The translations under genes were made by a program, and so were the position numbers. This document shows, in pieces, positions 1 to 64,000 of a stretch of 64,000 nt of DNA (its first letter is position 1; the number at the start of each line of letters is the position of its first letter). The stretch is from Phreatobacter aquaticus (lineage in GTDB: Bacteria; Pseudomonadota; Alphaproteobacteria; Rhizobiales; Phreatobacteraceae), in NCBI RefSeq assembly GCF_005160265.1, contig NZ_CP039865.1:2814828-2878827 (forward strand), given 5' to 3'. The notes below the pieces were generated by a model, which was not told where the DNA came from, ran no database searches, and saw only the letters and a list, made by a program, of their open reading frames with translations.

Positions 1-486
1 CGCGAGCTCTCGCGGCGCATCGGCACCGCCCGTCCCGGCGCCACCGTTCGCCTGACGGTCCACCGCGATGGGGCAGAGCGCACCGTCAACCTGACGCTTG
101 GCCAGTTGCCGAGCGATCAGCAGGCCTCTCTGCGTGGCCGTGGCGGTCCGAGCGAGGAGCGGCGCGGTCGTGCCGAGCCGAGCCCCGAACTGCCGCGGCT
201 TGGTCTCTCGCTGGCCCCTGCCGGCAGTGATGGCTTCGGCCGCTCGCGTGGAGCGGCAGGAGGTGGTGTCGTTGTCACCGACGTCGATCCTTCGGGTCCC
301 GCCGGCCAGCGCGGCATCCGTCCGGGTGACGTCATCATCGATGTCGCCGGCCGGCCGGTCTCATCCGTCGCCGATGTGACGGCAGCGCTTGCCGCCGCAA
401 AGGCCGATGGCCGCCGCTCAGCCTTGATCCGGGTCCGTACCGGCGACGGCCAGCGCTTCGTCGCCATCCCGCTCACCACCGGCTGA
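1..486 (+). CDS. DegP/HtrA-type serine endoprotease, C-terminal PDZ part (5' truncated by window)
   Basis: The reading frame is open from the first base and ends at TGA 484-486, so only the C-terminal part is present. The first residues (RELSRRIGTARPGATVRLTV) match the end of a first PDZ domain of Do-family periplasmic proteases. A linker rich in Arg, Pro and Ser follows, then a second PDZ domain with the motif G-V-V-V-T-D-V-D-P-S-G-P-A. PDZ domains bind exposed C-termini of unfolded envelope proteins; the catalytic triad would lie upstream of the window. The adjacent two-component pair fits the envelope-stress context often seen for degP in Rhizobiales. The family call is firm; which Do paralogue (DegP or MucD) is not determined. 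Confidence 0.85.
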   Translation, partial: RELSRRIGTARPGATVRLTVHRDGAERTVNLTLGQLPSDQQASLRGRGGPSEERRGRAEPSPELPRLGLSLAPAGSDGFGRSRGAAGGGVVVTDVDPSGPAGQRGIRPGDVIIDVAGRPVSSVADVTAALAAAKADGRRSALIRVRTGDGQRFVAIPLTTG

Positions 487-495
487 AAATAAACC

Positions 496-527
496 GAACG
501 GGCGTCGAACCTTTCCGGCGCCCGTTC
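496..527 (+). terminator. weak hairpin after the DegP-type gene
   Basis: A 9-bp perfect stem (gaacgggcg / cgcccgttc) with a 14-nt loop lies 10 bases after the protease stop codon. There is no T-run behind it, so it may be a Rho-assisted terminator or an mRNA 3' end stabiliser rather than a classical intrinsic terminator. Confidence 0.3.
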
Positions 528-692
528 CCACACATGGTGGATCTTGGAATGGCAACCCCAGTCGCCCCCCGCCCTTCCCGGATCGTCTCGAGCGGGACGG
601 CCGGACCTCAACCCCCGGCCGTCCCGTTTGGCGTTGATCCAGCTGACGAGCCGAGTGGCGAAGCGCCGCCGAGCGCGTATACGATGCGGGTC

Positions 693-1364
693 ATGCGTAT
701 TCTCATCGTCGAGGACGACCGCGACGCGGCGTCCTATCTCGTCAAGGCCTTCAGGGAGGCCGGCCATGTCGCCGATCACGCGGCCGATGGCGAAACCGGG
801 CTGGCGTTGGCCGAGGACGGCCCCTACGACGTCCTGGTCATCGACCGCATGCTGCCCAAGCGCGACGGCCTGAGCCTGATCGGCGAACTCCGCCGCAAGG
901 GGCGCGAGACACCCGTCTTGATCCTGTCGGCGCTCGGCCAGGTCGACGACCGGGTCAAAGGTCTCAGGGCCGGTGGCGACGACTATCTCCCGAAGCCCTA
1001 TTCCTTTTCCGAGCTTCTGGCGCGGGTCGAAGTCCTGTCGCGCCGCCGGGCAACCGGAGCTCCGGACACGCTCTACCGCGTCGGCGACCTCGAACTGGAC
1101 CGTCTGACCCATCGCGTGGCGCGGGCGGGCGAGGAAATCCTGCTGCAACCGCGTGAATTCCGGCTGCTCGAATATCTGATGAAGAATGCCGGACAGGTGG
1201 TGACCCGCACCATGCTGCTTGAACATGTCTGGGACTATCATTTCGATCCCCAGACCAATGTCATCGATGTCCATGTGTCCAGGCTGCGGTCCAAGATCGA
1301 CAAGGGCTTCGACCGGCCGCTGATCCACACCATCCGCGGCGCGGGCTATTCGGTGCGCGCGTGA
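693..1364 (+). CDS. OmpR/PhoB-family response regulator
   Basis: The 223-residue product starts MRILIVEDD and has a receiver domain (about residues 1-115) with acidic pocket E-D-D, phospho-acceptor D51 in VLVIDRMLPKRDG and the conserved Lys in LPKPYSF. A winged-helix OmpR-type DNA-binding domain follows (about 125-223, ending RGAGYSVRA). The frame is open further upstream, but homology begins at the ATG at 693; an ATG three codons earlier (684) is an alternative. Its stop overlaps the GTG start of the kinase gene, showing translational coupling. The signal and target genes cannot be read from sequence. Confidence 0.9.
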   Translation: MRILIVEDDRDAASYLVKAFREAGHVADHAADGETGLALAEDGPYDVLVIDRMLPKRDGLSLIGELRRKGRETPVLILSALGQVDDRVKGLRAGGDDYLPKPYSFSELLARVEVLSRRRATGAPDTLYRVGDLELDRLTHRVARAGEEILLQPREFRLLEYLMKNAGQVVTRTMLLEHVWDYHFDPQTNVIDVHVSRLRSKIDKGFDRPLIHTIRGAGYSVRA

Positions 1365-2773
1365 ACCGTCTGCGTACGCTGCTGAGCACGACGGCGTTCA
1401 AGATCATCGCCGCCTACCTGTTCATCTTCGTCCTGTTCGCGGGCGTGGTGATCGGCTCGCTCGGCTTTGCGACGCAGCGCCTGTTCACCGACCAGATCAC
1501 CGAAACGGTCGAGGCCGAGGTGCGCGGCCTCGCCGAGCAATATGCGATCGGCGGCATCCGGCGCCTGGTCAATGTCATCGACGAGCGGGCCCGCCGCCCC
1601 GGTGCGTCGCTCTACATGGTTGCGACCTTCTCGGGTGAGGTGGTCGGCGGCAATATCGGCGATCTGCCCCCCGGCACGCTCGGCCTGCAGGGATGGATCG
1701 AGACCGATTATCGCCGGGCCGACGAGACCTCGCCGACCAAGCCGCACCGTGCGCTCGCCCAGGTCTATGGCCTGCCCGGCGGCTTCCGCCTTCTGGTTGG
1801 CCGCGATCTCGAGGAGCGCGATCGAATGCGCGAAATCTTCGGGCGCGGATTCAGGCTCTCGCTGCTCTTCGCGCTCGTGCTGGGGCTCATCGGCGCCTAT
1901 TTCGTCACCCGGCGCGTGCTGAAGCGCATCGACGCCATGACCGAATCCTCCCAGCGCATCATGGCCGGCGATCTCTCCGGGCGCCTGCCGGTTGCCGGCA
2001 CACGCGACGAACTCGACCGCCTTGCCGGCAGCCTCAACGTCATGCTGGCCCGCATCGAGACGCTGATGACCGGCATGAAGGAGGTCTCCGACAACATCGC
2101 CCATGATTTGAAGACGCCGCTGACCCGGCTGCGCAATCGCGCCGAGGAGGCGCTGCGCACGGCGTCCGGGGATGACGCCTTCAAGGCAGCGCTCGGCGGC
2201 ATCATCGACGAATCCGACGGCCTCATTCGCACTTTCAACGCTCTGCTGATGATCGCGCGCGCCGAAGCCGGCAACCAGCGCGAGGGCATGGCGCCGCTCG
2301 ATCTCGGCGAGGTGGTCTCTGGCCTCGGCGAGCTCTACGAACCCTCGGCCGAGGAAGCCGGCATGTCGCTCTCGGTATCGGCGGAGCCGGTCCGCATTCT
2401 CGGCAGCCGCGAACTGATCGGCCAGGTCGTTTCCAATCTCGTCGATAACGCGATCAAGTACGGCCGGACCGAAGGCAGCGATGCCCGGATCGAGCTCTCC
2501 GCCAGGGCCGAGGACGGCTTTGCGATTCTGACCGTTGCAGATCGCGGTCCCGGCATCGCGGAGGCCGACCATGCGCGTGTGCTCGAACGCTTCGTGCGGC
2601 TGGAGACAAGCCGCTCGCGGCCGGGTTCGGGCCTGGGCTTAAGCCTCGCCGCCGCCGTCGCCCGCCTCCATGGCGGCAGTCTGACGCTGGCCGACAATGG
2701 GCCGGGCCTCAAGGTCGTGCTACGTCTGCCACGCTGGGTGGACGAAGCAAGTCATGCGCATGGAAAAGTCTGA
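1361..2773 (+). CDS. HAMP-domain sensor histidine kinase
   Basis: The 470-residue kinase begins with GTG overlapping the regulator stop (GTGA). It has an N-terminal membrane helix (about 13-36), a periplasmic domain, a second helix (about 165-182), a HAMP linker, a HisKA domain with phospho-acceptor H248 in N-I-A-H-D-L-K-T-P-L, and a HATPase domain with N-box (NLVDNAIKYG), G1 (DRGPGI) and G2 (GSGLGLSLA). It is the cognate partner of the upstream OmpR-type regulator. The last bases run into the start of glnE, so all three genes are probably one transcript. The ligand is unknown. Confidence 0.9.
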   Translation: MNRLRTLLSTTAFKIIAAYLFIFVLFAGVVIGSLGFATQRLFTDQITETVEAEVRGLAEQYAIGGIRRLVNVIDERARRPGASLYMVATFSGEVVGGNIGDLPPGTLGLQGWIETDYRRADETSPTKPHRALAQVYGLPGGFRLLVGRDLEERDRMREIFGRGFRLSLLFALVLGLIGAYFVTRRVLKRIDAMTESSQRIMAGDLSGRLPVAGTRDELDRLAGSLNVMLARIETLMTGMKEVSDNIAHDLKTPLTRLRNRAEEALRTASGDDAFKAALGGIIDESDGLIRTFNALLMIARAEAGNQREGMAPLDLGEVVSGLGELYEPSAEEAGMSLSVSAEPVRILGSRELIGQVVSNLVDNAIKYGRTEGSDARIELSARAEDGFAILTVADRGPGIAEADHARVLERFVRLETSRSRPGSGLGLSLAAAVARLHGGSLTLADNGPGLKVVLRLPRWVDEASHAHGKV

Positions 2774-5711
2774 TCGGAACGGCAAGCTGATCGACCGGAT
2801 CGCCACGGCGCCGGTCCTGCCAAAAGGCATGACGGCAGCAAAGCTTCTGGCCGGCTATCTCGCCGGTATCGATGACGCCAATGCCGTTGCCGGGCTCGAG
2901 ACCTGCTTCAAGGCGCCCAAGGCCCGCGCGTTGGTTGCGGGCATCCTGGCCCATTCGCCCTTCCTCACCAGCATTGCCCGGCACGATCCCCTGTTCCTGC
3001 TGTCCGCCCTGGATGAGCCGCCGGAAGACTGTTTCGAGCGACTTGCCAATGAGGCCACATCGGAATGCCGTGCCGCGCCAGACGATGCAGCGGTCGGGTT
3101 GGCCTTGCGGCGCTTCCGCTCGCGGGTCGCCCTGCTGGTCGCCATGGCTGATATCGGCGATGTCTGGCCGTTGGAGGCGATCACCGGCGCCTTGACCCGC
3201 ACGGCCGATCTCGCCGTCAGTGAGGCGGTTGGCCACCTGCTGCGCGAACTGGCGGAAGCCGGGACTTTGCGGCCGGCCGATCCCACGGCGCCGGAGCGCT
3301 GCTCCGGCTATATCGTGCTGGCCATGGGCAAGCACGGCGCCCATGAACTGAACTACTCCAGCGATATCGACCTCATCGTCTTCTTCGATCCGGACAAGGC
3401 GCCGTTCAAGCCGGGGAAGGAACCCCAGCCGGCCTATATCCGCCTGACGCAGCGGCTGGCCAAGATCCTGCAAGAGCGCACTGCCGACGGCTACGTGTTC
3501 CGCACGGATCTCAGGCTTCGGCCCGATCCGGGATCAACCGCGATCGCCATCTCGGTGCCGGCAGCGCTCCACTATTACGAGACCCTCGGCCAGACCTGGG
3601 AGCGCTCGGCCTTCATCAAGGCGAGACCCTGCGCAGGCGACATCGATGCGGGTGTGGCCTTCCTGCGCGAGATGGAGCCCTTCGTCTGGCGCCGCTATCT
3701 CGACTACACAGCCGTTGCCGATGTCCATGCGATGAAGCGGCAGATCCACGCCTTCCGCGGCCATGACGCCCTGGCGGTCGAAGGCCACAACATCAAGCTC
3801 GGGCGTGGCGGCATCCGCGAGATTGAGTTCTTCGTCCAGACCCAGCAGCTGATCGCCGGCGGTCGCAATCCGAGCCTCAGGGTCAAGGATACGCTGACCG
3901 GGCTTGAGCGCCTGCGGGAGGCCGGCTGGGTCAAGCCGGACACACGCGAGAAGCTCGAACAGGCCTATCGGTTCCTGCGCAAGGTCGAGCATCGCCTGCA
4001 GATGGTCGCCGATGAGCAGACCCACAGCCTGCCGGAGGCGGCCGAGGACGTCGAGCGGATCGCCCGCTTCCTTGGCTACAAGGGGCGTGCACAATTCGCG
4101 GAAGCCCTGACGGCTGAATTGCGGCCGGTCGAAGCGGCCTATGCCCAATTGTTCGAGAGCCTGCCACCGATGTCCGAGGTCAAGGGCAACCTCGATCTGC
4201 TGGCGGATCCCCCAAAAAGCTCGACCCTGGCCGCCCTCGCCGATCTTGGTTTCCAGGAGCCGCCGGCGGTCATTGCGACAGTCAGAGCCTGGCAGGGCGC
4301 ACGCACCGGCGGCCTCAGGGCCCGGGAGGCCCGCGACCGGGTGGCGGAACTGGCACCGGCATTGATCGAGGCCCTGTCGCGTACAGGCGATGCCGATCTG
4401 GGCCTCCGCGCCTTCGACCGGCTCCTGACCCGCCATTCCCAACCCATCGAACTCCTCGCCCTGTTGCGTGCCCATCCCGATCTGCTCGAACTGATCTCGC
4501 AAATCCTTGGATCGGCGCCGCGCCTTGCCGATCTGCTGGGGCGGCGGGCTCACGTGCTGGACGCGCTCCTGGAGCCGGACTTCTTCGGTGACCTGCCGAC
4601 GGACGCGGACCTTGTCCGGCGGATCGCCGCAACCATTGCGCTCGCCCGCCATCCCGAGGAAGTGCTCGATCGCGTGCGCATCTTCGGCCAGGAGCAATTG
4701 TTCCTGACCGGCGTTCGGGTCCTGGCCGGCACGGTTTCAGCCGAGGCGGCAGGCCAGGCCTTTGCCCGGTTGGCGGAGCAGCTGATCGTCGCGCTCTATC
4801 GGATTGTCAGCGATCAGATGATCGAGGCGCATGGCCGCATCAAGGGCATGCGCACGGCGGTCCTCGCCATGGGCAAGCTTGGTGGCCGCGAGATGACGGC
4901 GGGCTCCGACCTCGACCTCATCCTCCTCTATGACCACGATCCCGACGAGTACTCCTCGGACGGCAAGCGGCCGCTGGTCGGCAGCCATTATTTTGCCCGC
5001 CTGACCCAGCGGCTCGTCAGCGCCTTGTCGGTGCCGACGAGTGAGGGGGTGCTGTACGATGTCGACCTGCGCCTGAGGCCGTCAGGCCGCTCGGGTCCGG
5101 TTGCAACCCGGCTCGAGAGTTTCCGCGCCTATCAGGCGAACGAGGCCTGGACCTGGGAGCACATGGCGCTGACCCGGGCGCGGGTGATCGCGGCAAGCCC
5201 CGGCTTCGGCGAGGAGGTCGAGGCCGCCATTCGCGAGGTGCTCGCTGCCAAGCGGTCGCCCAAGCGCACGCTGGGTGATGTCATCGACATGCGCACCGCC
5301 ATTGCCGAGGACAAGGGCGACGATGAGCGCTGGGATCTCAAATATGTCCGTGGCGGGCTGATCGACATCGAGTTTGTCGCGCAGGCGCTGCAGCTCGTCC
5401 ATGGCGCCAAGCACCCGGAAATCCTCGACCAGAATACAGCCCGTGTTCTCGACAAGGCGGCTCAGCTGAAGCTGGTCAAGGCGCAGGACGGCGACACGCT
5501 CAGGGCGGCATGCCGGCTCTATCAACGCCTGACCCAGATCATCCGGCTGTGCCTGGTCGATGGCTTTGATCCCTCAACGGCCGCGCCGGGCCTGAAGCGC
5601 CTGCTGGCGCGCGCTGGCGAACTGCCGGACTTCGCGATCCTCGATGCCCATGTGAGCGAGGTCCAGAAGGCTGTCAGGAAGGCCTTCGTGCAGATTGTCG
5701 GGCCGGTCTGA
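2760..5711 (+). CDS. glnE: bifunctional glutamine synthetase adenylyltransferase / adenylyl-removing enzyme
   Basis: The 983-residue product is the usual length for GlnE, which adds AMP to or removes it from glutamine synthetase in response to PII and glutamine. Two nucleotidyltransferase domains are visible: the N-terminal deadenylylase half with S-S-D-I-D-L-I-V-F-F (about residue 200) and the C-terminal adenylylase half with G-S-D-L-D-L-I-L-L-Y (about residue 715), each followed by a regulatory helical region (LGRGGIREIEFFVQ and VRGGLIDIEFVAQ). Start chosen at MEKSDRNGK; an ATG two codons earlier is equally possible. The start overlaps the end of the kinase gene. Confidence 0.95.
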   Translation: MEKSDRNGKLIDRIATAPVLPKGMTAAKLLAGYLAGIDDANAVAGLETCFKAPKARALVAGILAHSPFLTSIARHDPLFLLSALDEPPEDCFERLANEATSECRAAPDDAAVGLALRRFRSRVALLVAMADIGDVWPLEAITGALTRTADLAVSEAVGHLLRELAEAGTLRPADPTAPERCSGYIVLAMGKHGAHELNYSSDIDLIVFFDPDKAPFKPGKEPQPAYIRLTQRLAKILQERTADGYVFRTDLRLRPDPGSTAIAISVPAALHYYETLGQTWERSAFIKARPCAGDIDAGVAFLREMEPFVWRRYLDYTAVADVHAMKRQIHAFRGHDALAVEGHNIKLGRGGIREIEFFVQTQQLIAGGRNPSLRVKDTLTGLERLREAGWVKPDTREKLEQAYRFLRKVEHRLQMVADEQTHSLPEAAEDVERIARFLGYKGRAQFAEALTAELRPVEAAYAQLFESLPPMSEVKGNLDLLADPPKSSTLAALADLGFQEPPAVIATVRAWQGARTGGLRAREARDRVAELAPALIEALSRTGDADLGLRAFDRLLTRHSQPIELLALLRAHPDLLELISQILGSAPRLADLLGRRAHVLDALLEPDFFGDLPTDADLVRRIAATIALARHPEEVLDRVRIFGQEQLFLTGVRVLAGTVSAEAAGQAFARLAEQLIVALYRIVSDQMIEAHGRIKGMRTAVLAMGKLGGREMTAGSDLDLILLYDHDPDEYSSDGKRPLVGSHYFARLTQRLVSALSVPTSEGVLYDVDLRLRPSGRSGPVATRLESFRAYQANEAWTWEHMALTRARVIAASPGFGEEVEAAIREVLAAKRSPKRTLGDVIDMRTAIAEDKGDDERWDLKYVRGGLIDIEFVAQALQLVHGAKHPEILDQNTARVLDKAAQLKLVKAQDGDTLRAACRLYQRLTQIIRLCLVDGFDPSTAAPGLKRLLARAGELPDFAILDAHVSEVQKAVRKAFVQIVGPV

Positions 5712-5741
5712 GGCCAGGCGGCTCGTATCGCTGTTGCACTA

Positions 5742-8090
5742 TCAAGCCGCGCGCTTCGACGCTGTCTGCTCGATGGTCAAGCCGGCAGGGCCGTCGATCG
5801 GCAGACGAACGACGACTGTGGTTCCACGGCCTTCGGTCGACCTGATCTTCAGAGAACCCCCATGCATTTCCGCCAGCGACTTGGCGATGGCTAGGCCGAG
5901 GCCGGAGCCCTTGTGGTTCTTGGAGAACTGGCTCTGGACCTGTTCGAACGGCTTGCCGAGGTTGCGGATGGCATGGCGGGGGATGCCGATCCCGGTGTCC
6001 TCGATCGCCAGTGCCACCACACCACGTGCCTTGCGGGCCCGCACCGACACCATGCCGCCCACAGGCGTGAACTTCACAGCATTCGACAGGAGGTTGATCG
6101 CGATCTGCTTGATCGCCCGCCGGTCAGCGAGGATTTCCATGCCCTCGGGAATCTCGGCTTCGATGATGATCTGCTTGTCGGATGCCATCTTGGCGACGAC
6201 GCGCATGGCTTCATCGAGCATGTCCTCCAGGCGGGTCGGGCAGGGCTGGAGCTTGAGGCGACCGGCCTCGATCTTCGACATGTCGAGGATATCGTCGATC
6301 ACCGACAGCAGGAAATGGCCGGAATCGTAGATGTCCCGGGCATATTCGCCATATTTTGACACGCCGATCGGCCCGAAATGGCCTTCCTTGAGGATTTCCG
6401 AGAAGCCGATGATGGCATTGAGCGGCGTGCGGAGCTCATGGCTCATATTGGCGAGGAACTCGGACTTGGCCTGGTTGGCCTCCTCTGCGCGGGTCTTTTG
6501 CTCGCTGTACTTCTCGGCCAGTTCGGCGAGCTGCTGGGTCTGGATTTCCAGGGCATATTGGCTGCGTTGGAGGTCGGCGATGCTCGCCTTCAGCCGCTGC
6601 TCGCCAGCCGTCAGTTCGCTTTCGTGACGCTTCAGGTCAGTAATGTCGGTTCCGACCGACACGAAGCCACCGCAGGCCGTGCGCCGTTCGCTGATCTGCA
6701 GCCAGCGACCATCGGCGAGATGAACCTCGAGATCGCGGCCGCTGATCTCTTCGCGGGAGTCGAGTACGCGTCCATCGACAACCTTGGCGCCACCGCCGTT
6801 GGCCAGCGCTTCGTGATAGTGCAGGCCAGGGCGAGCGGCGTCCTCGCTCAGCCCATTGAGCTGGCGGAACTTGGAATTGCACACCACGATCCGCTCCTTG
6901 TCGTCACAGACGACGAAGGCTTCCGAAATGGTCTCGATCGCTTCGCGGATGCGCAGATCGGACGCCGCGTTGCGTTCGGCTGTTTCGACCTGTTCCGTGA
7001 TGTCGACGATGATGCCGACGAAGCGGGATTGCTTCACGCCGGCAATCGACAGGCCACGACCGCGTGCGCGCAGCCAGTGCCAGGAGCCGTCGACGTGGCG
7101 CATCCGAAACTGGAAGTCGACGGGCTGCCGGGGATCGAGGTCCTTCATGCTGACAATCGCGCCGAGATAGGCGTCGTCAGGATGCAGGAGGGGTTCAAGC
7201 TCGGAGATGGTGACCAGGCCCTCGCGGCCTTCCATGCCGAGCAGCTCGAACATGGATGCGGAACAGAAGAGCTGGCTCGACCCGATCTGCCAGTCCCACA
7301 GGCCGCACCGGCCGCTTTCCAGGGCTGCGTCGATGGTTGCGCGGGCATTCTGGTTGATCATGTCAGCCGTCACGGCGCGAACCGTCTGGACGTGAAAGGC
7401 GGCGCCGAGAATGAGCAGCAGCAGGCCTGTCGTCGCAAACAGGGTGCCGGTGAGCAGGGCCGACCTCATCCAGGCGGCAAGCGCATCTCCGGCATTCTGG
7501 ATCACGTAGATGCGACCCATTGGCCGGTCGAGCGCCCGCGATGCGACGATGGCATCGGTGCCGTCCACGAGCGTGAGGGTCGGCGCGGTTCCGGCGCTCG
7601 ATTGATGGTGAACCGTCTCGACAGAATCGCCGAGGATGTCGGCGATATCACGCCCAACGAAGAGCGGGCGTGCCGACAAGGGCGCCACCGCCACGATCCT
7701 GCCGTCGCTGCCCGTGGCGAGAACGAAGCGGTTGGGATAGCTGACGGCTCGGGCCGGGATGGCGTCTATCGCGATCTGGCCATTGGCAATGCCAAGGGAA
7801 GGATGAGCGGCGATGCTGCGGTCGATCTCGTCGCCGAGCGTTGCCGCTGTGGCTGAGAGGTCTGTCCTGGCCGAGGCCATGGCATCGACGCGACCGTTAT
7901 AGATCTGAAGGATGGCGCCGGCGCCCATCACGACCAGGAAGGCCAGGATCAGGGTCGGCACAAGTCGGCGAAGCAAAGGCTCGTAGGGGGCGAGCCATGT
8001 CTCGATCGATGCATTGATCGGTCGCTTGAAGCCACGCAACCCATGAGCATGATTCCGCGCTTCCGCGCTGGGCGCTGTGATGCGCGCCAT
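5742..8090 (-). CDS. PAS-PAS membrane sensor histidine kinase, PleC-like
   Basis: The 782-residue protein has two membrane helices (about 40-62 and 212-235) around a periplasmic domain, then a PAS domain with a PAC-like tail (about 255-370), a second PAS (about 380-490), a short coiled coil, a HisKA domain ([13 protein letters not shown]) and a HATPase with [15 protein letters not shown] and GSGLGLAIA. The HisKA segment [26 protein letters not shown] is of the PleC/DivJ type that acts on DivK-like regulators controlling polarity and the cell cycle. No receiver domain is present. Location next to glnE supports a PleC assignment, from memory of gene order in other Rhizobiales, but the name is an inference. 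Confidence 0.85.
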
Positions 8091-8270
8091 CGGCGGTACC
8101 CCCGTCGAATCTGGATGATTTCAGTATCTCGCGGGGCCGAAAGCCCCCTCGAATCACCCTGATAAGAATCGATTTGGGCTCGTGCTGTCTAGAGTCCGCG
8201 AATCGGCAAAACGGAAATATTTCGTTAACGCGATAGGAAGACAAACCCCAAGACAATCAATCGGATGGAG

Positions 8271-10910
8271 TCAGGCGAGCGATCGGTCCACGATGTCGCG
8301 AACATCGGGCGAAAGGCCGTCGGTTTCGCTCACGCGCTTGAGCGCAGCCTCTGCCTTCGCACGGCGCGCCGGCTCAAGCGCCCGCCAACTCTTGAAGGCC
8401 CCGAGAAGGCGGGCGGCAACCTGGGGATTGCGTGTGTCGAGCCCGATGACGACCTCGGCGAGGAAGTCATAGCCCTGGCCGTCGATCCGGTTGAACTGCG
8501 TGGGATTGAGGCTCGCGAAGCTTCCGACAAGGGAGCGAAGCCTGTTGGGGTTGGTCGCGTGGAAGCCGGGACGGCTCATCAGCGCTCGGACACGATCGAG
8601 CGTGCCAGCCTCGGGAATTCCTGCCTGCAGCGCCAGCCACTTGTCGAGGATCAGCGGATCGGTGCGGAACCGCTCCTCAAACGTTGCCAGCGCATCCTCG
8701 CGGTCAGACCCTTGATGCTGGACGAGTACGGCGAGAGCCGCGAGCCGATCCGTCATGTTGTCGGCTGCATGAAAGCGCCGGGCAACGGCGGCAAGACGCT
8801 CCGCATCGCCGGCCGCCGCCAAAAGGTCGAGCGCGACATTGGCCAGCGCCCGGCGGCCCGCGGAGATCGCGTCCGGAGAATAGCTGCTGGTTGGAGCCAG
8901 GCGCTCGATGAGTCCTGAGAGGCTGTCGCCAAGGCTCTGCGCCAGCGCGGTGCGCAGGGCCCTGCGTGCGGCGAAGATCGCGCTGGGATCGACATTGGTG
9001 CCGATCTCGCGGGCGATATCGGCCTCCGAGGGAAGTGTCAGGACCTGTGCTGCAAAGGCCGGGTCCTGTTCGGACCCCGCAAGGGCTGCCCGCATCGCCT
9101 CCAGCAGAATGTCGGGGGCGGGGGAGGCGCCGCCGGAGCGGACGGCTTCGCTCGCGTCAGTGAGGTACTGGGTCGCCAGCGTCTGCATCGCCTGCCAGCG
9201 ATTGTAGGCGTCGCTGTCATGCCGGGCGAGGAAGGCGAGGTCCTCTCTCCGCAGATCGGTCTTCAGGCGGATGGGCGCTGAAAAGCCGCGATTGATCGAC
9301 AGAACCGGTCTTGTCGGGTGCCCGGAAAATGTGAAGCGGTGGCGTTCCGCGTTGAGCGCAACGACGCCTGCAACCTGCTGGCCATCATCGGTCAGGAGCG
9401 GCCGGTCGACGCCATCCTCCCCCAACAGGCCGATCGCAAGCGGGATGACCATCGGCTCCTTCATCGACTGGCCGGGTGTCGGGCGAAGCGATTGGCGGAT
9501 GTCGAGCGTGAACGTGCCTTCCACCGCATCGTGATGGGTCTCGACGCTCACGTCCGGTGTGCCGGACTGGCGATACCAGAGGAAGAACTGGGTGAGATCG
9601 CGGCCGCTGGCTTCAGCAAAGCAGGCGATGAAGTCCTCGACAGTTGCCGCATCGCCATCGTGGCGCTTCAGATAGAGATCGAGGCCGGTCTTGAAGGCTT
9701 CCGCACCGATCAGAACCTTCAGAACGCGGATGACCTCCGCGCCCTTCTCATAGACAGTCGGTGTGTAGAAGTTGTTGATCTCCTTGTAGATCTCCGGCCG
9801 GACCGGATGCGCGAGCGGGCCCGCATCCTCGGAGAACTGGGCGCTTTTCAGGAGCCGGACATCGGCGATCCGCTTCACGGCCCTGGAGCGCATGTCGGAG
9901 GTGAATTCCTGATCCCGGAAGACCGTGAGGCCCTCCTTCAGGCAGAGCTGGAACCAGTCGCGGCAGGTGATCCGGTTGCCGGTCCAGTTGTGGAAATATT
10001 CGTGCGCGATGATCGCCTCGATCTGCGCGAAATCCTGATCCGTGGCCGTGTCGGGCAGCGCCAGCACGTATTTGTCGTTGAAGATGTTGAGGCCCTTGTT
10101 CTCCATGGCCCCCATGTTGAAGTCGCCGACCGCGACGATCATGAAGATGTCGAGATCGTATTCGCAGCCGAAGACCTCCTCGTCCCACCGCATGGAGCGC
10201 TTCAGCGCATCCATGGCATAGGCGCAGCGCCCTTCCTTGCCGTGTTCGACATAGATGCGCAGCACCACCTCGCGGCCGGAGCGGGTGGTGAAATGGTCCT
10301 CCACATGGGCAAGATCTCCGCCCACCAGCGCGAACAGATAGCTCGGCTTGGGATGTGGATCATGCCAGACCGCGAAGTGGCGGTTGTCCTCAAGGTCTCC
10401 GGTTTCGACGAGATTGCCGTTGCCCAGCAGCACCGGCGCCAACGCCCTGTCAGCCTCGATCCGCGTCGTATAGACGGCGAGCACGTCCGGCCGGTCGGGG
10501 AAATAGGTGATGCGGCGGAAGCCCTCCGCTTCGCACTGCGTGCAGAACGTGCCGGAAGACCGATAGAGCCCCATCAACTGCGTGTTGGCCTCTGGGTTGA
10601 TGCGGGTCTCGATCTCGAGAGCAAAGGCGCGCGCCGGCGGATTGAAGATCGTCAGGCGCTCGGGTGTCGCCTCAAACCCCTCTGGGGGCAGTGCCACGCC
10701 GTCAACCGATAGCGAGACCAGCACCAGGTCATCGCCGTCGAAGACCAGCGGCGCGCCGGCGACGCCCTGCGGATGTGGCACGACGTCGATACGGGCATTC
10801 ACGCGGGTGGCAGTCGGATCCAGCGCAACATCGAGCGCAACCGTCGTCACACTGTGGTTGGCGACGCGATATTCGGAGAGCCTGACAGGCTGGGCCTGAT
10901 CGGTGCGCAT
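8271..10910 (-). CDS. pepN: aminopeptidase N (M1 zinc metallopeptidase)
   Basis: The 879-residue protein is typical of proteobacterial PepN, a cytosolic enzyme that removes N-terminal residues from peptides. The zinc motif H-E-Y-F-H-N-W-T-G-N-R and the exopeptidase motif region GAMENKGLN are both present, followed by the long helical C-terminal domain. The start is placed at MRTDQAQPVRLSEY (10910) because the frame upstream of it is low-complexity, GC-rich and unlike the family. It lies 49 bases after the CDF transporter gene on the same strand. Confidence 0.95.
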   Translation of the reverse strand: MRTDQAQPVRLSEYRVANHSVTTVALDVALDPTATRVNARIDVVPHPQGVAGAPLVFDGDDLVLVSLSVDGVALPPEGFEATPERLTIFNPPARAFALEIETRINPEANTQLMGLYRSSGTFCTQCEAEGFRRITYFPDRPDVLAVYTTRIEADRALAPVLLGNGNLVETGDLEDNRHFAVWHDPHPKPSYLFALVGGDLAHVEDHFTTRSGREVVLRIYVEHGKEGRCAYAMDALKRSMRWDEEVFGCEYDLDIFMIVAVGDFNMGAMENKGLNIFNDKYVLALPDTATDQDFAQIEAIIAHEYFHNWTGNRITCRDWFQLCLKEGLTVFRDQEFTSDMRSRAVKRIADVRLLKSAQFSEDAGPLAHPVRPEIYKEINNFYTPTVYEKGAEVIRVLKVLIGAEAFKTGLDLYLKRHDGDAATVEDFIACFAEASGRDLTQFFLWYRQSGTPDVSVETHHDAVEGTFTLDIRQSLRPTPGQSMKEPMVIPLAIGLLGEDGVDRPLLTDDGQQVAGVVALNAERHRFTFSGHPTRPVLSINRGFSAPIRLKTDLRREDLAFLARHDSDAYNRWQAMQTLATQYLTDASEAVRSGGASPAPDILLEAMRAALAGSEQDPAFAAQVLTLPSEADIAREIGTNVDPSAIFAARRALRTALAQSLGDSLSGLIERLAPTSSYSPDAISAGRRALANVALDLLAAAGDAERLAAVARRFHAADNMTDRLAALAVLVQHQGSDREDALATFEERFRTDPLILDKWLALQAGIPEAGTLDRVRALMSRPGFHATNPNRLRSLVGSFASLNPTQFNRIDGQGYDFLAEVVIGLDTRNPQVAARLLGAFKSWRALEPARRAKAEAALKRVSETDGLSPDVRDIVDRSLA

Positions 10911-10959
10911 GACGGATGATCCTGCAAGCGGCTCAAGGGGCCGCGGATGTCGGCCGAGC

Positions 10960-12354
10960 CTAGGGCGCAGTGGCCGGGGAGGGAAGGGAACGGGTCGGTT
11001 CCGTATGACCAACCACCCGCACCACCTTCGGAAAGGCGCGCCGGAAGCGCCGCTCGACCATGTCCACGGCGTCATGGACGTCATTCACCGGCAGACCTGG
11101 ATTGGCCCTGCAATGATAGTTCACCACCAGCCCATGCCGGGTCTGGCGGGCGCGGACGCTGTGCACATCGGTGATGGTGCCGACCTCCGCCGCAAGCGAC
11201 GAGAGGCTGGCGGTCAATTCGGCGAGCAGGGCCGGATCGCAGTCGGTGCCAGCCAGCATTTCGACCTGGAGCGGCTCGATATGCGTTTCCACCTCCACCT
11301 CGGTTCCCAACTCGCCGCGGATCGCCTGCTCCAGATGGCTCGCGACGTCGTGAGCCTCCCCCAGTGACAGCGCGCCGTCGACCTCCAGATCGAGCCCGAT
11401 CGACAGCTTGTCGCCGAGATGTTGCACGGTGACATGGTGCACCGCGAGGCTTTCCGTCCGCGCTGTCAGGTGCACACGCTCCATCACGGTCTCGTCGTCG
11501 AGGGCGATCGGATTGGCGGTGACGGTTGCGACGGTGCCGGCATGCGCCGCCTCGGCGGCGCGCGCCACCGACGCCTTGATTTGCGCGACGCGTTCCAGCG
11601 GCAGCGTGCGGTTCACCGCAACGATGATCTCGGCCAGCACCTCCGCACCCGCCTCGCGAACCCGCACCTGCTCCAGTTCCACGACCCCTGGCACTGCTTC
11701 CACGGCTTCCTGGATCGCTTCGGTCGCGCCTTTCGGAGCGCGATCCATCAGGGCGTCGATGGTCCGCTTTCCAAGCCTGAAGCTCATGACGCAGATCATC
11801 AGGGCAACAATGATCGCGGCGATCGCATCGGCAAGCGGAAAACCCAGCCAGACGAAGCCGAGACCTGCCAGAACGACCGCCGAACTCGCCATATCCGCGG
11901 CGAAATGCAGCGCGCCCGATTCCAGCGCGTGGCTGCCGGTCTCCGCCGCGATCCGGCTCATCACCCTGACACGCCAGAAGTCCACGGCGATGACGCCGAT
12001 CATCAGGCCGGCCATGATCGGCGTCACCTCGACGGCATGGCCACCGCCGGTCAGGCGACGCACGGCCTCGGTGACGACGATGCCGGACACGAGGAACAGG
12101 AATGCCGTCTCGGCCAGTGCAGCCAGCGATTCGACCTTGCCGTGGCCGTACTGGTGGTCGTCATCGGCGGGCTTGTCGGCAAGCCGCACCGCGTAGAAGG
12201 TGAGCAGGGTTGCGGCCGTGTCGACCAGGCCGTGGGCTGCCTCTGCCAGGATCGCAATCGACCCGCTGGCAAGGCCGACGGCGAATTTCGCCGCGGTCAG
12301 CACGACTGTGATGAGGATGGACGCGAGCGCCGCTTTTTGCTTGATCGAAGCCAT
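10960..12354 (-). CDS. cation diffusion facilitator (CDF) metal exporter with three C-terminal domains
   Basis: The 464-residue protein opens with the CDF membrane domain (about residues 10-205). The metal site H-x-x-x-D appears as A-H-G-L-V-D-T-A in helix II and as a second acidic pair in helix V (H-F-A-A-D), and H-Q-Y-G-H-G-K-V-E is the loop typical of the family. CDF proteins export Zn, Fe, Mn or Co by proton antiport. Ordinary members are about 300 residues. Here the cytoplasmic part extends to 464 with what look like three successive ferredoxin-like dimerisation domains (about 210-280, 290-370, 375-455). Metal choice cannot be assigned. Confidence 0.9.
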   Translation of the reverse strand: MASIKQKAALASILITVVLTAAKFAVGLASGSIAILAEAAHGLVDTAATLLTFYAVRLADKPADDDHQYGHGKVESLAALAETAFLFLVSGIVVTEAVRRLTGGGHAVEVTPIMAGLMIGVIAVDFWRVRVMSRIAAETGSHALESGALHFAADMASSAVVLAGLGFVWLGFPLADAIAAIIVALMICVMSFRLGKRTIDALMDRAPKGATEAIQEAVEAVPGVVELEQVRVREAGAEVLAEIIVAVNRTLPLERVAQIKASVARAAEAAHAGTVATVTANPIALDDETVMERVHLTARTESLAVHHVTVQHLGDKLSIGLDLEVDGALSLGEAHDVASHLEQAIRGELGTEVEVETHIEPLQVEMLAGTDCDPALLAELTASLSSLAAEVGTITDVHSVRARQTRHGLVVNYHCRANPGLPVNDVHDAVDMVERRFRRAFPKVVRVVGHTEPTRSLPSPATAP

Positions 12355-12491
12355 GGGATCGGATCCGGACGGTGCCAGCGCTACCCGTTACGGACTGCGC
12401 CGCAGCCGGTCAATGCCGCGCCCCCAAAACTGTTGTCGCCCTGCCAAAGTCGGCGAAGGGCTGTGGAATTCACCTGCTGGGATCTCCCGCC

Positions 12492-13313
12492 ATGCCGATT
12501 GATCTGGAAGTCGAATATAACAACCGGGCACGGGTGCCGGAGCATCCGGCGGTGATGGCAGGCTGGGCGGCGGATGCCGCGGCCTTCCGCGCCTCCAGGC
12601 CGGACGCCCAGCTGGACCAAGCCTACGGGCAGGGCGAGCGACACCGCTACGACCTGTTTCCAGCCCCCACGCCGCGTCCCGGCGCACCCGTCCTGCTGTT
12701 CATCCATGGCGGCTACTGGCAGGCGCTCGACAAGTCCTGGGCAAGCCATATGGCAAGGGGTGCCAATGCCCACGGCCTGGATGTCGCGGTGATGAGCTAC
12801 GACCTCTGCCCCGCGGTCCAACTGGGCGACATCGTCGACCAGGCGATCCTCTGCGCCCGCGAGCTTCACAAGCGGACGGGCCGGATGGTCCTGCCATTCG
12901 GGCATTCGGCAGGCGGACATCTCGCCGCCTGTCTGGCCGGTGCCAACTGGTCCTGGATCGGCGAGGCCAAGCCGGTCATCGCCGCAGCCATGCCCATCTC
13001 CGGCCTGTTTCACCTGTCGCCTCTGCTGCAGACCTCGGTCAACAAGGCGGTCGGGATGGATGTCGGTGCCGCTTCCCGCATGTCGCCGCTGGTCTGGACC
13101 CCGCCGGTCGGTCTCAAGGTCACGGCCGTGGTCGGTGGCGACGAATCCAGCGAATACCATCGCCAGACGCGCGCGCTGGTCGAATGCTGGGGTGCGGCGG
13201 GTGCCGAGACGAAGGAGATCGTCGTACCGGGTGCCAACCATTTCACCATCATCCTGCCCTTCGCAGATCCGCAATCGGCGTTGACGGCGGAGCTTGTGGC
13301 GCTGGCGACTTGA
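12492..13313 (+). CDS. alpha/beta hydrolase, arylformamidase-like
   Basis: The 273-residue product has the oxyanion-hole motif H-G-G-Y-W (about residue 73) and nucleophile elbow G-H-S-A-G-G (about 137), with a plausible acid and His near the C-terminus (GANHFTII). H-G-G-Y-W with G-x-S-x-G is characteristic of kynurenine formamidase-like hydrolases and related carboxylesterases. No kynurenine pathway gene is nearby, so the substrate is open. Start chosen at MPIDLEVEYN, where similarity to the family begins; the frame is open further upstream without family features. Confidence 0.8.
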   Translation: MPIDLEVEYNNRARVPEHPAVMAGWAADAAAFRASRPDAQLDQAYGQGERHRYDLFPAPTPRPGAPVLLFIHGGYWQALDKSWASHMARGANAHGLDVAVMSYDLCPAVQLGDIVDQAILCARELHKRTGRMVLPFGHSAGGHLAACLAGANWSWIGEAKPVIAAAMPISGLFHLSPLLQTSVNKAVGMDVGAASRMSPLVWTPPVGLKVTAVVGGDESSEYHRQTRALVECWGAAGAETKEIVVPGANHFTIILPFADPQSALTAELVALAT

Positions 13314-13380
13314 GGGACCGCAAGGCGGCGCGGATGCCGGTGAACCATGCTGGCGCAAATCAGCATGGAGAATCTGGCCG

Positions 13381-13737
13381 ATGGTCCGCTTTGGCGCGCT
13401 CGCACTTGTGTTTCTGGCTCTCTCGCCCCCTGCGGAGGCCAGCGACCGCCGCCATCGGCAGAACGCCCTGATCGAGCGCGGGCGTACGCTGGTGCGCGAG
13501 AACTGTTCGCGCTGCCATGCCATTGACCGCACAGGCACGAGCACGTTCCAGGGAGCTCCGGTGTTCCGGGAATTGTGGCGGCGCTATCCCGTGGATGTGC
13601 TCGAGGAGGCCTTGGCCGAAGGCTTCTCGGCCGGCCACCCGGCCATGCCCGAATTCACCTTCTCCGGCGAAGGCGCGGCCGCCATCGTCGCCTATCTGAT
13701 CTCGATCCAGACGCGTCCACTGCCGCGTCCACGCTGA
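13381..13737 (+). CDS. small secreted c-type cytochrome
   Basis: The 118-residue product has a cleavable signal peptide (MVRFGALALVFLALSPPAEA), a single heme attachment motif C-S-R-C-H (about residues 42-46) and a likely distal Met ligand in G-H-P-A-M-P-E-F. It is a class I monoheme cytochrome of the periplasm. Electron partners are not apparent from the neighbours (a hydrolase before it and a convergent dehydrogenase after it). Confidence 0.85.
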   Translation: MVRFGALALVFLALSPPAEASDRRHRQNALIERGRTLVRENCSRCHAIDRTGTSTFQGAPVFRELWRRYPVDVLEEALAEGFSAGHPAMPEFTFSGEGAAAIVAYLISIQTRPLPRPR

Positions 13738-13763
13738 CCGCGTGTGCGAGTGCCCGCAACGAC

Positions 13764-13795
13764 AAAGGCCGGCCCGAAAGGGCCGGCCTTTTCGT
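13764..13795. terminator. bidirectional intrinsic terminator
   Basis: A strong GC hairpin (aaaggccggccc-gaaa-gggccggcctttt) sits between the convergent cytochrome and acyl-CoA dehydrogenase genes. A T-run follows it on the plus strand and the A-run in front serves the minus strand. Confidence 0.85.
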
Positions 13796-13815
13796 GATTC
13801 TGGTCGAGTTTCAGA

Positions 13816-15033
13816 TCAGAAGAACGCCTGGATGCCGGTCTGCGCGCGGCCGAGGATCAGCGCATGCACGTCATGGGCGCCCTCATAGGTGTTGACCGTC
13901 TCAAGGTTCACCATGTGACGGATCACATGATATTCGGCCGAAATGCCGTTGCCGCCGTGCATGTCGCGCGCCATGCGAGCGATATCCAGCGCCTTGCCGC
14001 AATTGTTGCGCTTCAGCAGCGAGATCGCCGGCGGGGCCGCGGTGTGGTCGTCCATCATGCGGCCGAGACGCAGCACCGAATGAAGCCCGAGCGTGATCTC
14101 GGTCTGCATGTCGGCAAGCTTCTTCTGCACCAGCTGGGTGGCAGCCAGCGGCCGGCCGAACTGCTTGCGATCCAGCGTGTACTGGCGGGCACGGTGCCAG
14201 CAATCTTCGGCAGCGCCCATGGCGCCCCAGGCGATGCCATAGCGGGCGCGGTTGAGGCAGCCGAACGGGCCGGACAGGCCCTTGGCATTCGGCAGCATGT
14301 TCTCGGCCGGCACGAACACGTCGTCCAGCACGATCTCGCCGGTGATCGAGGCGCGCAGCGACACCTTGCCCTCGATCTTCGGGGTGGTGAACCCCTTCAT
14401 GCCGCGCTCGACAATGAACCCGCGGATGCCGTCGTCGGACTTCGCCCAGACGACCGCCACGTCGGAGATCGGCGAATTGGTGATCCACATCTTCGAGCCC
14501 TTGAGCACGAAGCCGCCATCGACGCGGGTGGCGCGGGTCTTCATCGACGACGGATCGGAGCCGGCATCGGGCTCGGTCAGGCCGAAGCAGCCAACCCATT
14601 CGCCGGTCGCGAGCTTCGGGAGATATTTGCGGCGCTGCTCGTCCGAGCCATAGGCATAGATCGGATACATGACGAGCGACGACTGCACCGAGCACGCCGA
14701 GCGATAGCCGGAATCGACGCGCTCGACCTCGCGGGCGATCAGACCATAGGCGACATAGCCGAGATCGGCGCCGCCGAACTCCGAGGGGATGGTCGCGCCG
14801 AGCAGGCCCAGTTCACCCATCTCGGTCATGATCTCGCGATCGAACCGCTCCTCAAGGAAGGCCGACGTCACGCGCGGCAGGAGCTTTTCCTGGCAATAGT
14901 CGCGCGCGGTGTCGCGCACCATGCGCTCTTCCTCGGTGAGCTGGCTGTCGAGGTTCAACGGGTCTTCCCAGTTGAAGTCCTCGTTGTCCTTCACATAGGA
15001 GCCGGGGGCGGTGTGAAGTGCTGCAACCGACAT
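13816..15033 (-). CDS. gcdH: glutaryl-CoA dehydrogenase (acyl-CoA dehydrogenase family)
   Basis: The 405-residue flavoprotein carries acyl-CoA dehydrogenase signatures: [30 protein letters not shown] and the C-terminal catalytic Glu in N-T-Y-E-G-A-H-D. The placement of that Glu and the N-terminal segment ([20 protein letters not shown]) are typical of glutaryl-CoA dehydrogenase, which oxidises and decarboxylates glutaryl-CoA to crotonyl-CoA in lysine and tryptophan breakdown. Start taken at [10 protein letters not shown]; 24 upstream in-frame residues look non-homologous. Confidence 0.9.
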
Positions 15034-15123
15034 GGCGTCTCTTCCTCGAAACTTGATGATCGCGGATGTCTTAGACGCAAATCTCGCCGAACTCCAAGCG
15101 GCCAACTGTCATAGGCGACCTGC

Positions 15124-16335
15124 TCATCGGGCAGTGGAGGGTGTCGGCATGTGCGTCAGACGGGCCAGAGGCGAGGCGACCGAGACCAGCGCCGAGATCG
15201 CAAAGGCAGCAGCCACAAGCATCATCGCCGCATCGAGACCGAAAACCTGCGCGGTAAGTCCTCCGGCAAGTGCGCCAATCGGCCTGATGCCATAAATCGC
15301 CACCTGGATCGTCGCGGTCACACGGCCGATCAGATGGGCCGGCGTCACTGTCTGGCGGACCGATGTCTGCATGACCAGCCAGAGCATCGGCCCGAAGCCG
15401 ATCAGCCCGAAGGCCAGCGCCGCCACCGGCAGCCCGCCGATCCGGGGCGACAGCACCATCAGCAGTGCTCCGATCGTCGAAGAGATCGGGCCGAACAGCA
15501 GGACGGTGCGCGGCTGGACGCGCGCGAAGATGAAGGGAGCGGCCGCAGCCCCCGCGATCATGCCGAGCCCATTGATGCCCTGGGCAAGGCCCGCACCGGC
15601 GACATCGGTGCCGAGGCGCTGGAGCGCGAAGGGCACGAAGATCGCCAGCAGAGCCACGAAGGCGAAGTTCCAGAAGATCGCGCAGAGACCGATGGCGCCG
15701 AGGATCGGCTCGCGGAGCACGAATCGCGCGCCCTCAGCGATGGCCTGGGTCACCGGCGGCCTCTCGGGAGCCGCAATGCGCGATGCGGGCGGGCGCAATC
15801 CGTAGGCGAGGGCGAGCGAGCCAAGCGCGAGGCTTGCCGCGAGAGGATAACCTGCCAAAGGCGACAGCCGTTCGGCCAGAAATCCCACGACGAAGGGCGC
15901 GGCAGTGGCCGCGAGCGCGCGTGACAGTTCGATCCGGGCATTGGCCTTGGGAAACTCTGCCGGGGCCACCAGTTGCGGCACAAGGCCGATCTGGACCAGC
16001 ACGAAGGTCACTGTGCCGACTGCCGCGAGGAAGGCCGCCAGTGCCAGAATAGCCAGGCTTCCCGCGAAGGCCGCGAGCGTCGCCGCAGCCATGGCGATCA
16101 CGCTGAGGGTGAGGGCGGCCAGCAGCACCACCCGCTTGTCACTCCTGTCGACCAGCACACCGGCCGGCAGCGACACGACGAGCCAGGCGGCCGTTTGCGC
16201 CGCGACCAGCGCGCCGACCAGGCCTGGCCCGGCATGCAGAACCAGAACCGCTGTGACGGGCAGGGCGGCAAGGGCGATCTGGTCGGCAGCCTGGACAAGA
16301 CCGGCGGTGGCAAAGAGGCGGGCAAAGGGCGTCAT
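15124..16335 (-). CDS. MFS transporter (enterobactin-exporter-like family)
   Basis: The 403-residue protein has about 12 hydrophobic helices and the MFS loop motif L-P-A-G-V-L-V-D-R-S-D-K-R. Its layout resembles the MFS_3/EntS-type exporters. Start chosen at the ATG at 16335 because GGAG lies six bases upstream; a TTG four codons earlier would place the ribosome site inside the gene. The substrate is unknown. It lies 70 bases downstream of the adenine deaminase gene on the same strand and may be co-transcribed. Confidence 0.8.
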   Translation of the reverse strand: MTPFARLFATAGLVQAADQIALAALPVTAVLVLHAGPGLVGALVAAQTAAWLVVSLPAGVLVDRSDKRVVLLAALTLSVIAMAAATLAAFAGSLAILALAAFLAAVGTVTFVLVQIGLVPQLVAPAEFPKANARIELSRALAATAAPFVVGFLAERLSPLAGYPLAASLALGSLALAYGLRPPASRIAAPERPPVTQAIAEGARFVLREPILGAIGLCAIFWNFAFVALLAIFVPFALQRLGTDVAGAGLAQGINGLGMIAGAAAAPFIFARVQPRTVLLFGPISSTIGALLMVLSPRIGGLPVAALAFGLIGFGPMLWLVMQTSVRQTVTPAHLIGRVTATIQVAIYGIRPIGALAGGLTAQVFGLDAAMMLVAAAFAISALVSVASPLARLTHMPTPSTAR

Positions 16336-16405
16336 GGCGTTCTCCAACGCCTATTTCGTCTCACGCGCCGCGCTTGCCCGACACCCGAAAACTCCGCCCG
16401 TTTCC

Positions 16406-18106
16406 TCAGATCAGCGCGAAGCGGTCGACATCGACCATGCCGCGATCCGAGATCTTCAGATGCGGAATGACCGGCAGCGGCAGGAAGGCGACCTGCAGGA
16501 AGGGTTCCGCCAACACGACCCCCAGCGCCCTGGCTGCCTTGCGCAAATCTTCGAGCGGCGTGATCAGGCTCTCGAAGGGCTGGTCGCTCATCAGGCCGGC
16601 AATCGGCAGGGGTAGTTCGGCCCGGACCTGTCCGCCTTCCACCACCACGAAGCCTCCGCGGATCTCCACAAGGCGGTTCACCGCGATCGCCATGTCGGCG
16701 TCATCGGCGCCGACCACGCAAATATTGTGGCTGTCATGGCCGACAGACGAGGCAATGGCGCCGCGCTTCATGCCAAAGCCATGGACAAAGCCGCGCCCGA
16801 TATTGTCGTTGATGCCATGCCGGGCGACGACCGCCACCTTGACCGCATCCTGGCCGAGATCGATGTCGACGAAGCCGCCTGCGACCGGCAGGTCCATCAT
16901 CAGGTGCTGGGTGATGATCTTGCCGGGCATCACGCCGATGACGGGGACGGCGCCGATGGATGCCGGCACGCGGAAATCCTCAGCCGAGACGCGCCGTGCC
17001 TTCATGCTGTCGAGCCCGACCGGCGTGACAGGCTGGCGTCCGGCATAGGCCGCTTCCTCAATCCGCACGCCACCGCAGAAGACGTCGGATACGGCGCAGG
17101 CTTCGAGATCGTCGAGCAGCACGATATCCGCGCGTTTCCCCGGCGCGATCATGCCGCGGTCCCTGAGCCCGAAGGTGGTTGCCGCCGTCAGCGAGGCCGA
17201 GCGATAGGCGGCCAGCGGCGGCACCCCCAGCTTGATCGCGGTGCGGATGATGAAGTCGAGATGGCCTTCTTCGGCAATGTCGAGGGGGTTCCTGTCATCG
17301 GTGCAGAAGGCGAGGAACGGCGAGGTCGCGACCGTCAGGAGCGGTGCCAGAGCATGAAGGTCCTTGGACACAGATCCCTCGCGGATCAGGATCGTCATGC
17401 CCTTGCGGATCTTCTCCATCGCCTCGTCGGAGGTCGTGGTCTCGTGGTCGGTGCGGATGCCGGCGGCGATATAGCCGTTGAGATCAAGGCCACGCAGCAG
17501 GGGCGCATGGCCGTCGATATGCCGGTCGGAAAACGCCTCGATCTTGGCGAGGCAGCCCGCGTCGCCATGGATCACGCCGGGGAAATTCATGAATTCGGCG
17601 AGGCCGATCACTTTGGGATGGTCGCGGTAGGCGATCAGGTCGGCCGCCTCCAGGCGAGCCCCCGAGGTCTCCAGATGGGTTGCCGGCACGCAGGACGAGA
17701 GCTGGACGCGCAGGTCCATGACTGTCCGCGACGCTCCCTCCAGCATATAGTCGAAAGCGGCGCGTCCCAGCACATTGGCGATCTCGTGCGGGTCGCAGAT
17801 CGCCGTCGTCACCCCATGCCTTGCGACGCAGCGGTCGAACTCCATCGGCGTGACCAGCGAGGATTCGACATGCAGATGGGTGTCGATGAATCCGGGCACC
17901 GCGATCCGCCCGCGCCCCTCTATCACCCGTGCGCCCTGATAGGCGCCATAGGTCCCGACGATCGTGTCGCCGCATATGGCAATATCGGTTGGAACGAGAT
18001 CGCCGGTGACGAGATCAAGCAGCCGGACGTTCCGGATCACCAGATCGGCGGGTGCCGAACCGCGCCCTTGCGCGATCCGGCGGGACAATGTTGCGGCATC
18101 CGTCAT
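16406..18106 (-). CDS. ade: adenine deaminase
   Basis: The 566-residue product matches bacterial adenine deaminase (amidohydrolase fold), which converts adenine to hypoxanthine and ammonia. The metal motif H-L-H-V-E-S-S follows G-F-I-D-T, F-C-T-D-D-R appears mid-protein, and the C-terminal region holds the family sequence [14 protein letters not shown]. Start set at [10 protein letters not shown]; an ATG seven codons upstream is possible. It is the last of a same-strand run with a peptide-type ABC transporter, 45 bases after the ATPase gene, which suggests that the transporter may feed a nitrogen-salvage route. Confidence 0.9.
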
Positions 18107-18151
18107 GCCCAAGCCTAGCGCTGTCACGCCTGCTTCGCCAAGGGTGCGGCG

Positions 18152-19768
18152 TCAGGCGACCCGGGCGAACTCGAAATCCTTGCCCGGTGCGGCCTCGAAC
18201 AGCGCCTTGGTATAGGCGTGGGTCGGATTGGCGAAGATCTCCGTCGTCTTTCCGTGTTCAACCACCACACCGTTCTGCATGACCGCGATCCGGTCGCAGA
18301 TTTGCGCTGCCACCCGAAGATCGTGGGTGATGAACAGCACGGCGAGCTCGAACTTCTTGCGGACGTCATCCAGCAGAGCGAGGACCTGCTTCTGCACCGA
18401 CACGTCGAGCGCCGAGACTGCCTCGTCCGCAATCAGCACTTCCGGCTCCATGGCAAGCGCCCGGGCGATGCAGATGCGCTGGCGCTGGCCGCCCGAGAAC
18501 TGATGCGGATAGCGGTCGAGCGCATCGGGGGCCAGCCCGACAAGCGCCATCAGGTCGCGCGCCTTTTCCAGAGCCTCGGCGGGTGAGACGCCGAAATTGA
18601 TCGGCCCCTCGACGATCGACTGGCCGACCAGCCGGCGTGGATTGAGCGACCGGTACGGGTCCTGGAAGACGATCTGGCAGTGCTTGCGATGCGGCCGCAA
18701 CTGCCGCTCGGACATCAGCGCGACGTCCATGTTGCCGACCAGGATAGCTCCCGATGTCGGTTCGATCAGACGGGCGATGCAACGCGCAACCGTCGATTTG
18801 CCCGAGCCGCTCTCGCCGACAATGCCGAGCGTCTCGCCGCGGCGCACGCGGATATCGACATCGGAGGCAGCCTTCACCTCCCGCTTCTTCTGGAAGAAGC
18901 CGCCGCCGCCATAGGTCTTGTTCAGCTTCACCGTCTCCAGCGCGATCGGCCCTTCCATCACCTCGCGGTGCGGCGGGGTCAGGGTCGGCACGGAATTGAT
19001 CAGCATCTGGGTATAGGGGTGCTGCGGCCGGGTCAGCACGTCCTTGGCCGCACCGGTCTCGACGACCTTGCCCTTCTGCATCACCACCACCCGGTGGGCG
19101 ATCTCGGCCACCACGCCGAAATCGTGGGTGATGAACAGCACGCCCGTTCCCCGCCGCTGCTGCATTTCCGCAACCAGCTTCAGGATCTGCGCCTGCGTCG
19201 TCACGTCGAGCGCCGTGGTCGGCTCGTCGGCGATCAGGAGCGAGGGGTCGAGGACCAGGGCCTGCGCGATCATGATGCGCTGCCGCTGCCCGCCGGAAAG
19301 CTGGTGCGGATAGGCGTCGAACATTTTCGCGGGATCAGGCAGGCGCACGGCCTCCATCACCGCCAGCACCTTTTCCTTGCGCTCGGCCTGCGAGAGATCG
19401 GTATGGATCTCCAGCACCTCGTCGATCTGCTCGCCGCAGGTGACGACGGGATTCAGCGCCGTCATCGGCTCCTGGAAGATCATCGACATCTTGGTGCCGC
19501 GCAGCGCGCGGAGGCGGCTCATCGGCGCGGTCACCATGTCCTCGCCGTCGAGCAGGATCTGCCCGCCATCGACAGCAAGCTGGCCCTTGGGCAGAAGCCC
19601 CATGACCGAATGCGCCGTCACCGACTTGCCAGAGCCGGATTCACCGACAACGCAAACGATCTCGCCCGGATTGACCGAGAAGGAAACGTCTTCCACCGCA
19701 TGCACCCGATCGCCGCCCTTGGGCAGGCGAACCGAAAGATTGCGGATTTCGAGGACCGGGCCGCTCAT
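18152..19768 (-). CDS. fused double-NBD peptide-type ABC transporter ATPase
   Basis: The 538-residue protein contains two complete ABC modules. The first has Walker A GESGSGKS (about residue 40) and signature LSGGQRQRI; the second has GESGSGKS (about 315) and signature FSGGQRQRI. Each has D-E-P/A-T/V Walker B segments. It corresponds to DppD and DppF fused in one chain, as in GsiA/YejF-type systems. The start overlaps the permease stop by four bases (ATGA), so the unit is coupled. Confidence 0.93.
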   Translation of the reverse strand: MSGPVLEIRNLSVRLPKGGDRVHAVEDVSFSVNPGEIVCVVGESGSGKSVTAHSVMGLLPKGQLAVDGGQILLDGEDMVTAPMSRLRALRGTKMSMIFQEPMTALNPVVTCGEQIDEVLEIHTDLSQAERKEKVLAVMEAVRLPDPAKMFDAYPHQLSGGQRQRIMIAQALVLDPSLLIADEPTTALDVTTQAQILKLVAEMQQRRGTGVLFITHDFGVVAEIAHRVVVMQKGKVVETGAAKDVLTRPQHPYTQMLINSVPTLTPPHREVMEGPIALETVKLNKTYGGGGFFQKKREVKAASDVDIRVRRGETLGIVGESGSGKSTVARCIARLIEPTSGAILVGNMDVALMSERQLRPHRKHCQIVFQDPYRSLNPRRLVGQSIVEGPINFGVSPAEALEKARDLMALVGLAPDALDRYPHQFSGGQRQRICIARALAMEPEVLIADEAVSALDVSVQKQVLALLDDVRKKFELAVLFITHDLRVAAQICDRIAVMQNGVVVEHGKTTEIFANPTHAYTKALFEAAPGKDFEFARVA

Positions 19769-20706
19769 CCGCGCTTCTCCATTTTCGGATCCAGCGTGTC
19801 ACGCAGACCATCGCCGAGCATGTTCACCGCCAGCACGGTCAAGGCGAGGAAAATGCCGGGGAACAGGATGTTGTGGGGGAAGACGCGGAACAGCTGACGG
19901 CCCTCGGCCATGATGTTGCCCCAGGTCGGGATCTGCGGCGGAATGCCGATGCCGAGGAACGACAGGATGGCTTCCACCAGAATGGCCGAGGCACAGATGA
20001 ACGTGCCCTGGACCAGAAGGGGCGCGACCGTGTTCGGCAGCACGTGGCGGATCAGCAGCAGATAGGTCGGAGTCCCCGACATGACGGCCGCTTCCACATA
20101 GGGCTCCTCGCGCACCGACAACACGACGGACCGCACGAGGCGGACCACCCGTGGCACTTCGGGCACGACGATCGCGACAATGACCGTCAGGACGCCCGCC
20201 CTCGATAGAGACACCAGCGCAATGGCGAGAAGGATCGCCGGGATGGCCATGAGGCCGTCCATGATCCGCATGATCACGCTGTCCAGCCAGCGGAAATAGC
20301 CAGCCATCAAACCGATGAACAGGCCGATCGACACCGACAGGACAGAGACCGCAACGCCAATGAAGATCGACACGCGCGCGCCATAGACGACGCGCGAGTA
20401 GACATCGCGGCCCAATGTGTCGGTGCCCATGTAATGGACCATGGTCTTCCGCGTTCCGTCATCGGTGCGGAAGCTCGATTCCGCCATGGGAACGCGGTTT
20501 CTGGCGGCCGGGTTGATGCCGCTGGGGTCGCTGGTTGCGATCAGCGGCGCGATCAGGCCGATGAACACCATGACAAGCACGATGATGGCGCCGACCATGA
20601 CGGTCGGATTGCGCAGGAGCTTGCGCACGACCGTTTGACGAGCGGCAACCGCGGTCACGGTCTCCGTTGCGCCGGCGGCGGGCGATATGTGGGCAGGCAC
20701 GGTCAA
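19765..20706 (-). CDS. peptide-type ABC transporter permease, DppC family
   Basis: The 313-residue membrane protein has about six helices. The EAA-type loop that contacts the ATPase appears as E-A-A-V-M-S-G-T-P-T-Y-L-L-L-I-R-H-V-L-P. The long N-terminal extracytoplasmic segment after the first helix (GTDTLGRDVYSRVVYGARVS) is diagnostic of DppC/OppC permeases. Both its start and stop overlap neighbouring genes by four bases. Confidence 0.93.
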   Translation of the reverse strand: MTVPAHISPAAGATETVTAVAARQTVVRKLLRNPTVMVGAIIVLVMVFIGLIAPLIATSDPSGINPAARNRVPMAESSFRTDDGTRKTMVHYMGTDTLGRDVYSRVVYGARVSIFIGVAVSVLSVSIGLFIGLMAGYFRWLDSVIMRIMDGLMAIPAILLAIALVSLSRAGVLTVIVAIVVPEVPRVVRLVRSVVLSVREEPYVEAAVMSGTPTYLLLIRHVLPNTVAPLLVQGTFICASAILVEAILSFLGIGIPPQIPTWGNIMAEGRQLFRVFPHNILFPGIFLALTVLAVNMLGDGLRDTLDPKMEKRG

Positions 20707-21644
20707 TAGCGGATCCTCGGGTCGAAGATCGTGTAGGAAAGGTCGACGAGCAGATTGATCAGCACGTAGACGAGCGAAAAGGCGAGGATGATCGCCTGGA
20801 TGACCGGGAAGTCGCGCGCCAGAACCGCATCGACCGTCAGTCGTCCGAGGCCCGGGATCGAATAGACGCTCTCGGTGACCACGACGCCGCCGATGAGCAG
20901 GGCGACACCGATGCCGACGACTGTCGCAATCGGCACGGCCGCGTTCTTCAGGGCGTGCTGGAACAGCACCTTGATCTCGGTCTGCCCCTTGGCGCGGGCA
21001 GTCCGGATATAGTCCTCATTCAGCACTTCCAGCACGCTGGTGCGCGTCATACGGGCGATCAGCGCGATATAGATGACCGACAGTGTGAAGGCCGGCAGGA
21101 TGAGGCTCTGCAGGAAGCCGCCTATGCCGTTGGCGAAGCGCTGGTAGCCCTGGACCGGAAACCAGCCGAGCTTGATGGCGAAGACATAGATCATCAGGTA
21201 GCCGATCACGAAGACCGGCACCGAGAACCCGATCACCGAGAATCCCATGACGATCCGGTCGATCCAGGTGCCCTGCTTGTAGGCTGCGAGCACGCCCAGC
21301 GGGATCGCCACAACGACCGCGATGATCATGGTCAGAAGAGCGAGCGAGAAGGTCGGCTCCAGGCGGTCGGAAATCAGTTCCCAGACCGTCTTGCGGAAGA
21401 AGAAGCTCTCGCCGAGATCGCCGCGGACGATGTTCCCCAGCCAGATGAAGAATTGCTGCAGGATCGGCTGTTCTAGCCCGAGTTTGGTGCGGATATCGAT
21501 GATCTGCTGCGTTGTCGCATTGTCGCCGGCGATGATCGCCGCAGGGTCGCCAGGCGTCAGGCGCAGCATGAGAAACACCATCACCGCGACGGTGAACAGC
21601 ACGGGCACGATCGCGAGGAGGCGGCGGAGGATGTAGGAAATCAT
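20703..21644 (-). CDS. peptide-type ABC transporter permease, DppB family
   Basis: The 313-residue protein begins MISYILRRLLAIVPVLFTVA, the standard DppB/OppB opening, and has about six helices. The ATPase-contact loop is R-T-A-R-A-K-G-Q-T-E-I-K-V-L-F-Q-H-A-L. It pairs with the DppC-type permease downstream (four-base overlap). A hairpin separates it from the binding-protein gene. Confidence 0.93.
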   Translation of the reverse strand: MISYILRRLLAIVPVLFTVAVMVFLMLRLTPGDPAAIIAGDNATTQQIIDIRTKLGLEQPILQQFFIWLGNIVRGDLGESFFFRKTVWELISDRLEPTFSLALLTMIIAVVVAIPLGVLAAYKQGTWIDRIVMGFSVIGFSVPVFVIGYLMIYVFAIKLGWFPVQGYQRFANGIGGFLQSLILPAFTLSVIYIALIARMTRTSVLEVLNEDYIRTARAKGQTEIKVLFQHALKNAAVPIATVVGIGVALLIGGVVVTESVYSIPGLGRLTVDAVLARDFPVIQAIILAFSLVYVLINLLVDLSYTIFDPRIRY

Positions 21645-21676
21645 GAGATGCTTGGCCGGATATCCTTCGAGGAGGT

Positions 21677-21700
21677 GGCGGCCGGATCAGTCCGGCCGCC
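21677..21700 (-). promoter_or_regulatory. intercistronic hairpin between binding protein and permease genes
   Basis: A perfect 10-bp stem with a 4-nt loop (ggcggccgga-tcag-tccggccgcc) lies in the 68-base gap between the binding-protein stop and the DppB start. It has no T-run. Such hairpins commonly protect the upstream transcript from 3' decay, so more binding protein than permease is made. Confidence 0.5.
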
Positions 21701-21712
21701 CTTGACCGCTGA

Positions 21713-23317
21713 TCAGGCGCGGGCCTTCTCGATGTTCCAGAACACCGGCGCAGGGGCCGCGAGCCAGCCCGAGATGTTCGGGCGCGTGGCACCCGGCAGG
21801 TACCACTGGCCCAGATGCACGTGGGTCGGGTTCTCGGCGACGCGGCGCTGGACGGCCTCGGCGATCTGCTTCTGCTCGGCCGCGGTGCTGGCACGCGCGA
21901 ACCTGGCGCGCAGGGCTTCGATCTCCGGGTCGGTCGGCCAGCCGAAGGCCGCCTTGTCACCGGAGGAGTTGAAGAAGCCGGCCATGACCGGGTTGAGGAT
22001 ATCGGCCGAGACCCACGAGGTCAGCATGGCGCTCCAGCCACCCTGGGTCGGCGGGTCACGCTTGACGCGGCGGGCAACGACGGTCTGCCAATCCATCGAC
22101 TGCATGTCGACGGTGAAGCCGCCCTTCTGCAGAAGCTCCTTGGCGACCGGGGCCAGGTTGGTGAGAACCTGAAGGTCGGTGGAGTGCAGCAGGACAACCG
22201 GCTCGCCCTTGTAGCCTGCTTCCTGCAGCAGCTGCTTCGACTTGGCGAAATTCGATTCCAGCTTGTCTTCCATGCCGGCCAGCGTCTCGAGCGGCGAGCC
22301 GCAGACGAACATGGCCTTGCAGACCTTGTAATATTCGGCATCGCCGATCGTGGCCTTGAGGAAGTCTTCCTGGTTCAGCGCATAGAGGGCGGCCTGCCGC
22401 ACCTTCTGGCTGTTGAACGGTGCGGTCGTGTGGTTGAACCGCATCGTGTACTGGTTGCCGAGCGGGTTCCAGTTGAAGATCTTGATGCTCCTGTCCGCCT
22501 TGATCAGCGGCAGAAGATCGTGGCTCGGAGCCTCGATGATGTCGACTTCGCCGGCCAGCAAAGCGTTGACCGCCTGCTGCTGGTCGGTGATGACCCGCCA
22601 CTCAACGCGGTCGACCTTGACCACTTTACCACCGGCGAGGCTGGAGGCCGGCTCGGGGCGCGGCTTGTAGCCCGCGAACTTGGTGTAGACGGCCTTGTCG
22701 CCCGGACGCCATTCGTCGCGCTGGAAGACGAACGGGCCGGAACCGATGAACTCGGAGATCTGCGTGTTCGGGTCGGTGTCCGCGACGCGCTTCGGCATCA
22801 TGAACGGAACGTTGGACGACGGCTTGCCGAGCGCGAAGATGAGGAGGCCGGTCGGCTCCTTCAGCTTGATCTCGAAGGTCCGGGCGTCCTTGGCGGTCAT
22901 CTCCGCCACGAAGCCCATGACCGTCTGTCCCAGCGGATCGCGTGCCGACCAGCGCTTGATCGAGGCTACGCAGTCTTCCGCCGTGACCGGCTTGTTGTCG
23001 TGCCAGAGGAGGCCATCGCGCAGCGTGAACGAATAGGTGAGCTTGTCGGCGCTCTCGGTGAACGTATCCACCATCTGCGGCTTGATCTGACCCTGCGCGT
23101 CCATGGCGAACAGCGTGTCGTAGATCATGTAACCGTGGTTGCGCACGATATAGGCGGTGGTCCAGATCGGATCGACGATCCGGAGATCCGAGTGCATCAC
23201 CACCCGGAGAACATTGGCAGCGCCCTGGGCGCTTGCCTGGCTGGTCGCCGAAAGCGCTCCAGCTGCAGCGGCAGCGCCGGCGACGACGGTGCGGCGGGAC
23301 AATTTGACGGACGACAT
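21713..23317 (-). CDS. peptide-type ABC transporter substrate-binding protein (SBP_bac_5)
   Basis: The 534-residue product has a Tat-like signal sequence (KLSRRTVVAGAAAAAGALSA, with cleavage near ASA-Q). The body is of the DppA/OppA class, with the typical L-R-D-G-L-L-W-H-D-N-K-P-V-T-A-E-D-C segment. It captures a ligand, a peptide or another small cation or amide, in the periplasm for the DppBC/ATPase system encoded just downstream. The actual ligand cannot be read. The neighbouring amidase and adenine deaminase hint at a nitrogen-rich substrate. Confidence 0.9.
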   Translation of the reverse strand: MSSVKLSRRTVVAGAAAAAGALSATSQASAQGAANVLRVVMHSDLRIVDPIWTTAYIVRNHGYMIYDTLFAMDAQGQIKPQMVDTFTESADKLTYSFTLRDGLLWHDNKPVTAEDCVASIKRWSARDPLGQTVMGFVAEMTAKDARTFEIKLKEPTGLLIFALGKPSSNVPFMMPKRVADTDPNTQISEFIGSGPFVFQRDEWRPGDKAVYTKFAGYKPRPEPASSLAGGKVVKVDRVEWRVITDQQQAVNALLAGEVDIIEAPSHDLLPLIKADRSIKIFNWNPLGNQYTMRFNHTTAPFNSQKVRQAALYALNQEDFLKATIGDAEYYKVCKAMFVCGSPLETLAGMEDKLESNFAKSKQLLQEAGYKGEPVVLLHSTDLQVLTNLAPVAKELLQKGGFTVDMQSMDWQTVVARRVKRDPPTQGGWSAMLTSWVSADILNPVMAGFFNSSGDKAAFGWPTDPEIEALRARFARASTAAEQKQIAEAVQRRVAENPTHVHLGQWYLPGATRPNISGWLAAPAPVFWNIEKARA

Positions 23318-23487
23318 AGGGCTACTCCCAGACCAGCCAAGCGGAGAATTGGCGACCCGCTCTGGACGCCGGATGAGACGACGCCTGTCGCAACAGAGTC
23401 AATCCCGTTCCGCAGGCAGTCCGCGGCCAAAATGAGTGCAAATGCGGATTGGCTGTGCTGCGCCGTTCGAACGCATCAAGGCTTGCA

Positions 23488-24903
23488 TCAGTGCCCTTGC
23501 ACGCGGTGGAATGGTTCCACGCTCTCGAATGCGCGCATGGCTTGCAGAACCATTGCGTCGTTGCGTCGCGGACCGACGATCTGCAGTCCGATCGGCAGGC
23601 CATCGGCGTCAAGGCCGCAAGGCACCGTGCCGGCGGGCTGCTGTGTGACGTTGAAGGGCGGCGTGAACGGGCACCAGTCGGTCCAGAGCGGCCCCCAATC
23701 CGCATGGCCCGCAAAGCCCGCGGGTGGCAGGTCCGCGCCAAGCGGGATGGCTCCGGTTGGCATGGTCGGGGTCATCAGCAGATCATAGCGCTCGTGGAAT
23801 TCGGCCATGGCGATGATCGTCTTGGTCCTGCGATAGAGCAGCGCGTCCAGCAGGGCGGGGGTCGTCATGGCCTTGCCGATCTCCGCGCAGGCAACCAGGC
23901 CCGGATCCATCTGAGCAAGTTCGGCCTTGGAGAAGAGAGCCAGCGCCAGGGCCGCGCCGGCGTTCCAGATGTCCCAGGCAATCGGCGCCGGGTCCCCGAT
24001 CGGCGGATCGACCTGCTCGACGATCGCGCCCAGTTCCTCGAAGCGTTTGACGGCTGCGGCCACCGCCTTCTCCACGGCGGGATCGACCTTGGTCGCGAAG
24101 CCGAGCCGGGGCGAGTAGGCGATCCGCAGACCCTTGACCCCGTCCTCCAGGCCAATGGAGAAATCGGGCGCGGCCGTGTTCCAGGCCAGCGGGTCGCGAT
24201 GGTCGGGGCCGGAGAGGATCGACAGCAGCCCGGCAACCTCGCGAACTTCGCGCGCCAGCGGCCCGAGATGCGACAGTTCGCCCATCACCGAGAGGGGATA
24301 GGCGGCCACCCGCCCGAAGCTCGGCTTGAGGCCGGCAACCCCGCAATAGGCGGCGGGAATGCGGATCGAGCCAAGGCCGTCGGAGCCCAGATGAAACCGC
24401 CCGATCCCGAGCGCTGCGGCCGCAGCGCCGCCCGACGTCGATCCGCCGGCGGTGCGCTCGCGGTTCCACGGATTGCGCGTCATCCCGGTCAGAGGCGAGG
24501 TCGACAGACCGATCCAGCCGAATTCAGGCATGGTTGTCGTCGCGAGCACGACCAGACCTGCTTCCTGGCAACGCGCGGTGACCGGCGCGTTGAAATCGAC
24601 CGGTGCGGATGTGGTGACCCGGGAGCCCTTGCGCGACGGCCAGCCAGCCACCGCCATATTGTCCTTCACCGTGACGGTCACACCATCAAAACGGCTCTTC
24701 GGCTCGCCCTTCAGCCAGCGGGCCTCCGATTCGGCCGCCCAGGCCAGCGTTCGCGGACGGTCGATGGTCACGAAGGCGTTGATCGACGGCTGCGACGCCT
24801 CTGCCCGATCAAGGGCATCCCGGGTGGCTTCCACGGGTGAAAGCTGCTTGCGCCTGAAGGCAGAGGCGAGTGCGAAGGCGTCGAGATCGGCGATGGCTGT
24901 CAT
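23488..24903 (-). CDS. amidase signature family hydrolase
   Basis: The 471-residue protein has the Ser-cisSer-Lys catalytic set: Lys in T-V-K-D-N-M-A-V-A-G, cis-Ser in G-G-S-T-S-G-G-A-A-A-A and the nucleophile Ser in S-D-G-L-G-S-I-R-I-P-A-A. The family hydrolyses amides of carboxylic acids or peptides in the cytosol. Start chosen at MTAIADLDAF because GGGAG lies seven bases upstream. It precedes the transporter genes on the same strand (170-base gap), so it may release ammonia from imported amides. Confidence 0.88.
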   Translation of the reverse strand: MTAIADLDAFALASAFRRKQLSPVEATRDALDRAEASQPSINAFVTIDRPRTLAWAAESEARWLKGEPKSRFDGVTVTVKDNMAVAGWPSRKGSRVTTSAPVDFNAPVTARCQEAGLVVLATTTMPEFGWIGLSTSPLTGMTRNPWNRERTAGGSTSGGAAAAALGIGRFHLGSDGLGSIRIPAAYCGVAGLKPSFGRVAAYPLSVMGELSHLGPLAREVREVAGLLSILSGPDHRDPLAWNTAAPDFSIGLEDGVKGLRIAYSPRLGFATKVDPAVEKAVAAAVKRFEELGAIVEQVDPPIGDPAPIAWDIWNAGAALALALFSKAELAQMDPGLVACAEIGKAMTTPALLDALLYRRTKTIIAMAEFHERYDLLMTPTMPTGAIPLGADLPPAGFAGHADWGPLWTDWCPFTPPFNVTQQPAGTVPCGLDADGLPIGLQIVGPRRNDAMVLQAMRAFESVEPFHRVQGH

Positions 24904-25003
24904 GAGATGCTCCCGTGCCATAGGCTGACACGGGACGAGGGGCTTCGTTAAGCCCCTTCCTGTGACCAACCGTCATGTGCCGGCTGACGAGGCGCATCCG
25001 GAG

Positions 25004-25315
25004 TCATGGACCGGACTTGCGTCGGCGCTTGCGGCGAGCGGCCTTGATCTCCGCGATACGCTCGACGTCCTCCACCTGCAGGTAGCGGCCGCGCTCCATG
25101 ATCTCGAGGCTGTATTCCTCATAGGTCAGGCCGAGGCGGTCGGCCTTCTCCATGCGGAAGCGCATGACATCGGCAGAAACGCTCTTCCACGCCGCCCTGT
25201 GGGCACGTTGCCAGTGCAGGAAGATGTGCGGATCGCCCTTGCCCCAGGGTGGGCCTTCGTAATCGTCGAGCGGCGGGCCGCCATTGTCACCGGGGCGCGG
25301 TTTGCGAGCCTTCAT
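25004..25315 (-). CDS. conserved hypothetical protein (DNGGPPLDD-type)
   Basis: The 103-residue protein is basic and soluble. An N-terminal P-R-P-G-D-N-G-G-P-P-L-D-D motif is followed by a helical, charged body and a Lys/Arg-rich tail (ARRKRRRKSGP). I recognise the opening from small uncharacterised proteins of Rhizobiales that often occur as paralogues. No enzyme motif is visible. The basic tail could bind nucleic acid, which is inference only. Confidence 0.7.
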   Translation of the reverse strand: MKARKPRPGDNGGPPLDDYEGPPWGKGDPHIFLHWQRAHRAAWKSVSADVMRFRMEKADRLGLTYEEYSLEIMERGRYLQVEDVERIAEIKAARRKRRRKSGP

Positions 25316-25418
25316 CGCGCGTCCATTCCCTTAGCCATGGCGGCCATGCTCTGCTATGTGAGACTGTGTTCCACTATAAGAGAAATGAGTGCCGAGGCAA
25401 GTCCCGGCCGGACGCGTG

Positions 25419-25526
25419 GCCGGAGAGAGGTCTCTGTCCTGTTCCATGATGTCTCCGCCTGGACGGGCCGGAACGGGCGCTCCGAGCCGGAGCGAGGTCT
25501 CTTTCTTGTTCCGAGATGTCTCCGCC
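25419..25526. repeat. two imperfect 41-bp direct repeats, 67-bp period
   Basis: Positions 25419-25459 and 25486-25526 both read gccggag-N-gaggtctct and end in gatgtctccgcc, with about five mismatches in 41 bases. They lie in the noncoding gap between the small conserved gene and the extensin-like gene. No terminal inverted repeats or transposase are present. They may be a fragment of a small interspersed element. Confidence 0.6.
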
Positions 25527-25571
25527 GTGGCCGCCTGAACGGAGACAGGCTTTCGCTGCCGCCAACGGGGA

Positions 25572-26450
25572 TTACTGGCAGAGGCGGGACTGGCCATCGC
25601 GGCCGCGGCGCTCGCGGTCGAAATGGAGATGGTTGGCGTGGGATGGGTCGGAGCCCGGGCCCAGCACCGTCGTGAACCAGCCGCAACCGGCCTTCCGGAC
25701 TGCGCCGATGAACCGGGCACCGACCGGCGTTGCCGGACGCTCCACCATGATGCGGCCAGCACTGGTTAGTTCGAACCAGGCGATATCCACGGCCAGCCCC
25801 ATTCCGTGCGCGCTCATCTTTGCGCCGGCGGCCCGGTTGCGCGAGCGGCATTCGAACCCGTTGCCCGTGCCGAACGCGACCAGCGCGTCATCGGCAAGAC
25901 CACGGGCGAGGGGGGCGGTGATGTCGCGGGTGAAGCTTGCGAGGCTGAGGGCCAGTGAGCATGCGAGCAGTGGCTTGTCCGGCAACCGCACCACGCGTCC
26001 ATCCAGACTGATCGCTTCGATCCGGACGGGATTGTCGATCCGGCATTGCGCTTGGCCTTCGGGGGCGGCGGCGGGCGCGAACCGCACGCCCATCTCGTTC
26101 AAGGCCCGGTGGCAGGCGGCGACATCACCATCGCTCCCACCATTGGCACTTGGCTCAATGGCCGGGGCAGCAGGCACGATGGCTGGAGGCGTTGCGGCCG
26201 GCGGCGTCAGCTCGGTCCGGGGCCGGGGTTCCGGCACGGGCGCGGCGAAGGACGGAGGCTTTGCGCGTCGGCCCTGCGCCATGGCTCCTTCGGGAGCGAG
26301 GCTCAACAGCGCCGCAATGACCATTGCCACCAGGCATGGCGCAGTGAAGCCGCTGGCTGTCCCTCCACGTGGCTGCGCTGGTATCCTCAAACTGCGTCCT
26401 TGATCGCCGGGCCAAGCTTGGCAGCGAGCGCGCCCGCCCAATGCAATCAA
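25572..26450 (-). CDS. extensin-like C-terminal domain protein
   Basis: The mature part (about the last 190 residues) matches the bacterial extensin-like C-terminal family (PF06904): A-C-H-R-A-L-N-E-M-G-V near its start, paired Cys residues and S-A-H-G-M-G-L-A-V-D-I-A followed by H-A-N-H-L-H-F-D. The conserved His/Asp set resembles LAS-type peptidoglycan peptidases, so a periplasmic cell-wall role is likely. A hydrophobic export segment and a Pro/Ala-rich linker precede it. The true start is unclear: 26450 is a TTG without a ribosome site; ATG 26324 and GTG 26330 lie inside the hydrophobic stretch. Confidence 0.8.
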   Translation of the reverse strand: MIALGGRARCQAWPGDQGRSLRIPAQPRGGTASGFTAPCLVAMVIAALLSLAPEGAMAQGRRAKPPSFAAPVPEPRPRTELTPPAATPPAIVPAAPAIEPSANGGSDGDVAACHRALNEMGVRFAPAAAPEGQAQCRIDNPVRIEAISLDGRVVRLPDKPLLACSLALSLASFTRDITAPLARGLADDALVAFGTGNGFECRSRNRAAGAKMSAHGMGLAVDIAWFELTSAGRIMVERPATPVGARFIGAVRKAGCGWFTTVLGPGSDPSHANHLHFDRERRGRDGQSRLCQ

Positions 26451-26613
26451 TCAAACGCGCGGAACGCCCGAAGGTTGCTCGGAGCACGGCTCGTCACGTG
26501 ATCGCGATATCGCGGCCTGTGCTCCCGTTTGGCGCCGATCTGGTGTAGAGAGGCGCCCAACCGAGCAGAGAAACCCCGTTGTACCGAGCTCCCCTGACCG
26601 CCGCGCCAACTGC

Positions 26614-27639
26614 ATGACTGATCCGACCGACACCAAGAACTGCATGCGTCGCATATCCATCGCCCCGATGATGGATTGGACGGACCGTCATTGCCGGTTC
26701 TTTCACCGTCAGCTGACGCGCGACGCGCTGCTCTACACGGAAATGGTCACTGCCAATGCGGTGATCCATGGCGACCGCCAGCGCCTGCTCGGCTTCTCGG
26801 CGGACGAGCACCCGGTGGCTCTCCAGCTGGGTGGCTCTGATCCGCAAGCCCTTGCGCAGGCAGCCAAAATCGGCGCCGATTTCGGCTATGACGAGATCAA
26901 TCTCAACTGCGGCTGCCCCTCTGACCGGGTCCAGGGGGGGAATTTCGGCGCCTGCCTGATGGCAACCCCCGCCCTGGTGGGCGACTGCATCGCGGCCATG
27001 AAGGCGGCTGTCGATATTCCCGTCACCGTCAAATGCCGGATCGGCATCGACGACCAGGATCCGGAACAGGCTCTGGATGCCCTGGCCGACTCTGTGGTCG
27101 CAGCCGGCACCGACGCCATCATCGTTCATGCGCGCAAGGCCTGGCTGCAGGGACTGTCGCCGAAGGAAAACCGCGAGATCCCGCCCCTCGACTATGGGCG
27201 CGTGTTTCGCCTGAAAGCGCGGTTTCCCCACCTGCCGATCTCGGTCAACGGGGGCATCGCCACGCTTGGCCAAGCGCGCGCGCTGCTTGAGCCGCGGGAC
27301 GGCGTGACGCTCGATGGCGTCATGATCGGGCGCGCCGCCTACCAGAACCCGGCCATCCTCGCGGGCGTGGACGAGGACAGCGACGCCGTGGCGCCGGAAA
27401 TCCTCGACGCCGCCTTCGAGGCCATGATCCCCTATGCCGAGACGCACCTCGCAGAGGGCGTCCGTCTCTCCTCGATCACGCGCCATCTGCTCGGCCTCTA
27501 CCAGGGAGTTCCCGGCGCGCGGGCCTTCCGCCGTCACCTCTCCGAGAATGCCGTGAAGCCCGGTGCCGGCCTTGACGTGCTTCGTGACGCGATGGCGCTC
27601 GTCGTCGCGCGGCGCGGCACCGCTGCCATCGCCGCCTGA
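26614..27639 (+). CDS. dusA: tRNA-dihydrouridine synthase A
   Basis: The 341-residue flavoenzyme starts its homology at R-R-I-S-I-A-P-M-M-D-W-T-D-R-H-C, the DusA signature, and has the catalytic Cys in N-L-N-C-G-C-P-S-D-R-V-Q-G-G. It reduces uridines 20/20a of tRNA D-loops using NADPH. Two ATGs (26614, and ten codons on) could be the start. Confidence 0.95.
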   Translation: MTDPTDTKNCMRRISIAPMMDWTDRHCRFFHRQLTRDALLYTEMVTANAVIHGDRQRLLGFSADEHPVALQLGGSDPQALAQAAKIGADFGYDEINLNCGCPSDRVQGGNFGACLMATPALVGDCIAAMKAAVDIPVTVKCRIGIDDQDPEQALDALADSVVAAGTDAIIVHARKAWLQGLSPKENREIPPLDYGRVFRLKARFPHLPISVNGGIATLGQARALLEPRDGVTLDGVMIGRAAYQNPAILAGVDEDSDAVAPEILDAAFEAMIPYAETHLAEGVRLSSITRHLLGLYQGVPGARAFRRHLSENAVKPGAGLDVLRDAMALVVARRGTAAIAA

Positions 27640-27647
27640 TCCGCAAA

Positions 27648-27673
27648 CGAAAAGGGCGGCCCGGAGGCCGCCC
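27648..27673 (-). terminator. intrinsic terminator of the small secreted protein gene
   Basis: An 8-bp perfect stem (gggcggcc-cgga-ggccgccc) is followed on the minus strand by TTTTCG. It lies between the convergent dusA and small-protein genes and reads best for the minus-strand gene. Confidence 0.75.
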
Positions 27674-27697
27674 GCGTTGCCCGGTGTGCCGCCAGGC

Positions 27698-27958
27698 TCA
27701 GCGACGCGGAACCACGTCGCAGAAGTGGCCGCGGAGGAACTCGTAGCGGCAGCTGGTGCCCTGGCCAGGCTGGTTCTGCGGAGCAGCCTGGGGCGGCGCC
27801 GGAAGCTGGATGGCCGCGATCGAGCCATCGGGGCCACCGAAGCTGCCGGCGTCGCCACCGGCAGCACCGCCACCACCGCCACCGACGGCAGCAGCCATGG
27901 CGGAACCCGCGGTGAGCGCGAAGAGGGCGGCGACGGCAAGGGTCTTGATCGAGGTCAT
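27698..27958 (-). CDS. small secreted glycine-rich protein
   Basis: The 86-residue product has a clear signal peptide (MTSIKTLAVAALFALTAGSAMA), then a run of glycines with Ala, a Pro/Gln-rich middle and a C-terminal motif C-R-Y-E-F-L-R-G-H-F-C-D. The two cysteines could form a disulfide. I do not recognise the family. It has its own terminator and about 264 bases of noncoding DNA upstream, so it is probably monocistronic. Confidence 0.65.
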   Translation of the reverse strand: MTSIKTLAVAALFALTAGSAMAAAVGGGGGGAAGGDAGSFGGPDGSIAAIQLPAPPQAAPQNQPGQGTSCRYEFLRGHFCDVVPRR

Positions 27959-28223
27959 GGTCCTGTCTCCTGTTGATTGGGGCGGTGCGTCCCATGGCCG
28001 TTCAGGCCCGTGGATCCGTTCGCCGATGACGCCCTTGTCGCAGGCCTCCTTTGCAGCCCGGCGCCGCGGGAGGCTCGCTGCGTTTCCCCTGTAACCGTCA
28101 TGTTTCCGGGCTTGTCCGATGTCCTGTCGGCCAGAATCAGCCCCCTTGCAGGCCGGACACGCGGCGGCGGGTCTTGTTCGCGCGCAGATGCGGGTTTAAG
28201 CCGCCCACTCGTTTCCCGCGCGG

Positions 28224-29087
28224 ATGTCCCCCATGCTCTTCGGCGTTCCCTACGACCAACTCGCGATCCTTGCCGTCGGCCTTCTGGCCGCCGGTGCTGC
28301 CACGGGCATCCTGGCCGGTGTTTTCGGCGTGGGTGGCGGCGCGGTGATCGTGCCCGTCCTTTACGAGCTCTTCGGTGTGGTCGGCGTGCCGCTGGAGATC
28401 CGCATGCCGCTCTGCGTCGGCACCTCGCTTGCCATCATCATTCCGACCTCCATCCGCTCATTCCAGGCCCACAGAGCCAAGGGCGCGGTCGACATGGAGG
28501 TGCTGCGCGCCTGGGCCGTGCCGGTTGTCGTCGGCGTGATCGTCGGCTCGGCGGTTGCCCGCTACGCGCCGCCCGGGGTGTTCAAGGCGGTCTTCATCTT
28601 CGTCGCGGGCCTCTCGGCCTATCGCCTGCTCACCGGCAAGGAGCTGAAGTTCGGCACCGGCATGCCCGGCCCCGCCGGCATGGTCGCCTCCGGCGGCATC
28701 ATCGGTGTCCTGTCGAGCCTCATGGGCATTGGCGGCGGCCAACTCGGCAATCTCGTCATGATGGCCTATGGCCACACGATCCATAAGGCGATTGCCACGT
28801 CCTCCGGTCTCGGCGTGCTGATCTCCATTCCCGGCGCGCTTGGATACATCTATGCCGGCTGGCCCAAGGCCGCGGAGTTTCCGCAGGTCGCCGCCATCCA
28901 GTTCCCTTTCGCGCTCGGCTACGTGTCGCTGATCGGATTCCTGCTGTTCATCCCGACCTCGATCTGGACCGCTCCGATCGGCGCGCGCATCGCCCATTCC
29001 CTGCCCAAGCGCAAGCTTGAGGTGGCCTTCGGCCTGTTCCTGCTGATCGTGTGCCTGCGCTTCCTGTGGGATGTCGTGGCGCGCTAG
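28224..29087 (+). CDS. TauE/SafE-family membrane permease
   Basis: The 287-residue protein has about eight hydrophobic helices and the paired half-signatures of the family: F-G-V-G-G-G-A-V-I-V-P-V-L in the first half and M-G-I-G-G-G-Q-L-G-N-L in the second. Members move sulfite, sulfoacetate or other small organic anions across the inner membrane. No sulfonate genes are adjacent, so the substrate is open. Confidence 0.88.
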   Translation: MSPMLFGVPYDQLAILAVGLLAAGAATGILAGVFGVGGGAVIVPVLYELFGVVGVPLEIRMPLCVGTSLAIIIPTSIRSFQAHRAKGAVDMEVLRAWAVPVVVGVIVGSAVARYAPPGVFKAVFIFVAGLSAYRLLTGKELKFGTGMPGPAGMVASGGIIGVLSSLMGIGGGQLGNLVMMAYGHTIHKAIATSSGLGVLISIPGALGYIYAGWPKAAEFPQVAAIQFPFALGYVSLIGFLLFIPTSIWTAPIGARIAHSLPKRKLEVAFGLFLLIVCLRFLWDVVAR

Positions 29088-29098
29088 GCCGGCTTCGC

Positions 29099-29962
29099 CT
29101 AAGGGCGGCGCCGCGCACGCGCCGCTTGCCGCAACGCCTCGCCAATATCCGATGTACCGGGTGATACCGCCTGAGGAACGATTACCGCCCCGATTGTCGC
29201 TGGGCTGGGAACAGGTTGGCGCAATGCCTGGAGGTTCGTGCCCCCCACGGAAGCCACGCGCTGTGTCAATTCAATCCGGATTGGTCCCGCTCTGGGCGAC
29301 GGTTGCACGATCGAAATGTCCAGGCTTTGAACGTCGTCTCGCTTGTTGAAGCCCGCTGCGCTGACTGTTACTGGGACCAACTCAATTCCGGCATTTCCTG
29401 ACAATTTCGATGTTGCGCCGAAATCGACGCCGTACTCGTAACTTTCACCATTCAATTGCGCACCATTGGTACTCTGAGCGTAAGTGGCCTGCAGCCAGTT
29501 CTCAAAACCCAAGCCGTTGATAACTGGAAACGCATCCGTCGATCGAAATGGTCCGTTCGGAGTAATGCGCTCACATGGCCTCATCGGTGCCTGCGAATTG
29601 ATCGAGAACTTGAATGTCGTCTTGCGGGTTGTATTGGAGGTATGTTCCCACCCGAACCCGAAGTTCAATGTAAGTGGCGAGCCGCCAAGTGCGGCGATTT
29701 TCGCGTCCGCTCCTGCCGTCGCCTGGCTCGAGTTGACGATTTTGACCTCAAGCTCACCAGATATTTGCCATGGCCCCTTCAAGAAGGGGGCATTTGGATT
29801 TCGTAAGGCAAAGCTAGCAAATTCGCATCTGACGCCATTGAGAATACTCGAAACCGGGATGAAATCGCCCCCATCAACAGGTGGGATTGATGCGGTTGAG
29901 CAACCAGACAGCCCGACTGACAGAACAGCGACGGAAAGGTATGTTTTGCACATATCTATCAT
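29099..29962 (-). CDS. hypothetical lipoprotein, compositionally atypical
   Basis: The product (about 287 residues from MIDMCKTYL) has a lipoprotein signal with lipobox L-S-G-C, so it should be anchored to a membrane by a diacyl-Cys. The rest is rich in Ser, Thr, Asn and Gly and ends with a basic R-A-R-R-R-P tail. I recognise no domain. Codon use and base composition are clearly more AT-rich than in the neighbours, as is the gap after it, suggesting recent acquisition. ATG 29953 is an alternative start. Confidence 0.65.
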   Translation of the reverse strand: MIDMCKTYLSVAVLSVGLSGCSTASIPPVDGGDFIPVSSILNGVRCEFASFALRNPNAPFLKGPWQISGELEVKIVNSSQATAGADAKIAALGGSPLTLNFGFGWEHTSNTTRKTTFKFSINSQAPMRPCERITPNGPFRSTDAFPVINGLGFENWLQATYAQSTNGAQLNGESYEYGVDFGATSKLSGNAGIELVPVTVSAAGFNKRDDVQSLDISIVQPSPRAGPIRIELTQRVASVGGTNLQALRQPVPSPATIGAVIVPQAVSPGTSDIGEALRQAARARRRP

Positions 29963-30109
29963 CCGGAAGTTATTGTGGATTAACAATTAGCGCATCAAAA
30001 AAAAGTGTATAGTCAAACGTCAGAGATTCGAATGTATTTTGCCGGATAAATAAAATAGACTGTAGAACCCAGTGTCGCGTGTGTATTCGTGGCGATAAGC
30101 TTGTCCGTC

Positions 30110-30955
30110 TCACCCATAAATCCCAAGCCGCGCCAGGATCGTCCGGCCGATCGACAGGCGCTTGGAGGCATCGGCCATGGCGGTCATGTTGATGTTGAGG
30201 CAGAAGGCGTGGACGTTCTCGCCTGTGTCGATCCAGCCGGACCACCAGCCGATTTTCGGCGTGCCGGCGGCAAACCAGCCCGTCTTGGCATAGAGCGTGC
30301 GCGGCCCTTGAGTCTCCAACGTCACGATCGAGCGGACAATGGCTTGCGCGCGCGATGAGGCGGGCAGCCGGTCGCGGGCAAGCCGGACGTTGAACCGCAC
30401 CTGTTCCACGGCGCTCGTCATCAGCGGTCCCCGGAGCCAGAACATGTCCACCACGGTTCCCGGATCCCGGTTGCCATAATCCAGCCGCGCCAGCCATTCG
30501 CGATAGCGCTCGATGCCGATGCGCCGCGCCAGTTCCTGGTAGACCGGCACATTGGACACGACGATGGCCTCCTTCAGCGACATGTCGCGCTCCCAGGCCT
30601 TGATCGGTTGAGGCCTGCCGCCATAGGGAACGATCTCATTCTCGTCAGCGACGGCGCCGGCCTCCAAGGCGATCAGGCTGTTGGCGATCTTGAACGTGGA
30701 GGCCGGCACGTAGCGCCGCTCGGCGCGGGCGCGGTCGACATAGGTCCAGACATCGGCTTTGAGGTCGTAGCTGACGAAGCAGCCGCTCACGCCGTGCTCG
30801 CGGAAGACCGAGCGCAGGTCGGCCCGCTCACCCGTGGCCGGCTGGGCGCGAAGCAGGCCGGGCGCCGTGACGAGGCTCAAGGCGCCCAACGCCAATTCGC
30901 GGCGGCTGGGGTGTGTCAAAGGGGCGAATGACATGGACGAACAAGCTCCCGGCAT
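30110..30955 (-). CDS. class D beta-lactamase (OXA-like)
   Basis: The 281-residue protein carries all class D active-site elements: S-T-F-K (P-A-S-T-F-K-I-A-N-S), S-N-V (V-V-S-N-V-P-V-Y), Y-G-N (L-D-Y-G-N-R-D-P-G), a W-rich segment and K-T-G (A-K-T-G-W-F). It should hydrolyse penicillin-type beta-lactams through a serine acyl-enzyme in the periplasm. The N-terminus has a Tat-like R-R motif (PSRRELALGALSL). Start at ATG 30955, with GAGG six bases upstream. It is not on a visible mobile element; its neighbour is the first AMP-ligase cassette, and a broken relative lies at 34518-34645. Confidence 0.92.
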   Translation of the reverse strand: MPGACSSMSFAPLTHPSRRELALGALSLVTAPGLLRAQPATGERADLRSVFREHGVSGCFVSYDLKADVWTYVDRARAERRYVPASTFKIANSLIALEAGAVADENEIVPYGGRPQPIKAWERDMSLKEAIVVSNVPVYQELARRIGIERYREWLARLDYGNRDPGTVVDMFWLRGPLMTSAVEQVRFNVRLARDRLPASSRAQAIVRSIVTLETQGPRTLYAKTGWFAAGTPKIGWWSGWIDTGENVHAFCLNINMTAMADASKRLSIGRTILARLGIYG

Positions 30956-31017
30956 CGTCGCCTCACGTTGACTGCCTTCATGGCTAACGTGAGACCGATC
31001 GCTCGCAATTCGATCAT

Positions 31018-32442
31018 TCAGCGGCGTGCAAGCGCCTTCAGCTTGGCGCGTTCGACCTTGCCCATGGCATTCCGGGGGATGGCGTCCACCACCAGCAGGT
31101 GGCGCGGCGCGATCAGGTCCGATCGGCGGGCGCAGGCTGCCAGGAGGTCGGCCTGATCCAGATGGCCGCGCGGAACGACCGCCAGCCAGATCTCATCGAC
31201 GCCCGATGCGCCAGGAAGCCCGAATGCCGCGACATCGGCAATGTCCGTGCGCCCGGCTGTGAGCTCCTCGATCCGTTCCGGGGCGATCTTCACGCCGCCG
31301 CTGTTGATGAGGTCATCCGACCGGCCGGCAATGATCAGGCGCCCGTCCGCCGTCAGGTGGCCGGCATCACCCGGGTAGAACCAGTCGGGCGAACGGTCCG
31401 GTGTCAGGGTTCCTGGCGTATAAGCGCGTCCGCCGCCGGGCGTGAGAATGCGCACGCGCCCTGTCGCCCCTGGTGGCAGGGGTTGATCCTGCTCGTCGAC
31501 GATCTGGATCGTTCGGTCGGGGACCGGCACGCCGACGCAACCCGGCTCGCTCTCGATCATCGCGGTCGTGGCCATGGCGGTGCGTCCGGCCTCGGTCGAT
31601 CCGTAGATCATGATGATGTGCTGGCAGATGCGGCGCTTGATCGCCTCGAGCAGCGGCTTCGACAGGCTGCTGCCACCGGTTTTCACCAACCGCAGTGAGG
31701 CGCAGGAGGCCGGAACTTCCTCCAGCGCCGCGACCAGTTCTGCCAGCTGGTGCGGCGACCCAATGATGGTCCCGACCTGGTAGAGGTCGATCAGCCTTGC
31801 GGCTTCCTCCGCGGCCTCGGCGATGCACAGGGTGCGGGCCGACACGAGCACGCGGGCCGCTTGTGCGATGGCCCATTGCGAGTTGAGGCCGATCAGCAGG
31901 AGATCGCGCTCGGTTCCCGGTGCCGGCTGGTAGCGATAGAGATCGCGCACGCGCCGGTCGAAATCCTCGACGGTGAAGGGGATCAGCTTCGGCTGGCCGG
32001 TCGTTCCCGATGTCAGAGCCAGCAACGACAATCTGTCGGGGGCGGACGCAGTCGGATCGACCGGATAGGCTGCGCCAGCTGGCTCGAACCACCGGCCATC
32101 GACGATGATGGTGCGCGCGCCAACCGGCGCCATGATCATGGCATCAGTGAGCACCGCCACAGCCCCGACCGATGGGAGCAGCCGCACCTCATCCGGGCGG
32201 GCGGGAAGAACGACCAGTCCGAGGCGCATGGCCGCAGACATCAGGGCGATGAAGCGGATCGGATTGGCGACAGCGACAAGGACGATATCGCCGGGCTTCA
32301 AGCCAGCACCATGCAAACGTCCTGCGACCGAGTGGATCGCATCGGACAACATGCCGTAGGTCACGATGCGGTCCGATGTCATGATCGCCGGCCGGGTAGG
32401 AAAGAGCCTGCCATGCAGCAGCACTGCGTCGACGAAAATCAT
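31018..32442 (-). CDS. AMP-forming acyl-CoA synthetase-like ligase, cassette copy 1
   Basis: The 474-residue protein belongs to the ANL superfamily: A3 loop L-T-S-G-T-T-G-Q-P-K (about residue 143), A5 Y-G-S-T-E-A-G, A7/A8 Y-P-G-D-A-G-H-L and the C-terminal catalytic Lys in R-N-A-M-G-K-V-E-R. All core motifs are intact, so it should activate a carboxylic acid as acyl-AMP, then probably as a CoA thioester. It is at the short end of the family. A homologue at 34651-36075 has the same length and order, and the start faces the divergent Bug gene across 62 bases. The substrate is unknown. Confidence 0.88.
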   Translation of the reverse strand: MIFVDAVLLHGRLFPTRPAIMTSDRIVTYGMLSDAIHSVAGRLHGAGLKPGDIVLVAVANPIRFIALMSAAMRLGLVVLPARPDEVRLLPSVGAVAVLTDAMIMAPVGARTIIVDGRWFEPAGAAYPVDPTASAPDRLSLLALTSGTTGQPKLIPFTVEDFDRRVRDLYRYQPAPGTERDLLLIGLNSQWAIAQAARVLVSARTLCIAEAAEEAARLIDLYQVGTIIGSPHQLAELVAALEEVPASCASLRLVKTGGSSLSKPLLEAIKRRICQHIIMIYGSTEAGRTAMATTAMIESEPGCVGVPVPDRTIQIVDEQDQPLPPGATGRVRILTPGGGRAYTPGTLTPDRSPDWFYPGDAGHLTADGRLIIAGRSDDLINSGGVKIAPERIEELTAGRTDIADVAAFGLPGASGVDEIWLAVVPRGHLDQADLLAACARRSDLIAPRHLLVVDAIPRNAMGKVERAKLKALARR

Positions 32443-32504
32443 GGTTTGGCCTCAGTTCGAAGTTTAAGACGAGTAGAACAGAACCGGTTGATTGGCGACA
32501 ATAC

Positions 32505-33491
32505 ATGCCAGATGTGATGCATGCGGAAATGGAGATGTGCGCCGGTAGCGTGTCGCGCCGCGGGGCGATGATCGGGGCGGCCTTGTCGGCCTTTGCTTTC
32601 GACCGCGCCGTCGCCCAATCGCAAGGTCTGAGAATTGTCGCGCCATTTTCGGCCGGAACGGTAATTGATGCCATGGCGCGCCGCCTCGCCGAGGCCTTGT
32701 CGTTGCACCTGCCGGAACGACCTGTCGTGATGAATCGCGATGGCGCTTCCGGGACGCTTGCGTTTGCCGAACTGGCCCAAAGCCCAGCCGACGGATCCTC
32801 GGTGATCTTCGGTGCGGCCAGCCCCCTGGTCGTCCACCCGCACCTGCGTCGTGACCCCAAGCTCGACCCCGCCGACTATCGGCCGGTCTGCCAGATGTTC
32901 GAACAACCGCTGGTTCTGGTGGTCTCGCGACGGTTGGAGCTGCGCAATGTGGCAGACCTCGTGGAATTGGCGAAGAAGCGCGCTGGCGCGCTGAAGTTCG
33001 GTCATTACGGCCTGGCCTCGGCCACGCATATCGAACTGCTCGGCTTTGCGCGGACTGCCGGTGTCGAGGTGATCGAGGTGCCCTATCGCGCGCATGGCCA
33101 ACTGGTGGCCGATCTCGCGAGCGGGGCGCTCGACGCGGCCATTTCGACGCCCGGCACGTTCGACACAGGTGTGATCCAGCCATTGATGCTGATTGCTGGC
33201 CAGCCCATCGCTCTCTATCCGGACCTGCCGACCTCGGCTTCGCTCGGGTTCCCCCCGGCACTGCCGGTCTTCGGTGGCGTCTTTGCGCGTGCAGGGACAT
33301 CCGACGAAACGCTGGCCCGTCTGGCGCGAGCATTCCGGGCAGCGTCCGAGGAGCCGGATTTCCAGGCAACAGCCCGCCGGCTCGGCGTCCTGACGATCTT
33401 CGGCGACGGAGATGCCTTCGCCCGCCGCATAAAAGAAGAGAGCCTGCGGGTGCAGGCTCTCCTGGGTCGGCTTGGTCTCGTGTCGCAATGA
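32505..33491 (+). CDS. Bug-family (TctC-like) periplasmic binding protein, cassette copy 1
   Basis: The 328-residue protein has a Tat-like signal (VSRRGAMIGAALSAFAFDRA) and the Bug fold of tripartite tricarboxylate transporter receptors: I-V-A-P-F-S-A-G-T-V-I-D near the start, V-V-M-N-R-D-G-A-S-G-T-L-A and V-P-Y-R-A-H-G-Q in the second lobe. Bug proteins bind carboxylates or nicotinate-like ligands. No TctA/TctB permease is encoded here, so it may serve a distant transporter or a sensor. It diverges from the ligase gene, and its end almost meets the convergent porin gene. Confidence 0.88.
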   Translation: MPDVMHAEMEMCAGSVSRRGAMIGAALSAFAFDRAVAQSQGLRIVAPFSAGTVIDAMARRLAEALSLHLPERPVVMNRDGASGTLAFAELAQSPADGSSVIFGAASPLVVHPHLRRDPKLDPADYRPVCQMFEQPLVLVVSRRLELRNVADLVELAKKRAGALKFGHYGLASATHIELLGFARTAGVEVIEVPYRAHGQLVADLASGALDAAISTPGTFDTGVIQPLMLIAGQPIALYPDLPTSASLGFPPALPVFGGVFARAGTSDETLARLARAFRAASEEPDFQATARRLGVLTIFGDGDAFARRIKEESLRVQALLGRLGLVSQ

Positions 33492-33501
33492 CGCCTAGGC
33501 G

Positions 33502-34206
33502 TCAGAAGCGGTAGGCGGCGCCTGCGCGGACCTGGATCTGCGAGCTCCGCGAAGCGAAGGAATAGCCATTGTTGGTCAGATCGCGCGGCCTGTTGGTGCC
33601 GAAGTCATAGTAGAGGGCTTCAAGCCGCACGGTCCAGTTCTGGCTGACCATGTACTCGCTGCCGAGGCCCACGACATAGCCGAGCCGGAAGCTGTCAGAG
33701 CGGGCGACCACGAACCCATTGTCGACATAGCTCTGCGACGGGTTCCCAAAGGCCAGACCGCCCGTCACGTAGAACAGGGCCTTGTCGACCGCGACGCCCG
33801 CGCGCCCACGCAGGCTGCCGGCGAACTGCGACTTCGAATTGACGAACGCATAGCCGCCGGAGACATGCGCGCTGCCGCTCGCCGTGTTGTAGGTGATGTC
33901 GGCCTCGATGCCGAACACGAGATTGGCCGACGTCTGCCAGTTGTAGCCAGCGAACAGGCCGAGCGCGACGCCGACCGGGCTTGAAGTGAATGACGTGTTG
34001 GGCGGGTTGTAGATGCCGCCGATGTCGGTCCAGCGATTCTGGCCGATTCCTGCCCCGAGCAAGGCGCCGGCATAGGCGCCGGTCCAGTTGGCCACGCCGG
34101 ATGTCATGGCGACCGGCACGCGGGGCGCGCCCAGACCCTGGCCATGGGCGCTGCCAATGGTGAGGGCGAGCAGTGCGACGGAGGAGAGAAGCTTGGCGCG
34201 GGTCAT
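33502..34206 (-). CDS. Omp25/31-type outer-membrane beta-barrel protein, cassette copy 1
   Basis: The 234-residue product starts with a signal peptide (MTRAKLLSSVALLALTIGSA). It continues with the typical N-W-T-G-A-Y-A-G opening of small Rhizobiales porins, alternating beta strands (F-A-G-Y-N-W-Q, A-G-S-L-R-G-R-A-G, Y-V-T-G-G-L-A-F-G) and the C-terminal aromatic signature G-A-A-Y-R-F needed for BAM assembly. It is probably an eight-stranded outer-membrane barrel. Start at ATG 34206; 11 upstream codons have no signal-like features. Confidence 0.88.
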   Translation of the reverse strand: MTRAKLLSSVALLALTIGSAHGQGLGAPRVPVAMTSGVANWTGAYAGALLGAGIGQNRWTDIGGIYNPPNTSFTSSPVGVALGLFAGYNWQTSANLVFGIEADITYNTASGSAHVSGGYAFVNSKSQFAGSLRGRAGVAVDKALFYVTGGLAFGNPSQSYVDNGFVVARSDSFRLGYVVGLGSEYMVSQNWTVRLEALYYDFGTNRPRDLTNNGYSFASRSSQIQVRAGAAYRF

Positions 34207-34400
34207 TCGATCTCGATTGCCAGGTTCAGGGGAAACCAACTATTTGGAATCGATACATCCAGAAACGGAAATCTGCAATCGGTTGCTCCGAGTGTCGCGA
34301 AGATGACTCCATGATTGCGACAATCAAGCAACAATTACCCAGCGCGGAAGTCGATATTGACCGACGGCTCATGGGATAAAGCTATGAGACTGATGCGCTG

Positions 34401-34517
34401 TCGCAGAACAATCCGCCCTTCGCTCTGCGGCGCAACTGTTTCCCGGCCGCGCCGATACACAACGACACCCGACGCAGCCAGCTTGCCCTTCACGTCGGCA
34501 TCGGTGACCCGCAGGCC
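34401..34517 (-). pseudogene. 3'-end fragment of a 5'-nucleotidase gene
   Basis: Read on the minus strand the segment encodes G-L-R-V-T-D-A-D-V-K-G-K-L and ends G-R-I-V-L-R, matching the last 39 or so residues of the intact 5'-nucleotidase at 38082-39617 (GLRVTDADVKGKL ... GRITLR). A stretch of about 33 bases is nearly identical between the two. The native stop codon is lost (CAG instead of TAA) and everything upstream of the fragment is missing. It joins directly to a beta-lactamase fragment at 34518. Confidence 0.8.
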
Positions 34518-34645
34518 AGGCGCACATTGAGCCGGACCTGATCGACGGCATTGATCATCAGCGACCCACACAGCCGGAGCCGGTCTACAGACATGCCGGG
34601 ATCGAGGTTCCCATAGCGCGAGATGGGTCAGCCATTCGCGACAGG
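34518..34645 (-). pseudogene. internal fragment of a class D beta-lactamase gene
   Basis: About 117 bases align with the interior of the intact beta-lactamase (about 30389-30505). One frame retains R-E-W-L and another, one base shifted, retains Y-G-N-L-D-P-G and then A-V-D-Q-V-R-L-N-V-R-L, matching YGNRDPG and AVEQVRFNVRL of the intact gene. Both ends are missing and a frameshift divides the piece, so it cannot make an enzyme. It ends a few bases before the stop of the second ligase gene. A single open frame across both fragments is accidental. Confidence 0.8.
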
Positions 34646-34650
34646 ACCAT

Positions 34651-36075
34651 TCAGCGTCCAGCAAGGGCCTTCAGTTTGGCGCGTTCGACCTTGCCCATCG
34701 CATTGCGGGGGATCGCATCGACAACCACGATCCGCACCGGCGCAAGCGTCTCGGAGCGCCGGCGGCAGAAGGCAATCAGCTCGTCCGGCTGCACGGGCTG
34801 TCGCTGCACGATGGCAAGCCAGATCTGATCGAAACCACCAGCGCCGCGAACAGCGAAGGCCGCCGCATCGGCAATGTCCCGCCGTCCCGCCACCAACTCC
34901 TCGACCCGGTCAGGCGCAACCTTGAGCCCGCCGGCATTGATCAATTCGTCGGTGCGCCCTTCGATCACCAGCAGGCCCTCCGCCGTCAGGTGCCCGAGGT
35001 CGCCGGGATAGAACCAGTCCGGTGTCCGGTCGGGATAGAGCGTACCGCGCTCGTAGGGCCGCCCGCCGCCTGCCGCAATGATCCGGACGCGCCCCGAGGC
35101 GCCCGGCGCAACGGCGTTGTCCTCGTCATCGACAATCTCCAGCCGGGCCGAAGGCACGATGTGGCCGACGCCGCCTGGAATCATCTCGACGGTATCGAGC
35201 GACGCAAGTGCCGTCTTGCCAGCCTCTGTCGAGCCATAGCCGACCAGAACTAGCGGGGTGATGCGCTTCCGGATGCCAGCTGCAAGCTCAGCCCCGAGCA
35301 TCGCCCCCGCCAGCGAGGCCAACCGCACCGATGCGCAGGAGACCGGTGCCTCGTCGAGCGCCGCCAGCAGGCCCGCGAACTGCTGCGGTGAGCCAAGGAT
35401 GACCCCCACTTGGTAGAGATCGATCAGCCGCACCGCCTCCTCGGCGTTCCGGGCCAGGCACACCGTGCGCGCCGAGGCGAGAGCACGCGCCGTTTCCGAC
35501 AGGGCCCATTGCGAGGCGAAGCCGATCAGCACCAGATCACGCTCGGTGCCCGGCGCACCATGATAGAGCATCAGGTTTCGCAGGCGCAGGTCGAATTCGC
35601 CCACAGTGAAGGGAATGGCCTTCTGCTGCCCTGTCGTACCCGAGGTTAGCCCGAACATGATGAGGCGGTTCGGATCGCGCGATGCGGGATCTATCGGATA
35701 GGCGGCATCATCCAACGGCTGGAACCACCTGTCGTCGACGACGACAAGGCGCATCGCCTGAGGCGTGGCCATGGTGCGGCTCGCCAACACGGCGGTGATG
35801 CCGACCTCCGGCACTTCGGTGATGGAGCCGCTCGCCGTCATCGAGACCATCCCGAGATTCATCAGGGCCGAGACGAGAGTGAAGTGGCGGATCGGGTTCT
35901 CGATATCGACGATCACCATGTCTCCGGACCGGAAGCCTGCCTGGTGAAGGCGCGCGGACACCCAATGGATCTCGTCCGACAGCATCCTGTAGGTGACCCG
36001 CCGATCAGCCATGATGATGGCAGGGCGGTTTGGAAAGAGACCGGCGTGCAGGTGGATCGTATCGACGAAGATCAT
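34651..36075 (-). CDS. AMP-forming acyl-CoA synthetase-like ligase, cassette copy 2
   Basis: The 474-residue paralogue of the ligase at 31018-32442 has equal length and the same opening (MIFVD) and close (NAMGKVERAKLKAL). The ANL motifs are intact: L-T-S-G-T-T-G-Q-Q-K, G-Y-G-S-T-E-A-G-K, Y-P-G-D-L-G-H-L and the C-terminal Lys in M-G-K-V. The A3 loop differs (QQK for QPK). Conservation of all catalytic residues in both copies argues that both are used, perhaps on different acids. It diverges from the second Bug gene across a 155-base gap. Confidence 0.88.
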   Translation of the reverse strand: MIFVDTIHLHAGLFPNRPAIIMADRRVTYRMLSDEIHWVSARLHQAGFRSGDMVIVDIENPIRHFTLVSALMNLGMVSMTASGSITEVPEVGITAVLASRTMATPQAMRLVVVDDRWFQPLDDAAYPIDPASRDPNRLIMFGLTSGTTGQQKAIPFTVGEFDLRLRNLMLYHGAPGTERDLVLIGFASQWALSETARALASARTVCLARNAEEAVRLIDLYQVGVILGSPQQFAGLLAALDEAPVSCASVRLASLAGAMLGAELAAGIRKRITPLVLVGYGSTEAGKTALASLDTVEMIPGGVGHIVPSARLEIVDDEDNAVAPGASGRVRIIAAGGGRPYERGTLYPDRTPDWFYPGDLGHLTAEGLLVIEGRTDELINAGGLKVAPDRVEELVAGRRDIADAAAFAVRGAGGFDQIWLAIVQRQPVQPDELIAFCRRRSETLAPVRIVVVDAIPRNAMGKVERAKLKALAGR

Positions 36076-36230
36076 GGCGGGCGTTCCGGCTCAGGCACTG
36101 TTGCACGGTCCGACAGAGACGACAGTTCATCGCAGATGGAGTGCGAGAGGCAGGCTAGAGCAAATCGACGATTCCTGACGGGGATTTTTCGGCTAGACGA
36201 TCGCGGACAGGATGAAGCAGGGCATGCGGC

Positions 36231-37205
36231 ATGCGGACATCATCGCTCGTGACGATCAATCGGCGGACGCTGGCTCTCGGCGTTGGTCTGCTCGCTGTCG
36301 CCCCGGTCGGGCGCTCAGCGGTCGGGCAGGACAGGGGGCAGATCCGCATCATCGTGCCCTTCTCCGCGGGAACGACCATCGACGCCCTCGCGCGCGGCCT
36401 TGCCGAGGCCCTGGAGCCATCGCTCGGCCGCCGTCCGATCGTCGCCAATCGCGATGGAGCGGCGGGCACGCTCGCCTTTGTCGATCTGGCCCAGGCAGAG
36501 CCGGACGGCCTGACGCTGGTCTTTTCCGGACCGACCCAGCTCACCGTCCATCCGCATCTGAGGCGCGAGCCGCATCTTGATCCCGCGGCCTATCTGCCGC
36601 TCTGCCAAGTTTATGAGCTGTCCTTCGTGCTGGTCGCCTCCAAGGCCTCCGGCATTGCCGATGTGGCGGACCTGGTGCGGCGGGCGGCAGCGGCCCCCGG
36701 CACACTGCGCATGGGCCACCAGGGTCGGGCGGCCGCCACCCACCTGCAGTTGATGGGTTTCGCCACCAGTGCCGGCATCGGCGTCAACGACATTCCCTAT
36801 CGCGCTCATGGCCAGATGCTGGCGGATCTCGCCAATGGTCAGCTCGATGGCGCGGTGCTGGCAACCGGATCGTTCGATCCCGCGCTGGTTCGCCCACTGG
36901 CGGTCTTCTCTGAGCGGCTATCGCCGGTCTATCCGGGCGTGCCGACCATCGGCAGTTTCGGATATCCCATTTCGCTCCAGGCATTCGGCGGATTGTTCGC
37001 TCGCGCTGGTCTAGCGCCGGACCGCCAGGCGATGCTGGAGGAGGCGTGCCGCCAGGCTTTCGAACGTCCGGTCTTCCGGGATATCGCCGCCCGAACCGGC
37101 GTCGAGGCGATCTACGGCGATCACGCCGCCTTTGCGGCGCGCCTCAGCGGTGAAACACAGCGGATGAAGTCGCTGCTCGATCGGCTCGGGCTGACGCCGA
37201 ACTGA
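36231..37205 (+). CDS. Bug-family (TctC-like) periplasmic binding protein, cassette copy 2
   Basis: The 324-residue paralogue of the protein at 32505-33491 has a Tat-like signal (TINRRTLALGVGLLAVAP). The matching segments are I-I-V-P-F-S-A-G-T-T-I-D, V-A-N-R-D-G-A-A-G-T-L-A-F and I-P-Y-R-A-H-G-Q-M. Like copy 1 it lacks an adjacent TctAB permease. The stop is 10 bases from the convergent porin stop, the same arrangement as in copy 1. Confidence 0.88.
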   Translation: MRTSSLVTINRRTLALGVGLLAVAPVGRSAVGQDRGQIRIIVPFSAGTTIDALARGLAEALEPSLGRRPIVANRDGAAGTLAFVDLAQAEPDGLTLVFSGPTQLTVHPHLRREPHLDPAAYLPLCQVYELSFVLVASKASGIADVADLVRRAAAAPGTLRMGHQGRAAATHLQLMGFATSAGIGVNDIPYRAHGQMLADLANGQLDGAVLATGSFDPALVRPLAVFSERLSPVYPGVPTIGSFGYPISLQAFGGLFARAGLAPDRQAMLEEACRQAFERPVFRDIAARTGVEAIYGDHAAFAARLSGETQRMKSLLDRLGLTPN

Positions 37206-37215
37206 CCCGTCCAGA

Positions 37216-37914
37216 TCAGAAGCGATAGGCGGCGCCGACGCGCACCTGCAACTGGGACGACTGAGCGGTGTAGACATAGCCGGCATTCAGCAGGTCGGTC
37301 GGCCGCGCACTGCCGAAGCCGTAATAGAGCGCTTCGAGACGCACGGTCCAAGCCTGGCTGGCCATGTACTCGACACCCGCGCCGAGCGCGTAGCCGATGC
37401 GGAAGCCATCGTAACGTGCGCCGATGTTCGGATTGTTCAGGAGATCTGTGCGAATCTGCGACGGGTTGCCGAAGGCAAGGCCGCCGGTAACGTAGAACAG
37501 GGCGCGGTCGATGGCATAGCCGGCGCGGGCGCGCAGGCTGCCAGCAAAATTGGCGTGGCCGTGAATCCAGGCCCAGGTGGGTAGGACGACCGCGGTCCCA
37601 TTGGCCGTGCTGTAGGTCAGATCGGCCTCGAGACCGACGACGAAATTCTGCGACAATTGCCAATTGTGGCCGGCGAACACGCCAAAGGCGACGCCCATCG
37701 GGTTCGAATTGTAGTTCGAATTGTTGGGGCCATAAGCGGCGTTGACGTCAGTCCAGCGGTTGAAGCCCCAGCTCGCGCCCGCCAGTAAGCCAGCATAGGA
37801 GCCGGTCCAGTTGACCGCGACCGGCGTGCGCGGTGCACCGAGGCTCTGCGCATTGGCGGTGCCGGCCGACAGCGCAGCAACAGCGACCGATGAAAGAAGT
37901 GTTGGGCGGATCAT
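37216..37914 (-). CDS. Omp25/31-type outer-membrane beta-barrel protein, cassette copy 2
   Basis: The 232-residue paralogue of the porin at 33502-34206 has signal MIRPTLLSSVAVAALSAGTANA, opening V-N-W-T-G-S-Y-A-G, internal A-G-S-L-R-A-R-A-G-Y and Y-V-T-G-G-L-A-F-G, and C-terminal G-A-A-Y-R-F. The loop regions differ most from copy 1, as expected if surface-exposed parts have diverged. Confidence 0.88.
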   Translation of the reverse strand: MIRPTLLSSVAVAALSAGTANAQSLGAPRTPVAVNWTGSYAGLLAGASWGFNRWTDVNAAYGPNNSNYNSNPMGVAFGVFAGHNWQLSQNFVVGLEADLTYSTANGTAVVLPTWAWIHGHANFAGSLRARAGYAIDRALFYVTGGLAFGNPSQIRTDLLNNPNIGARYDGFRIGYALGAGVEYMASQAWTVRLEALYYGFGSARPTDLLNAGYVYTAQSSQLQVRVGAAYRF

Positions 37915-38081
37915 GCGGGCGGACCGTTCATATTCGAAGTGTCTATAGTAGCAGGCAGGTTAGCCAGACGCGAGGATTCCGGCAATCGGGGAAACAGCCG
38001 TTCAGGCACATTCGCAATCGTCGCGACATATTCGCAACATACGGACGGATATATTGAATCCGGTGTTGCAGGTCTTCTCAT

Positions 38082-39617
38082 TTAGCGCAGTGTTATGCGG
38101 CCCTCTGTCCTCGGCGTGATCGTGCCGAGACTGCGCAAATGGACCATCACATCCGAGGCAACCAGCTTGCCCTTCACGTCGGCATCGGTGACGCGCAGGC
38201 CGAGCGCCGTATAGCCGTCGCCACCGCGCAGCATGAAGTCGTTGGTCGCGACCTTGTAGACCTTGTCGATGTCGAGCGGCTGGCCGCCGACTTTCACATC
38301 GACGATGCGGCTGCCGGCGGGGCGGTCGCGTTCGACCGTGACGGTCATGCCCGAGACATGGGGGAACCGCCCCGCACGCTGTTCGATCTCGGAGACACCG
38401 TTCTCCAGCGCGGCGATGATGTTGGCCCCCGTGACCTCGGCCACCACGGTGCGGTTGCCGAAGGGCATTTCGGTCAGCACATCGCGCCGGGTGAAGCGGG
38501 TGCCAGCGGGATAGATCTTGTTGCCGCGCATGGCGCCGCCATTGGTGATCGCGACATCGGCGCCCGATGAGATCCGCATGGCGTCGGTGACGAGATTGCC
38601 GAACGCCGTCTCCTGCGAGCGCACCATGGCGGTCCGCGTATCGAGTTCGCCGGCGAGCGTGGCGATCACCACGTCGAGCTCCTCCGACAGCATCTTCTCG
38701 TATTGCTGGACGCGGGCGATCGTCTCCGGATCGGGGGTCACCAGCCGGCTGTCGTTGACGCGGAACGAGGGCGTGTAGGTGACGCGCTTCTCGGCCCCTT
38801 CGCCCGATGTGCCGAGCGTCAGGTCGATGGCGGTGACGTAATAGCCCTCCTCGGAACTCTCCACCATCACGGTGCGGCCGTCATAGGTAATGGCGAGGTC
38901 GTGGTCGTGGCCGGTCAGCAGAATATCGACGAGACGCGAGCGGACGATGTCGAGGTCGTCCTTGCGGTCGGTATGGGCGCAGCAGACGACTAGATCGGCG
39001 CCGTCGCGGCGGAGGCGGGCGGCTTCGCGACGCACCGTTTCCATGGTCGGCAGGAACTTCATGTCACCGGAGGATGAGAGTTCCGGCGTTGTCGGTAGGG
39101 CAACGCCGAACACGCCGAGCTTGACGACGCCGAGGTCGAAGATCTTGCCGTCGATATGGCCACGCAGCATCGATCCGTCTGCAGCCCGCATGTTCGCCGC
39201 GTAGAACGGGAACCTCGCCTCGTCCATCCGCTTGAAATAGGCCTCGGGTCCGAAATCGAACTCGTGATTGCCCGGCACGAACACGTCCGGGGCCGCCATG
39301 TTGGTGAGCTCCACCGTATGCGCGCCCTGATCGAAACCGGACATCAGCGAGGGCGAATACATGTCGCCAGCGTGGACATAGATCATGGGCAGCCCACGCG
39401 CCCGCTCGGCCTTGACGATGGCGTTGAGCCTGGCAAATCCCCCGCGGCCCTTCTCCTCGCCCATCTTGTAGATGTCGTTGACCAGCAGCAGCGTCACCAC
39501 CTTCGCGCCGGCCTGGGCGATGACTGGCCCGGCGGCAAGCGAGGTCACGGCGGCTCCCGCGCCGAGCCCGAGATTCAGTGTCTGGCGACGGGTGATGACG
39601 GTCGTTGGTGCGGTCAT
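38082..39617 (-). CDS. 5'-nucleotidase / UDP-sugar hydrolase family phosphoesterase
   Basis: The 511-residue secreted enzyme has a Tat-like signal (VITRRQTLNLGLGAGAAVTS) and an N-terminal metallophosphoesterase domain with G-N-H-E-F-D-F and L-T-G-H-D-H-D-L. The C-terminal substrate domain has N-G-G-A-M-R-G-N and G-G-D-G-Y-T-A-L-G. It should release phosphate from extracellular nucleotides in the periplasm. The usual N-terminal D-x-H metal motif reads V-N-D-I-Y here, so one metal ligand may be replaced. Start chosen at MTAPTTVITRRQ, in front of the Tat signal. A broken copy of its 3' end lies at 34401-34517. Confidence 0.88.
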   Translation of the reverse strand: MTAPTTVITRRQTLNLGLGAGAAVTSLAAGPVIAQAGAKVVTLLLVNDIYKMGEEKGRGGFARLNAIVKAERARGLPMIYVHAGDMYSPSLMSGFDQGAHTVELTNMAAPDVFVPGNHEFDFGPEAYFKRMDEARFPFYAANMRAADGSMLRGHIDGKIFDLGVVKLGVFGVALPTTPELSSSGDMKFLPTMETVRREAARLRRDGADLVVCCAHTDRKDDLDIVRSRLVDILLTGHDHDLAITYDGRTVMVESSEEGYYVTAIDLTLGTSGEGAEKRVTYTPSFRVNDSRLVTPDPETIARVQQYEKMLSEELDVVIATLAGELDTRTAMVRSQETAFGNLVTDAMRISSGADVAITNGGAMRGNKIYPAGTRFTRRDVLTEMPFGNRTVVAEVTGANIIAALENGVSEIEQRAGRFPHVSGMTVTVERDRPAGSRIVDVKVGGQPLDIDKVYKVATNDFMLRGGDGYTALGLRVTDADVKGKLVASDVMVHLRSLGTITPRTEGRITLR

Positions 39618-39723
39618 GGGACTTGGCCTCGTGGAGGCGGGACAATGGTCCGTGTCGGGGGGCGGTGACAAGAGGCGAGTTCCGCGCCGACAGGCGGAAA
39701 CATATCGGCTCTATCCCGCCACC

Positions 39724-39975
39724 ATGCGCACCTTCCTCTGGTCCTTCCTTGCCTTCTTCCTTGGCCTTGTTGCCGGCTGGTCCGTCTCGATCGGCGGATA
39801 TCTCGCCGCCACCACATGGTTCGGCGTCTTCGACCGCGACGGTGGCGGCGCGATGGGGGCGATCTTCATTCTCGGCCCGGCACTCGGCCTTCTGTTCGGC
39901 ACAGTCGCCGCCACGGTCACGGCGCTTCGGCTTTCGCGCCGGCAGACGTCGGCGCCAGCTCCGCCCGCTGCCTGA
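39724..39975 (+). CDS. small membrane protein with DxDGGGAM motif, paralogue 1
   Basis: The 83-residue protein is predicted to have two membrane helices (about 5-30 and 45-66) joined by a loop holding F-D-R-D-G-G-G-A-M. It ends in a short cytoplasmic tail. The next gene encodes a longer relative with the same motif, two bases downstream, so the pair is probably one operon. No known domain is recognised. The frame is open further upstream, but ATG 39724 is where the helix begins. Confidence 0.65.
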   Translation: MRTFLWSFLAFFLGLVAGWSVSIGGYLAATTWFGVFDRDGGGAMGAIFILGPALGLLFGTVAATVTALRLSRRQTSAPAPPAA

Positions 39976-39977
39976 CC

Positions 39978-40412
39978 ATGCGCGTCCTCATCGCCTCAGT
40001 CTTTGCCTTCCTCGGCGGTGCCATTGGCGGATGGCTCGCCACGATGGGCTTCTATCTCGGCTACCTCGCGTTGACCGGCGCGCGCGACCACGACGGCGGC
40101 GGCGCCATGGCCTATGGCCTGGTGATTGGCCCTGTCATCGCGATCGTATTGGGCGCCGCCGCGGCTGTCGGCACGGCGCTCAGAATGACCCGCGATCCCC
40201 AAAGGTCGGCGGTGTCCCGGTCGGCTGAGCCAGATGGGCGACCGGTGCGGATCCTTCTTTGGAGCTGCTGCGCCTTCCTGATCGGCCTGGTGCCGGGGTT
40301 CCTTCTCTTCGTGGCGGGCTTGGCGACGATCGCCGAAACAGCGGCGCTGGCATTGCTCGTGGCGCTCGCCACGGGTCTTGTCATGCTGGTGCGCAGGCGC
40401 CGCGCGCCTTAG
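39978..40412 (+). CDS. small membrane protein with DxDGGGAM motif, paralogue 2
   Basis: The 144-residue protein has two helices around A-R-D-H-D-G-G-G-A-M in its first half, aligned end to end with the preceding 83-residue protein (both then have a G-P-A/V-I-L-G-type second helix and T-A-L-R). It adds two further helices (about 93-135) and a basic tail R-R-R-R-A-P. Gene duplication followed by extension or truncation is likely. Function unknown. The stop overlaps the convergent aspartic protease stop by four bases. Confidence 0.7.
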   Translation: MRVLIASVFAFLGGAIGGWLATMGFYLGYLALTGARDHDGGGAMAYGLVIGPVIAIVLGAAAAVGTALRMTRDPQRSAVSRSAEPDGRPVRILLWSCCAFLIGLVPGFLLFVAGLATIAETAALALLVALATGLVMLVRRRRAP

Positions 40413-41125
40413 CTCTTGCCGCGCAGGACCATAACGCCGCCGCGCACCTCATAGCCTTCGAGCCGGTCGAGAAACGTGTGGCCGAGCAGGCTCGACGAGA
40501 GCGCACCTGGTTGGGAGACCAGTGCGCGCACCTGGCGCGCAATGATCGGTCCGACACTCACCTTGTCCAGCGTCACGCTGGCCGCCATCGCCTGTCCGTT
40601 GGCGGTCGAGACCGGCACGTTGAAGGCAAGGCGGTCGACCTGGATGCCGGCGCGCCTGGCATCGGCATCGCTGAGCACCAGCGCCGTCGCGCCCGTATCG
40701 ACCAGCATCGGCACGCCGCGCGCGCCATTGACCTCGACACGCACGACATAGGTGCCGCCTGGCCCGCGCGGCACCGTGACCTCCCGCGCGCCGGTCACGC
40801 CCTGGGTCGCCATGCCGGGAATGAGATTGGCGGCGAGCCTGCGCCCCACGGCCTCGAACTCGAAGCGGTAGGTGTAGACCACGCCGAGGAACGTGAAGAT
40901 GGCGAGCCAGGCAACGATCGCCTGGATGGCATCGCCGGCCCGCCCGCGGAACATGCCCATGACGCTGGCTCCGGTCAGCGTCGCAAGCACGGTAAGGCCG
41001 ACAAGCGAGGCATAGTCGCCGGTATCGAGCGTGCCTGCCGCCATGCCCTCAGACCGCATGGCCGCGACCAGCACGCCGAGGCCGACGGCACCGAGCAGGA
41101 CCCAGAGCAGTCCGCGTGACGTCAT
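40409..41125 (-). CDS. membrane-anchored retropepsin-like aspartic protease (TIGR02281 type)
   Basis: The 238-residue protein has two N-terminal helical membrane segments (about 7-25 and 40-100), then a single clan AA aspartic protease lobe with catalytic M-L-V-D-T-G-A-T-A-L-V-L and the later L-L-G-H-T-F-L-D-R-L. As in retropepsins, one lobe implies a homodimer. The protease domain should lie outside the inner membrane. Its start overlaps the DUF1289 stop by four bases (ATGA). Confidence 0.85.
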   Translation of the reverse strand: MTSRGLLWVLLGAVGLGVLVAAMRSEGMAAGTLDTGDYASLVGLTVLATLTGASVMGMFRGRAGDAIQAIVAWLAIFTFLGVVYTYRFEFEAVGRRLAANLIPGMATQGVTGAREVTVPRGPGGTYVVRVEVNGARGVPMLVDTGATALVLSDADARRAGIQVDRLAFNVPVSTANGQAMAASVTLDKVSVGPIIARQVRALVSQPGALSSSLLGHTFLDRLEGYEVRGGVMVLRGKS

Positions 41126-41310
41126 GAGGGTGCGCCCAGGGCCTTGAGGCGGTCCGGCAGGAGAGCCATGACGCGGCGGCGGTCCTCTGGCGTCATGGTC
41201 AGCCAGCCGCCGATCTCACCAAGCGTCCGCCCGCAGCCTTCGCAGATGCGGGCCGTCGGATGGATGGTGCAGAGGCGTTGGCAGGGGCTTTCGATGGCGG
41301 CGGCGCGCAT
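41122..41310 (-). CDS. DUF1289 small cysteine-motif protein
   Basis: The 62-residue protein has the family pattern S-P-C-x-x-x-C-(x9)-C-x-x-C-G-R-T, with four cysteines likely to bind a metal ion, and the following G-W-x-x-M-T-x-x-x-R. Function of the family is not established. It lies between cobS (18-base gap) and the aspartic protease (four-base overlap), probably in one transcript. Confidence 0.85.
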   Translation of the reverse strand: MRAAAIESPCQRLCTIHPTARICEGCGRTLGEIGGWLTMTPEDRRRVMALLPDRLKALGAPS

Positions 41311-41328
41311 GGATGGGGTCCGGTGGGC

Positions 41329-42123
41329 TCAGGCCAAGATAAGCAATGTCATGAGAACGGCAATCTCGCTGACCTGCTGAGTGGCGCCTGCCATGTCGCC
41401 GACATAGCCGCCCACATGGCGCCGGGCGAGGGCCACCATCCCGAACGCCACCCCCACAATCACCAGGATCGCGGTGACCGTGCCGGCGACACCGCCAGCC
41501 GGCCAGAGCAGGGGAGCGGTCAAAAGGGCGAAAAACCGGGCCTGATCCCAGCTTTCCGGGGTCGGCGCGCCGGTCGCGTAAGCTGCCCCGTCGTCGCGCG
41601 CCGGCGGCAGGTAGAACGCCAGCGCCAGCGCCGCGGTGCGCGACAAGGCGCCGCAAGCAGCCAGTGCCAGCGCAGTTCCTCCGATGCCGACCTGGGGGAT
41701 GAGGCTTGCGAGCGTCGTCACCTTCAGCATCAGGGCAATGATCAGGGCCGCGCCGCCGAAGGTGCCGATGCGGCTGTCCTTCATGATGTCCAGCCGCCTG
41801 TCCCGCGTCATGCCGCCGAAACTGTCGGCGGTGTCGGCAAGGCCATCCTCATGGAAGGCGCCGGTCATGATGATCGAACAGCCAACCGCAAGGGTTGCCG
41901 CCACTAAGGCGGGCAAGACCAGGGCTGCCGGCACCAGGATCATTCCGGCAAGCCCGCCGAGCACCAGCCCGGCCATCGGCACGGCGCGCGCCAGCACCGC
42001 AAAATCCGGCACGCGATGCGGATCGTCCTCGCCGGGCAGGACGGGAAGCGGCAAGCGCGAATAGAAGCGCAGGGACTGGATCGTGTCGCGCCAGAGCGAC
42101 GGTGCCGGATGGAGGTCGGTCAT
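41329..42123 (-). CDS. cobS: adenosylcobinamide-GDP ribazoletransferase (cobalamin synthase)
   Basis: The 264-residue integral membrane protein matches CobS: an R-L-P-L-P-V opening and the metal-binding G-A-F-H-E-D-G-L-A-D-T-A-D-S-F-G-G motif, with about six helices. It joins adenosylcobinamide-GDP with alpha-ribazole to give the corrinoid end product. It is divergent from cobT, which makes the alpha-ribazole phosphate, across 108 bases. Confidence 0.95.
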   Translation of the reverse strand: MTDLHPAPSLWRDTIQSLRFYSRLPLPVLPGEDDPHRVPDFAVLARAVPMAGLVLGGLAGMILVPAALVLPALVAATLAVGCSIIMTGAFHEDGLADTADSFGGMTRDRRLDIMKDSRIGTFGGAALIIALMLKVTTLASLIPQVGIGGTALALAACGALSRTAALALAFYLPPARDDGAAYATGAPTPESWDQARFFALLTAPLLWPAGGVAGTVTAILVIVGVAFGMVALARRHVGGYVGDMAGATQQVSEIAVLMTLLILA

Positions 42124-42231
42124 GGGTCTCGCATAAGGCGCGACGCGGCGTTGCGCCAGCTTGTCTTGAGGTCCCTGGCCCTGCTACGGCTCCGCCCCCG
42201 ATCTTCTCCGACGAATCCGGAAGCAGCGCTC

Positions 42232-43275
42232 ATGGCTCCCCAGCCCCATGGCCCGACGGGCCTGCCCTTCGACGACATCCGCTCCCTGCTGACCAGCATG
42301 CCCGGCCCGGACGAGGCGGCGCTCGCGGCGGTGCGGATGCGTGAGGCGGACCTGACCAAGCCTGCCGGCTCGCTCGGCCGTCTCGAACAGATCGTCGAAT
42401 GGGTGGCCGCCTGGAGCGCCAACGCCAAGCCGCGTGTCGACCGGCCTCTCGTTGCGATCTTCGCGACCAGCCATGGCGTCACCCGCAACCAGGTCTCCGC
42501 TTTTCCCGACAGCGTCAATCGCCAGATGCTGGAGAACTTTGCCGCCGGCGGTGCCGCGATCAACCAGATCTGCGTGGCCAACGACATCGGGCTGAAGGTC
42601 TTCGATCTCGCCATCGACGTGCCGACGCCCGACATCGCCACCGACGATGCCTTCGACGAAGCGGGATGCGCTGCGACCATCGCCTTTGGCATGGAGGCGA
42701 TTGTTGGCGCGGATCTGCTCTGTCTCGGCGAGATGGGCATCGGCAACACCACCGTCGCCAGCGCCGTGCTGAACGGACTCTATGGCGGATCGGCCGAGGA
42801 CTGGGTCGGACCGGGCACCGGGGTCGACAAGGCTGGTCTCGCCCGCAAGACCGAGACAGTCCGGCAGGCGGTCGCCCGGCATGAGGGCCATCTCGGTGAC
42901 CCGCTCGAAGTGCTGCGCAGGCTGGGTGGCCGCGAGATCGCGGCGCTTGCAGGCGCCATCATGGCGGCCAGGCTTCAGCGCATTCCGGTTCTGCTCGACG
43001 GTTTCGTCGTGTCGGCCGCGGCCGCCGTGCTCCATCGCCTGGATCCGACAAGCCTGGACCATTGCCTCGCGGCCCATGTCTCCGCCGAGCCGGCGCATGC
43101 CGAAGTGCTCCGGCGCATCGGCAAGGCGCCGCTGCTCGATCTCGGCATGCGGCTTGGCGAGGCGTCAGGCGCGGCGCTCGCCTGCGGCATCGTCAAGAAT
43201 GCGCTGGCCATCCACCAGGGCATGGCGACCTTCGAACAGGCCGGCGTCAGCGGCAAGGTTGCCGGCCCGCATTGA
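42232..43275 (+). CDS. cobT: nicotinate-nucleotide-dimethylbenzimidazole phosphoribosyltransferase
   Basis: The 347-residue protein has the CobT signatures K-P-A-G-S-L-G-R-L-E, G-E-M-G-I-G-N-T-T and the catalytic Glu in G-M-A-T-F-E-Q-A-G-V near the C-terminus. It makes alpha-ribazole 5'-phosphate from dimethylbenzimidazole and nicotinate mononucleotide. Start set at MAPQPHGPTG; the frame upstream is not conserved. I saw no cobalamin riboswitch in the cobS-cobT gap. Confidence 0.95.
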   Translation: MAPQPHGPTGLPFDDIRSLLTSMPGPDEAALAAVRMREADLTKPAGSLGRLEQIVEWVAAWSANAKPRVDRPLVAIFATSHGVTRNQVSAFPDSVNRQMLENFAAGGAAINQICVANDIGLKVFDLAIDVPTPDIATDDAFDEAGCAATIAFGMEAIVGADLLCLGEMGIGNTTVASAVLNGLYGGSAEDWVGPGTGVDKAGLARKTETVRQAVARHEGHLGDPLEVLRRLGGREIAALAGAIMAARLQRIPVLLDGFVVSAAAAVLHRLDPTSLDHCLAAHVSAEPAHAEVLRRIGKAPLLDLGMRLGEASGAALACGIVKNALAIHQGMATFEQAGVSGKVAGPH

Positions 43276-43290
43276 GGGGCGGCCAAGGCT

Positions 43291-43911
43291 TCAGGATGGC
43301 CGATGCTCGGTCAGCACGATCCGTACGAGATCGGCGGCATTCTTCGCCCCCAGCTTCTCCATGATGCGGGCGCGGTGCACCTCGATCGTGCGCGGGCTGA
43401 TGCCGAGGTGGCGTCCTGCCTCCTTGTTGGAGGCGCCGGCCGCGATCTGGCCAAGTACTTCGCGCTCGCGGGGCGTGAGCAGGTCCATGCCAGGAAAATT
43501 GCTCTTCACCGGCGCGGCCGGAGCGGCAATCCGCCGGGCAGTGCTGGCGATCGCCTCGCGGACCCGCGACACCACCGTGTCCGCATCGAACGGCTTCTCG
43601 ATGAAGTCGAGGGCGCCATGCTTGATGGCGTCGACCGCCATCGGAATGTCGCCCTGGCCTGAAATGATGAAGATGGGTGCCGGATAGCTGTCGGCGTTCA
43701 GCTCCTTCAGGATGTCGAGGCCGGAACGGTCGGGCATGTGCACGTCGAGGATGATGCAGGCCGGCGTCTGACCGCGGGCCGCCGTCACGAAGGCCTGGCC
43801 GTCGGCGAACCCGGTAACGCCGAATCCCTCGATCGAGAACACGACGCTGAGCGCGTCGCGCACCGCCGGATCGTCATCGACCACATAGATTTCGCTCTGG
43901 GATTCGGTCAT
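43291..43911 (-). CDS. FixJ-family response regulator
   Basis: The 206-residue protein has a receiver domain with acidic D-D-D-P, phospho-acceptor D in I-I-L-D-V-H-M-P-D and K-P-F-D, followed by a LuxR/FixJ-type helix-turn-helix (L-T-P-R-E-R-E-V-L ... I-S-P-R-T-I-E-V-H-R-A-R-I-M-E-K). It acts with the kinase gene that overlaps it by four bases. Targets are unknown; no nitrogen-fixation genes occur in the window. Confidence 0.9.
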   Translation of the reverse strand: MTESQSEIYVVDDDPAVRDALSVVFSIEGFGVTGFADGQAFVTAARGQTPACIILDVHMPDRSGLDILKELNADSYPAPIFIISGQGDIPMAVDAIKHGALDFIEKPFDADTVVSRVREAIASTARRIAAPAAPVKSNFPGMDLLTPREREVLGQIAAGASNKEAGRHLGISPRTIEVHRARIMEKLGAKNAADLVRIVLTEHRPS

Positions 43912-45125
43912 CGGGGCACCGGATTGGGTTGTTCGGGGCGGTCGGCACCCGGCCGCGCCATGAGCAGGGGCGTGCGGGCATCGCGCGGATCGGGGAGGGT
44001 GAGGCAGAAGCAGGCGCCGCGCCCGCCTCCACCGGCATCGACGGTGAGTTCGCCACCGTGGTTCTGGGCGATGGTGCGGGAAATGGCGAGGCCGAGACCG
44101 AGACCGCTCCGCTTGGACGAGGCGAAGGCCTTGAAGAGATGGGGCAGGGCTGCCGCCGGGACGCCGCTGCCGCTGTCGCGGACCATCAGCCGCACGACAC
44201 CGTCGGAGGCTTCCGTCTCCACCCAGATCCGGGCATTGGGCTCCTTGCCAACGGCATCCAGCGCATTGCGGACGAGATTGACGATGATCTGCTGGATCTG
44301 GATTGCATCGACCAGCACGGCGGGCAGGTCTTCGCAGAACCGCCGCTCGACACGCGCATAGGTGCGATAGCCGAGCATGGTCAGTTCGATCGCCTCCTCG
44401 GCCAGCGGGGCGAGGTCGATCAGCCGGCGGTCGGGTTCGCGCTTCTGGATGAAGTGCCGCATGCTCTGGATGATCTGGCCGGCGCGCTCGGTCTCGCGGC
44501 GCGCCTTTTCAAGGATCGACGACACGGCGGCATCGAAATGGGCCGCCACCTCGCCCTGGGCATGGGCCTCGATCGCCTTCTCATGGGTCTTGGCCACAGC
44601 CTGCAGGTAGAGCATGACGGCGGTCAGCGGCTGATTGAGCTCATGGGCGAGGGCCGCCCCCATCTCGTCGATGGCCGAGACCCGGGCCATATGGAGGAGC
44701 TCGGTCTGCAACTCGTTGAGACGCTGCTCGGCTTCCTTGCGGGGGGTCAGGTCGCGCAGGATGCCGATGAACTGGCGGCCATATGGTGTGCTGGCCTCAC
44801 CGACCGACAATTCGACCGGGACGTCCTGGCCGTCGCGATGGCGTGCCCGGACTTCCACAGCCTGGCCGATCAGCGTGCGGATCCAGGCCGTCTGGCCGGC
44901 GGCATCCTCGAGATCGGCCGCCTCCAGCGCCAGCATCGAGGACAGGGAACGGCCTATCGCTTCCTGCGCGCTCAAGCCGAAGAGGCGTTCGCAGGCCTTG
45001 TTGAAGATCAGGATCGTCGCCTGCTCATCGATCACGACAATGCCGTCGGCCGCGATATCGAGCACGCTCGAGAGCCGGGCCTCGGAGACCGTGAGGTGAG
45101 CTTTGGTGATCTGCTCGATAGCCAT
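43908..45125 (-). CDS. FixL-like soluble PAS histidine kinase without an evident heme ligand
   Basis: The protein (405 residues from MAIEQITKAH) has one PAS domain (about 15-125), a coiled linker and the FixL/DctB-type kinase core with phospho-acceptor in A-L-A-H-E-L-N-Q-P-L, then N-L-V-R-N-A-L-D-A-V, R-D-S-G-S-G-V and G-L-G-L-G-L-A-I-S. It has no membrane helix. The conserved His that binds heme in FixL should lie in the PAS stretch after the M-L-A helix; here that stretch (EDAAGQTAWIRTLIGQAVEV) contains none. GGGAGG directly abuts this ATG, so an upstream start (to about 45200) is possible. Confidence 0.87.
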   Translation of the reverse strand: MAIEQITKAHLTVSEARLSSVLDIAADGIVVIDEQATILIFNKACERLFGLSAQEAIGRSLSSMLALEAADLEDAAGQTAWIRTLIGQAVEVRARHRDGQDVPVELSVGEASTPYGRQFIGILRDLTPRKEAEQRLNELQTELLHMARVSAIDEMGAALAHELNQPLTAVMLYLQAVAKTHEKAIEAHAQGEVAAHFDAAVSSILEKARRETERAGQIIQSMRHFIQKREPDRRLIDLAPLAEEAIELTMLGYRTYARVERRFCEDLPAVLVDAIQIQQIIVNLVRNALDAVGKEPNARIWVETEASDGVVRLMVRDSGSGVPAAALPHLFKAFASSKRSGLGLGLAISRTIAQNHGGELTVDAGGGGRGACFCLTLPDPRDARTPLLMARPGADRPEQPNPVPR

Positions 45126-45305
45126 CCTCCCGGGGATGACGGGTGCCGACGGGGACCGGAGCCTGGGGAGAGACAGCCCCGGGAGCCCGGCAGAGACCAA
45201 TCACATTGCTACGGGATTGTTCGTAGCACAACCGATCACTCCGCCTGTCTTAGCGGGGCTCACCTGACAGGATCATTACCGACCTGACCACACGGAACGG
45301 GGCCG

Positions 45306-46487
45306 TCAGAAGGCCTTGAGGGCCTTCAACAGGCGCTCCGCGGCCACCTCGATCTCGCCTTGCGAGCGCAGGTAGCAGAGTCGCAGATGGCCTTCGCCGC
45401 CCGGCCCGAAGGCCGCGCCCGGAGCAAGGCCGATCTTGGCGAGATCGACCAGTTTCATGGCGCCGGCCATCGAATCGGTCATGCCGTCGACCCCGAAGAA
45501 CGTGTAGAACGCCCCATCGGGCCGCGAGAAATGGCAACGCCCGGAAGCCTCGATCGCTTCCGAAATGGTATCGCGGGCCTTGCGCGCCTTGGTGATCTGG
45601 TGCTCCACGAAGCTCTCGCCCCGCTCCAGTGCCGCGATGCCCGCGCGCTGGATGAAGATCGGCGAACCCGAGGTGGAATACTGGATGAGGTTTTCCACCA
45701 CGTCGCCGAGCGAGGGATCGCATTCGACCCAGCCCATGCGCCAGCCGGTCATCGCCCAGTTCTTCGAGAACGTGTTGACCCAGATGATCCGGTCGCCGTC
45801 CTGGCGCACGTCGTGGAATGACGGTGCGCGCTTCGGCTGGCCCGCCGTCCAGACGAAGCGGGTATAGATCTCGTCTGCGATGATCCACAGCCCGTGCTTG
45901 CGGGCGAGTTCGAGAATGGCGACCAGTTCCTCTTCCGTCGCCGTCCAGCCGGTCGGGTTCGATGGCGTGTTGACGAAGATCGCCTTGGTCTTCGGCGTGA
46001 TGGCGGCTTCGAACCTGTCGAGGTCTATCTGCCAGCCACGATTGCCGTGGTCGAGCGTGACATAGACCGGCGTCGCGCCGCGCAGGCCGGCCGCTGCCGG
46101 CGCATTGGGCCAGACGGGGGAGGGGATCAGCACTTCGTCGCCGGGACCTGCCGCCATGGTCATGGCGATCTGGATGGCCTGCATGCCGGAGCCACAGACG
46201 AAGAACCGGTCAGAGCCCAGCGGCCTTCCATAGAGGTTCGAGGCATAGGTCGCGATCGCCTGGCGAAGTTCGGGGATGCCGCGCTGCCAGGTGTAGGTGG
46301 TCTCGCCGGCGGCGAGCGAGCGGGTCGCCGCCTCGCAGATGAAGGCGGGCGTCGGGGTATCGCCCTCGCCGACCCAGAGCTGGATCACGTCGCCGGCGGC
46401 GCGCGCATATTTCGACAGTTCGACAATGCCGCTGGCGGGCGCGCCGGTTGCCTCGGAACGGAGCGAATCGAGAAGCGACGTCGTCAT
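45306..46487 (-). CDS. class I PLP-dependent aminotransferase
   Basis: The 393-residue enzyme has the fold-type I hallmarks: N-T-P-S-N-P-T-G-W, D-E-I-Y-T-R-F-V, the Schiff-base Lys in N-T-F-S-K-N-W-A-M-T-G-W-R and an Arg near the C-terminus (H-L-R-L-C-Y) for the carboxylate. It transfers amino groups between an amino acid and a keto acid in the cytosol; the preferred substrate cannot be read. Start at ATG 46487 rather than the TTG two codons earlier. Confidence 0.9.
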   Translation of the reverse strand: MTTSLLDSLRSEATGAPASGIVELSKYARAAGDVIQLWVGEGDTPTPAFICEAATRSLAAGETTYTWQRGIPELRQAIATYASNLYGRPLGSDRFFVCGSGMQAIQIAMTMAAGPGDEVLIPSPVWPNAPAAAGLRGATPVYVTLDHGNRGWQIDLDRFEAAITPKTKAIFVNTPSNPTGWTATEEELVAILELARKHGLWIIADEIYTRFVWTAGQPKRAPSFHDVRQDGDRIIWVNTFSKNWAMTGWRMGWVECDPSLGDVVENLIQYSTSGSPIFIQRAGIAALERGESFVEHQITKARKARDTISEAIEASGRCHFSRPDGAFYTFFGVDGMTDSMAGAMKLVDLAKIGLAPGAAFGPGGEGHLRLCYLRSQGEIEVAAERLLKALKAF

Positions 46488-46604
46488 GGGCAATCCGCGC
46501 GGCTGGGAGAGGGAAATCGATCGGTCATCATAGCGGGCCGAGGTGCCCCCTTCTCATGAAATTCGGGCGGCTTGTCCATCACGATTGGAAATGCAGGCCG
46601 GCGA

Positions 46605-47978
46605 TCAGGCAGCCAGATTGACGTCGATCGTCTCGAGTGCTCGCCGCAGGGCCCGCAGGCAGTCGGGGTCGATCGCATGCCCCGCCATCCCGTCCATGAT
46701 GTCGAGCGCCTTCGGGATGGGCATGGCCGCGCGATAGGGGCGGTCGGCGGTCAGGGCGTCAAAGATGTCCGCCGTGGTGATGATGCGCGTCTCCGGCAGA
46801 ATGTGCGGAGCGGTCAAGCCGCGCGGATAGCCCTTGCCATCGAGGCGCTCGTGATGAGCCCCCGCGATGGGCGCCAGCCGGCGAAACGCGTCGATGCGGC
46901 TGAGGATGGCTTCGGAATGCGCCGAATGCTTTTCGATCTCGGCGCGCTCGTCGTCATCCAGCTTGCCGGGCTTGTCCAGGATGGCATTGCTCACGCCAAG
47001 CTTCCCGATGTCGTGCAGCAGGGCGGCGCGCTTCAGCCACCGGCGCGCCTCGGCATCATGGCCCATCTGCTCGGCGATCAGGTCTGTGAACAGGGTGACC
47101 CGCTCGCTGTGTCCGGCGGTGAACGGGCTCTTGGAATCGATCACGAGGGCGAAGGCCGAGGCGATGTCGTCGAGGTAGTCGTCATCGACGGTTGCGCTCA
47201 TCTGACCGGGCGCCAGCGCCAGGATGTGCGGCTGCAGGTCGTCCGAGGCGAGCGTCGTCCAGAATTCGGGGCGCTCGGCAACCCTTGCGAAGGCTGCAAG
47301 CAGTGCCGGGTCGAACCAGGTGCCGGAGCGGCTGGAGACTTCGCGGACGGCAGCCTGCGGGCCCGCGGCCATGAAGAACACATCGACCACCTGTGCGATG
47401 AGGGCGATGCGCGAGAAGATGGGGATGGCTGTGCCGGCGATCCCGGTGGGTTTTCCTCCGCCGTCCCAGTGCTCGTCGAGATTCTGGATGCCCTCCGCGA
47501 CAGCCTCCGAGAAGCGCATGCGGCGCGCGATCTCGGCTCCGCGATGGCAGCGGGTCTCGATCAACTCGCGGGCAATCTGGCCGCCATTCTGGACAATGTT
47601 GACGATGGCGCGGAAGCGCTCGGCCAAGCCCGATTTCAGGCCCGTATGGGCCAGCACGAAGCGAAGCGCCTGCGACAGGCTGCCGTTGATCAGCTTGAAG
47701 TCGCGTTTGAAGCTCAGATCGTCGGTCAGATAGAGCTGACAGATGCGGGCGGCGTTGCTGGAGCAGCCGAGGTCCTTGAGCAACAATGTGTAATAGAGGT
47801 CGGCCAGCGCTGTCTCCGGCAAGCCGGCCTCGCGCCCGATATGAAGGCCGATCCAGCAGCACCGGATGCAATGGCCGACCGGGTGGCCTTCGGTAATGTC
47901 GAGCGCATGGCTGAGCGCGCCCAGGAGCTCTGCAAGCTTGATGTCCTGCGCCGCAGCGCGGTCGGGGGACGCGTCCAT
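46605..47978 (-). CDS. HD-GYP phosphodiesterase with a degenerate N-terminal HD-GYP-like lobe
   Basis: The C-terminal half of the 457-residue protein is a canonical HD-GYP domain (H-S-E-R-V, L-L-H-D-I-G-K-L, H-H-E-R-L-D-G-K-G-Y-P-R-G-L), the class that degrades cyclic di-GMP. The N-terminal half looks like a second copy with damaged motifs: L-L-L-K-D-L-G-C in place of LLHDIGK and E-H-W-D-G-G-G-K-P-T-G-I in place of HHERxDGxGYP. It may act as a regulatory or dimerisation module. Start at ATG 47978; upstream TTG is less likely. Confidence 0.87.
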   Translation of the reverse strand: MDASPDRAAAQDIKLAELLGALSHALDITEGHPVGHCIRCCWIGLHIGREAGLPETALADLYYTLLLKDLGCSSNAARICQLYLTDDLSFKRDFKLINGSLSQALRFVLAHTGLKSGLAERFRAIVNIVQNGGQIARELIETRCHRGAEIARRMRFSEAVAEGIQNLDEHWDGGGKPTGIAGTAIPIFSRIALIAQVVDVFFMAAGPQAAVREVSSRSGTWFDPALLAAFARVAERPEFWTTLASDDLQPHILALAPGQMSATVDDDYLDDIASAFALVIDSKSPFTAGHSERVTLFTDLIAEQMGHDAEARRWLKRAALLHDIGKLGVSNAILDKPGKLDDDERAEIEKHSAHSEAILSRIDAFRRLAPIAGAHHERLDGKGYPRGLTAPHILPETRIITTADIFDALTADRPYRAAMPIPKALDIMDGMAGHAIDPDCLRALRRALETIDVNLAA

Positions 47979-48166
47979 CCAAGGGTCTCCGGCCAATCGG
48001 AGCTATTGGCGCATATCCGGATTAACATCCCGTGCCGGAAGGCTGTCGCGGCCCTCGCGAGGCACCGCGCGAACGAGCCGCTTGATGCATGCGACGACCG
48101 CCTTTGTTCTGCCGCGCACCTGTTGCTATAAGCGCGGCTCGCGATTTCGGATTTCGGGGTGACGGC

Positions 48167-48829
48167 GTGCGGCGTTTGATCAATGTGACGGGCCTGATCG
48201 TGGCCACTCTGGCGCTTGGCGGCTGCGGCAGCAGCGGCTCCTGGTTCGGTGGACAGCAGACAGCGGGCCAGACGGCGCAGACCCAGCAGAACCCGGCGGG
48301 CGCTGGAGCGCCTATCCCCAATGCGATCTTCGGCCAGCCGATACCGGCTCAGCAGGCGGAAATCCGCGCCGACCTTTGCCCGCGCATCGAGGTGCGAGAC
48401 GGCTCCAACATCTGGCGGACGGGCGGCGAGGGGCCGACCGAACTCGTCTATCAGGCGACCATTACAGATCTCGCCCGCGAATGCCGGATCGAAGGGCAGA
48501 CCATGATCGTGCGCGCCGGCATCGAGGGCCGCCTGCTGGTCGGACCGAAGGGCGGCGCCGGGCGGGCAACCTTGCCGATCCGCATCGCGGTGGCGCCCGG
48601 CCTCCATGGGTCGGTCTGGTCCAGGCTCTATCAGGTCGCGATCAACGTTCCGGCGGATTCGCCGAGTGTCGCCTTCACCCAGGTCGAGGACGCGATAGCC
48701 TTCCCGCTGCCCGAGCCGGGGGCCCTGGCCAACTACATCATCTGGGTCGGCTTCGACACGCAGGCCCAGGTGCGCGACCAGCCGGCGCGCAACCGCCCGC
48801 GGCGCGCCCGCACAGCCGCCGCACAATAA
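48167..48829 (+). CDS. hypothetical lipoprotein
   Basis: The 220-residue product begins at GTG 48167, preceded by GGGGTGA at good spacing. The signal peptide V-R-R-L-I-N-V-T-G-L-I-V-A-T-L-A-L-G-G-C ends in a lipobox, followed by a Gln/Gly/Pro linker and a beta-rich domain (about 80-200). The tail R-N-R-P-R-R-A-R-T is basic. I recognise it as a conserved-type alphaproteobacterial lipoprotein but cannot name a function. Confidence 0.75.
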   Translation: MRRLINVTGLIVATLALGGCGSSGSWFGGQQTAGQTAQTQQNPAGAGAPIPNAIFGQPIPAQQAEIRADLCPRIEVRDGSNIWRTGGEGPTELVYQATITDLARECRIEGQTMIVRAGIEGRLLVGPKGGAGRATLPIRIAVAPGLHGSVWSRLYQVAINVPADSPSVAFTQVEDAIAFPLPEPGALANYIIWVGFDTQAQVRDQPARNRPRRARTAAAQ

Positions 48830-48933
48830 GCTGGCGTGCCCCGGGCGAAGCTCGCCCGGCCATGGCCTGATTTGACCCGCGCTCTGATTCGCTCGAACCT
48901 CCGTCAGGAAGGAACCGGGGATAGGGGCTTTTC

Positions 48934-49398
48934 ATGCTGCAACTCCTGACGACATTCGACGGTCGGATATCGCGCAAGTCCTATTGGATTGGCGGCCTTC
49001 TGCTCTTGGCCATGATGGTGGTGATGTTCATTGTGATCGGTGGGGCATTCGCCGTGGTCTATGCGCTCACCGGCTGGAGCCCGTCGGCCAACTCGCTGGC
49101 CGAGCGGCTGACTGTCGTGGTCATGACGCTGATCATTCTGCCACCCGGCTACGCCTTGCTGCGCAAGCGGGTCAACGACCTCGACCATCCGTCCTGGACC
49201 GTGCTGGTCAGCCTCGGATTGATCGGGCTGGACCTTGTCGCCAATCTGCTCGGTGGCAGCTACTTCCAGGGGGTCGCCATGACCGTCGTCGGCCTTTTGG
49301 TCACGGCAAATTGTCTCTGGGCCATCGCGATCGGCGTGATCCCCGGCACGGCGGGCCCCAACCGCCACGGCCCCGATCCGCTGACGCCTGCGGCTTAG
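48934..49398 (+). CDS. DUF805 membrane protein
   Basis: The 154-residue protein carries the DUF805 opening F-D-G-R-I-S-R-K-S-Y-W-I-G and four membrane helices, with L-R-K-R-V-N-D-L-D-H-P-S-W between the second and third. The role of the family is not known. It ends shortly before the glycine riboswitch. Confidence 0.85.
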   Translation: MLQLLTTFDGRISRKSYWIGGLLLLAMMVVMFIVIGGAFAVVYALTGWSPSANSLAERLTVVVMTLIILPPGYALLRKRVNDLDHPSWTVLVSLGLIGLDLVANLLGGSYFQGVAMTVVGLLVTANCLWAIAIGVIPGTAGPNRHGPDPLTPAA

Positions 49399-49470
49399 GC
49401 ACCGCTGCCCACAACCTCGCCTTGACTCGGCACGCCGTTCCCGGCACTCCCTTCACCGTGTCAAACGAAA

Positions 49471-49672
49471 CCCGGCGGGAGAGTCCGGGTGGTCTTTTTA
49501 TCTAGAGATCTCCCGGCGCCGAAGGAGCAACGGCCCCGGAACCTCTCAGGCAAAGTGGACCGCCGGGGGATTGGCATTCTGGAAAGTGGCCGCGCGTCCA
49601 AACGCGGCCCACCGACGGAGTAAGCGGGATCCTTGTCCCGTGAATCTCTCAGGTCCTGCGACAGAGGGGCGC
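49471..49672 (+). ncRNA. tandem glycine riboswitch
   Basis: Two consecutive glycine aptamers lie upstream of gcvT. Aptamer 1 (49471-49569) has a P1 formed by cccggcgg / ccgccggg and the conserved cores c-g-c-c-g-a-a-g-g-a-g-c-a-a and c-t-c-t-c-a-g-g-c-a-a-a. Aptamer 2 (about 49576-49672) has c-c-a-c-c-g-a-c-g-g-a-g-t-a-a-g-c and a-a-t-c-t-c-t-c-a-g-g-t. Glycine binding normally turns on downstream glycine-cleavage genes. Between aptamer 2 and the gcvT ATG (49751) is a short hairpin (gcgggc-gaca-agcccgc region) that may be part of the expression platform. Confidence 0.93.
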
Positions 49673-49750
49673 GAGCGGGCGACAAGCCCGCATTGTGACG
49701 TGACCGGGGTTCGCTCCGGGCGCGTCTTCGCGCTCGATAGGCGGGACACC

Positions 49751-50896
49751 ATGGCTGAAGCCACCGACGGCCCTCTGCTCACGACCCCGCTCCATGCCCT
49801 GCATGTTGAGCTTGGCGCCAAGATGGTGCCCTTCGCCGGCTATGACATGCCGGTTCAATATCCGACCGGCGTGCTGACCGAGCACAACTGGACGCGCGCC
49901 GAGGCAGGCCTCTTTGACGTCAGCCATATGGGCCAGTGCTTCCTGATCCCTGCCGATGGACAGTTCGAGACGGCCGCAGCCGCGCTCGAGAAGCTGGTCC
50001 CGGCCGACATTCTCAGCCTCAAGCCGGGCCAGCAGCGCTATTCACAGTTCACCGACGAGGCCGGCGGCATCCTCGACGACCTGATGGTCACGCGGCTCGG
50101 CCTGGAGGGGCACCAGCACTGGATCTATCTGGTGGTGAACGCCGCCTGCAAGGATGCCGATTACGCGCATCTGAAGGCCCATCTGCCGGCCGGCGTCACG
50201 CTCAAGATTGCCGATGAGCTCGCGCTGATCGCGGTGCAGGGGCCAACCGCCGTCGCGGCGGTGGCGAGCCTCGCCCCCGACATCGCCAATCTGAAGTTCA
50301 TGACCTCGACCGACCTCAAGCTTGGCGACATCTGGGCCCATGTCTCGCGCACCGGCTATACCGGCGAGGACGGCGTCGAGATCTCGGTCAAGAATGCTGA
50401 TGTCGTCGCCCTGACCCGGCTTCTGCTCGCCGATCCCCGCGTCAAGCCGATCGGTCTTGGCGCCCGCGACTCGCTGCGCCTCGAGGCCGGTCTCTGCCTC
50501 TATGGCCACGACATCGACACCACGACCTCGCCCGTCGAGGGCGGGCTGACCTGGTCGATCCAGAAGCGCCGCCGGGCCGAGGGCGGCTTTCCCGGCGCCG
50601 CCCGCGTCCAGAAGGAACTGGCCGAGGGGACCTCACGGCTGCGCGTCGGCATCCAGCCGGATGGCCGCCAGCCGGCCCGCGAAGGCACACCGGTCAAGGC
50701 GCTGGATGGCACCGCCATCGGGACGATCACCTCTGGCGGCTTTGGCCCGACCGTCAACGGTCCGGTCGCCATGGGCTATGTCAACCGCCGCTTCGCCGAG
50801 CCCGGCACGCCGGTTATCCTGGAAGTGCGCGGCAAGGACCTGCCGGCCAAGATCGTGACAATGCCTTTCGCCCCCCATCGCTATTTCCGCGGCTGA
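49751..50896 (+). CDS. gcvT: glycine cleavage system T protein (aminomethyltransferase)
   Basis: The 381-residue protein has the GcvT signatures F-D-V-S-H-M-G-Q near the N-terminus and R-T-G-Y-T-G-E-D-G-V-E in the folate-binding domain. It moves the methylene group from lipoyl-bound aminomethyl on GcvH to tetrahydrofolate, releasing ammonia. The start at 49751 is where the homology begins; the frame upstream overlaps the riboswitch and is not translated as protein. Confidence 0.96.
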   Translation: MAEATDGPLLTTPLHALHVELGAKMVPFAGYDMPVQYPTGVLTEHNWTRAEAGLFDVSHMGQCFLIPADGQFETAAAALEKLVPADILSLKPGQQRYSQFTDEAGGILDDLMVTRLGLEGHQHWIYLVVNAACKDADYAHLKAHLPAGVTLKIADELALIAVQGPTAVAAVASLAPDIANLKFMTSTDLKLGDIWAHVSRTGYTGEDGVEISVKNADVVALTRLLLADPRVKPIGLGARDSLRLEAGLCLYGHDIDTTTSPVEGGLTWSIQKRRRAEGGFPGAARVQKELAEGTSRLRVGIQPDGRQPAREGTPVKALDGTAIGTITSGGFGPTVNGPVAMGYVNRRFAEPGTPVILEVRGKDLPAKIVTMPFAPHRYFRG

Positions 50897-50917
50897 AACT
50901 TCGAGAGGACCCTCGCC

Positions 50918-51292
50918 ATGGCGACCGTCAAATACACCAAGGACCACGAATATATCCGCGTCGAGGGCGATACCGGCACGGTCGGCATCTCCAGCTATGC
51001 CCAGCAGCAGCTGGGTGACGTCGTGTTCGTCGAGCTGCCGGGCGTCGGCAAGAGCTTCAAGAAGGGCGACAGCGCCGCCGTCGTCGAGAGCGTCAAGGCC
51101 GCCTCCGACATCTATTCGCCGGTCACCGGCGCGGTGACAGAGGTCAATCCGGACCTCGAGGATGCCCCCGGCACCGTCAACGACGACCCCGCCGGCAAGG
51201 GCTGGTTCTTCAAGGTCAAGATCGCCAACGCGGCCGATCTCGACGACCTCATGGACGAGGCTGCCTACAAGGCCTTCGTCGACACGCTCTGA
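50918..51292 (+). CDS. gcvH: glycine cleavage system H protein
   Basis: The 124-residue lipoyl carrier has the lipoylation Lys in [10 protein letters not shown] and the family opening K-Y-T-K-D-H-E-Y. It shuttles the aminomethyl group between the P and T proteins. GAGAGGA lies upstream of the ATG. Second gene of the gcv operon. Confidence 0.97.
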
Positions 51293-51375
51293 GATCAAGG
51301 GCCCTTCGAGGCTAGCTGACCAATCGAGTTGTTTTGGCCAGCGCTGCTGGGCCTGCCGCCAGACTGGAGACCGGA

Positions 51376-52731
51376 ATGCGCTATCTGCCACTTACCCCCG
51401 AGGACCGCACCGACATGCTCGCCAAGGTCGGCGTCGCCTCGGTCGACGACCTCTTCGCCAATGTGCCCAAGGCCAAGCTGGTGAAGGGTCTCGCCAACCT
51501 GCCGAAAGCCAAGGGCGAGCTCGAGGTCGAGCGCATCCTGGGGGCCTTCGCGGCCGAGAACATCTCGGCCTCCGAAGTGCCGTTCTTTGTCGGCGGCGGC
51601 GCCTACAAGCACCACGTGCCGGCCTCCGTCGACCATCTGATCCAGCGCTCGGAATTCCTGACGAGCTACACGCCCTACCAGCCTGAAATCGCACAAGGCA
51701 CGCTGCAGTACCTGTTCGAATTCCAGACCCAGGTCGCCATGCTCACCGGCATGGAGGTGGCCAATGCCTCCATGTATGACGGCTCCACCGGCACCGCCGA
51801 GGCCGTGCTGATGGCGCACCGCGTCACCAAGCGCAGCAAGGCCATCCTCGCCGGAAACCTGCATCCCCATTACCGCGACACGGTCGAGACCCTGTCGCGC
51901 ATGGCCGGTGACACGCTTGTGTCGCTTGCGCCCAATCCCGGCGATGCCGGCGCCGATCTCAAGGCGGTCGCTGCGGCCATCGATTCAGAGACGTCATGCG
52001 TCGTTATCCAGACGCCCGACGTGTTCGGCAACCTCCATGACCTGACCACAATCGCCAAGAAGGCGCAGGATGCCGGCGCTCTGCTCATCGCCGTCGTCAC
52101 CGAGATCGTCTCGCTTGGCGCGCTGACCGCGCCTGGCGCGATGGGCGCCGACATCGTGGTGGCCGAGGGCCAGTCGCTCGGCGTCGGCCTGCAGTTCGGA
52201 GGCCCCTATGTCGGCCTGTTCGCCGCCAAGCAGAAATATGTCCGCCAGATGCCCGGCCGCCTCTGCGGCGAGACGGTGGATGCCGAGGGCCGGCGCGGCT
52301 TCGTGCTGACGCTGTCGACTCGCGAGCAGCATATCCGCCGCGAGAAGGCGACCTCCAACATCTGCACCAATTCCGGGCTGATGTGCCTTGCCTTCACCAT
52401 CCACATGTCGCTGCTCGGTGAATCCGGCCTGCGCAAGCTTGCTGCCGTCAATCACGCCAATGCCTGCGACCTCACGGATCGCCTGGCCGATGTCGCCGGC
52501 GTCACGGTGCTGAACAAGACCTTCTTCAACGAGTTCGCGATCGCGGTGGAAGGCGACGGCGCCAAGGTCGTCGAGAAGATGGCGAAGAAGGGCGTGCTGG
52601 CCGGTGTGCCGGCGTCCCGCCTCTGGCCGAAGGACAAGGCGCTGAAGGGCGTCATCCTGGTCGCCAACACCGAAGTGAACACCGACGATGACCGCGCAGC
52701 CTTCGTGGCGGCGCTGGAATCGAGCCTCTGA
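51376..52731 (+). CDS. gcvPA: glycine dehydrogenase (decarboxylating) subunit 1
   Basis: The 451-residue protein is the N-terminal half of the split P protein ([15 protein letters not shown] opening, [23 protein letters not shown]). It forms the glycine decarboxylase with subunit 2. Start at ATG 51376 matches the usual N-terminus. The 83 bases before it hold no gene. Confidence 0.96.
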
Positions 52732-52742
52732 GGAGCGGGACC

Positions 52743-54317
52743 ATGACCATGAACAACCAGGGCCGTCCCTCCGCCGCCGGTGATGCAGGCACCGCTTCCG
52801 CCCATCCGACCTTCACCGGCAACAAGGCGCTGCAGATCGAGGAGCCGCTGATCTTCGAATTCGGCCGTCCCGAGACGAGCGGCGTCGACCTGCCGGAGCC
52901 GAAGAAGGTCAAATCGCGCCTCGGCGGTCTCGCCCGCAAGGACGCGATCGGACTGCCGGGCCTCTCCGAGCCCGAGGCGATGCGCCACTATGTGCGCCTC
53001 AGCCAGAAGAATTTCGGCATCGATACCGGCCTCTTCCCGCTCGGATCCTGCACGATGAAGCACAATGCCCGCCTCAACGAGAAGATGGCGCGGCTGCCGG
53101 GCTTCGGCGACGTCCATCCGCTCCAGCCGGTCTCCACCGTGCAGGGCGCGCTGCAGGTGATCGACACGCTCGCCCATTACCTCAAGGAACTGACTGGCAT
53201 GCCGGCGGTCGCCATGAGCCCGAAGGCGGGCGCCCATGGCGAGCTCTGCGGGATGATGGCGATCAAGGCGGCGCTTGAAGCGCGCGGCGAGGGCGATCGC
53301 AAGGTCGTCCTGGTGCCGGAATCGGCCCATGGCACCAATCCGGCGACCGCCGCCCTCATCGGCTTCGAGGTGCGCTCGGTTCCGGCCAATGCCGACGGCA
53401 CCGTGCATGTCTCCGACGTCAAGGCGGCGCTCGGCCCCGATGTCGCGGCGATCATGCTGACCAATCCGAACACCTGCGGCATTTTCGAGAAGGAGATCGT
53501 CGAGATCTCCAAGGCGATCCACGATGCCGGCGCCTATTTCTACTGCGATGGCGCGAATTTCAACGCCATCGTCGGCAAGGCGCGTCCCGGCGATCTCGGC
53601 GTCGATGCCATGCACATCAACCTGCACAAGACCTTCTCGACGCCCCATGGCGGCGGCGGTCCGGGCGCGGGCCCGGTTGTCCTGTCGGAGCGGCTCGCGG
53701 CCTTCGTGCCCTATCCCTTCGTCACCGCCGACAAGGCCTTCGCTCTCGTGGAGGAGGGGGGCCAGCTCGCCAAGGGGCAGAAGCCCTTCGGCCGCATGTC
53801 GGCCTTCCACGGCCAGATGGGCATGTTCGTCCGCGCGCTCGCCTATATGCTCAGCCACGGCGCTGACGGCATGAAGCAGGCCTCCGAGGATGCTGTCCTC
53901 AACGCCAACTACATCCGCGCCTCATTGGCCGATCTCATGAGCCTGCCCTTCGGCAACCAGCCCTGCATGCACGAGGCGCTGTTTGACGACGACTGGCTGA
54001 AGAACACCGGCGTCTCGACCCTCGATTTCGCCAAGGCGATGATCGACGAGGGTTATCATCCGATGACCATGTATTTCCCGCTGGTCGTCCACGGTGCCAT
54101 GCTGATCGAGCCGACGGAATCGGAATCCAAGGCCTCGCTCGACCTGTTCATTGCGACGCTTCGTGATCTCGCCCTGTCGGCGAAGCGTGGCGAGGTCGAC
54201 CGGTTCAAGGCGGCGCCCTATCACGCGCCGCGCCGCCGTCTCGACGAGACGCGTGCCGCACGCAATCCGGTGCTGCGCTGGGTGAAGCCGGCGCCCTACG
54301 CGGAGGCGGCGGAATAG
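52743..54317 (+). CDS. gcvPB: glycine dehydrogenase (decarboxylating) subunit 2
   Basis: The 524-residue subunit binds PLP through Lys in I-N-L-H-K-T-F-S-T-P-H-G-G-G-G-P-G. With GcvPA it decarboxylates glycine and loads GcvH. The last 59 or so codons, which encode E-V-D-R-F-K-A-A-P-Y and end Y-A-E-A-A-E, are present again 0.9 kb downstream at 55201-55380. Confidence 0.97.
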   Translation: MTMNNQGRPSAAGDAGTASAHPTFTGNKALQIEEPLIFEFGRPETSGVDLPEPKKVKSRLGGLARKDAIGLPGLSEPEAMRHYVRLSQKNFGIDTGLFPLGSCTMKHNARLNEKMARLPGFGDVHPLQPVSTVQGALQVIDTLAHYLKELTGMPAVAMSPKAGAHGELCGMMAIKAALEARGEGDRKVVLVPESAHGTNPATAALIGFEVRSVPANADGTVHVSDVKAALGPDVAAIMLTNPNTCGIFEKEIVEISKAIHDAGAYFYCDGANFNAIVGKARPGDLGVDAMHINLHKTFSTPHGGGGPGAGPVVLSERLAAFVPYPFVTADKAFALVEEGGQLAKGQKPFGRMSAFHGQMGMFVRALAYMLSHGADGMKQASEDAVLNANYIRASLADLMSLPFGNQPCMHEALFDDDWLKNTGVSTLDFAKAMIDEGYHPMTMYFPLVVHGAMLIEPTESESKASLDLFIATLRDLALSAKRGEVDRFKAAPYHAPRRRLDETRAARNPVLRWVKPAPYAEAAE

Positions 54318-54326
54318 GTTCCGCCG

Positions 54327-55016
54327 TCAGGTCTTTGGCCAGAACCCCGTGAAATTCTGCGGCAGGGCCGAGGTCCTGCTGCCGATCTTCGGGGCAGCTT
54401 TTTGCGTGTGCCGGCCTTTTTCAAACACGACGATGCTGTCGTAGAAGTGCATCGACAGCGTCGAGCGTGTGAACTCGGTCGGTTCCAGGGCATTGCGCGC
54501 ATGGTCGGCGTTCAGCTCGTCCACCAGATCCTTGCAATGTTCGATGAAGCTGGACTTGCGCTTCAGTCCGCCCTCGAACTCGTCCCAATAAGCGGTATGC
54601 AGGTCCTCGACCATGTAGACGCCATTCTTCGCGATCTGCGGATAGAGCAGGTCGAACGACGCCTGGATGTGGGACATCACGTGGCTGCCATCGTCGAGCA
54701 CGATATCGGGGGTGCCGAACTCGGCCAGCACCTCCGCCAGAAAGGCCTGGTCTGACTGGTCGCCGATGCGAACATCGATCTGGTCTTCTGCAAAGGCCTG
54801 GCAGGCTGGGTTGATATCGATGCCGACGATGCGCGCATGGGGCCCGAGATAGCGCTTCCACATCTGCAGCGAGCCACCTTCGCCGCAGCCGATTTCAACC
54901 ATCAGGACATCCGTGTTCACGAAGCGCGAGAAATGGCGCTCGTAGGCGGGGAAATAGTGCTTCCACTTGTGAATCGGGCGCTTGGTATTGGTTTGAAAGT
55001 CAGACCAGAGAGACAT
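54327..55016 (-). CDS. class I SAM-dependent methyltransferase, inserted between gcvPB and a gcvPB 3' repeat
   Basis: The 229-residue protein has a Rossmann methyltransferase core: V-E-I-G-C-G-E-G-G-S-L (motif I), I-V-G-I-D-I-N-P (motif II), D-I-V-L-D-D-G-S-H and V-E-D-L-H. The arrangement resembles CmcI/rhamnosyl O-methyltransferase-like proteins, which methylate sugars or secondary metabolites. Start at MSLWSDFQTN (55016); the 85 upstream in-frame residues overlap noncoding and repeat DNA. Its stop is only 9 bases from the gcvPB stop, on the opposite strand. Confidence 0.82.
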   Translation of the reverse strand: MSLWSDFQTNTKRPIHKWKHYFPAYERHFSRFVNTDVLMVEIGCGEGGSLQMWKRYLGPHARIVGIDINPACQAFAEDQIDVRIGDQSDQAFLAEVLAEFGTPDIVLDDGSHVMSHIQASFDLLYPQIAKNGVYMVEDLHTAYWDEFEGGLKRKSSFIEHCKDLVDELNADHARNALEPTEFTRSTLSMHFYDSIVVFEKGRHTQKAAPKIGSRTSALPQNFTGFWPKT

Positions 55017-55200
55017 GCAGGAGCCTTTGTGCGGGCGCATCGGGTTTCGCGTGAACGTGACGCTACCGGACATCGCAGGAGCGGCCAAGCCGGCGACGGC
55101 CTGCTGGGACGTCGTGGTCAGGTCGCGGAAGCGAGGTCTCTCGAGGCGCTGCAATAGCGTGCTGGCTGCGGGGTGGGGCACGGTCGATGGGCGTCCAAGC

Positions 55201-55380
55201 GACTTGTTGCTGTCGGCCACGCTGCGCGATCTCGACCTTGCCGCGCGTCGCGGCGAGGTCGACCGGTTCAAGGCGGCGCCCTACCACGCGCCGCGCCCGC
55301 GTCTCGACGAGACGCGGGCCGCCCGCAATCCGGTGCTGCGTTGGTCGAAGCCGGCGCCCTACGCGGAGGCGGCGGAGTAA
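55201..55380 (+). pseudogene. duplicated 3' end of gcvPB
   Basis: About 59 codons repeat the end of gcvPB (54141-54317): ATLRDL, RGEVDRFKAAPYHAP, RLDETRAARNPVLRW, KPAPYAEAAE and then a stop. Bases are mostly identical over the last 130 positions, with scattered synonymous changes. There is no start or upstream part of gcvPB, so this is not a gene. Together with gcvPB it brackets the methyltransferase gene with direct repeats. Confidence 0.9.
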
Positions 55381-55425
55381 CAATGCCGGGCCCGCGCGGC
55401 TTTCCAGTCGCGCAGGCCCAATGTC

Positions 55426-55995
55426 TTATGCCGCACGCTGGTGCCTGCCCTCTTCGATCTCCTCGATGATCTTGGCCACGAAGGCCGGCAGATCGTCGGG
55501 CGACCGCGATGTGATGATGCCCTCGTCGGTCACCACCTCCTTGTCGACCCATTCGGCGCCGGCATTCTCCATGTCGGTCCGGATCGACTTGTACGATGTC
55601 ATCTGCCGGCCCGCCGCGACACCGGCTTCCGCCAGCAGCCAGGGGCCGTGACAGATGGCGGCCACCACCTTGCCCGCCGCGGTGAACTGCTTGATGAGGT
55701 CGATGGCCTTTGGCTCGACCCGCAGTTTGTCGGGATTGATCACGCCGCCCGGTAAGACGAGCGCGTCGTAGTCGCTGGCGCTCACCTGATCGATCGTCTT
55801 GTCGACAGCAACGCTCGCGCCCCAGTCTGCCTTGTCCCAACCGCGGATCGCACCGGGATCGAGTGTCTTGGTGGGAGAGGCGACATCCACGATTGCGCCG
55901 TTGGCCCGCAATTGCTCCAGCGGCACGATCAGTTCGGACTGTTCGAATCCATCGGTGGCCATGATCAGGATCCGGGCTTGGGCAATGGCTGTCAT
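55426..55995 (-). CDS. DJ-1/PfpI family protein
   Basis: The 189-residue protein matches the PfpI/YhbO subgroup: nucleophile elbow A-I-C-H-G-P-W with catalytic Cys (about residue 115), the acidic partner in D-G-F-E-Q-S-E and L-V-L-P-G-G-V-I-N-P. Members act on glyoxal-type damage or as chaperone-proteases under stress. GGAG lies eight bases before the ATG. Confidence 0.9.
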   Translation of the reverse strand: MTAIAQARILIMATDGFEQSELIVPLEQLRANGAIVDVASPTKTLDPGAIRGWDKADWGASVAVDKTIDQVSASDYDALVLPGGVINPDKLRVEPKAIDLIKQFTAAGKVVAAICHGPWLLAEAGVAAGRQMTSYKSIRTDMENAGAEWVDKEVVTDEGIITSRSPDDLPAFVAKIIEEIEEGRHQRAA

Positions 55996-56149
55996 AGAAA
56001 TCTCCGTGTTTGGGGGTATCCCTCACCAACGGCCGGGCTGTGCCCCGGTTCCCCTTCAAAGCGGCGGCCTGGGTCGTTTCCCCGGCCGCGCTGACTTGCT
56101 AACTTGGCTTTAAGCCAGCATTCAGCTCGGCGAATCGAGGATTTGCGCC

Positions 56150-56923
56150 ATGGCACGAGCCAGGATCCGTTTCGCTCTCGCGGCGATCATCCCGTTGATG
56201 CTGCCGTGCCTCGACATGAGCCGCGCCCGTGCCCAACTGCAATCGACACCCGCCCCCATGGACGACAGCGCGGCGCAGGCCGCTCTTGTCCAGTTCAATG
56301 CGCTTTTTGAAGCCGCAAAGCCCGGGGGCACGCTGCCGCGCATTGCCGATCCAGCCGTGCGGCGGTTGCTCGACGCGATCTGGGACATTCGATCGCTCGA
56401 TCCGACGCGCCGCGCTGGCGCAGCCGACGTGCCCGTGCTCCTTCGCTTCTGTGCCGCGGGCGGCGGTATCTGGCAGGCCTATTTCCAGTTCAATCCCCGC
56501 GGCCGCGGCAATCCTGACCTCGACGGCAATATGACCACATATGCCGACGAGATCATGCCGGGGTTTGCCTTTTCTGTGCGCTGCGCGGGGGCCTCGCTGG
56601 AAGCGGCGGGTGCCTATGTTGCGTCCTTGCCCGCCGAACAGATGAATCAGGCCCGCCGTGACGGCTGGAACCGCATGCGTGCCGGCGCGGCACAGGTCGC
56701 CCTCGGCGCGCTGGCGACGCTCGGCGATGCGAGCGTCGCCCCCGCCCATGCCAGCGAGCTTGCGCGCGCGCTGAACGATTCGGCACCGCGCTTCGCGGCC
56801 GGGCTGGAGCGTGTCGAGAGCCAGACGGTGGTCGCGGCGGCCCGTACCACGCTTGCATCGGTCCGGACGGCTGACGTCCGGGCCGCCCTCGAGGCCTTCG
56901 TCTCAGCCCTGTCAAAGCCCTGA
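56150..56923 (+). CDS. hypothetical secreted protein
   Basis: The 257-residue product has a signal sequence (RIRFALAAIIPLMLPCLDMS with cleavage near ARA-Q) and a mainly helical, Ala-rich body with three central aromatic blocks (A-I-W-D-I-R, G-I-W-Q-A-Y-F-Q-F). I recognise no family or active-site motif. It is followed by about 200 noncoding bases and ileS, so it is probably monocistronic. Confidence 0.7.
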   Translation: MARARIRFALAAIIPLMLPCLDMSRARAQLQSTPAPMDDSAAQAALVQFNALFEAAKPGGTLPRIADPAVRRLLDAIWDIRSLDPTRRAGAADVPVLLRFCAAGGGIWQAYFQFNPRGRGNPDLDGNMTTYADEIMPGFAFSVRCAGASLEAAGAYVASLPAEQMNQARRDGWNRMRAGAAQVALGALATLGDASVAPAHASELARALNDSAPRFAAGLERVESQTVVAAARTTLASVRTADVRAALEAFVSALSKP

Positions 56924-57125
56924 CGCCGCCGCTCCGCGCTTGCCTTTGACGCCGCATTCCCCTTAAGAGACGGCATGCGCCCTGCCTTCCGCTTCGCGGC
57001 CTCAAGCCCCATGCGAATTACCGGCCCGGTCTCCTGAGGCCGCGACATCGCGCGCCCGGAGCTCCGGGATACCGAACCGCTCTCCCTGCCTCGCGGCGAC
57101 CGAGCCGCATGATCCGGTAAATCCG

Positions 57126-60080
57126 ATGTCCGATCCGTTCGACTATTCGAAGACCCTCTTCCTGCCCGAGACGCCGTTCCCGATGCGCGCCGGCCTGCCG
57201 GAGAAGGAACCGCAGATCCTCAAGTCATGGGAGGAGATGGGCCTCTACGATCGCCTGCGCCGCACCGCCAAGGGTCGCGACCGCTTCGTCCTCCACGATG
57301 GCCCCCCCTATGCCAATGGCCACCTCCATATCGGCCACGCGCTCAACAAGATCCTCAAGGACATGGTGACGAAGTCGCAGCAGATGCTGGGCTTCGACAG
57401 CGACTATGTGCCCGGCTGGGACTGCCACGGCCTGCCGATCGAGTGGAAGATCGAGGAAGAATATCGCGGCAAGGGCAAGAACAAGGACGATGTGCCCGTC
57501 GTCGAGTTCCGCCAGGAATGCCGCGCCTTCGCGACCCGCTGGCTGGAAATCCAGCGCGAGGAGTTCAAGCGGCTTGGCGTGGTCGGCGACTGGGCCAATC
57601 CCTATCAGACCATGACCTTCCACGCGGAAGCCCAGATCGCCGACGAGATCATGAAGTTCGCCGCGACCGATCAGCTCTATCGCGGCTCCAAGCCCGTGAT
57701 GTGGTCGGTGGTGGAAAAGACCGCGCTCGCCGAGGCCGAGGTCGAGTATCACGACCATACCAGCGACACCGTGCATGTGGCTTTCGCCGTGCGCGCCGTC
57801 GATCTCGATGCAAGCCAGGTCGACAAGGACAAGCTCGCGCTGCTCAAGAATTCGCGCGTCGTCATCTGGACCACCACGCCCTGGACCATGCCGGGCAACC
57901 GCGCCATCTCCTATTCCAACCGCATCGGCTATGGCCTCTACCGGGTGATGGCCGCGCCTGCCGACAACTGGGCGCGCGTCGGCAACACCTATGTGCTGGC
58001 AGACAAGCTGGCGGCTGACGTCTTCAAGGCCGCCAAGGTCGAGAGCTTCGAGCGCGTGACCGACGTTTCGGCAGCCGAACTCGCAGGGATCACCGCGGCC
58101 CATCCGCTGGCGAACCTCGGTTATGGCTTCGACGTGCCGCTGCTGGACGGCGACCACGTGACCGATGATGCGGGCACGGGCTTTGTCCACACCGCCCCGG
58201 GCCATGGCCGTGAGGACTTCGACATCTGGATGGCCAACGGCCGGATCCTGGCCGAGCGCGGCATCGAGACGCGGATCCCCTATACCGTCGACGGCGACGG
58301 CCGCTTCACCACGGAGGCACCGGGCTTCGAAGGCCGCCAGGTCATCACCGAAAAGGGCGAAAAGGGCGATGCCAACCAGGCCGTCATTGAGGCTCTGATG
58401 GCCGCCGACTCGCTGGTGGCACGTGGCCGACTGAAGCATCAGTACCCGCATTCCTGGCGTTCCAAGAAGCCGGTGATCTTCCGCAACACGCCCCAATGGT
58501 TCATCGCCATGGACAAGCCCTATGCGGATGGCACGACGCTGCGCCAGCGCGCGCTGAAGGCGATCGGCGATACCCAATGGGTGCCGGAATCCGGCGAGAA
58601 CCGCATCCGCGGCATGATCGAGAACCGCCCGGACTGGGTGGTCTCGCGCCAGCGCGCCTGGGGCGTGCCGATCGCGGTCTTCGTCCACCAGGAGACGAAC
58701 GAGATCCTCAAGGACGAGACGGTCAACCTGCGCATCATCGAGGCCTTCCGCCAGGAAGGCGCCGACGCCTGGTTCAAGGCCGACGCCAAGCAGCGTTTCC
58801 TTGGGCCTCAGCACAAGGCGGACGAGTGGGTGAAGGTCGACGACGTGCTCGACGTCTGGTTCGATTCAGGCTCAACCCATGCCTTCACGCTGGAAAGCCC
58901 GCAGGACTTCCCGAACTTCGCCGGCCTCAAGCGCAAGGTCGACGGCGGCGCCGACACGGTCATGTATCTCGAAGGCTCAGACCAGCATCGTGGCTGGTTC
59001 CATTCATCCCTGCTGGAAAGCTGCGGCACCCGTGGCCGGGCCCCTTACGACGTCGTGCTGACCCACGGCTTCGTGCTCGACGGCGAAGGCCGCAAGATGT
59101 CGAAGTCGCTGGGCAATACCGTCGCGCCGCAGGACGTGATCAAGCAGTCCGGCGCCGATATCCTGCGCCTGTGGGTGGCGGCCTCCGACTATTCGGATGA
59201 CCTGCGCATCGGCAAGGAGATCCTGCAGACCACGTCCGATGCCTATCGCAAGCTGCGCAACACCATGCGCTGGATGCTCGGCGCCCTGAAGCATCACGAC
59301 GGCTCTGATATCGCCGGTGAGGTGCCGGAGCTTGAGCGGCTGATGCTGCACAAACTCGCCGAACTCTCGCCAGAGATCCACGCGGCCTATCGGACCTATG
59401 ACTACAAGAAGGTCTTCGCGCTCCTGACCCAGTTCATGAACGTCGACCTCTCGGCCTTCTATTTCGACATCCGCAAGGACCGCCTCTATTGCGATCCGTG
59501 GTCGTCGCATGAGCGCAAGGTGGCGCTGGCGGTGATCGAGGAGGTCTTCAAGGCGGTCACCACCTGGCTCGCGCCGATCCTGTCCTTCACCTGTGAGGAA
59601 GCCTGGTGGGATCGCTACGGCCGCGATGGCAGCGTCCATCTCGAAGGCCTCTACACGGCCGACAGCGCCTGGCTGGATACCGATCTCGACGCCAAGTGGG
59701 AGAAGATCCGCAAGGTGCGTCGCGTTGTCACCGGCGCGCTCGAAGTCGAGCGGGCGGCCAAGCGGCTGGGCTCGTCGCTGGAGGCAGCACCCACCGTGTT
59801 CATCGCAGATGCGGACCTGATGGCGGCGCTGGACGGCGCCGATCTCGCCGAGATCGCCATCACCTCGGCGGCGACTGTCGCTGCGGGCGAGGGGCCGGCG
59901 GATGCCTTCCGTCTCGACGAGGCCAAGGGCATCGCGGTCGTTTCGGCCAAGGCGGCGGGCGTCAAATGCGCGCGGAGCTGGAAGTACTTCGACCCGGCGA
60001 CCGCCGATCCGCACCATCCCGACATCACGCCGCGCGATGCGGCCGCGATGAAGGAATGGAGCGGCCGCCACGCCCTGTAG
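57126..60080 (+). CDS. ileS: isoleucyl-tRNA synthetase
   Basis: The 984-residue class I synthetase has H-I-G-H in [10 protein letters not shown] and K-M-S-K-S in R-K-M-S-K-S-L-G-N, an editing domain between them (T-T-P-W-T-M-P and [12 protein letters not shown]), and an anticodon domain. Cysteine C-terminal to the core ([10 protein letters not shown]) is compatible with the family tail, without a full four-Cys zinc finger visible. Essential for translation. Confidence 0.97.
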
Positions 60081-60433
60081 GCGGGTGCGGGGCAGGGCAG
60101 TGGCCCTGGCCCTAAGTCCATATGCCCTTTGCCCCGGCTTCCTCGCGACCCGCGGGGAGGGGCCCTTGACCGTGCCAACCGGCGGGGCCGCGTCAACGCG
60201 TGCGCCGCTGGAGAAGGCCTTGCAGGCGTGCTGCGGCCGGTGCGCTGGGCGCCATCACACTGCCTTTTTGGCGCCCGGCTCCTGCGGCCATACCTCTTCT
60301 GCCTCCTGAATCGCCAAGCTCAACAATTGGTCAAAATGCATGATCGCGAACGCGTGATTGCGTCGTGAATTGCGTCCGCGCATGACTTTCCCTCGGGGAA
60401 TGCGTTCGTGCATATTTGCAAGCTGACGTTTCT

Positions 60434-60457
60434 AAATGAGTGTGCGTTTTCTCATTT
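60434..60457. promoter_or_regulatory. 7-bp inverted repeat, possible operator
   Basis: The halves aaatgag and ctcattt are perfect inverted copies with a 10-nt spacer inside an AT-rich stretch. This lies about 130 bases upstream of the first small secreted protein gene. A dimeric regulator site is possible; a short hairpin is the alternative. Confidence 0.35.
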
Positions 60458-60509
60458 TCGTGATTGGCATGTGATCGGGAAGAGGTCCATCTCAGTCCTC
60501 GTCGGCGGC

Positions 60510-60560
60510 GGACACCTCCCACCGACCACGAACCGAACATCCACCGACCAGCCAGTGTCC
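60510..60560 (+). promoter_or_regulatory. structured leader, unit 1 (GGACAC/GTGTCC pair)
   Basis: ggacac (60510-60515) can pair with gtgtcc (60555-60560) over a 39-nt loop. Flanking cggc and gccg could extend the stem across an internal bulge. The same elements recur at nearly fixed spacing before the second and third genes. Confidence 0.5.
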
Positions 60561-60590
60561 CTCCCGGCCGGTATGAATTGGAGAAGACCC

Positions 60591-60836
60591 ATGAAGAAGA
60601 TCATCCTTGCTGCCGCTCTGGCCGCCCCCTTCGCCCTCGGCACCGCTGCCTTCGCTCAGGAGGCCGGTGGCTTCGTCGGCGCCCCCTCGAACGACATCGT
60701 GACCACGCCTGCGACCGGTCCGGCCGCTGCCCCCCGCGAGTTCATTGGTCGTGCCAAGCAGGCCCCGATGACCCGCTCCGAGCGCGTCGAGATCGACATC
60801 CAGCAGGTTCCCGCCACTGTCGGCGGCAATTCCTGA
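60591..60836 (+). CDS. small secreted protein, array member 1
   Basis: The 81-residue product has a signal peptide (MKKIILAAALAAPFALGTAAFA) and a mature part of about 59 residues: E-A-G-G-F-V-G-A-P-S-N-D-I-V-T-T-P at the front, P-R-E-F in the middle and V-E-I-D-I-Q-Q-V-P-A-T-V-G-G-N-S at the end. It has no cysteine. I recognise no named family. Two paralogues follow directly. The T-G-G-N-S type C-terminus and the N-D-I-V-T-T-P block are the most conserved parts. Confidence 0.8.
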   Translation: MKKIILAAALAAPFALGTAAFAQEAGGFVGAPSNDIVTTPATGPAAAPREFIGRAKQAPMTRSERVEIDIQQVPATVGGNS

Positions 60837-60844
60837 TCCCTCTT

Positions 60845-60863
60845 CCGGACCCCCGTCCGGTTT
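60845..60863 (+). terminator. weak terminator-like hairpin after array gene 1
   Basis: A 6-bp stem (ccggac-cccc-gtccgg) followed by TTT lies eight bases after the stop. Short, but it could make each unit a separate transcript or attenuate read-through. Confidence 0.4.
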
Positions 60864-60878
60864 CCCGATGCCGGCGGC

Positions 60879-60930
60879 GGACACCTCCCGCCGGCACCGC
60901 TCAAGCCAATAACCGGCCCGCTTCGTGTCC
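60879..60930 (+). promoter_or_regulatory. structured leader, unit 2 (GGACAC/GTGTCC pair)
   Basis: ggacac (60879-60884) pairs with gtgtcc (60925-60930) over a 40-nt loop. The loop sequence differs from units 1 and 3 while the paired ends are unchanged. Confidence 0.5.
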
Positions 60931-60961
60931 CTCCCGGCCGGACACCCTTTGGAGAATTCCC

Positions 60962-61207
60962 ATGAAGAAGATCATTCTGGCTGCTGCCCTCGTCGCCCCC
61001 CTCGCCCTCGGTTCGGCTGCCTTCGCGCAGGATGCCGGTGGCTTCGCTGGCGCCCCCGTCAACGACATCGTGACCACGCCCCAGACCGGCGCTCGCGAGT
61101 TCACCGCCCGTAACCGCGCCGTCCGTCAGGTCGTTCCGGTCACCCGCGCCGAGCAGGTCGAGATCGACATCCAGCAGGTTCCGTCGACCACCGGCGGCAA
61201 TTCCTGA
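60962..61207 (+). CDS. small secreted protein, array member 2
   Basis: The 81-residue product has a signal peptide (MKKIILAAALVAPLALGSAAFA) and a mature part D-A-G-G-F-A-G-A-P-V-N-D-I-V-T-T-P-Q, then A-R-E-F-T-A-R and V-E-I-D-I-Q-Q-V-P-S-T-T-G-G-N-S. It shares its C-terminus with member 1 and its N-terminal DNA with member 3. GGAG lies upstream of the ATG. Function unknown; export is expected through Sec and signal peptidase I. Confidence 0.8.
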   Translation: MKKIILAAALVAPLALGSAAFAQDAGGFAGAPVNDIVTTPQTGAREFTARNRAVRQVVPVTRAEQVEIDIQQVPSTTGGNS

Positions 61208-61214
61208 TCCCCCT

Positions 61215-61234
61215 GCCGGGTCATGAGACCCGGC
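61215..61234 (+). terminator. hairpin after array gene 2
   Basis: A perfect 8-bp stem (gccgggtc-atga-gacccggc) lies eight bases after the stop codon, without a T-run. It may be a transcript 3' end or a stabiliser. Confidence 0.4.
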
Positions 61235-61249
61235 ATCGGTCCCGGCGGC

Positions 61250-61300
61250 GGACACCTCCCGCCTCGACCGCCCCAACAGATAGCCCGGCCATCCGTGTCC
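61250..61300 (+). promoter_or_regulatory. structured leader, unit 3 (GGACAC/GTGTCC pair)
   Basis: ggacac (61250-61255) pairs with gtgtcc (61295-61300) over a 39-nt loop. Again the loop differs while the paired ends and spacing are kept. Confidence 0.5.
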
Positions 61301-61332
61301 CCCATTGGCCGGGTCCGCATTGGAGAAGACCC

Positions 61333-61581
61333 ATGAAGAAGATCATTCTGGCTGCTGCCCTCGTCGCCCCCCTCGCCCTCGGTTCGGCTGCCTTCGCGCA
61401 GGATGCCGGCGGCTTCGTCGGCGCCCCGTCGAACGACATCGTGACCACCCCCCAGGCCGGCTCGCCCCGCGAGTTCACCGCCCGCACCTCGGCCGTCGGC
61501 CAGTCGGTCCCGGTGACGACCGCCGAGCGCGTGCAGATCGACCGTCAGGTCGTGCCGAACTCGACCGGCGGCAACAACTGA
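61333..61581 (+). CDS. small secreted protein, array member 3
   Basis: The 82-residue product has the same signal peptide as member 2. The mature part is D-A-G-G-F-V-G-A-P-S-N-D-I-V-T-T-P-Q, P-R-E-F-T-A-R, then V-Q-I-D-R-Q-V-V-P-N-S-T-G-G-N-N. The C-terminal third is the most changed of the three, so the signal and N-terminal block are constant while the end varies. GGAG precedes the ATG. Confidence 0.8.
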   Translation: MKKIILAAALVAPLALGSAAFAQDAGGFVGAPSNDIVTTPQAGSPREFTARTSAVGQSVPVTTAERVQIDRQVVPNSTGGNN

Positions 61582-61592
61582 GCTGCCGATGG

Positions 61593-61610
61593 GCGGGCGC
61601 TGTCGCCCGC
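61593..61610 (+). terminator. hairpin just after array gene 3
   Basis: A 7-bp stem (gcgggcg-ctgt-cgcccgc) lies 11 bases after the stop codon, without a T-run. Confidence 0.35.
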
Positions 61611-61665
61611 TAGGAAACGTGCATGGGGCCGCGGGCGCGAATGCCCGCAAGGACCCTGCCTGCGA

Positions 61666-61698
61666 GACGCCGGAGAGCTCCCCCGCTCCGGCGTCTTT
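61666..61698 (+). terminator. intrinsic terminator ending the small-protein array
   Basis: A perfect 10-bp stem (gacgccggag / ctccggcgtc, 10-nt loop) is followed by TTT. It separates the array from the signal peptidase gene that starts about 95 bases later. Confidence 0.7.
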
Positions 61699-61791
61699 CG
61701 CATATGTGAGCCGGCAGACGGCCGTTGAAGCCGCCTCAAGCCAGCCGCATTTGCGACCGATGGTCCGCGCCCTGCGTGCCTGGATCCTGCC

Positions 61792-62511
61792 ATGACTCGT
61801 CTCCGTGACCTCGCCAACACCGTTTTCGGCGCCGTTGTCATCGTCATCGTGCTGAGGTCCTTCGCCTTCGCCACCTATCACATCCCCTCCGAGAGCATGG
61901 TTCCGACCCTTGAGGTCGGCGACCGGGTGGCGGCGCTGAAATTCCCCTTCGGCTTCAGCCGCTATTCCCTCGTTGGCGGCGAATATCTGCCGCGGTTTCC
62001 CGGTGATACCGGCCGCATTCCCGGGGCCATGCCATCGCGCGGCGATGTCGCGGTCTTTCGCCATCCCATCACCGGCCAGGATTTCATCAAGCGCGTCGCC
62101 GGCTTGCCGGGAGACCGGGTGGCGATCCGCGAGGGCCGGCTCTGGCTGAACGGCGAGGCCGTTCTGCTGAGCGAGCCACGCCAGTGGATCTATCGCGATC
62201 CCGCGGGCGATGTCGTCGCCGTCACCGCCTGGCGCGAGACCTTTCCCGGCGCCGAGCCGCATACGATCCTGCTGCGCGACCGCAGGTCGCCCATGAGCGA
62301 CATGGCCGAGCAGGTGGTGCCCGAGGGCCGGCTGTTCATGCTGGGCGACAACCGCGACAATTCCTCCGACAGCCGTTTCGCCACCATGGGCTTCGTGCCG
62401 GTGGAGAATCTGATCGGCCGCGCCGGTGCCATCCTCTATTCCCTCGCCAGCTGCGACCACGAGGCAGGCTTGCGCTGCGCGCCGCGCCGCATGCTCGAGC
62501 GGGTGGAATAG
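61792..62511 (+). CDS. lepB: signal peptidase I
   Basis: The 239-residue protein has one N-terminal membrane helix (about 8-25), the catalytic Ser in I-P-S-E-S-M-V-P-T, the catalytic Lys in F-I-K-R-V-A-G-L-P-G-D and the C-terminal box G-D-N-R-D-N-S-S-D-S-R. It cleaves signal peptides of exported proteins on the periplasmic side. It immediately follows three small secreted-protein genes, although a terminator lies between. It may be one of several lepB copies in the genome. Confidence 0.93.
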   Translation: MTRLRDLANTVFGAVVIVIVLRSFAFATYHIPSESMVPTLEVGDRVAALKFPFGFSRYSLVGGEYLPRFPGDTGRIPGAMPSRGDVAVFRHPITGQDFIKRVAGLPGDRVAIREGRLWLNGEAVLLSEPRQWIYRDPAGDVVAVTAWRETFPGAEPHTILLRDRRSPMSDMAEQVVPEGRLFMLGDNRDNSSDSRFATMGFVPVENLIGRAGAILYSLASCDHEAGLRCAPRRMLERVE

Positions 62512-62609
62512 GTTTCGCGAAGAAAATCGACGGGCCTGTCGAAATCGCGAGGGCTCGCGCGTCTTCGGTCCAGCAGGGCATGATGCCCCGCAAGGACAAG
62601 GAGACGACA

Positions 62610-62957
62610 ATGCAGTTCGCGATTCTGATCTATGGCAATGAAACCGCCATGATGGCCATGAGCGAGGCCGAACAGGCCACGATGCTCGGTGCCTACAAGG
62701 CCTATTCGGAAGCACTGGTGGCGGCCGGCGCCATGCGCGGCGGCGAGCGCCTCAGGCCGTCGCCCACCGCCGCCTCGGTGCGCATCGTCAATGGCAAGTC
62801 GGAAGTCCTGAACGGTCCCTATGCCGAGACGCGCGAGCAGCTCGGCGGCTTCTATCTGATCGATGTGGCCGACATGGACCTGGCTTTGGCCTGGGGCGCT
62901 CGTTGCCCGGGCGCGAGCCATGGCACGATCGAGGTCCGGCCGATCTGGACCATGTGA
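62610..62957 (+). CDS. YciI/YCII-related protein
   Basis: The 115-residue protein belongs to the YCII family often paired with ECF sigma factors: M-Q-F-A-I-L-I-Y-G opening, R-G-G-E-R-L-R-P-S in the middle and the conserved G-P-Y-A-E-T-R-E-Q-L-G-G-F-Y-L-I-D-V. AAGGAG precedes the ATG. The family has a ferredoxin-like fold; the enzymatic role, if any, is unclear. Four bases separate its stop from the sigma factor gene. Confidence 0.9.
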   Translation: MQFAILIYGNETAMMAMSEAEQATMLGAYKAYSEALVAAGAMRGGERLRPSPTAASVRIVNGKSEVLNGPYAETREQLGGFYLIDVADMDLALAWGARCPGASHGTIEVRPIWTM

Positions 62958-62961
62958 GACC

Positions 62962-64000
62962 ATGGAGAGGACCGATCCTCGCGGCGCTGCGGGCACGGCG
63001 GAAGCCGTCGCCCGCCAGGCCTATGGCAAGCTGGTCGCCTGGCTGGCCGCCCGCACCCGCGATGTCGCCGGCGCCGAGGACGCCTTGTCCGAGGCCTTTG
63101 TGGCGGCACTCCGCCATTGGCCGGAGGCGGGCATTCCCGCAAGCCCCGACGCCTGGCTGATGACGGCGGCGCGCCGCCGCCTGATCGATGGCCATCGCCG
63201 AAGATCGGTGGAAGCGAAGGCGATCGAGGATCTGCTGGTGCTTGCCGGGGACGAGGCGGCTGAGGACGCGGCGGCCGTTCCCGACGACCGGTTGTCCCTG
63301 ATGTTCGTCTGCGCGCATCCGGCCATCGAGCCGCGCATGCGCGCGCCGCTCATCTTGCAGACCCTGCTCGGCTTCGATGCCGGCACGATCGCCTCGGCCT
63401 TCCTGGTCGCTCCCGCCACGATGGGCCAGCGGCTGGTGCGGGCCAAGCGCCGGATCGCAGAGCTTGGGCTGGCCTTCGCCGTGCCGGAGCGCGACGAATG
63501 GCCGGAACGGCTCGATGCGGTGCTGGAGGCGATCTATGCCGCCTATGGCGAGGGCTGGGCCGATCCGAGCGGCCAGGAGGCGCGCCTGCGCAATCTCGCC
63601 GAGGAGGCAATCTGGCTCGGCCGGCTGCTGGTCGCGCTCCTGCCCGACGAGCCGGAGGCGGCAGGCCTGCTCGCCCTCATGCTCCATTCGCACGCCCGCC
63701 GGTTCGCGCGCCGCGACGCTGATGGCCGCTATGTGCCGCTCGCCGCTCAGGAGATGGCGCGCTGGGACGAGGGGCTGATCGGCGAAGCCGAGGCGTTGCT
63801 CGCCCGTGCCGCCCGGGCCGGCCGCTTCGGCCGCTATCAGCTCGAAGCCGCCATCCAGTCGGCCCATGTGGTGCGCCGCCGCCTTGGCCGGCCGGACTGG
63901 CAGGCGATCGGCGTGCTCTATGACGCACTATTCGATCTGACCGGCTCGCCCGTGGTGGCTCTCAACCGCGCCGTCGCCCTTGCCGAGCGGGAGGGCGCGG
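62962..64000 (+). CDS. ECF sigma factor of the YCII-linked (DUF6596) type, 3' truncated by window
   Basis: The frame is open from ATG 62962 to the window end (346 residues). A sigma-70 region 2 lies at the start (A-Y-G-K-L-V-A-W-L-A-A-R-T-R-D, A-E-D-A-L-S-E-A-F) and D-A-W-L-M-T-A-A-R-R-R-L-I-D follows. A region-4-like segment comes next, then the long C-terminal domain typical of this group (D-A-V-L-E-A-I-Y-A-A-Y-G-E-G-W, L-L-A-L-M-L). No anti-sigma gene is visible; in this group activity is often linked to the C-terminal domain and the YCII partner. Confidence 0.92.
   Translation, partial: MERTDPRGAAGTAEAVARQAYGKLVAWLAARTRDVAGAEDALSEAFVAALRHWPEAGIPASPDAWLMTAARRRLIDGHRRRSVEAKAIEDLLVLAGDEAAEDAAAVPDDRLSLMFVCAHPAIEPRMRAPLILQTLLGFDAGTIASAFLVAPATMGQRLVRAKRRIAELGLAFAVPERDEWPERLDAVLEAIYAAYGEGWADPSGQEARLRNLAEEAIWLGRLLVALLPDEPEAAGLLALMLHSHARRFARRDADGRYVPLAAQEMARWDEGLIGEAEALLARAARAGRFGRYQLEAAIQSAHVVRRRLGRPDWQAIGVLYDALFDLTGSPVVALNRAVALAEREGA

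Follow-up and report, generated by a model that had tools for sequence, protein, structure and literature searches.

A 64,000-nucleotide window of the genome of the freshwater bacterium Phreatobacter sp. NMCR1094 carries two tandem copies of a gene trio, which encodes an Omp25-like outer-membrane barrel, a Bug (TctC) receptor and an AMP-forming ligase. With a probability of roughly 0.5, we read this cassette as a carboxylate capture-and-activation module whose specificity resides in a single block of Bug and ligase core. The Bug would bind a carboxylic acid in the periplasm and deliver it to a TctAB permease that many Bugs would share and whose genes would lie outside the cassette, and the cytosolic ligase would adenylate the acid, most likely on the way to a CoA thioester. 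The specificity block would then comprise the Bug and the N-terminal acyl/ATP-binding core of the ligase, the constant frame would comprise the Omp and the C-terminal lid domain of the ligase, and the window would present two diverged types side by side.

Two tandem copies and the scar between them

The six cassette genes, the scar between the copies and the two host genes of the site are arranged as follows (positions within the window).

30110..30955, minus strand: class D beta-lactamase-like gene, host gene of the site, from which the 5' half of the scar derives (NF012161, 270.7 bits, cut-off 250)
31018..32442, minus strand: LIG1, AMP-forming (ANL) ligase, type 1 (PF00501, E 1e-39)
32505..33491, plus strand: BUG1, orphan TctC/Bug receptor, type 1 (PF03401, E 7e-32)
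33502..34206, minus strand: OMP1, Omp25-like outer-membrane barrel (PF13505, E 4e-14); a TTG at 34239 is a possible alternative start
34402..34644, minus strand: join scar, fragment of a beta-lactamase gene fused to the 3' end of a 5'-nucleotidase-like gene
34651..36075, minus strand: LIG2, AMP-forming ligase, type 2 (PF00501, E 8e-33)
36231..37205, plus strand: BUG2, orphan TctC/Bug receptor, type 2 (PF03401, E 3e-33)
37216..37914, minus strand: OMP2, Omp25-like outer-membrane barrel, eight strands predicted (PF13505, E 3e-13)
38082..39671, minus strand: 5'-nucleotidase-like gene, host gene of the site, from which the 3' half of the scar derives (PF02872, E 7e-41)

The first-pass annotation had described the trio as present twice in the same order and orientation, with intact catalytic motifs, and the open reading frames and their Pfam families bear this out. 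Both ligases carry TSGTTG, YGSTEAG, GR-D and the Lys of NAMGK—motifs among which we take a P-loop-like motif and the catalytic Lys to be represented—and SGTTG, PGD, GR and GK are invariant among 10 aligned ligase rows. The C-terminal lid domain PF13193 is matched over its full length at 21.8 and 23.7 bits, slightly below the cut-off of 24.5. The annotation had overlooked the scar at 34402-34644 and the antisense geometry of the Bug, which in both copies lies between Omp and ligase and runs tail-to-tail with the Omp at a distance of 10 bp. Hence, the trio does not form one operon, and co-expression of the Bug with ligase and Omp is not assured.

The copies are direct repeats on the DNA level with a spacing of 3.6-3.7 kb, and their proteins share 57% (ligase), 49% (Bug) and 59% (Omp) amino-acid identity. 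Across 12 comparisons between and around the copies, dN/dS ranges from 0.15 to 0.40. Together with differences between the Bug types at the equivalents of the TphC residues P86 and Q150, this makes two related substrates—as had been proposed for the two retained copies—plausible.

The 5' half of the scar (34644-34510) corresponds to an internal fragment of the class D beta-lactamase-like gene, and its 3' half (34534-34402) to the last ~130 bp of the 5'-nucleotidase-like gene. The halves match their sources at 93 of 135 positions (30506-30373) and 95 of 133 positions (38217-38086), with alignment scores of 99 and 111, where 300 shuffles of each reached at most 39 and 41. The nucleotidase-like gene is found in 12/12 genomes of the genus, and the beta-lactamase-like gene adjoins it in 8 of 11 relatives. 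The scar is thus best read as an old illegitimate tandem join of the two cassette copies, between the beta-lactamase-like and the nucleotidase genes. This stretch is presumably neutral, and its similarity to its sources (69-71%) is much the same as that between the cassettes (56-68%); the copies were therefore probably already of different types when they were joined. A simple recent duplication and divergence of one cassette is insufficient, since LIG2 is the sister of the G010A ligase (78%) and LIG1 falls into a three-row clade with the ligases of G003 C37 and G006A; a recent duplication is also disfavoured by a scar that is not more diverged than the cassette genes.

Occurrence within and beyond Phreatobacter

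The first-pass annotation had let its proposal depend on the three genes occurring together in other genomes, and this they do: 6 of the 12 Phreatobacter genomes hold the trio, with 10 cassettes at no fewer than four sites, nine of them with a barrel (scoring covered the 26 best candidates of each genome; completeness is 89% for G001 and 85% for G009). All nine Omp-bearing cassettes follow the order Omp, antisense Bug, ligase, and the tenth, G003 C21, is without Omp; G003 measures 8.4 Mb with a contamination of 6 and may be a mixed bin. The cassette ligases, Bugs and Omps each form one clade in quick trees (SH-aLRT 99, 100 and 99). The ligase tree comprised 98 of the 110 ligases at or above 200 bits, leaving aside those below 225 bits (except L003) and the repeat L035; the other trees took 20 of the 29 Omp and 20 of the 57 Bug places of the own genome (rows 19 and 20) and one extra row each from L148. 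G050 and L084 also hold all three families, in other gene orders and with a Bug from another clade. A plasmid-borne cassette was considered and set aside, as a search of a plasmid collection with the LIG2 protein came back empty at 1e-40.

These associations bear on whether the neighbours belong together at all. Passive linkage—unrelated neighbours carried along by recombination or duplication, with different substrates for Bug and ligase—appears on the whole rather unlikely to us. It draws on the abundance of Bugs (57 places) and Omp barrels (29 places) in this genome, and on a locus near 2,986 kb, where a Bug and an Omp are paired for a third time (no more than 1.5 kb apart) and an AMP ligase is 2.3 kb away. 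This locus was tried as a further cassette and rejected for its low identities to the cassette (25-26% for the ligase, 25-28% for ligase and Bug, 31-40% for the Omp); its genes are taken as chance neighbours, and such neighbours are thus possible. Against this speak the at least four sites of the cassettes in the genus, and the own-genome matches of LIG1: among 30 merged ligase places, the two cassettes are the only ones with a Bug or Omp within 1.5 kb, and the other 28 have neither. The wider relatives argue in the same direction. Of 74 further related-ligase loci (from the best 80 of 420, with Phreatobacter L068-L072 and L082 excluded), 19 have a Bug (23 copies) and 17 have an Omp (18 copies) no more than 1 kb from the ligase, compared with 16 Bug copies and one Omp copy at greater distance. 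Here stop-to-stop frames were counted, so that overlapping frames may double-count one Bug, and the Omp profile was built from matches within these same loci. The barrel-ligase pair is spread more widely in Hyphomicrobiales, and the neighbouring Bugs stem from several clades, so that Bugs apparently joined this ligase clade more than once—in a tree whose deep branches are weak.

Beyond the genus, it is the Omp that recurs beside the close relatives of the ligase, frequently without any Bug inside 1.5 kb; some relatives, such as L074, are without Omp. Some loci carry ligase arrays, with up to four ligases in L076. Both features would fit a biosynthetic ligase, which might acylate a surface molecule, for example, with the barrel as a surface protein and the Bug scavenging a precursor. 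We regard this reading as improbable; no biosynthetic family was prominent in an all-against-all comparison (ligase in 84 loci, Bug in 31, Omp in 26, ABC-type ATPase in 15), a weak point in that the clusters were unannotated and proteins below 120 amino acids, such as acyl carriers, were excluded.

Receptor and ligase core in the mosaic cassettes

The reading as a capture-and-activation module gains its specificity block from two closely related genomes, whose cassettes G006A and G010A share a common site and flanks, an Omp of 86.6% DNA identity and a ligase C-terminus of 82.5%. They diverge in the Bug (56.8%) and the ligase core (63.1%), for which G010A resembles window copy 2 (75.8% and 78.3%); two ordinary ortholog pairs lack such an identity dip. 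Quartet sites for the pairings G006A+G010A, G010A+copy 2 and G010A+copy 1 count 91:8:3 in the Omp, 15:121:17 in the Bug, 28:108:21 in the ligase core and 34:2:5 in the ligase C-terminus, and AU tests reject the opposite pairing for all four regions (p 3.6e-54, 1.6e-50, 7.5e-7 and 1.6e-4). By sequence, the Bug and ligase core of G006A and G010A hence correspond to the two types that stand side by side in the window. Eleven positions in the ligase, all at or before residue 294, and nine in the Bug, among them both TphC selectivity positions, are diagnostic of type; these positions and the region borders were picked after the data were seen. The G010B ligase contains a stop codon and was left out of alignment A1. 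G010 is a metagenome bin, so that its mosaic could be an assembly chimaera, and for the ligase core, the grouping of copy 2 and G010A with G005 and G011 into one 'type 2' has weak support (57/30).

The Bug and the acid-recognising part of the ligase thus look exchanged as one block. Such a joint exchange suggests that Bug and ligase of one cassette recognise the same acid. Passive linkage would account for the pattern as well, since an exchange of adjacent genes requires no selection: Bug and ligase core adjoin, and two crossovers move both together without a functional reason. The stronger version, a constant barrel/lid frame in which receptor and acyl-recognition domain are swapped as a co-adapted block, is put forward tentatively and with considerable doubt. 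That the type-2 block passed recently between G010 and the lineage of the window is not favoured, as its dS (Bug 0.77, ligase core 0.93) resembles the values for four flanking genes (0.50-0.89). An ancestral tandem pair that collapsed by crossovers—at the Omp end in G006 and within the ligase in G010—would fit the mosaic; against it, the window copies expected to be nearest to the Omp and lid common to G006A and G010A are not the nearer ones.

If the version with a co-adapted block holds, a single recombination step could change or add substrates of orphan-Bug uptake, and tandem pairs as in the window would hold two specificities at once. Receptor and enzyme specificity would be seen to evolve as a single recombining block. 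Also, where receptor and acid-recognising domain are passed on, and apparently swapped, together, the enzyme, being soluble and assayable, would offer a direct handle: once the acid of the ligase is found, the ligand of the Bug should follow, with the second type as a built-in control.

Receptors, barrel and known systems

Most Bug receptors are orphans whose ligand and permease are unknown. Judged by TctA, the cassette Bugs are such orphans and not part of a canonical tctCBA TTT operon: the genome has six TctA places, all more than 100 kb away from the cassettes, as the first-pass annotation had held for a TctAB permease. Its 'self-contained' route does not stand, as the permease is missing from the cassette; the genome has six TctA for 57 Bugs, only five of which have a TctA within 3 kb. 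Among 10 neighbouring proteins scanned with Pfam (28224-39671), neither a permease nor a downstream acid-breakdown gene was recognised.

The lack of a permease beside the Bug might also point to sensing instead of transport, with the Bug reporting the acid to a signalling partner and ligase and barrel as the response. The divergence of ligase and Bug from a short gap (62 or 155 bp in the two copies) would suit this, and a TctC protein, BctC, is described as signalling through a two-component system with BctE where PMC5812351 takes it up. By this analogy, sensing is conceivable and quite improbable, for the 10 scanned neighbours include no histidine kinase or regulator, and an alignment of the ligase-Bug gap from nine cassettes shows no conserved operator to the eye.

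For the barrel of the proposed module, a role in admitting the acid, as the first-pass annotation had it, is doubtful. OMP1 shows a signal peptide and a C-terminal Phe by eye, and PF13505 is presumably the small-barrel family to which the name 'Omp25-like' applies. The OMP2 model (pLDDT 87.5) has 232 residues and eight predicted strands, read from ten DSSP segments of which two pairs are just two residues apart. Wide diffusion porins are barrels of about 16 strands, and such a porin was rejected on the size and predicted strand number; a narrow channel is still compatible. A sequence-profile search for solved Omp relatives gave none at E 0.01. Foldseek matches of the model to OmpA (E 1e-7), OmpW (1.5e-6) and OprG (2e-5) agree with these 8-stranded barrels in the predicted strand number, but are modest (TM-scores of 0.46-0.50 over the model), and the larger barrels OmpT and FadL reach similar E-values. 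The eight strands and the barrel-less G003 C21 speak against admission of the acid by the barrel; in its favour, the relevant part of PMC4659666 describes the 8-stranded OmpW as a channel. For OprG, a lateral channel is proposed in PMC2993939. The Omp may aid access from outside, would unlikely be a classical wide porin and would be dispensable.

A trio or Bug-ligase cassette of this composition was not found in the openly available literature (subscription papers lay outside this scope), in agreement with the earlier statement that no such system is described. The ligases differ from oxalyl-CoA and acyl-CoA synthetases of the ANL type in being assignable to no listed NCBIfam subfamily, although oxalyl-CoA synthetase 6qjz is the best solved relative of LIG1 by sequence (E 2.5e-34). 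Among the best 25 of 98 and the best 25 of 86 models, no known ligase subfamily scored above its cut-off (top score 166.5 bits compared with a cut-off of 476); both ligases stay far below every listed cut-off, so that these models give no basis for assigning a substrate.

Among solved structures, both Bugs are closest in sequence to TBP, the terephthalate receptor of Ideonella (8hka, E 1e-31 for BUG1), and the BUG2 model (pLDDT 89.3) finds its best fold matches in TBP, TphC, BugD and AdpC (Z 35-36). Read by eye, a twin-Arg, part of a candidate Tat-type export signal, precedes the hydrophobic stretch in BUG1 and BUG2, and overall in seven of the eight cassettes with an aligned N-terminus; it is absent in G003 C21. 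Orphan Bugs beside enzymes for their ligand are known already, as portions of PMC5812351, PMC8556258 and PMC11452294 report. TphC in the tph operon of Comamonas is an orphan TTT receptor for terephthalate with its permease TpiBA encoded elsewhere, and its pocket includes P86, Q150, T155 and T242, of which T155 is needed for ligand binding (PMC8556258, in the passages on the receptor). The cassettes resemble it in an orphan Bug gene beside enzyme genes and in the fold match to BUG2 (Z 35.7); TphC adjoins dioxygenase genes, whereas the cassette Bug adjoins an AMP-forming ligase and a barrel. The equivalent of Q150 is Tyr in BUG1 and Gln in BUG2, being retained only in type 2 and G003 C21, and T155 is replaced by Ala or Ser in 10/10 cassettes. 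A TphC-type terephthalate binding was thus rejected, and so was a tph-like operon, as these pocket residues are not generally kept and no dioxygenase is among the 10 scanned neighbours.

AdpC (RPA4515) of Rhodopseudomonas palustris, presented in part of PMC5812351 as an alphaproteobacterial orphan Bug for medium-chain dicarboxylates, is alike in its orphan state and fold (Z 35.2), and its PDB name mentions a Tat signal; it differs in sharing 24% identity in the structural alignment. Bug69 from the nadQ-nadC group of Bordetella belongs with another enzyme and pathway, and the relevant part of PMC11452294 speaks of no barrel and of no exchange of a block. It is nevertheless an orphan Bug with a neighbouring enzyme gene, as in the cassette, and there, according to the same part of that paper, the adjoining enzyme gene pointed to the ligand, quinolinate.

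Layout and origin of the doubled cassette

The window spans positions 2,814,828–2,878,827 of a 4,974,952-base single-contig genome. All six cassette reading frames are open where the first-pass annotation had placed them, and both copies match Pfam AMP-binding, TctC, and OMP_b-brl:

31018–32442, minus strand, AMP-forming ligase of copy 1 (Lig1)
32505–33491, plus strand, Bug receptor of copy 1 (Bug1)
33502–34206, minus strand, Omp25-like barrel of copy 1 (Omp1)
34651–36075, minus strand, AMP-forming ligase of copy 2 (Lig2)
36231–37205, plus strand, Bug receptor of copy 2 (Bug2)
37216–37914, minus strand, Omp25-like barrel of copy 2 (Omp2)

The minus-strand order is 5'-nucleotidase, Omp2, Bug2 (antisense), Lig2, scar, Omp1, Bug1 (antisense), Lig1, and beta-lactamase-like gene. 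In both copies, Bug and Omp lie tail to tail with 10 bp between their ends, and a gap of 62 or 155 bp separates the start of Bug from that of the divergent ligase. Hence, the cassette is not one operon.

Within the scar, 34644–34510 agrees with part of the interior of the beta-lactamase-like gene at 93 of 135 positions, and 34534–34402 with the nucleotidase gene's 3' end at 95 of 133—both far exceeding shuffled controls (300 shuffles each). For the beta-lactamase fragment, no 5' part was found. Since the scar, a chimaera of both genes, sits between an intact nucleotidase and an intact beta-lactamase-like gene, we infer that it is the trace expected of an illegitimate tandem join. The nucleotidase piece of the scar matches the window's own gene best (score 104 versus at most 84 across 11 relatives), and the beta-lactamase piece scores 89 with both the window's gene and its G011 counterpart, which suggests that the join took place in the window's lineage. 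The cassette-free site—nucleotidase, beta-lactamase-like gene, and TauE—is found in six relatives (G001, G002, G005, G007, G009, and G011); the G004 site is without the beta-lactamase-like gene, and G008 shows neither this gene nor TauE within the short stretch compared.

A chromosomal class D beta-lactamase (30110–30955, above the NCBIfam cut-off) adjoins the nucleotidase gene in eight of the 11 other Phreatobacter genomes. A possible lipoprotein gene at 29099–29986, with no Pfam or NCBIfam match, occurs in the window only among the relatives' stretches compared. Elsewhere in this genome (L148:5559–12004) lies a further convergent Bug–Omp pair, with a distant AMP ligase 2.3 kb off; its Bug and ligase share 25 to 28% identity with those of the cassette.

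Conservation and apparent block exchange in Phreatobacter

At E 1e-50, the ligase subfamily is present in six of 12 Phreatobacter genomes. These carry 10 cassettes, with an antisense Bug adjoining the ligase in all 10 and Omp in nine. In quick trees, cassette ligases, Bugs, and Omps form one clade each, and flank comparison separates at least four sites:

Nucleotidase site: window, G003, G006, and G010
Site common to G005 and G011
Site common to G006 and G010, besides the nucleotidase site
One site in G003

Three more distant Phreatobacter ligases have neither Omp nor Bug alongside (1.5 kb compared). The second ligase of G010 (L033:9268–10677) bears a stop codon near its start with the remaining frame open, and is a broken gene, a gene with a later start, or an assembly error.

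G006 and G010 are closely related (dS 0.19–0.46 over four flanking genes) and carry a cassette at a common site (G006A and G010A). Between these, DNA identity is 86.6% for Omp and 82.5% for the C-terminal lid domain of the ligase; it is 56.8% for Bug and 63.1% for the N-terminal ligase core. G010A shares 75.8% (Bug) and 78.3% (core) with window copy 2. Quartet counts and AU tests are concordant across all four regions, whose borders were chosen after inspection of the plot. One switch point lies at the Omp end, the other within about ligase residues 360 to 420, a stretch that includes the hinge. In the ordinary ortholog pairs G005/G011 and G006B/G010B, identity does not drop in Bug or core; therefore, these regions are not simply faster. 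The window copies repeat the pattern weakly (Omp 66, Bug 56, core 61, and C-terminus 68%). As G010 is a metagenome bin, its mosaic may be an assembly chimaera. The new element is a receptor and a ligase core that appear to act as one block, exchangeable in a constant frame. Window copy 2 and G010A differ in the exchanged block by a dS similar to that of flanking genes, so both cassette types look old at the nucleotidase site.

Related ligases beyond the cassettes

Related ligases were compared at 74 further loci, of which 17 have Omp and 19 have Bug no more than 1 kb from the ligase; further out, the same loci hold one Omp and 16 Bug copies (215 kb inside the 1.5-kb zone versus 578 kb of remainder). 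In an order-wide sample of 397 genomes, which may overlap these loci, the subfamily at E 1e-60 occurs in 15, including seven Phreatobacter; the eight others hold 10 ligase places, eight with Omp (one weak, 47 bits) and two with Bug in the 1.5 kb compared beside each ligase. In G050, L084, L077, and L078, the Bugs that adjoin the ligase or lie close to it form a clade (98) distinct from cassette Bugs, and those of Burkholderiales fall elsewhere again. Repeated recruitment of Bugs to these ligases is thus likely rather than proven, because deep branches of the Bug tree are weak.

In L076 (5614–14935), four ligases of the group stand in a row after Omp, followed by a large protein whose YfhO match is sub-threshold; the first of these ligases has a Bug some 5 kb upstream. 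The Xanthobacteraceae array L097:5492–12578—ligase, Omp, ligase, Omp, then two weakly Bug-like genes—is another doubling of a ligase–Omp pair. Shortened AMP-binding paralogues of about 380 to 400 residues, with no C-terminal domain match, lie near the Omp–ligase pair in L077 (5792–6943), L078 (2316–3524), and L135 (6847–7992).

Proposed uptake route and ligand

The predicted Omp model (pLDDT 87.5) shows ten strand segments, read as eight strands, and its matches include OmpA, OmpW, and OprG as well as larger barrels. The model argues against a wide porin but not against a narrow channel: a lateral route has been proposed for OprG (PMC2993939), and Caulobacter OmpW is described as a cation channel (PMC4659666).

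The genome encodes 57 Bugs and six TctA, and only five Bugs lie within 3 kb of a TctA. Cassette import, if any, must hence rely on a permease from elsewhere. Published work describes most Bugs as orphans whose permeases are possibly shared (PMC5812351, PMC11452294, and PMC5994714). One TctA gene (G000:C1:2134521–2135777) lies more than 3 kb from any Bug and is a candidate partner shared by orphan Bugs. The first-pass annotation had proposed a self-contained uptake-and-activation route: the doubled cassette is real and conserved in half of the Phreatobacter genomes, and a role in uptake and activation is plausible, but the route is not self-contained. Literature searches for the Omp–Bug–ligase trio or for Bug–ligase cassettes listed no paper describing such a set.

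All 11 type-diagnostic ligase positions fall in the core, a region in which G005/G011 group weakly with window copy 2. Nine Bug positions are fixed within and different between types (three type-1 and four type-2 rows); G006B and G010B, the most divergent cassettes, combine both patterns there. The closest solved sequences to Bug1 and Bug2 are terephthalate receptors, and the predicted Bug2 model matches TBP, TphC, BugD, and AdpC at Z 35 to 36. Diagnostic positions 100, 101, and 164 map onto TphC P86 (to within one residue) and Q150, which shape a narrow pocket and whose replacement (P86T/Q150S) abolishes terephthalate binding, according to PMC8556258. The same source reports that TphC needs T155. 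Each of the ten cassettes has Ala or Ser at this position, which makes terephthalate itself an unlikely ligand.
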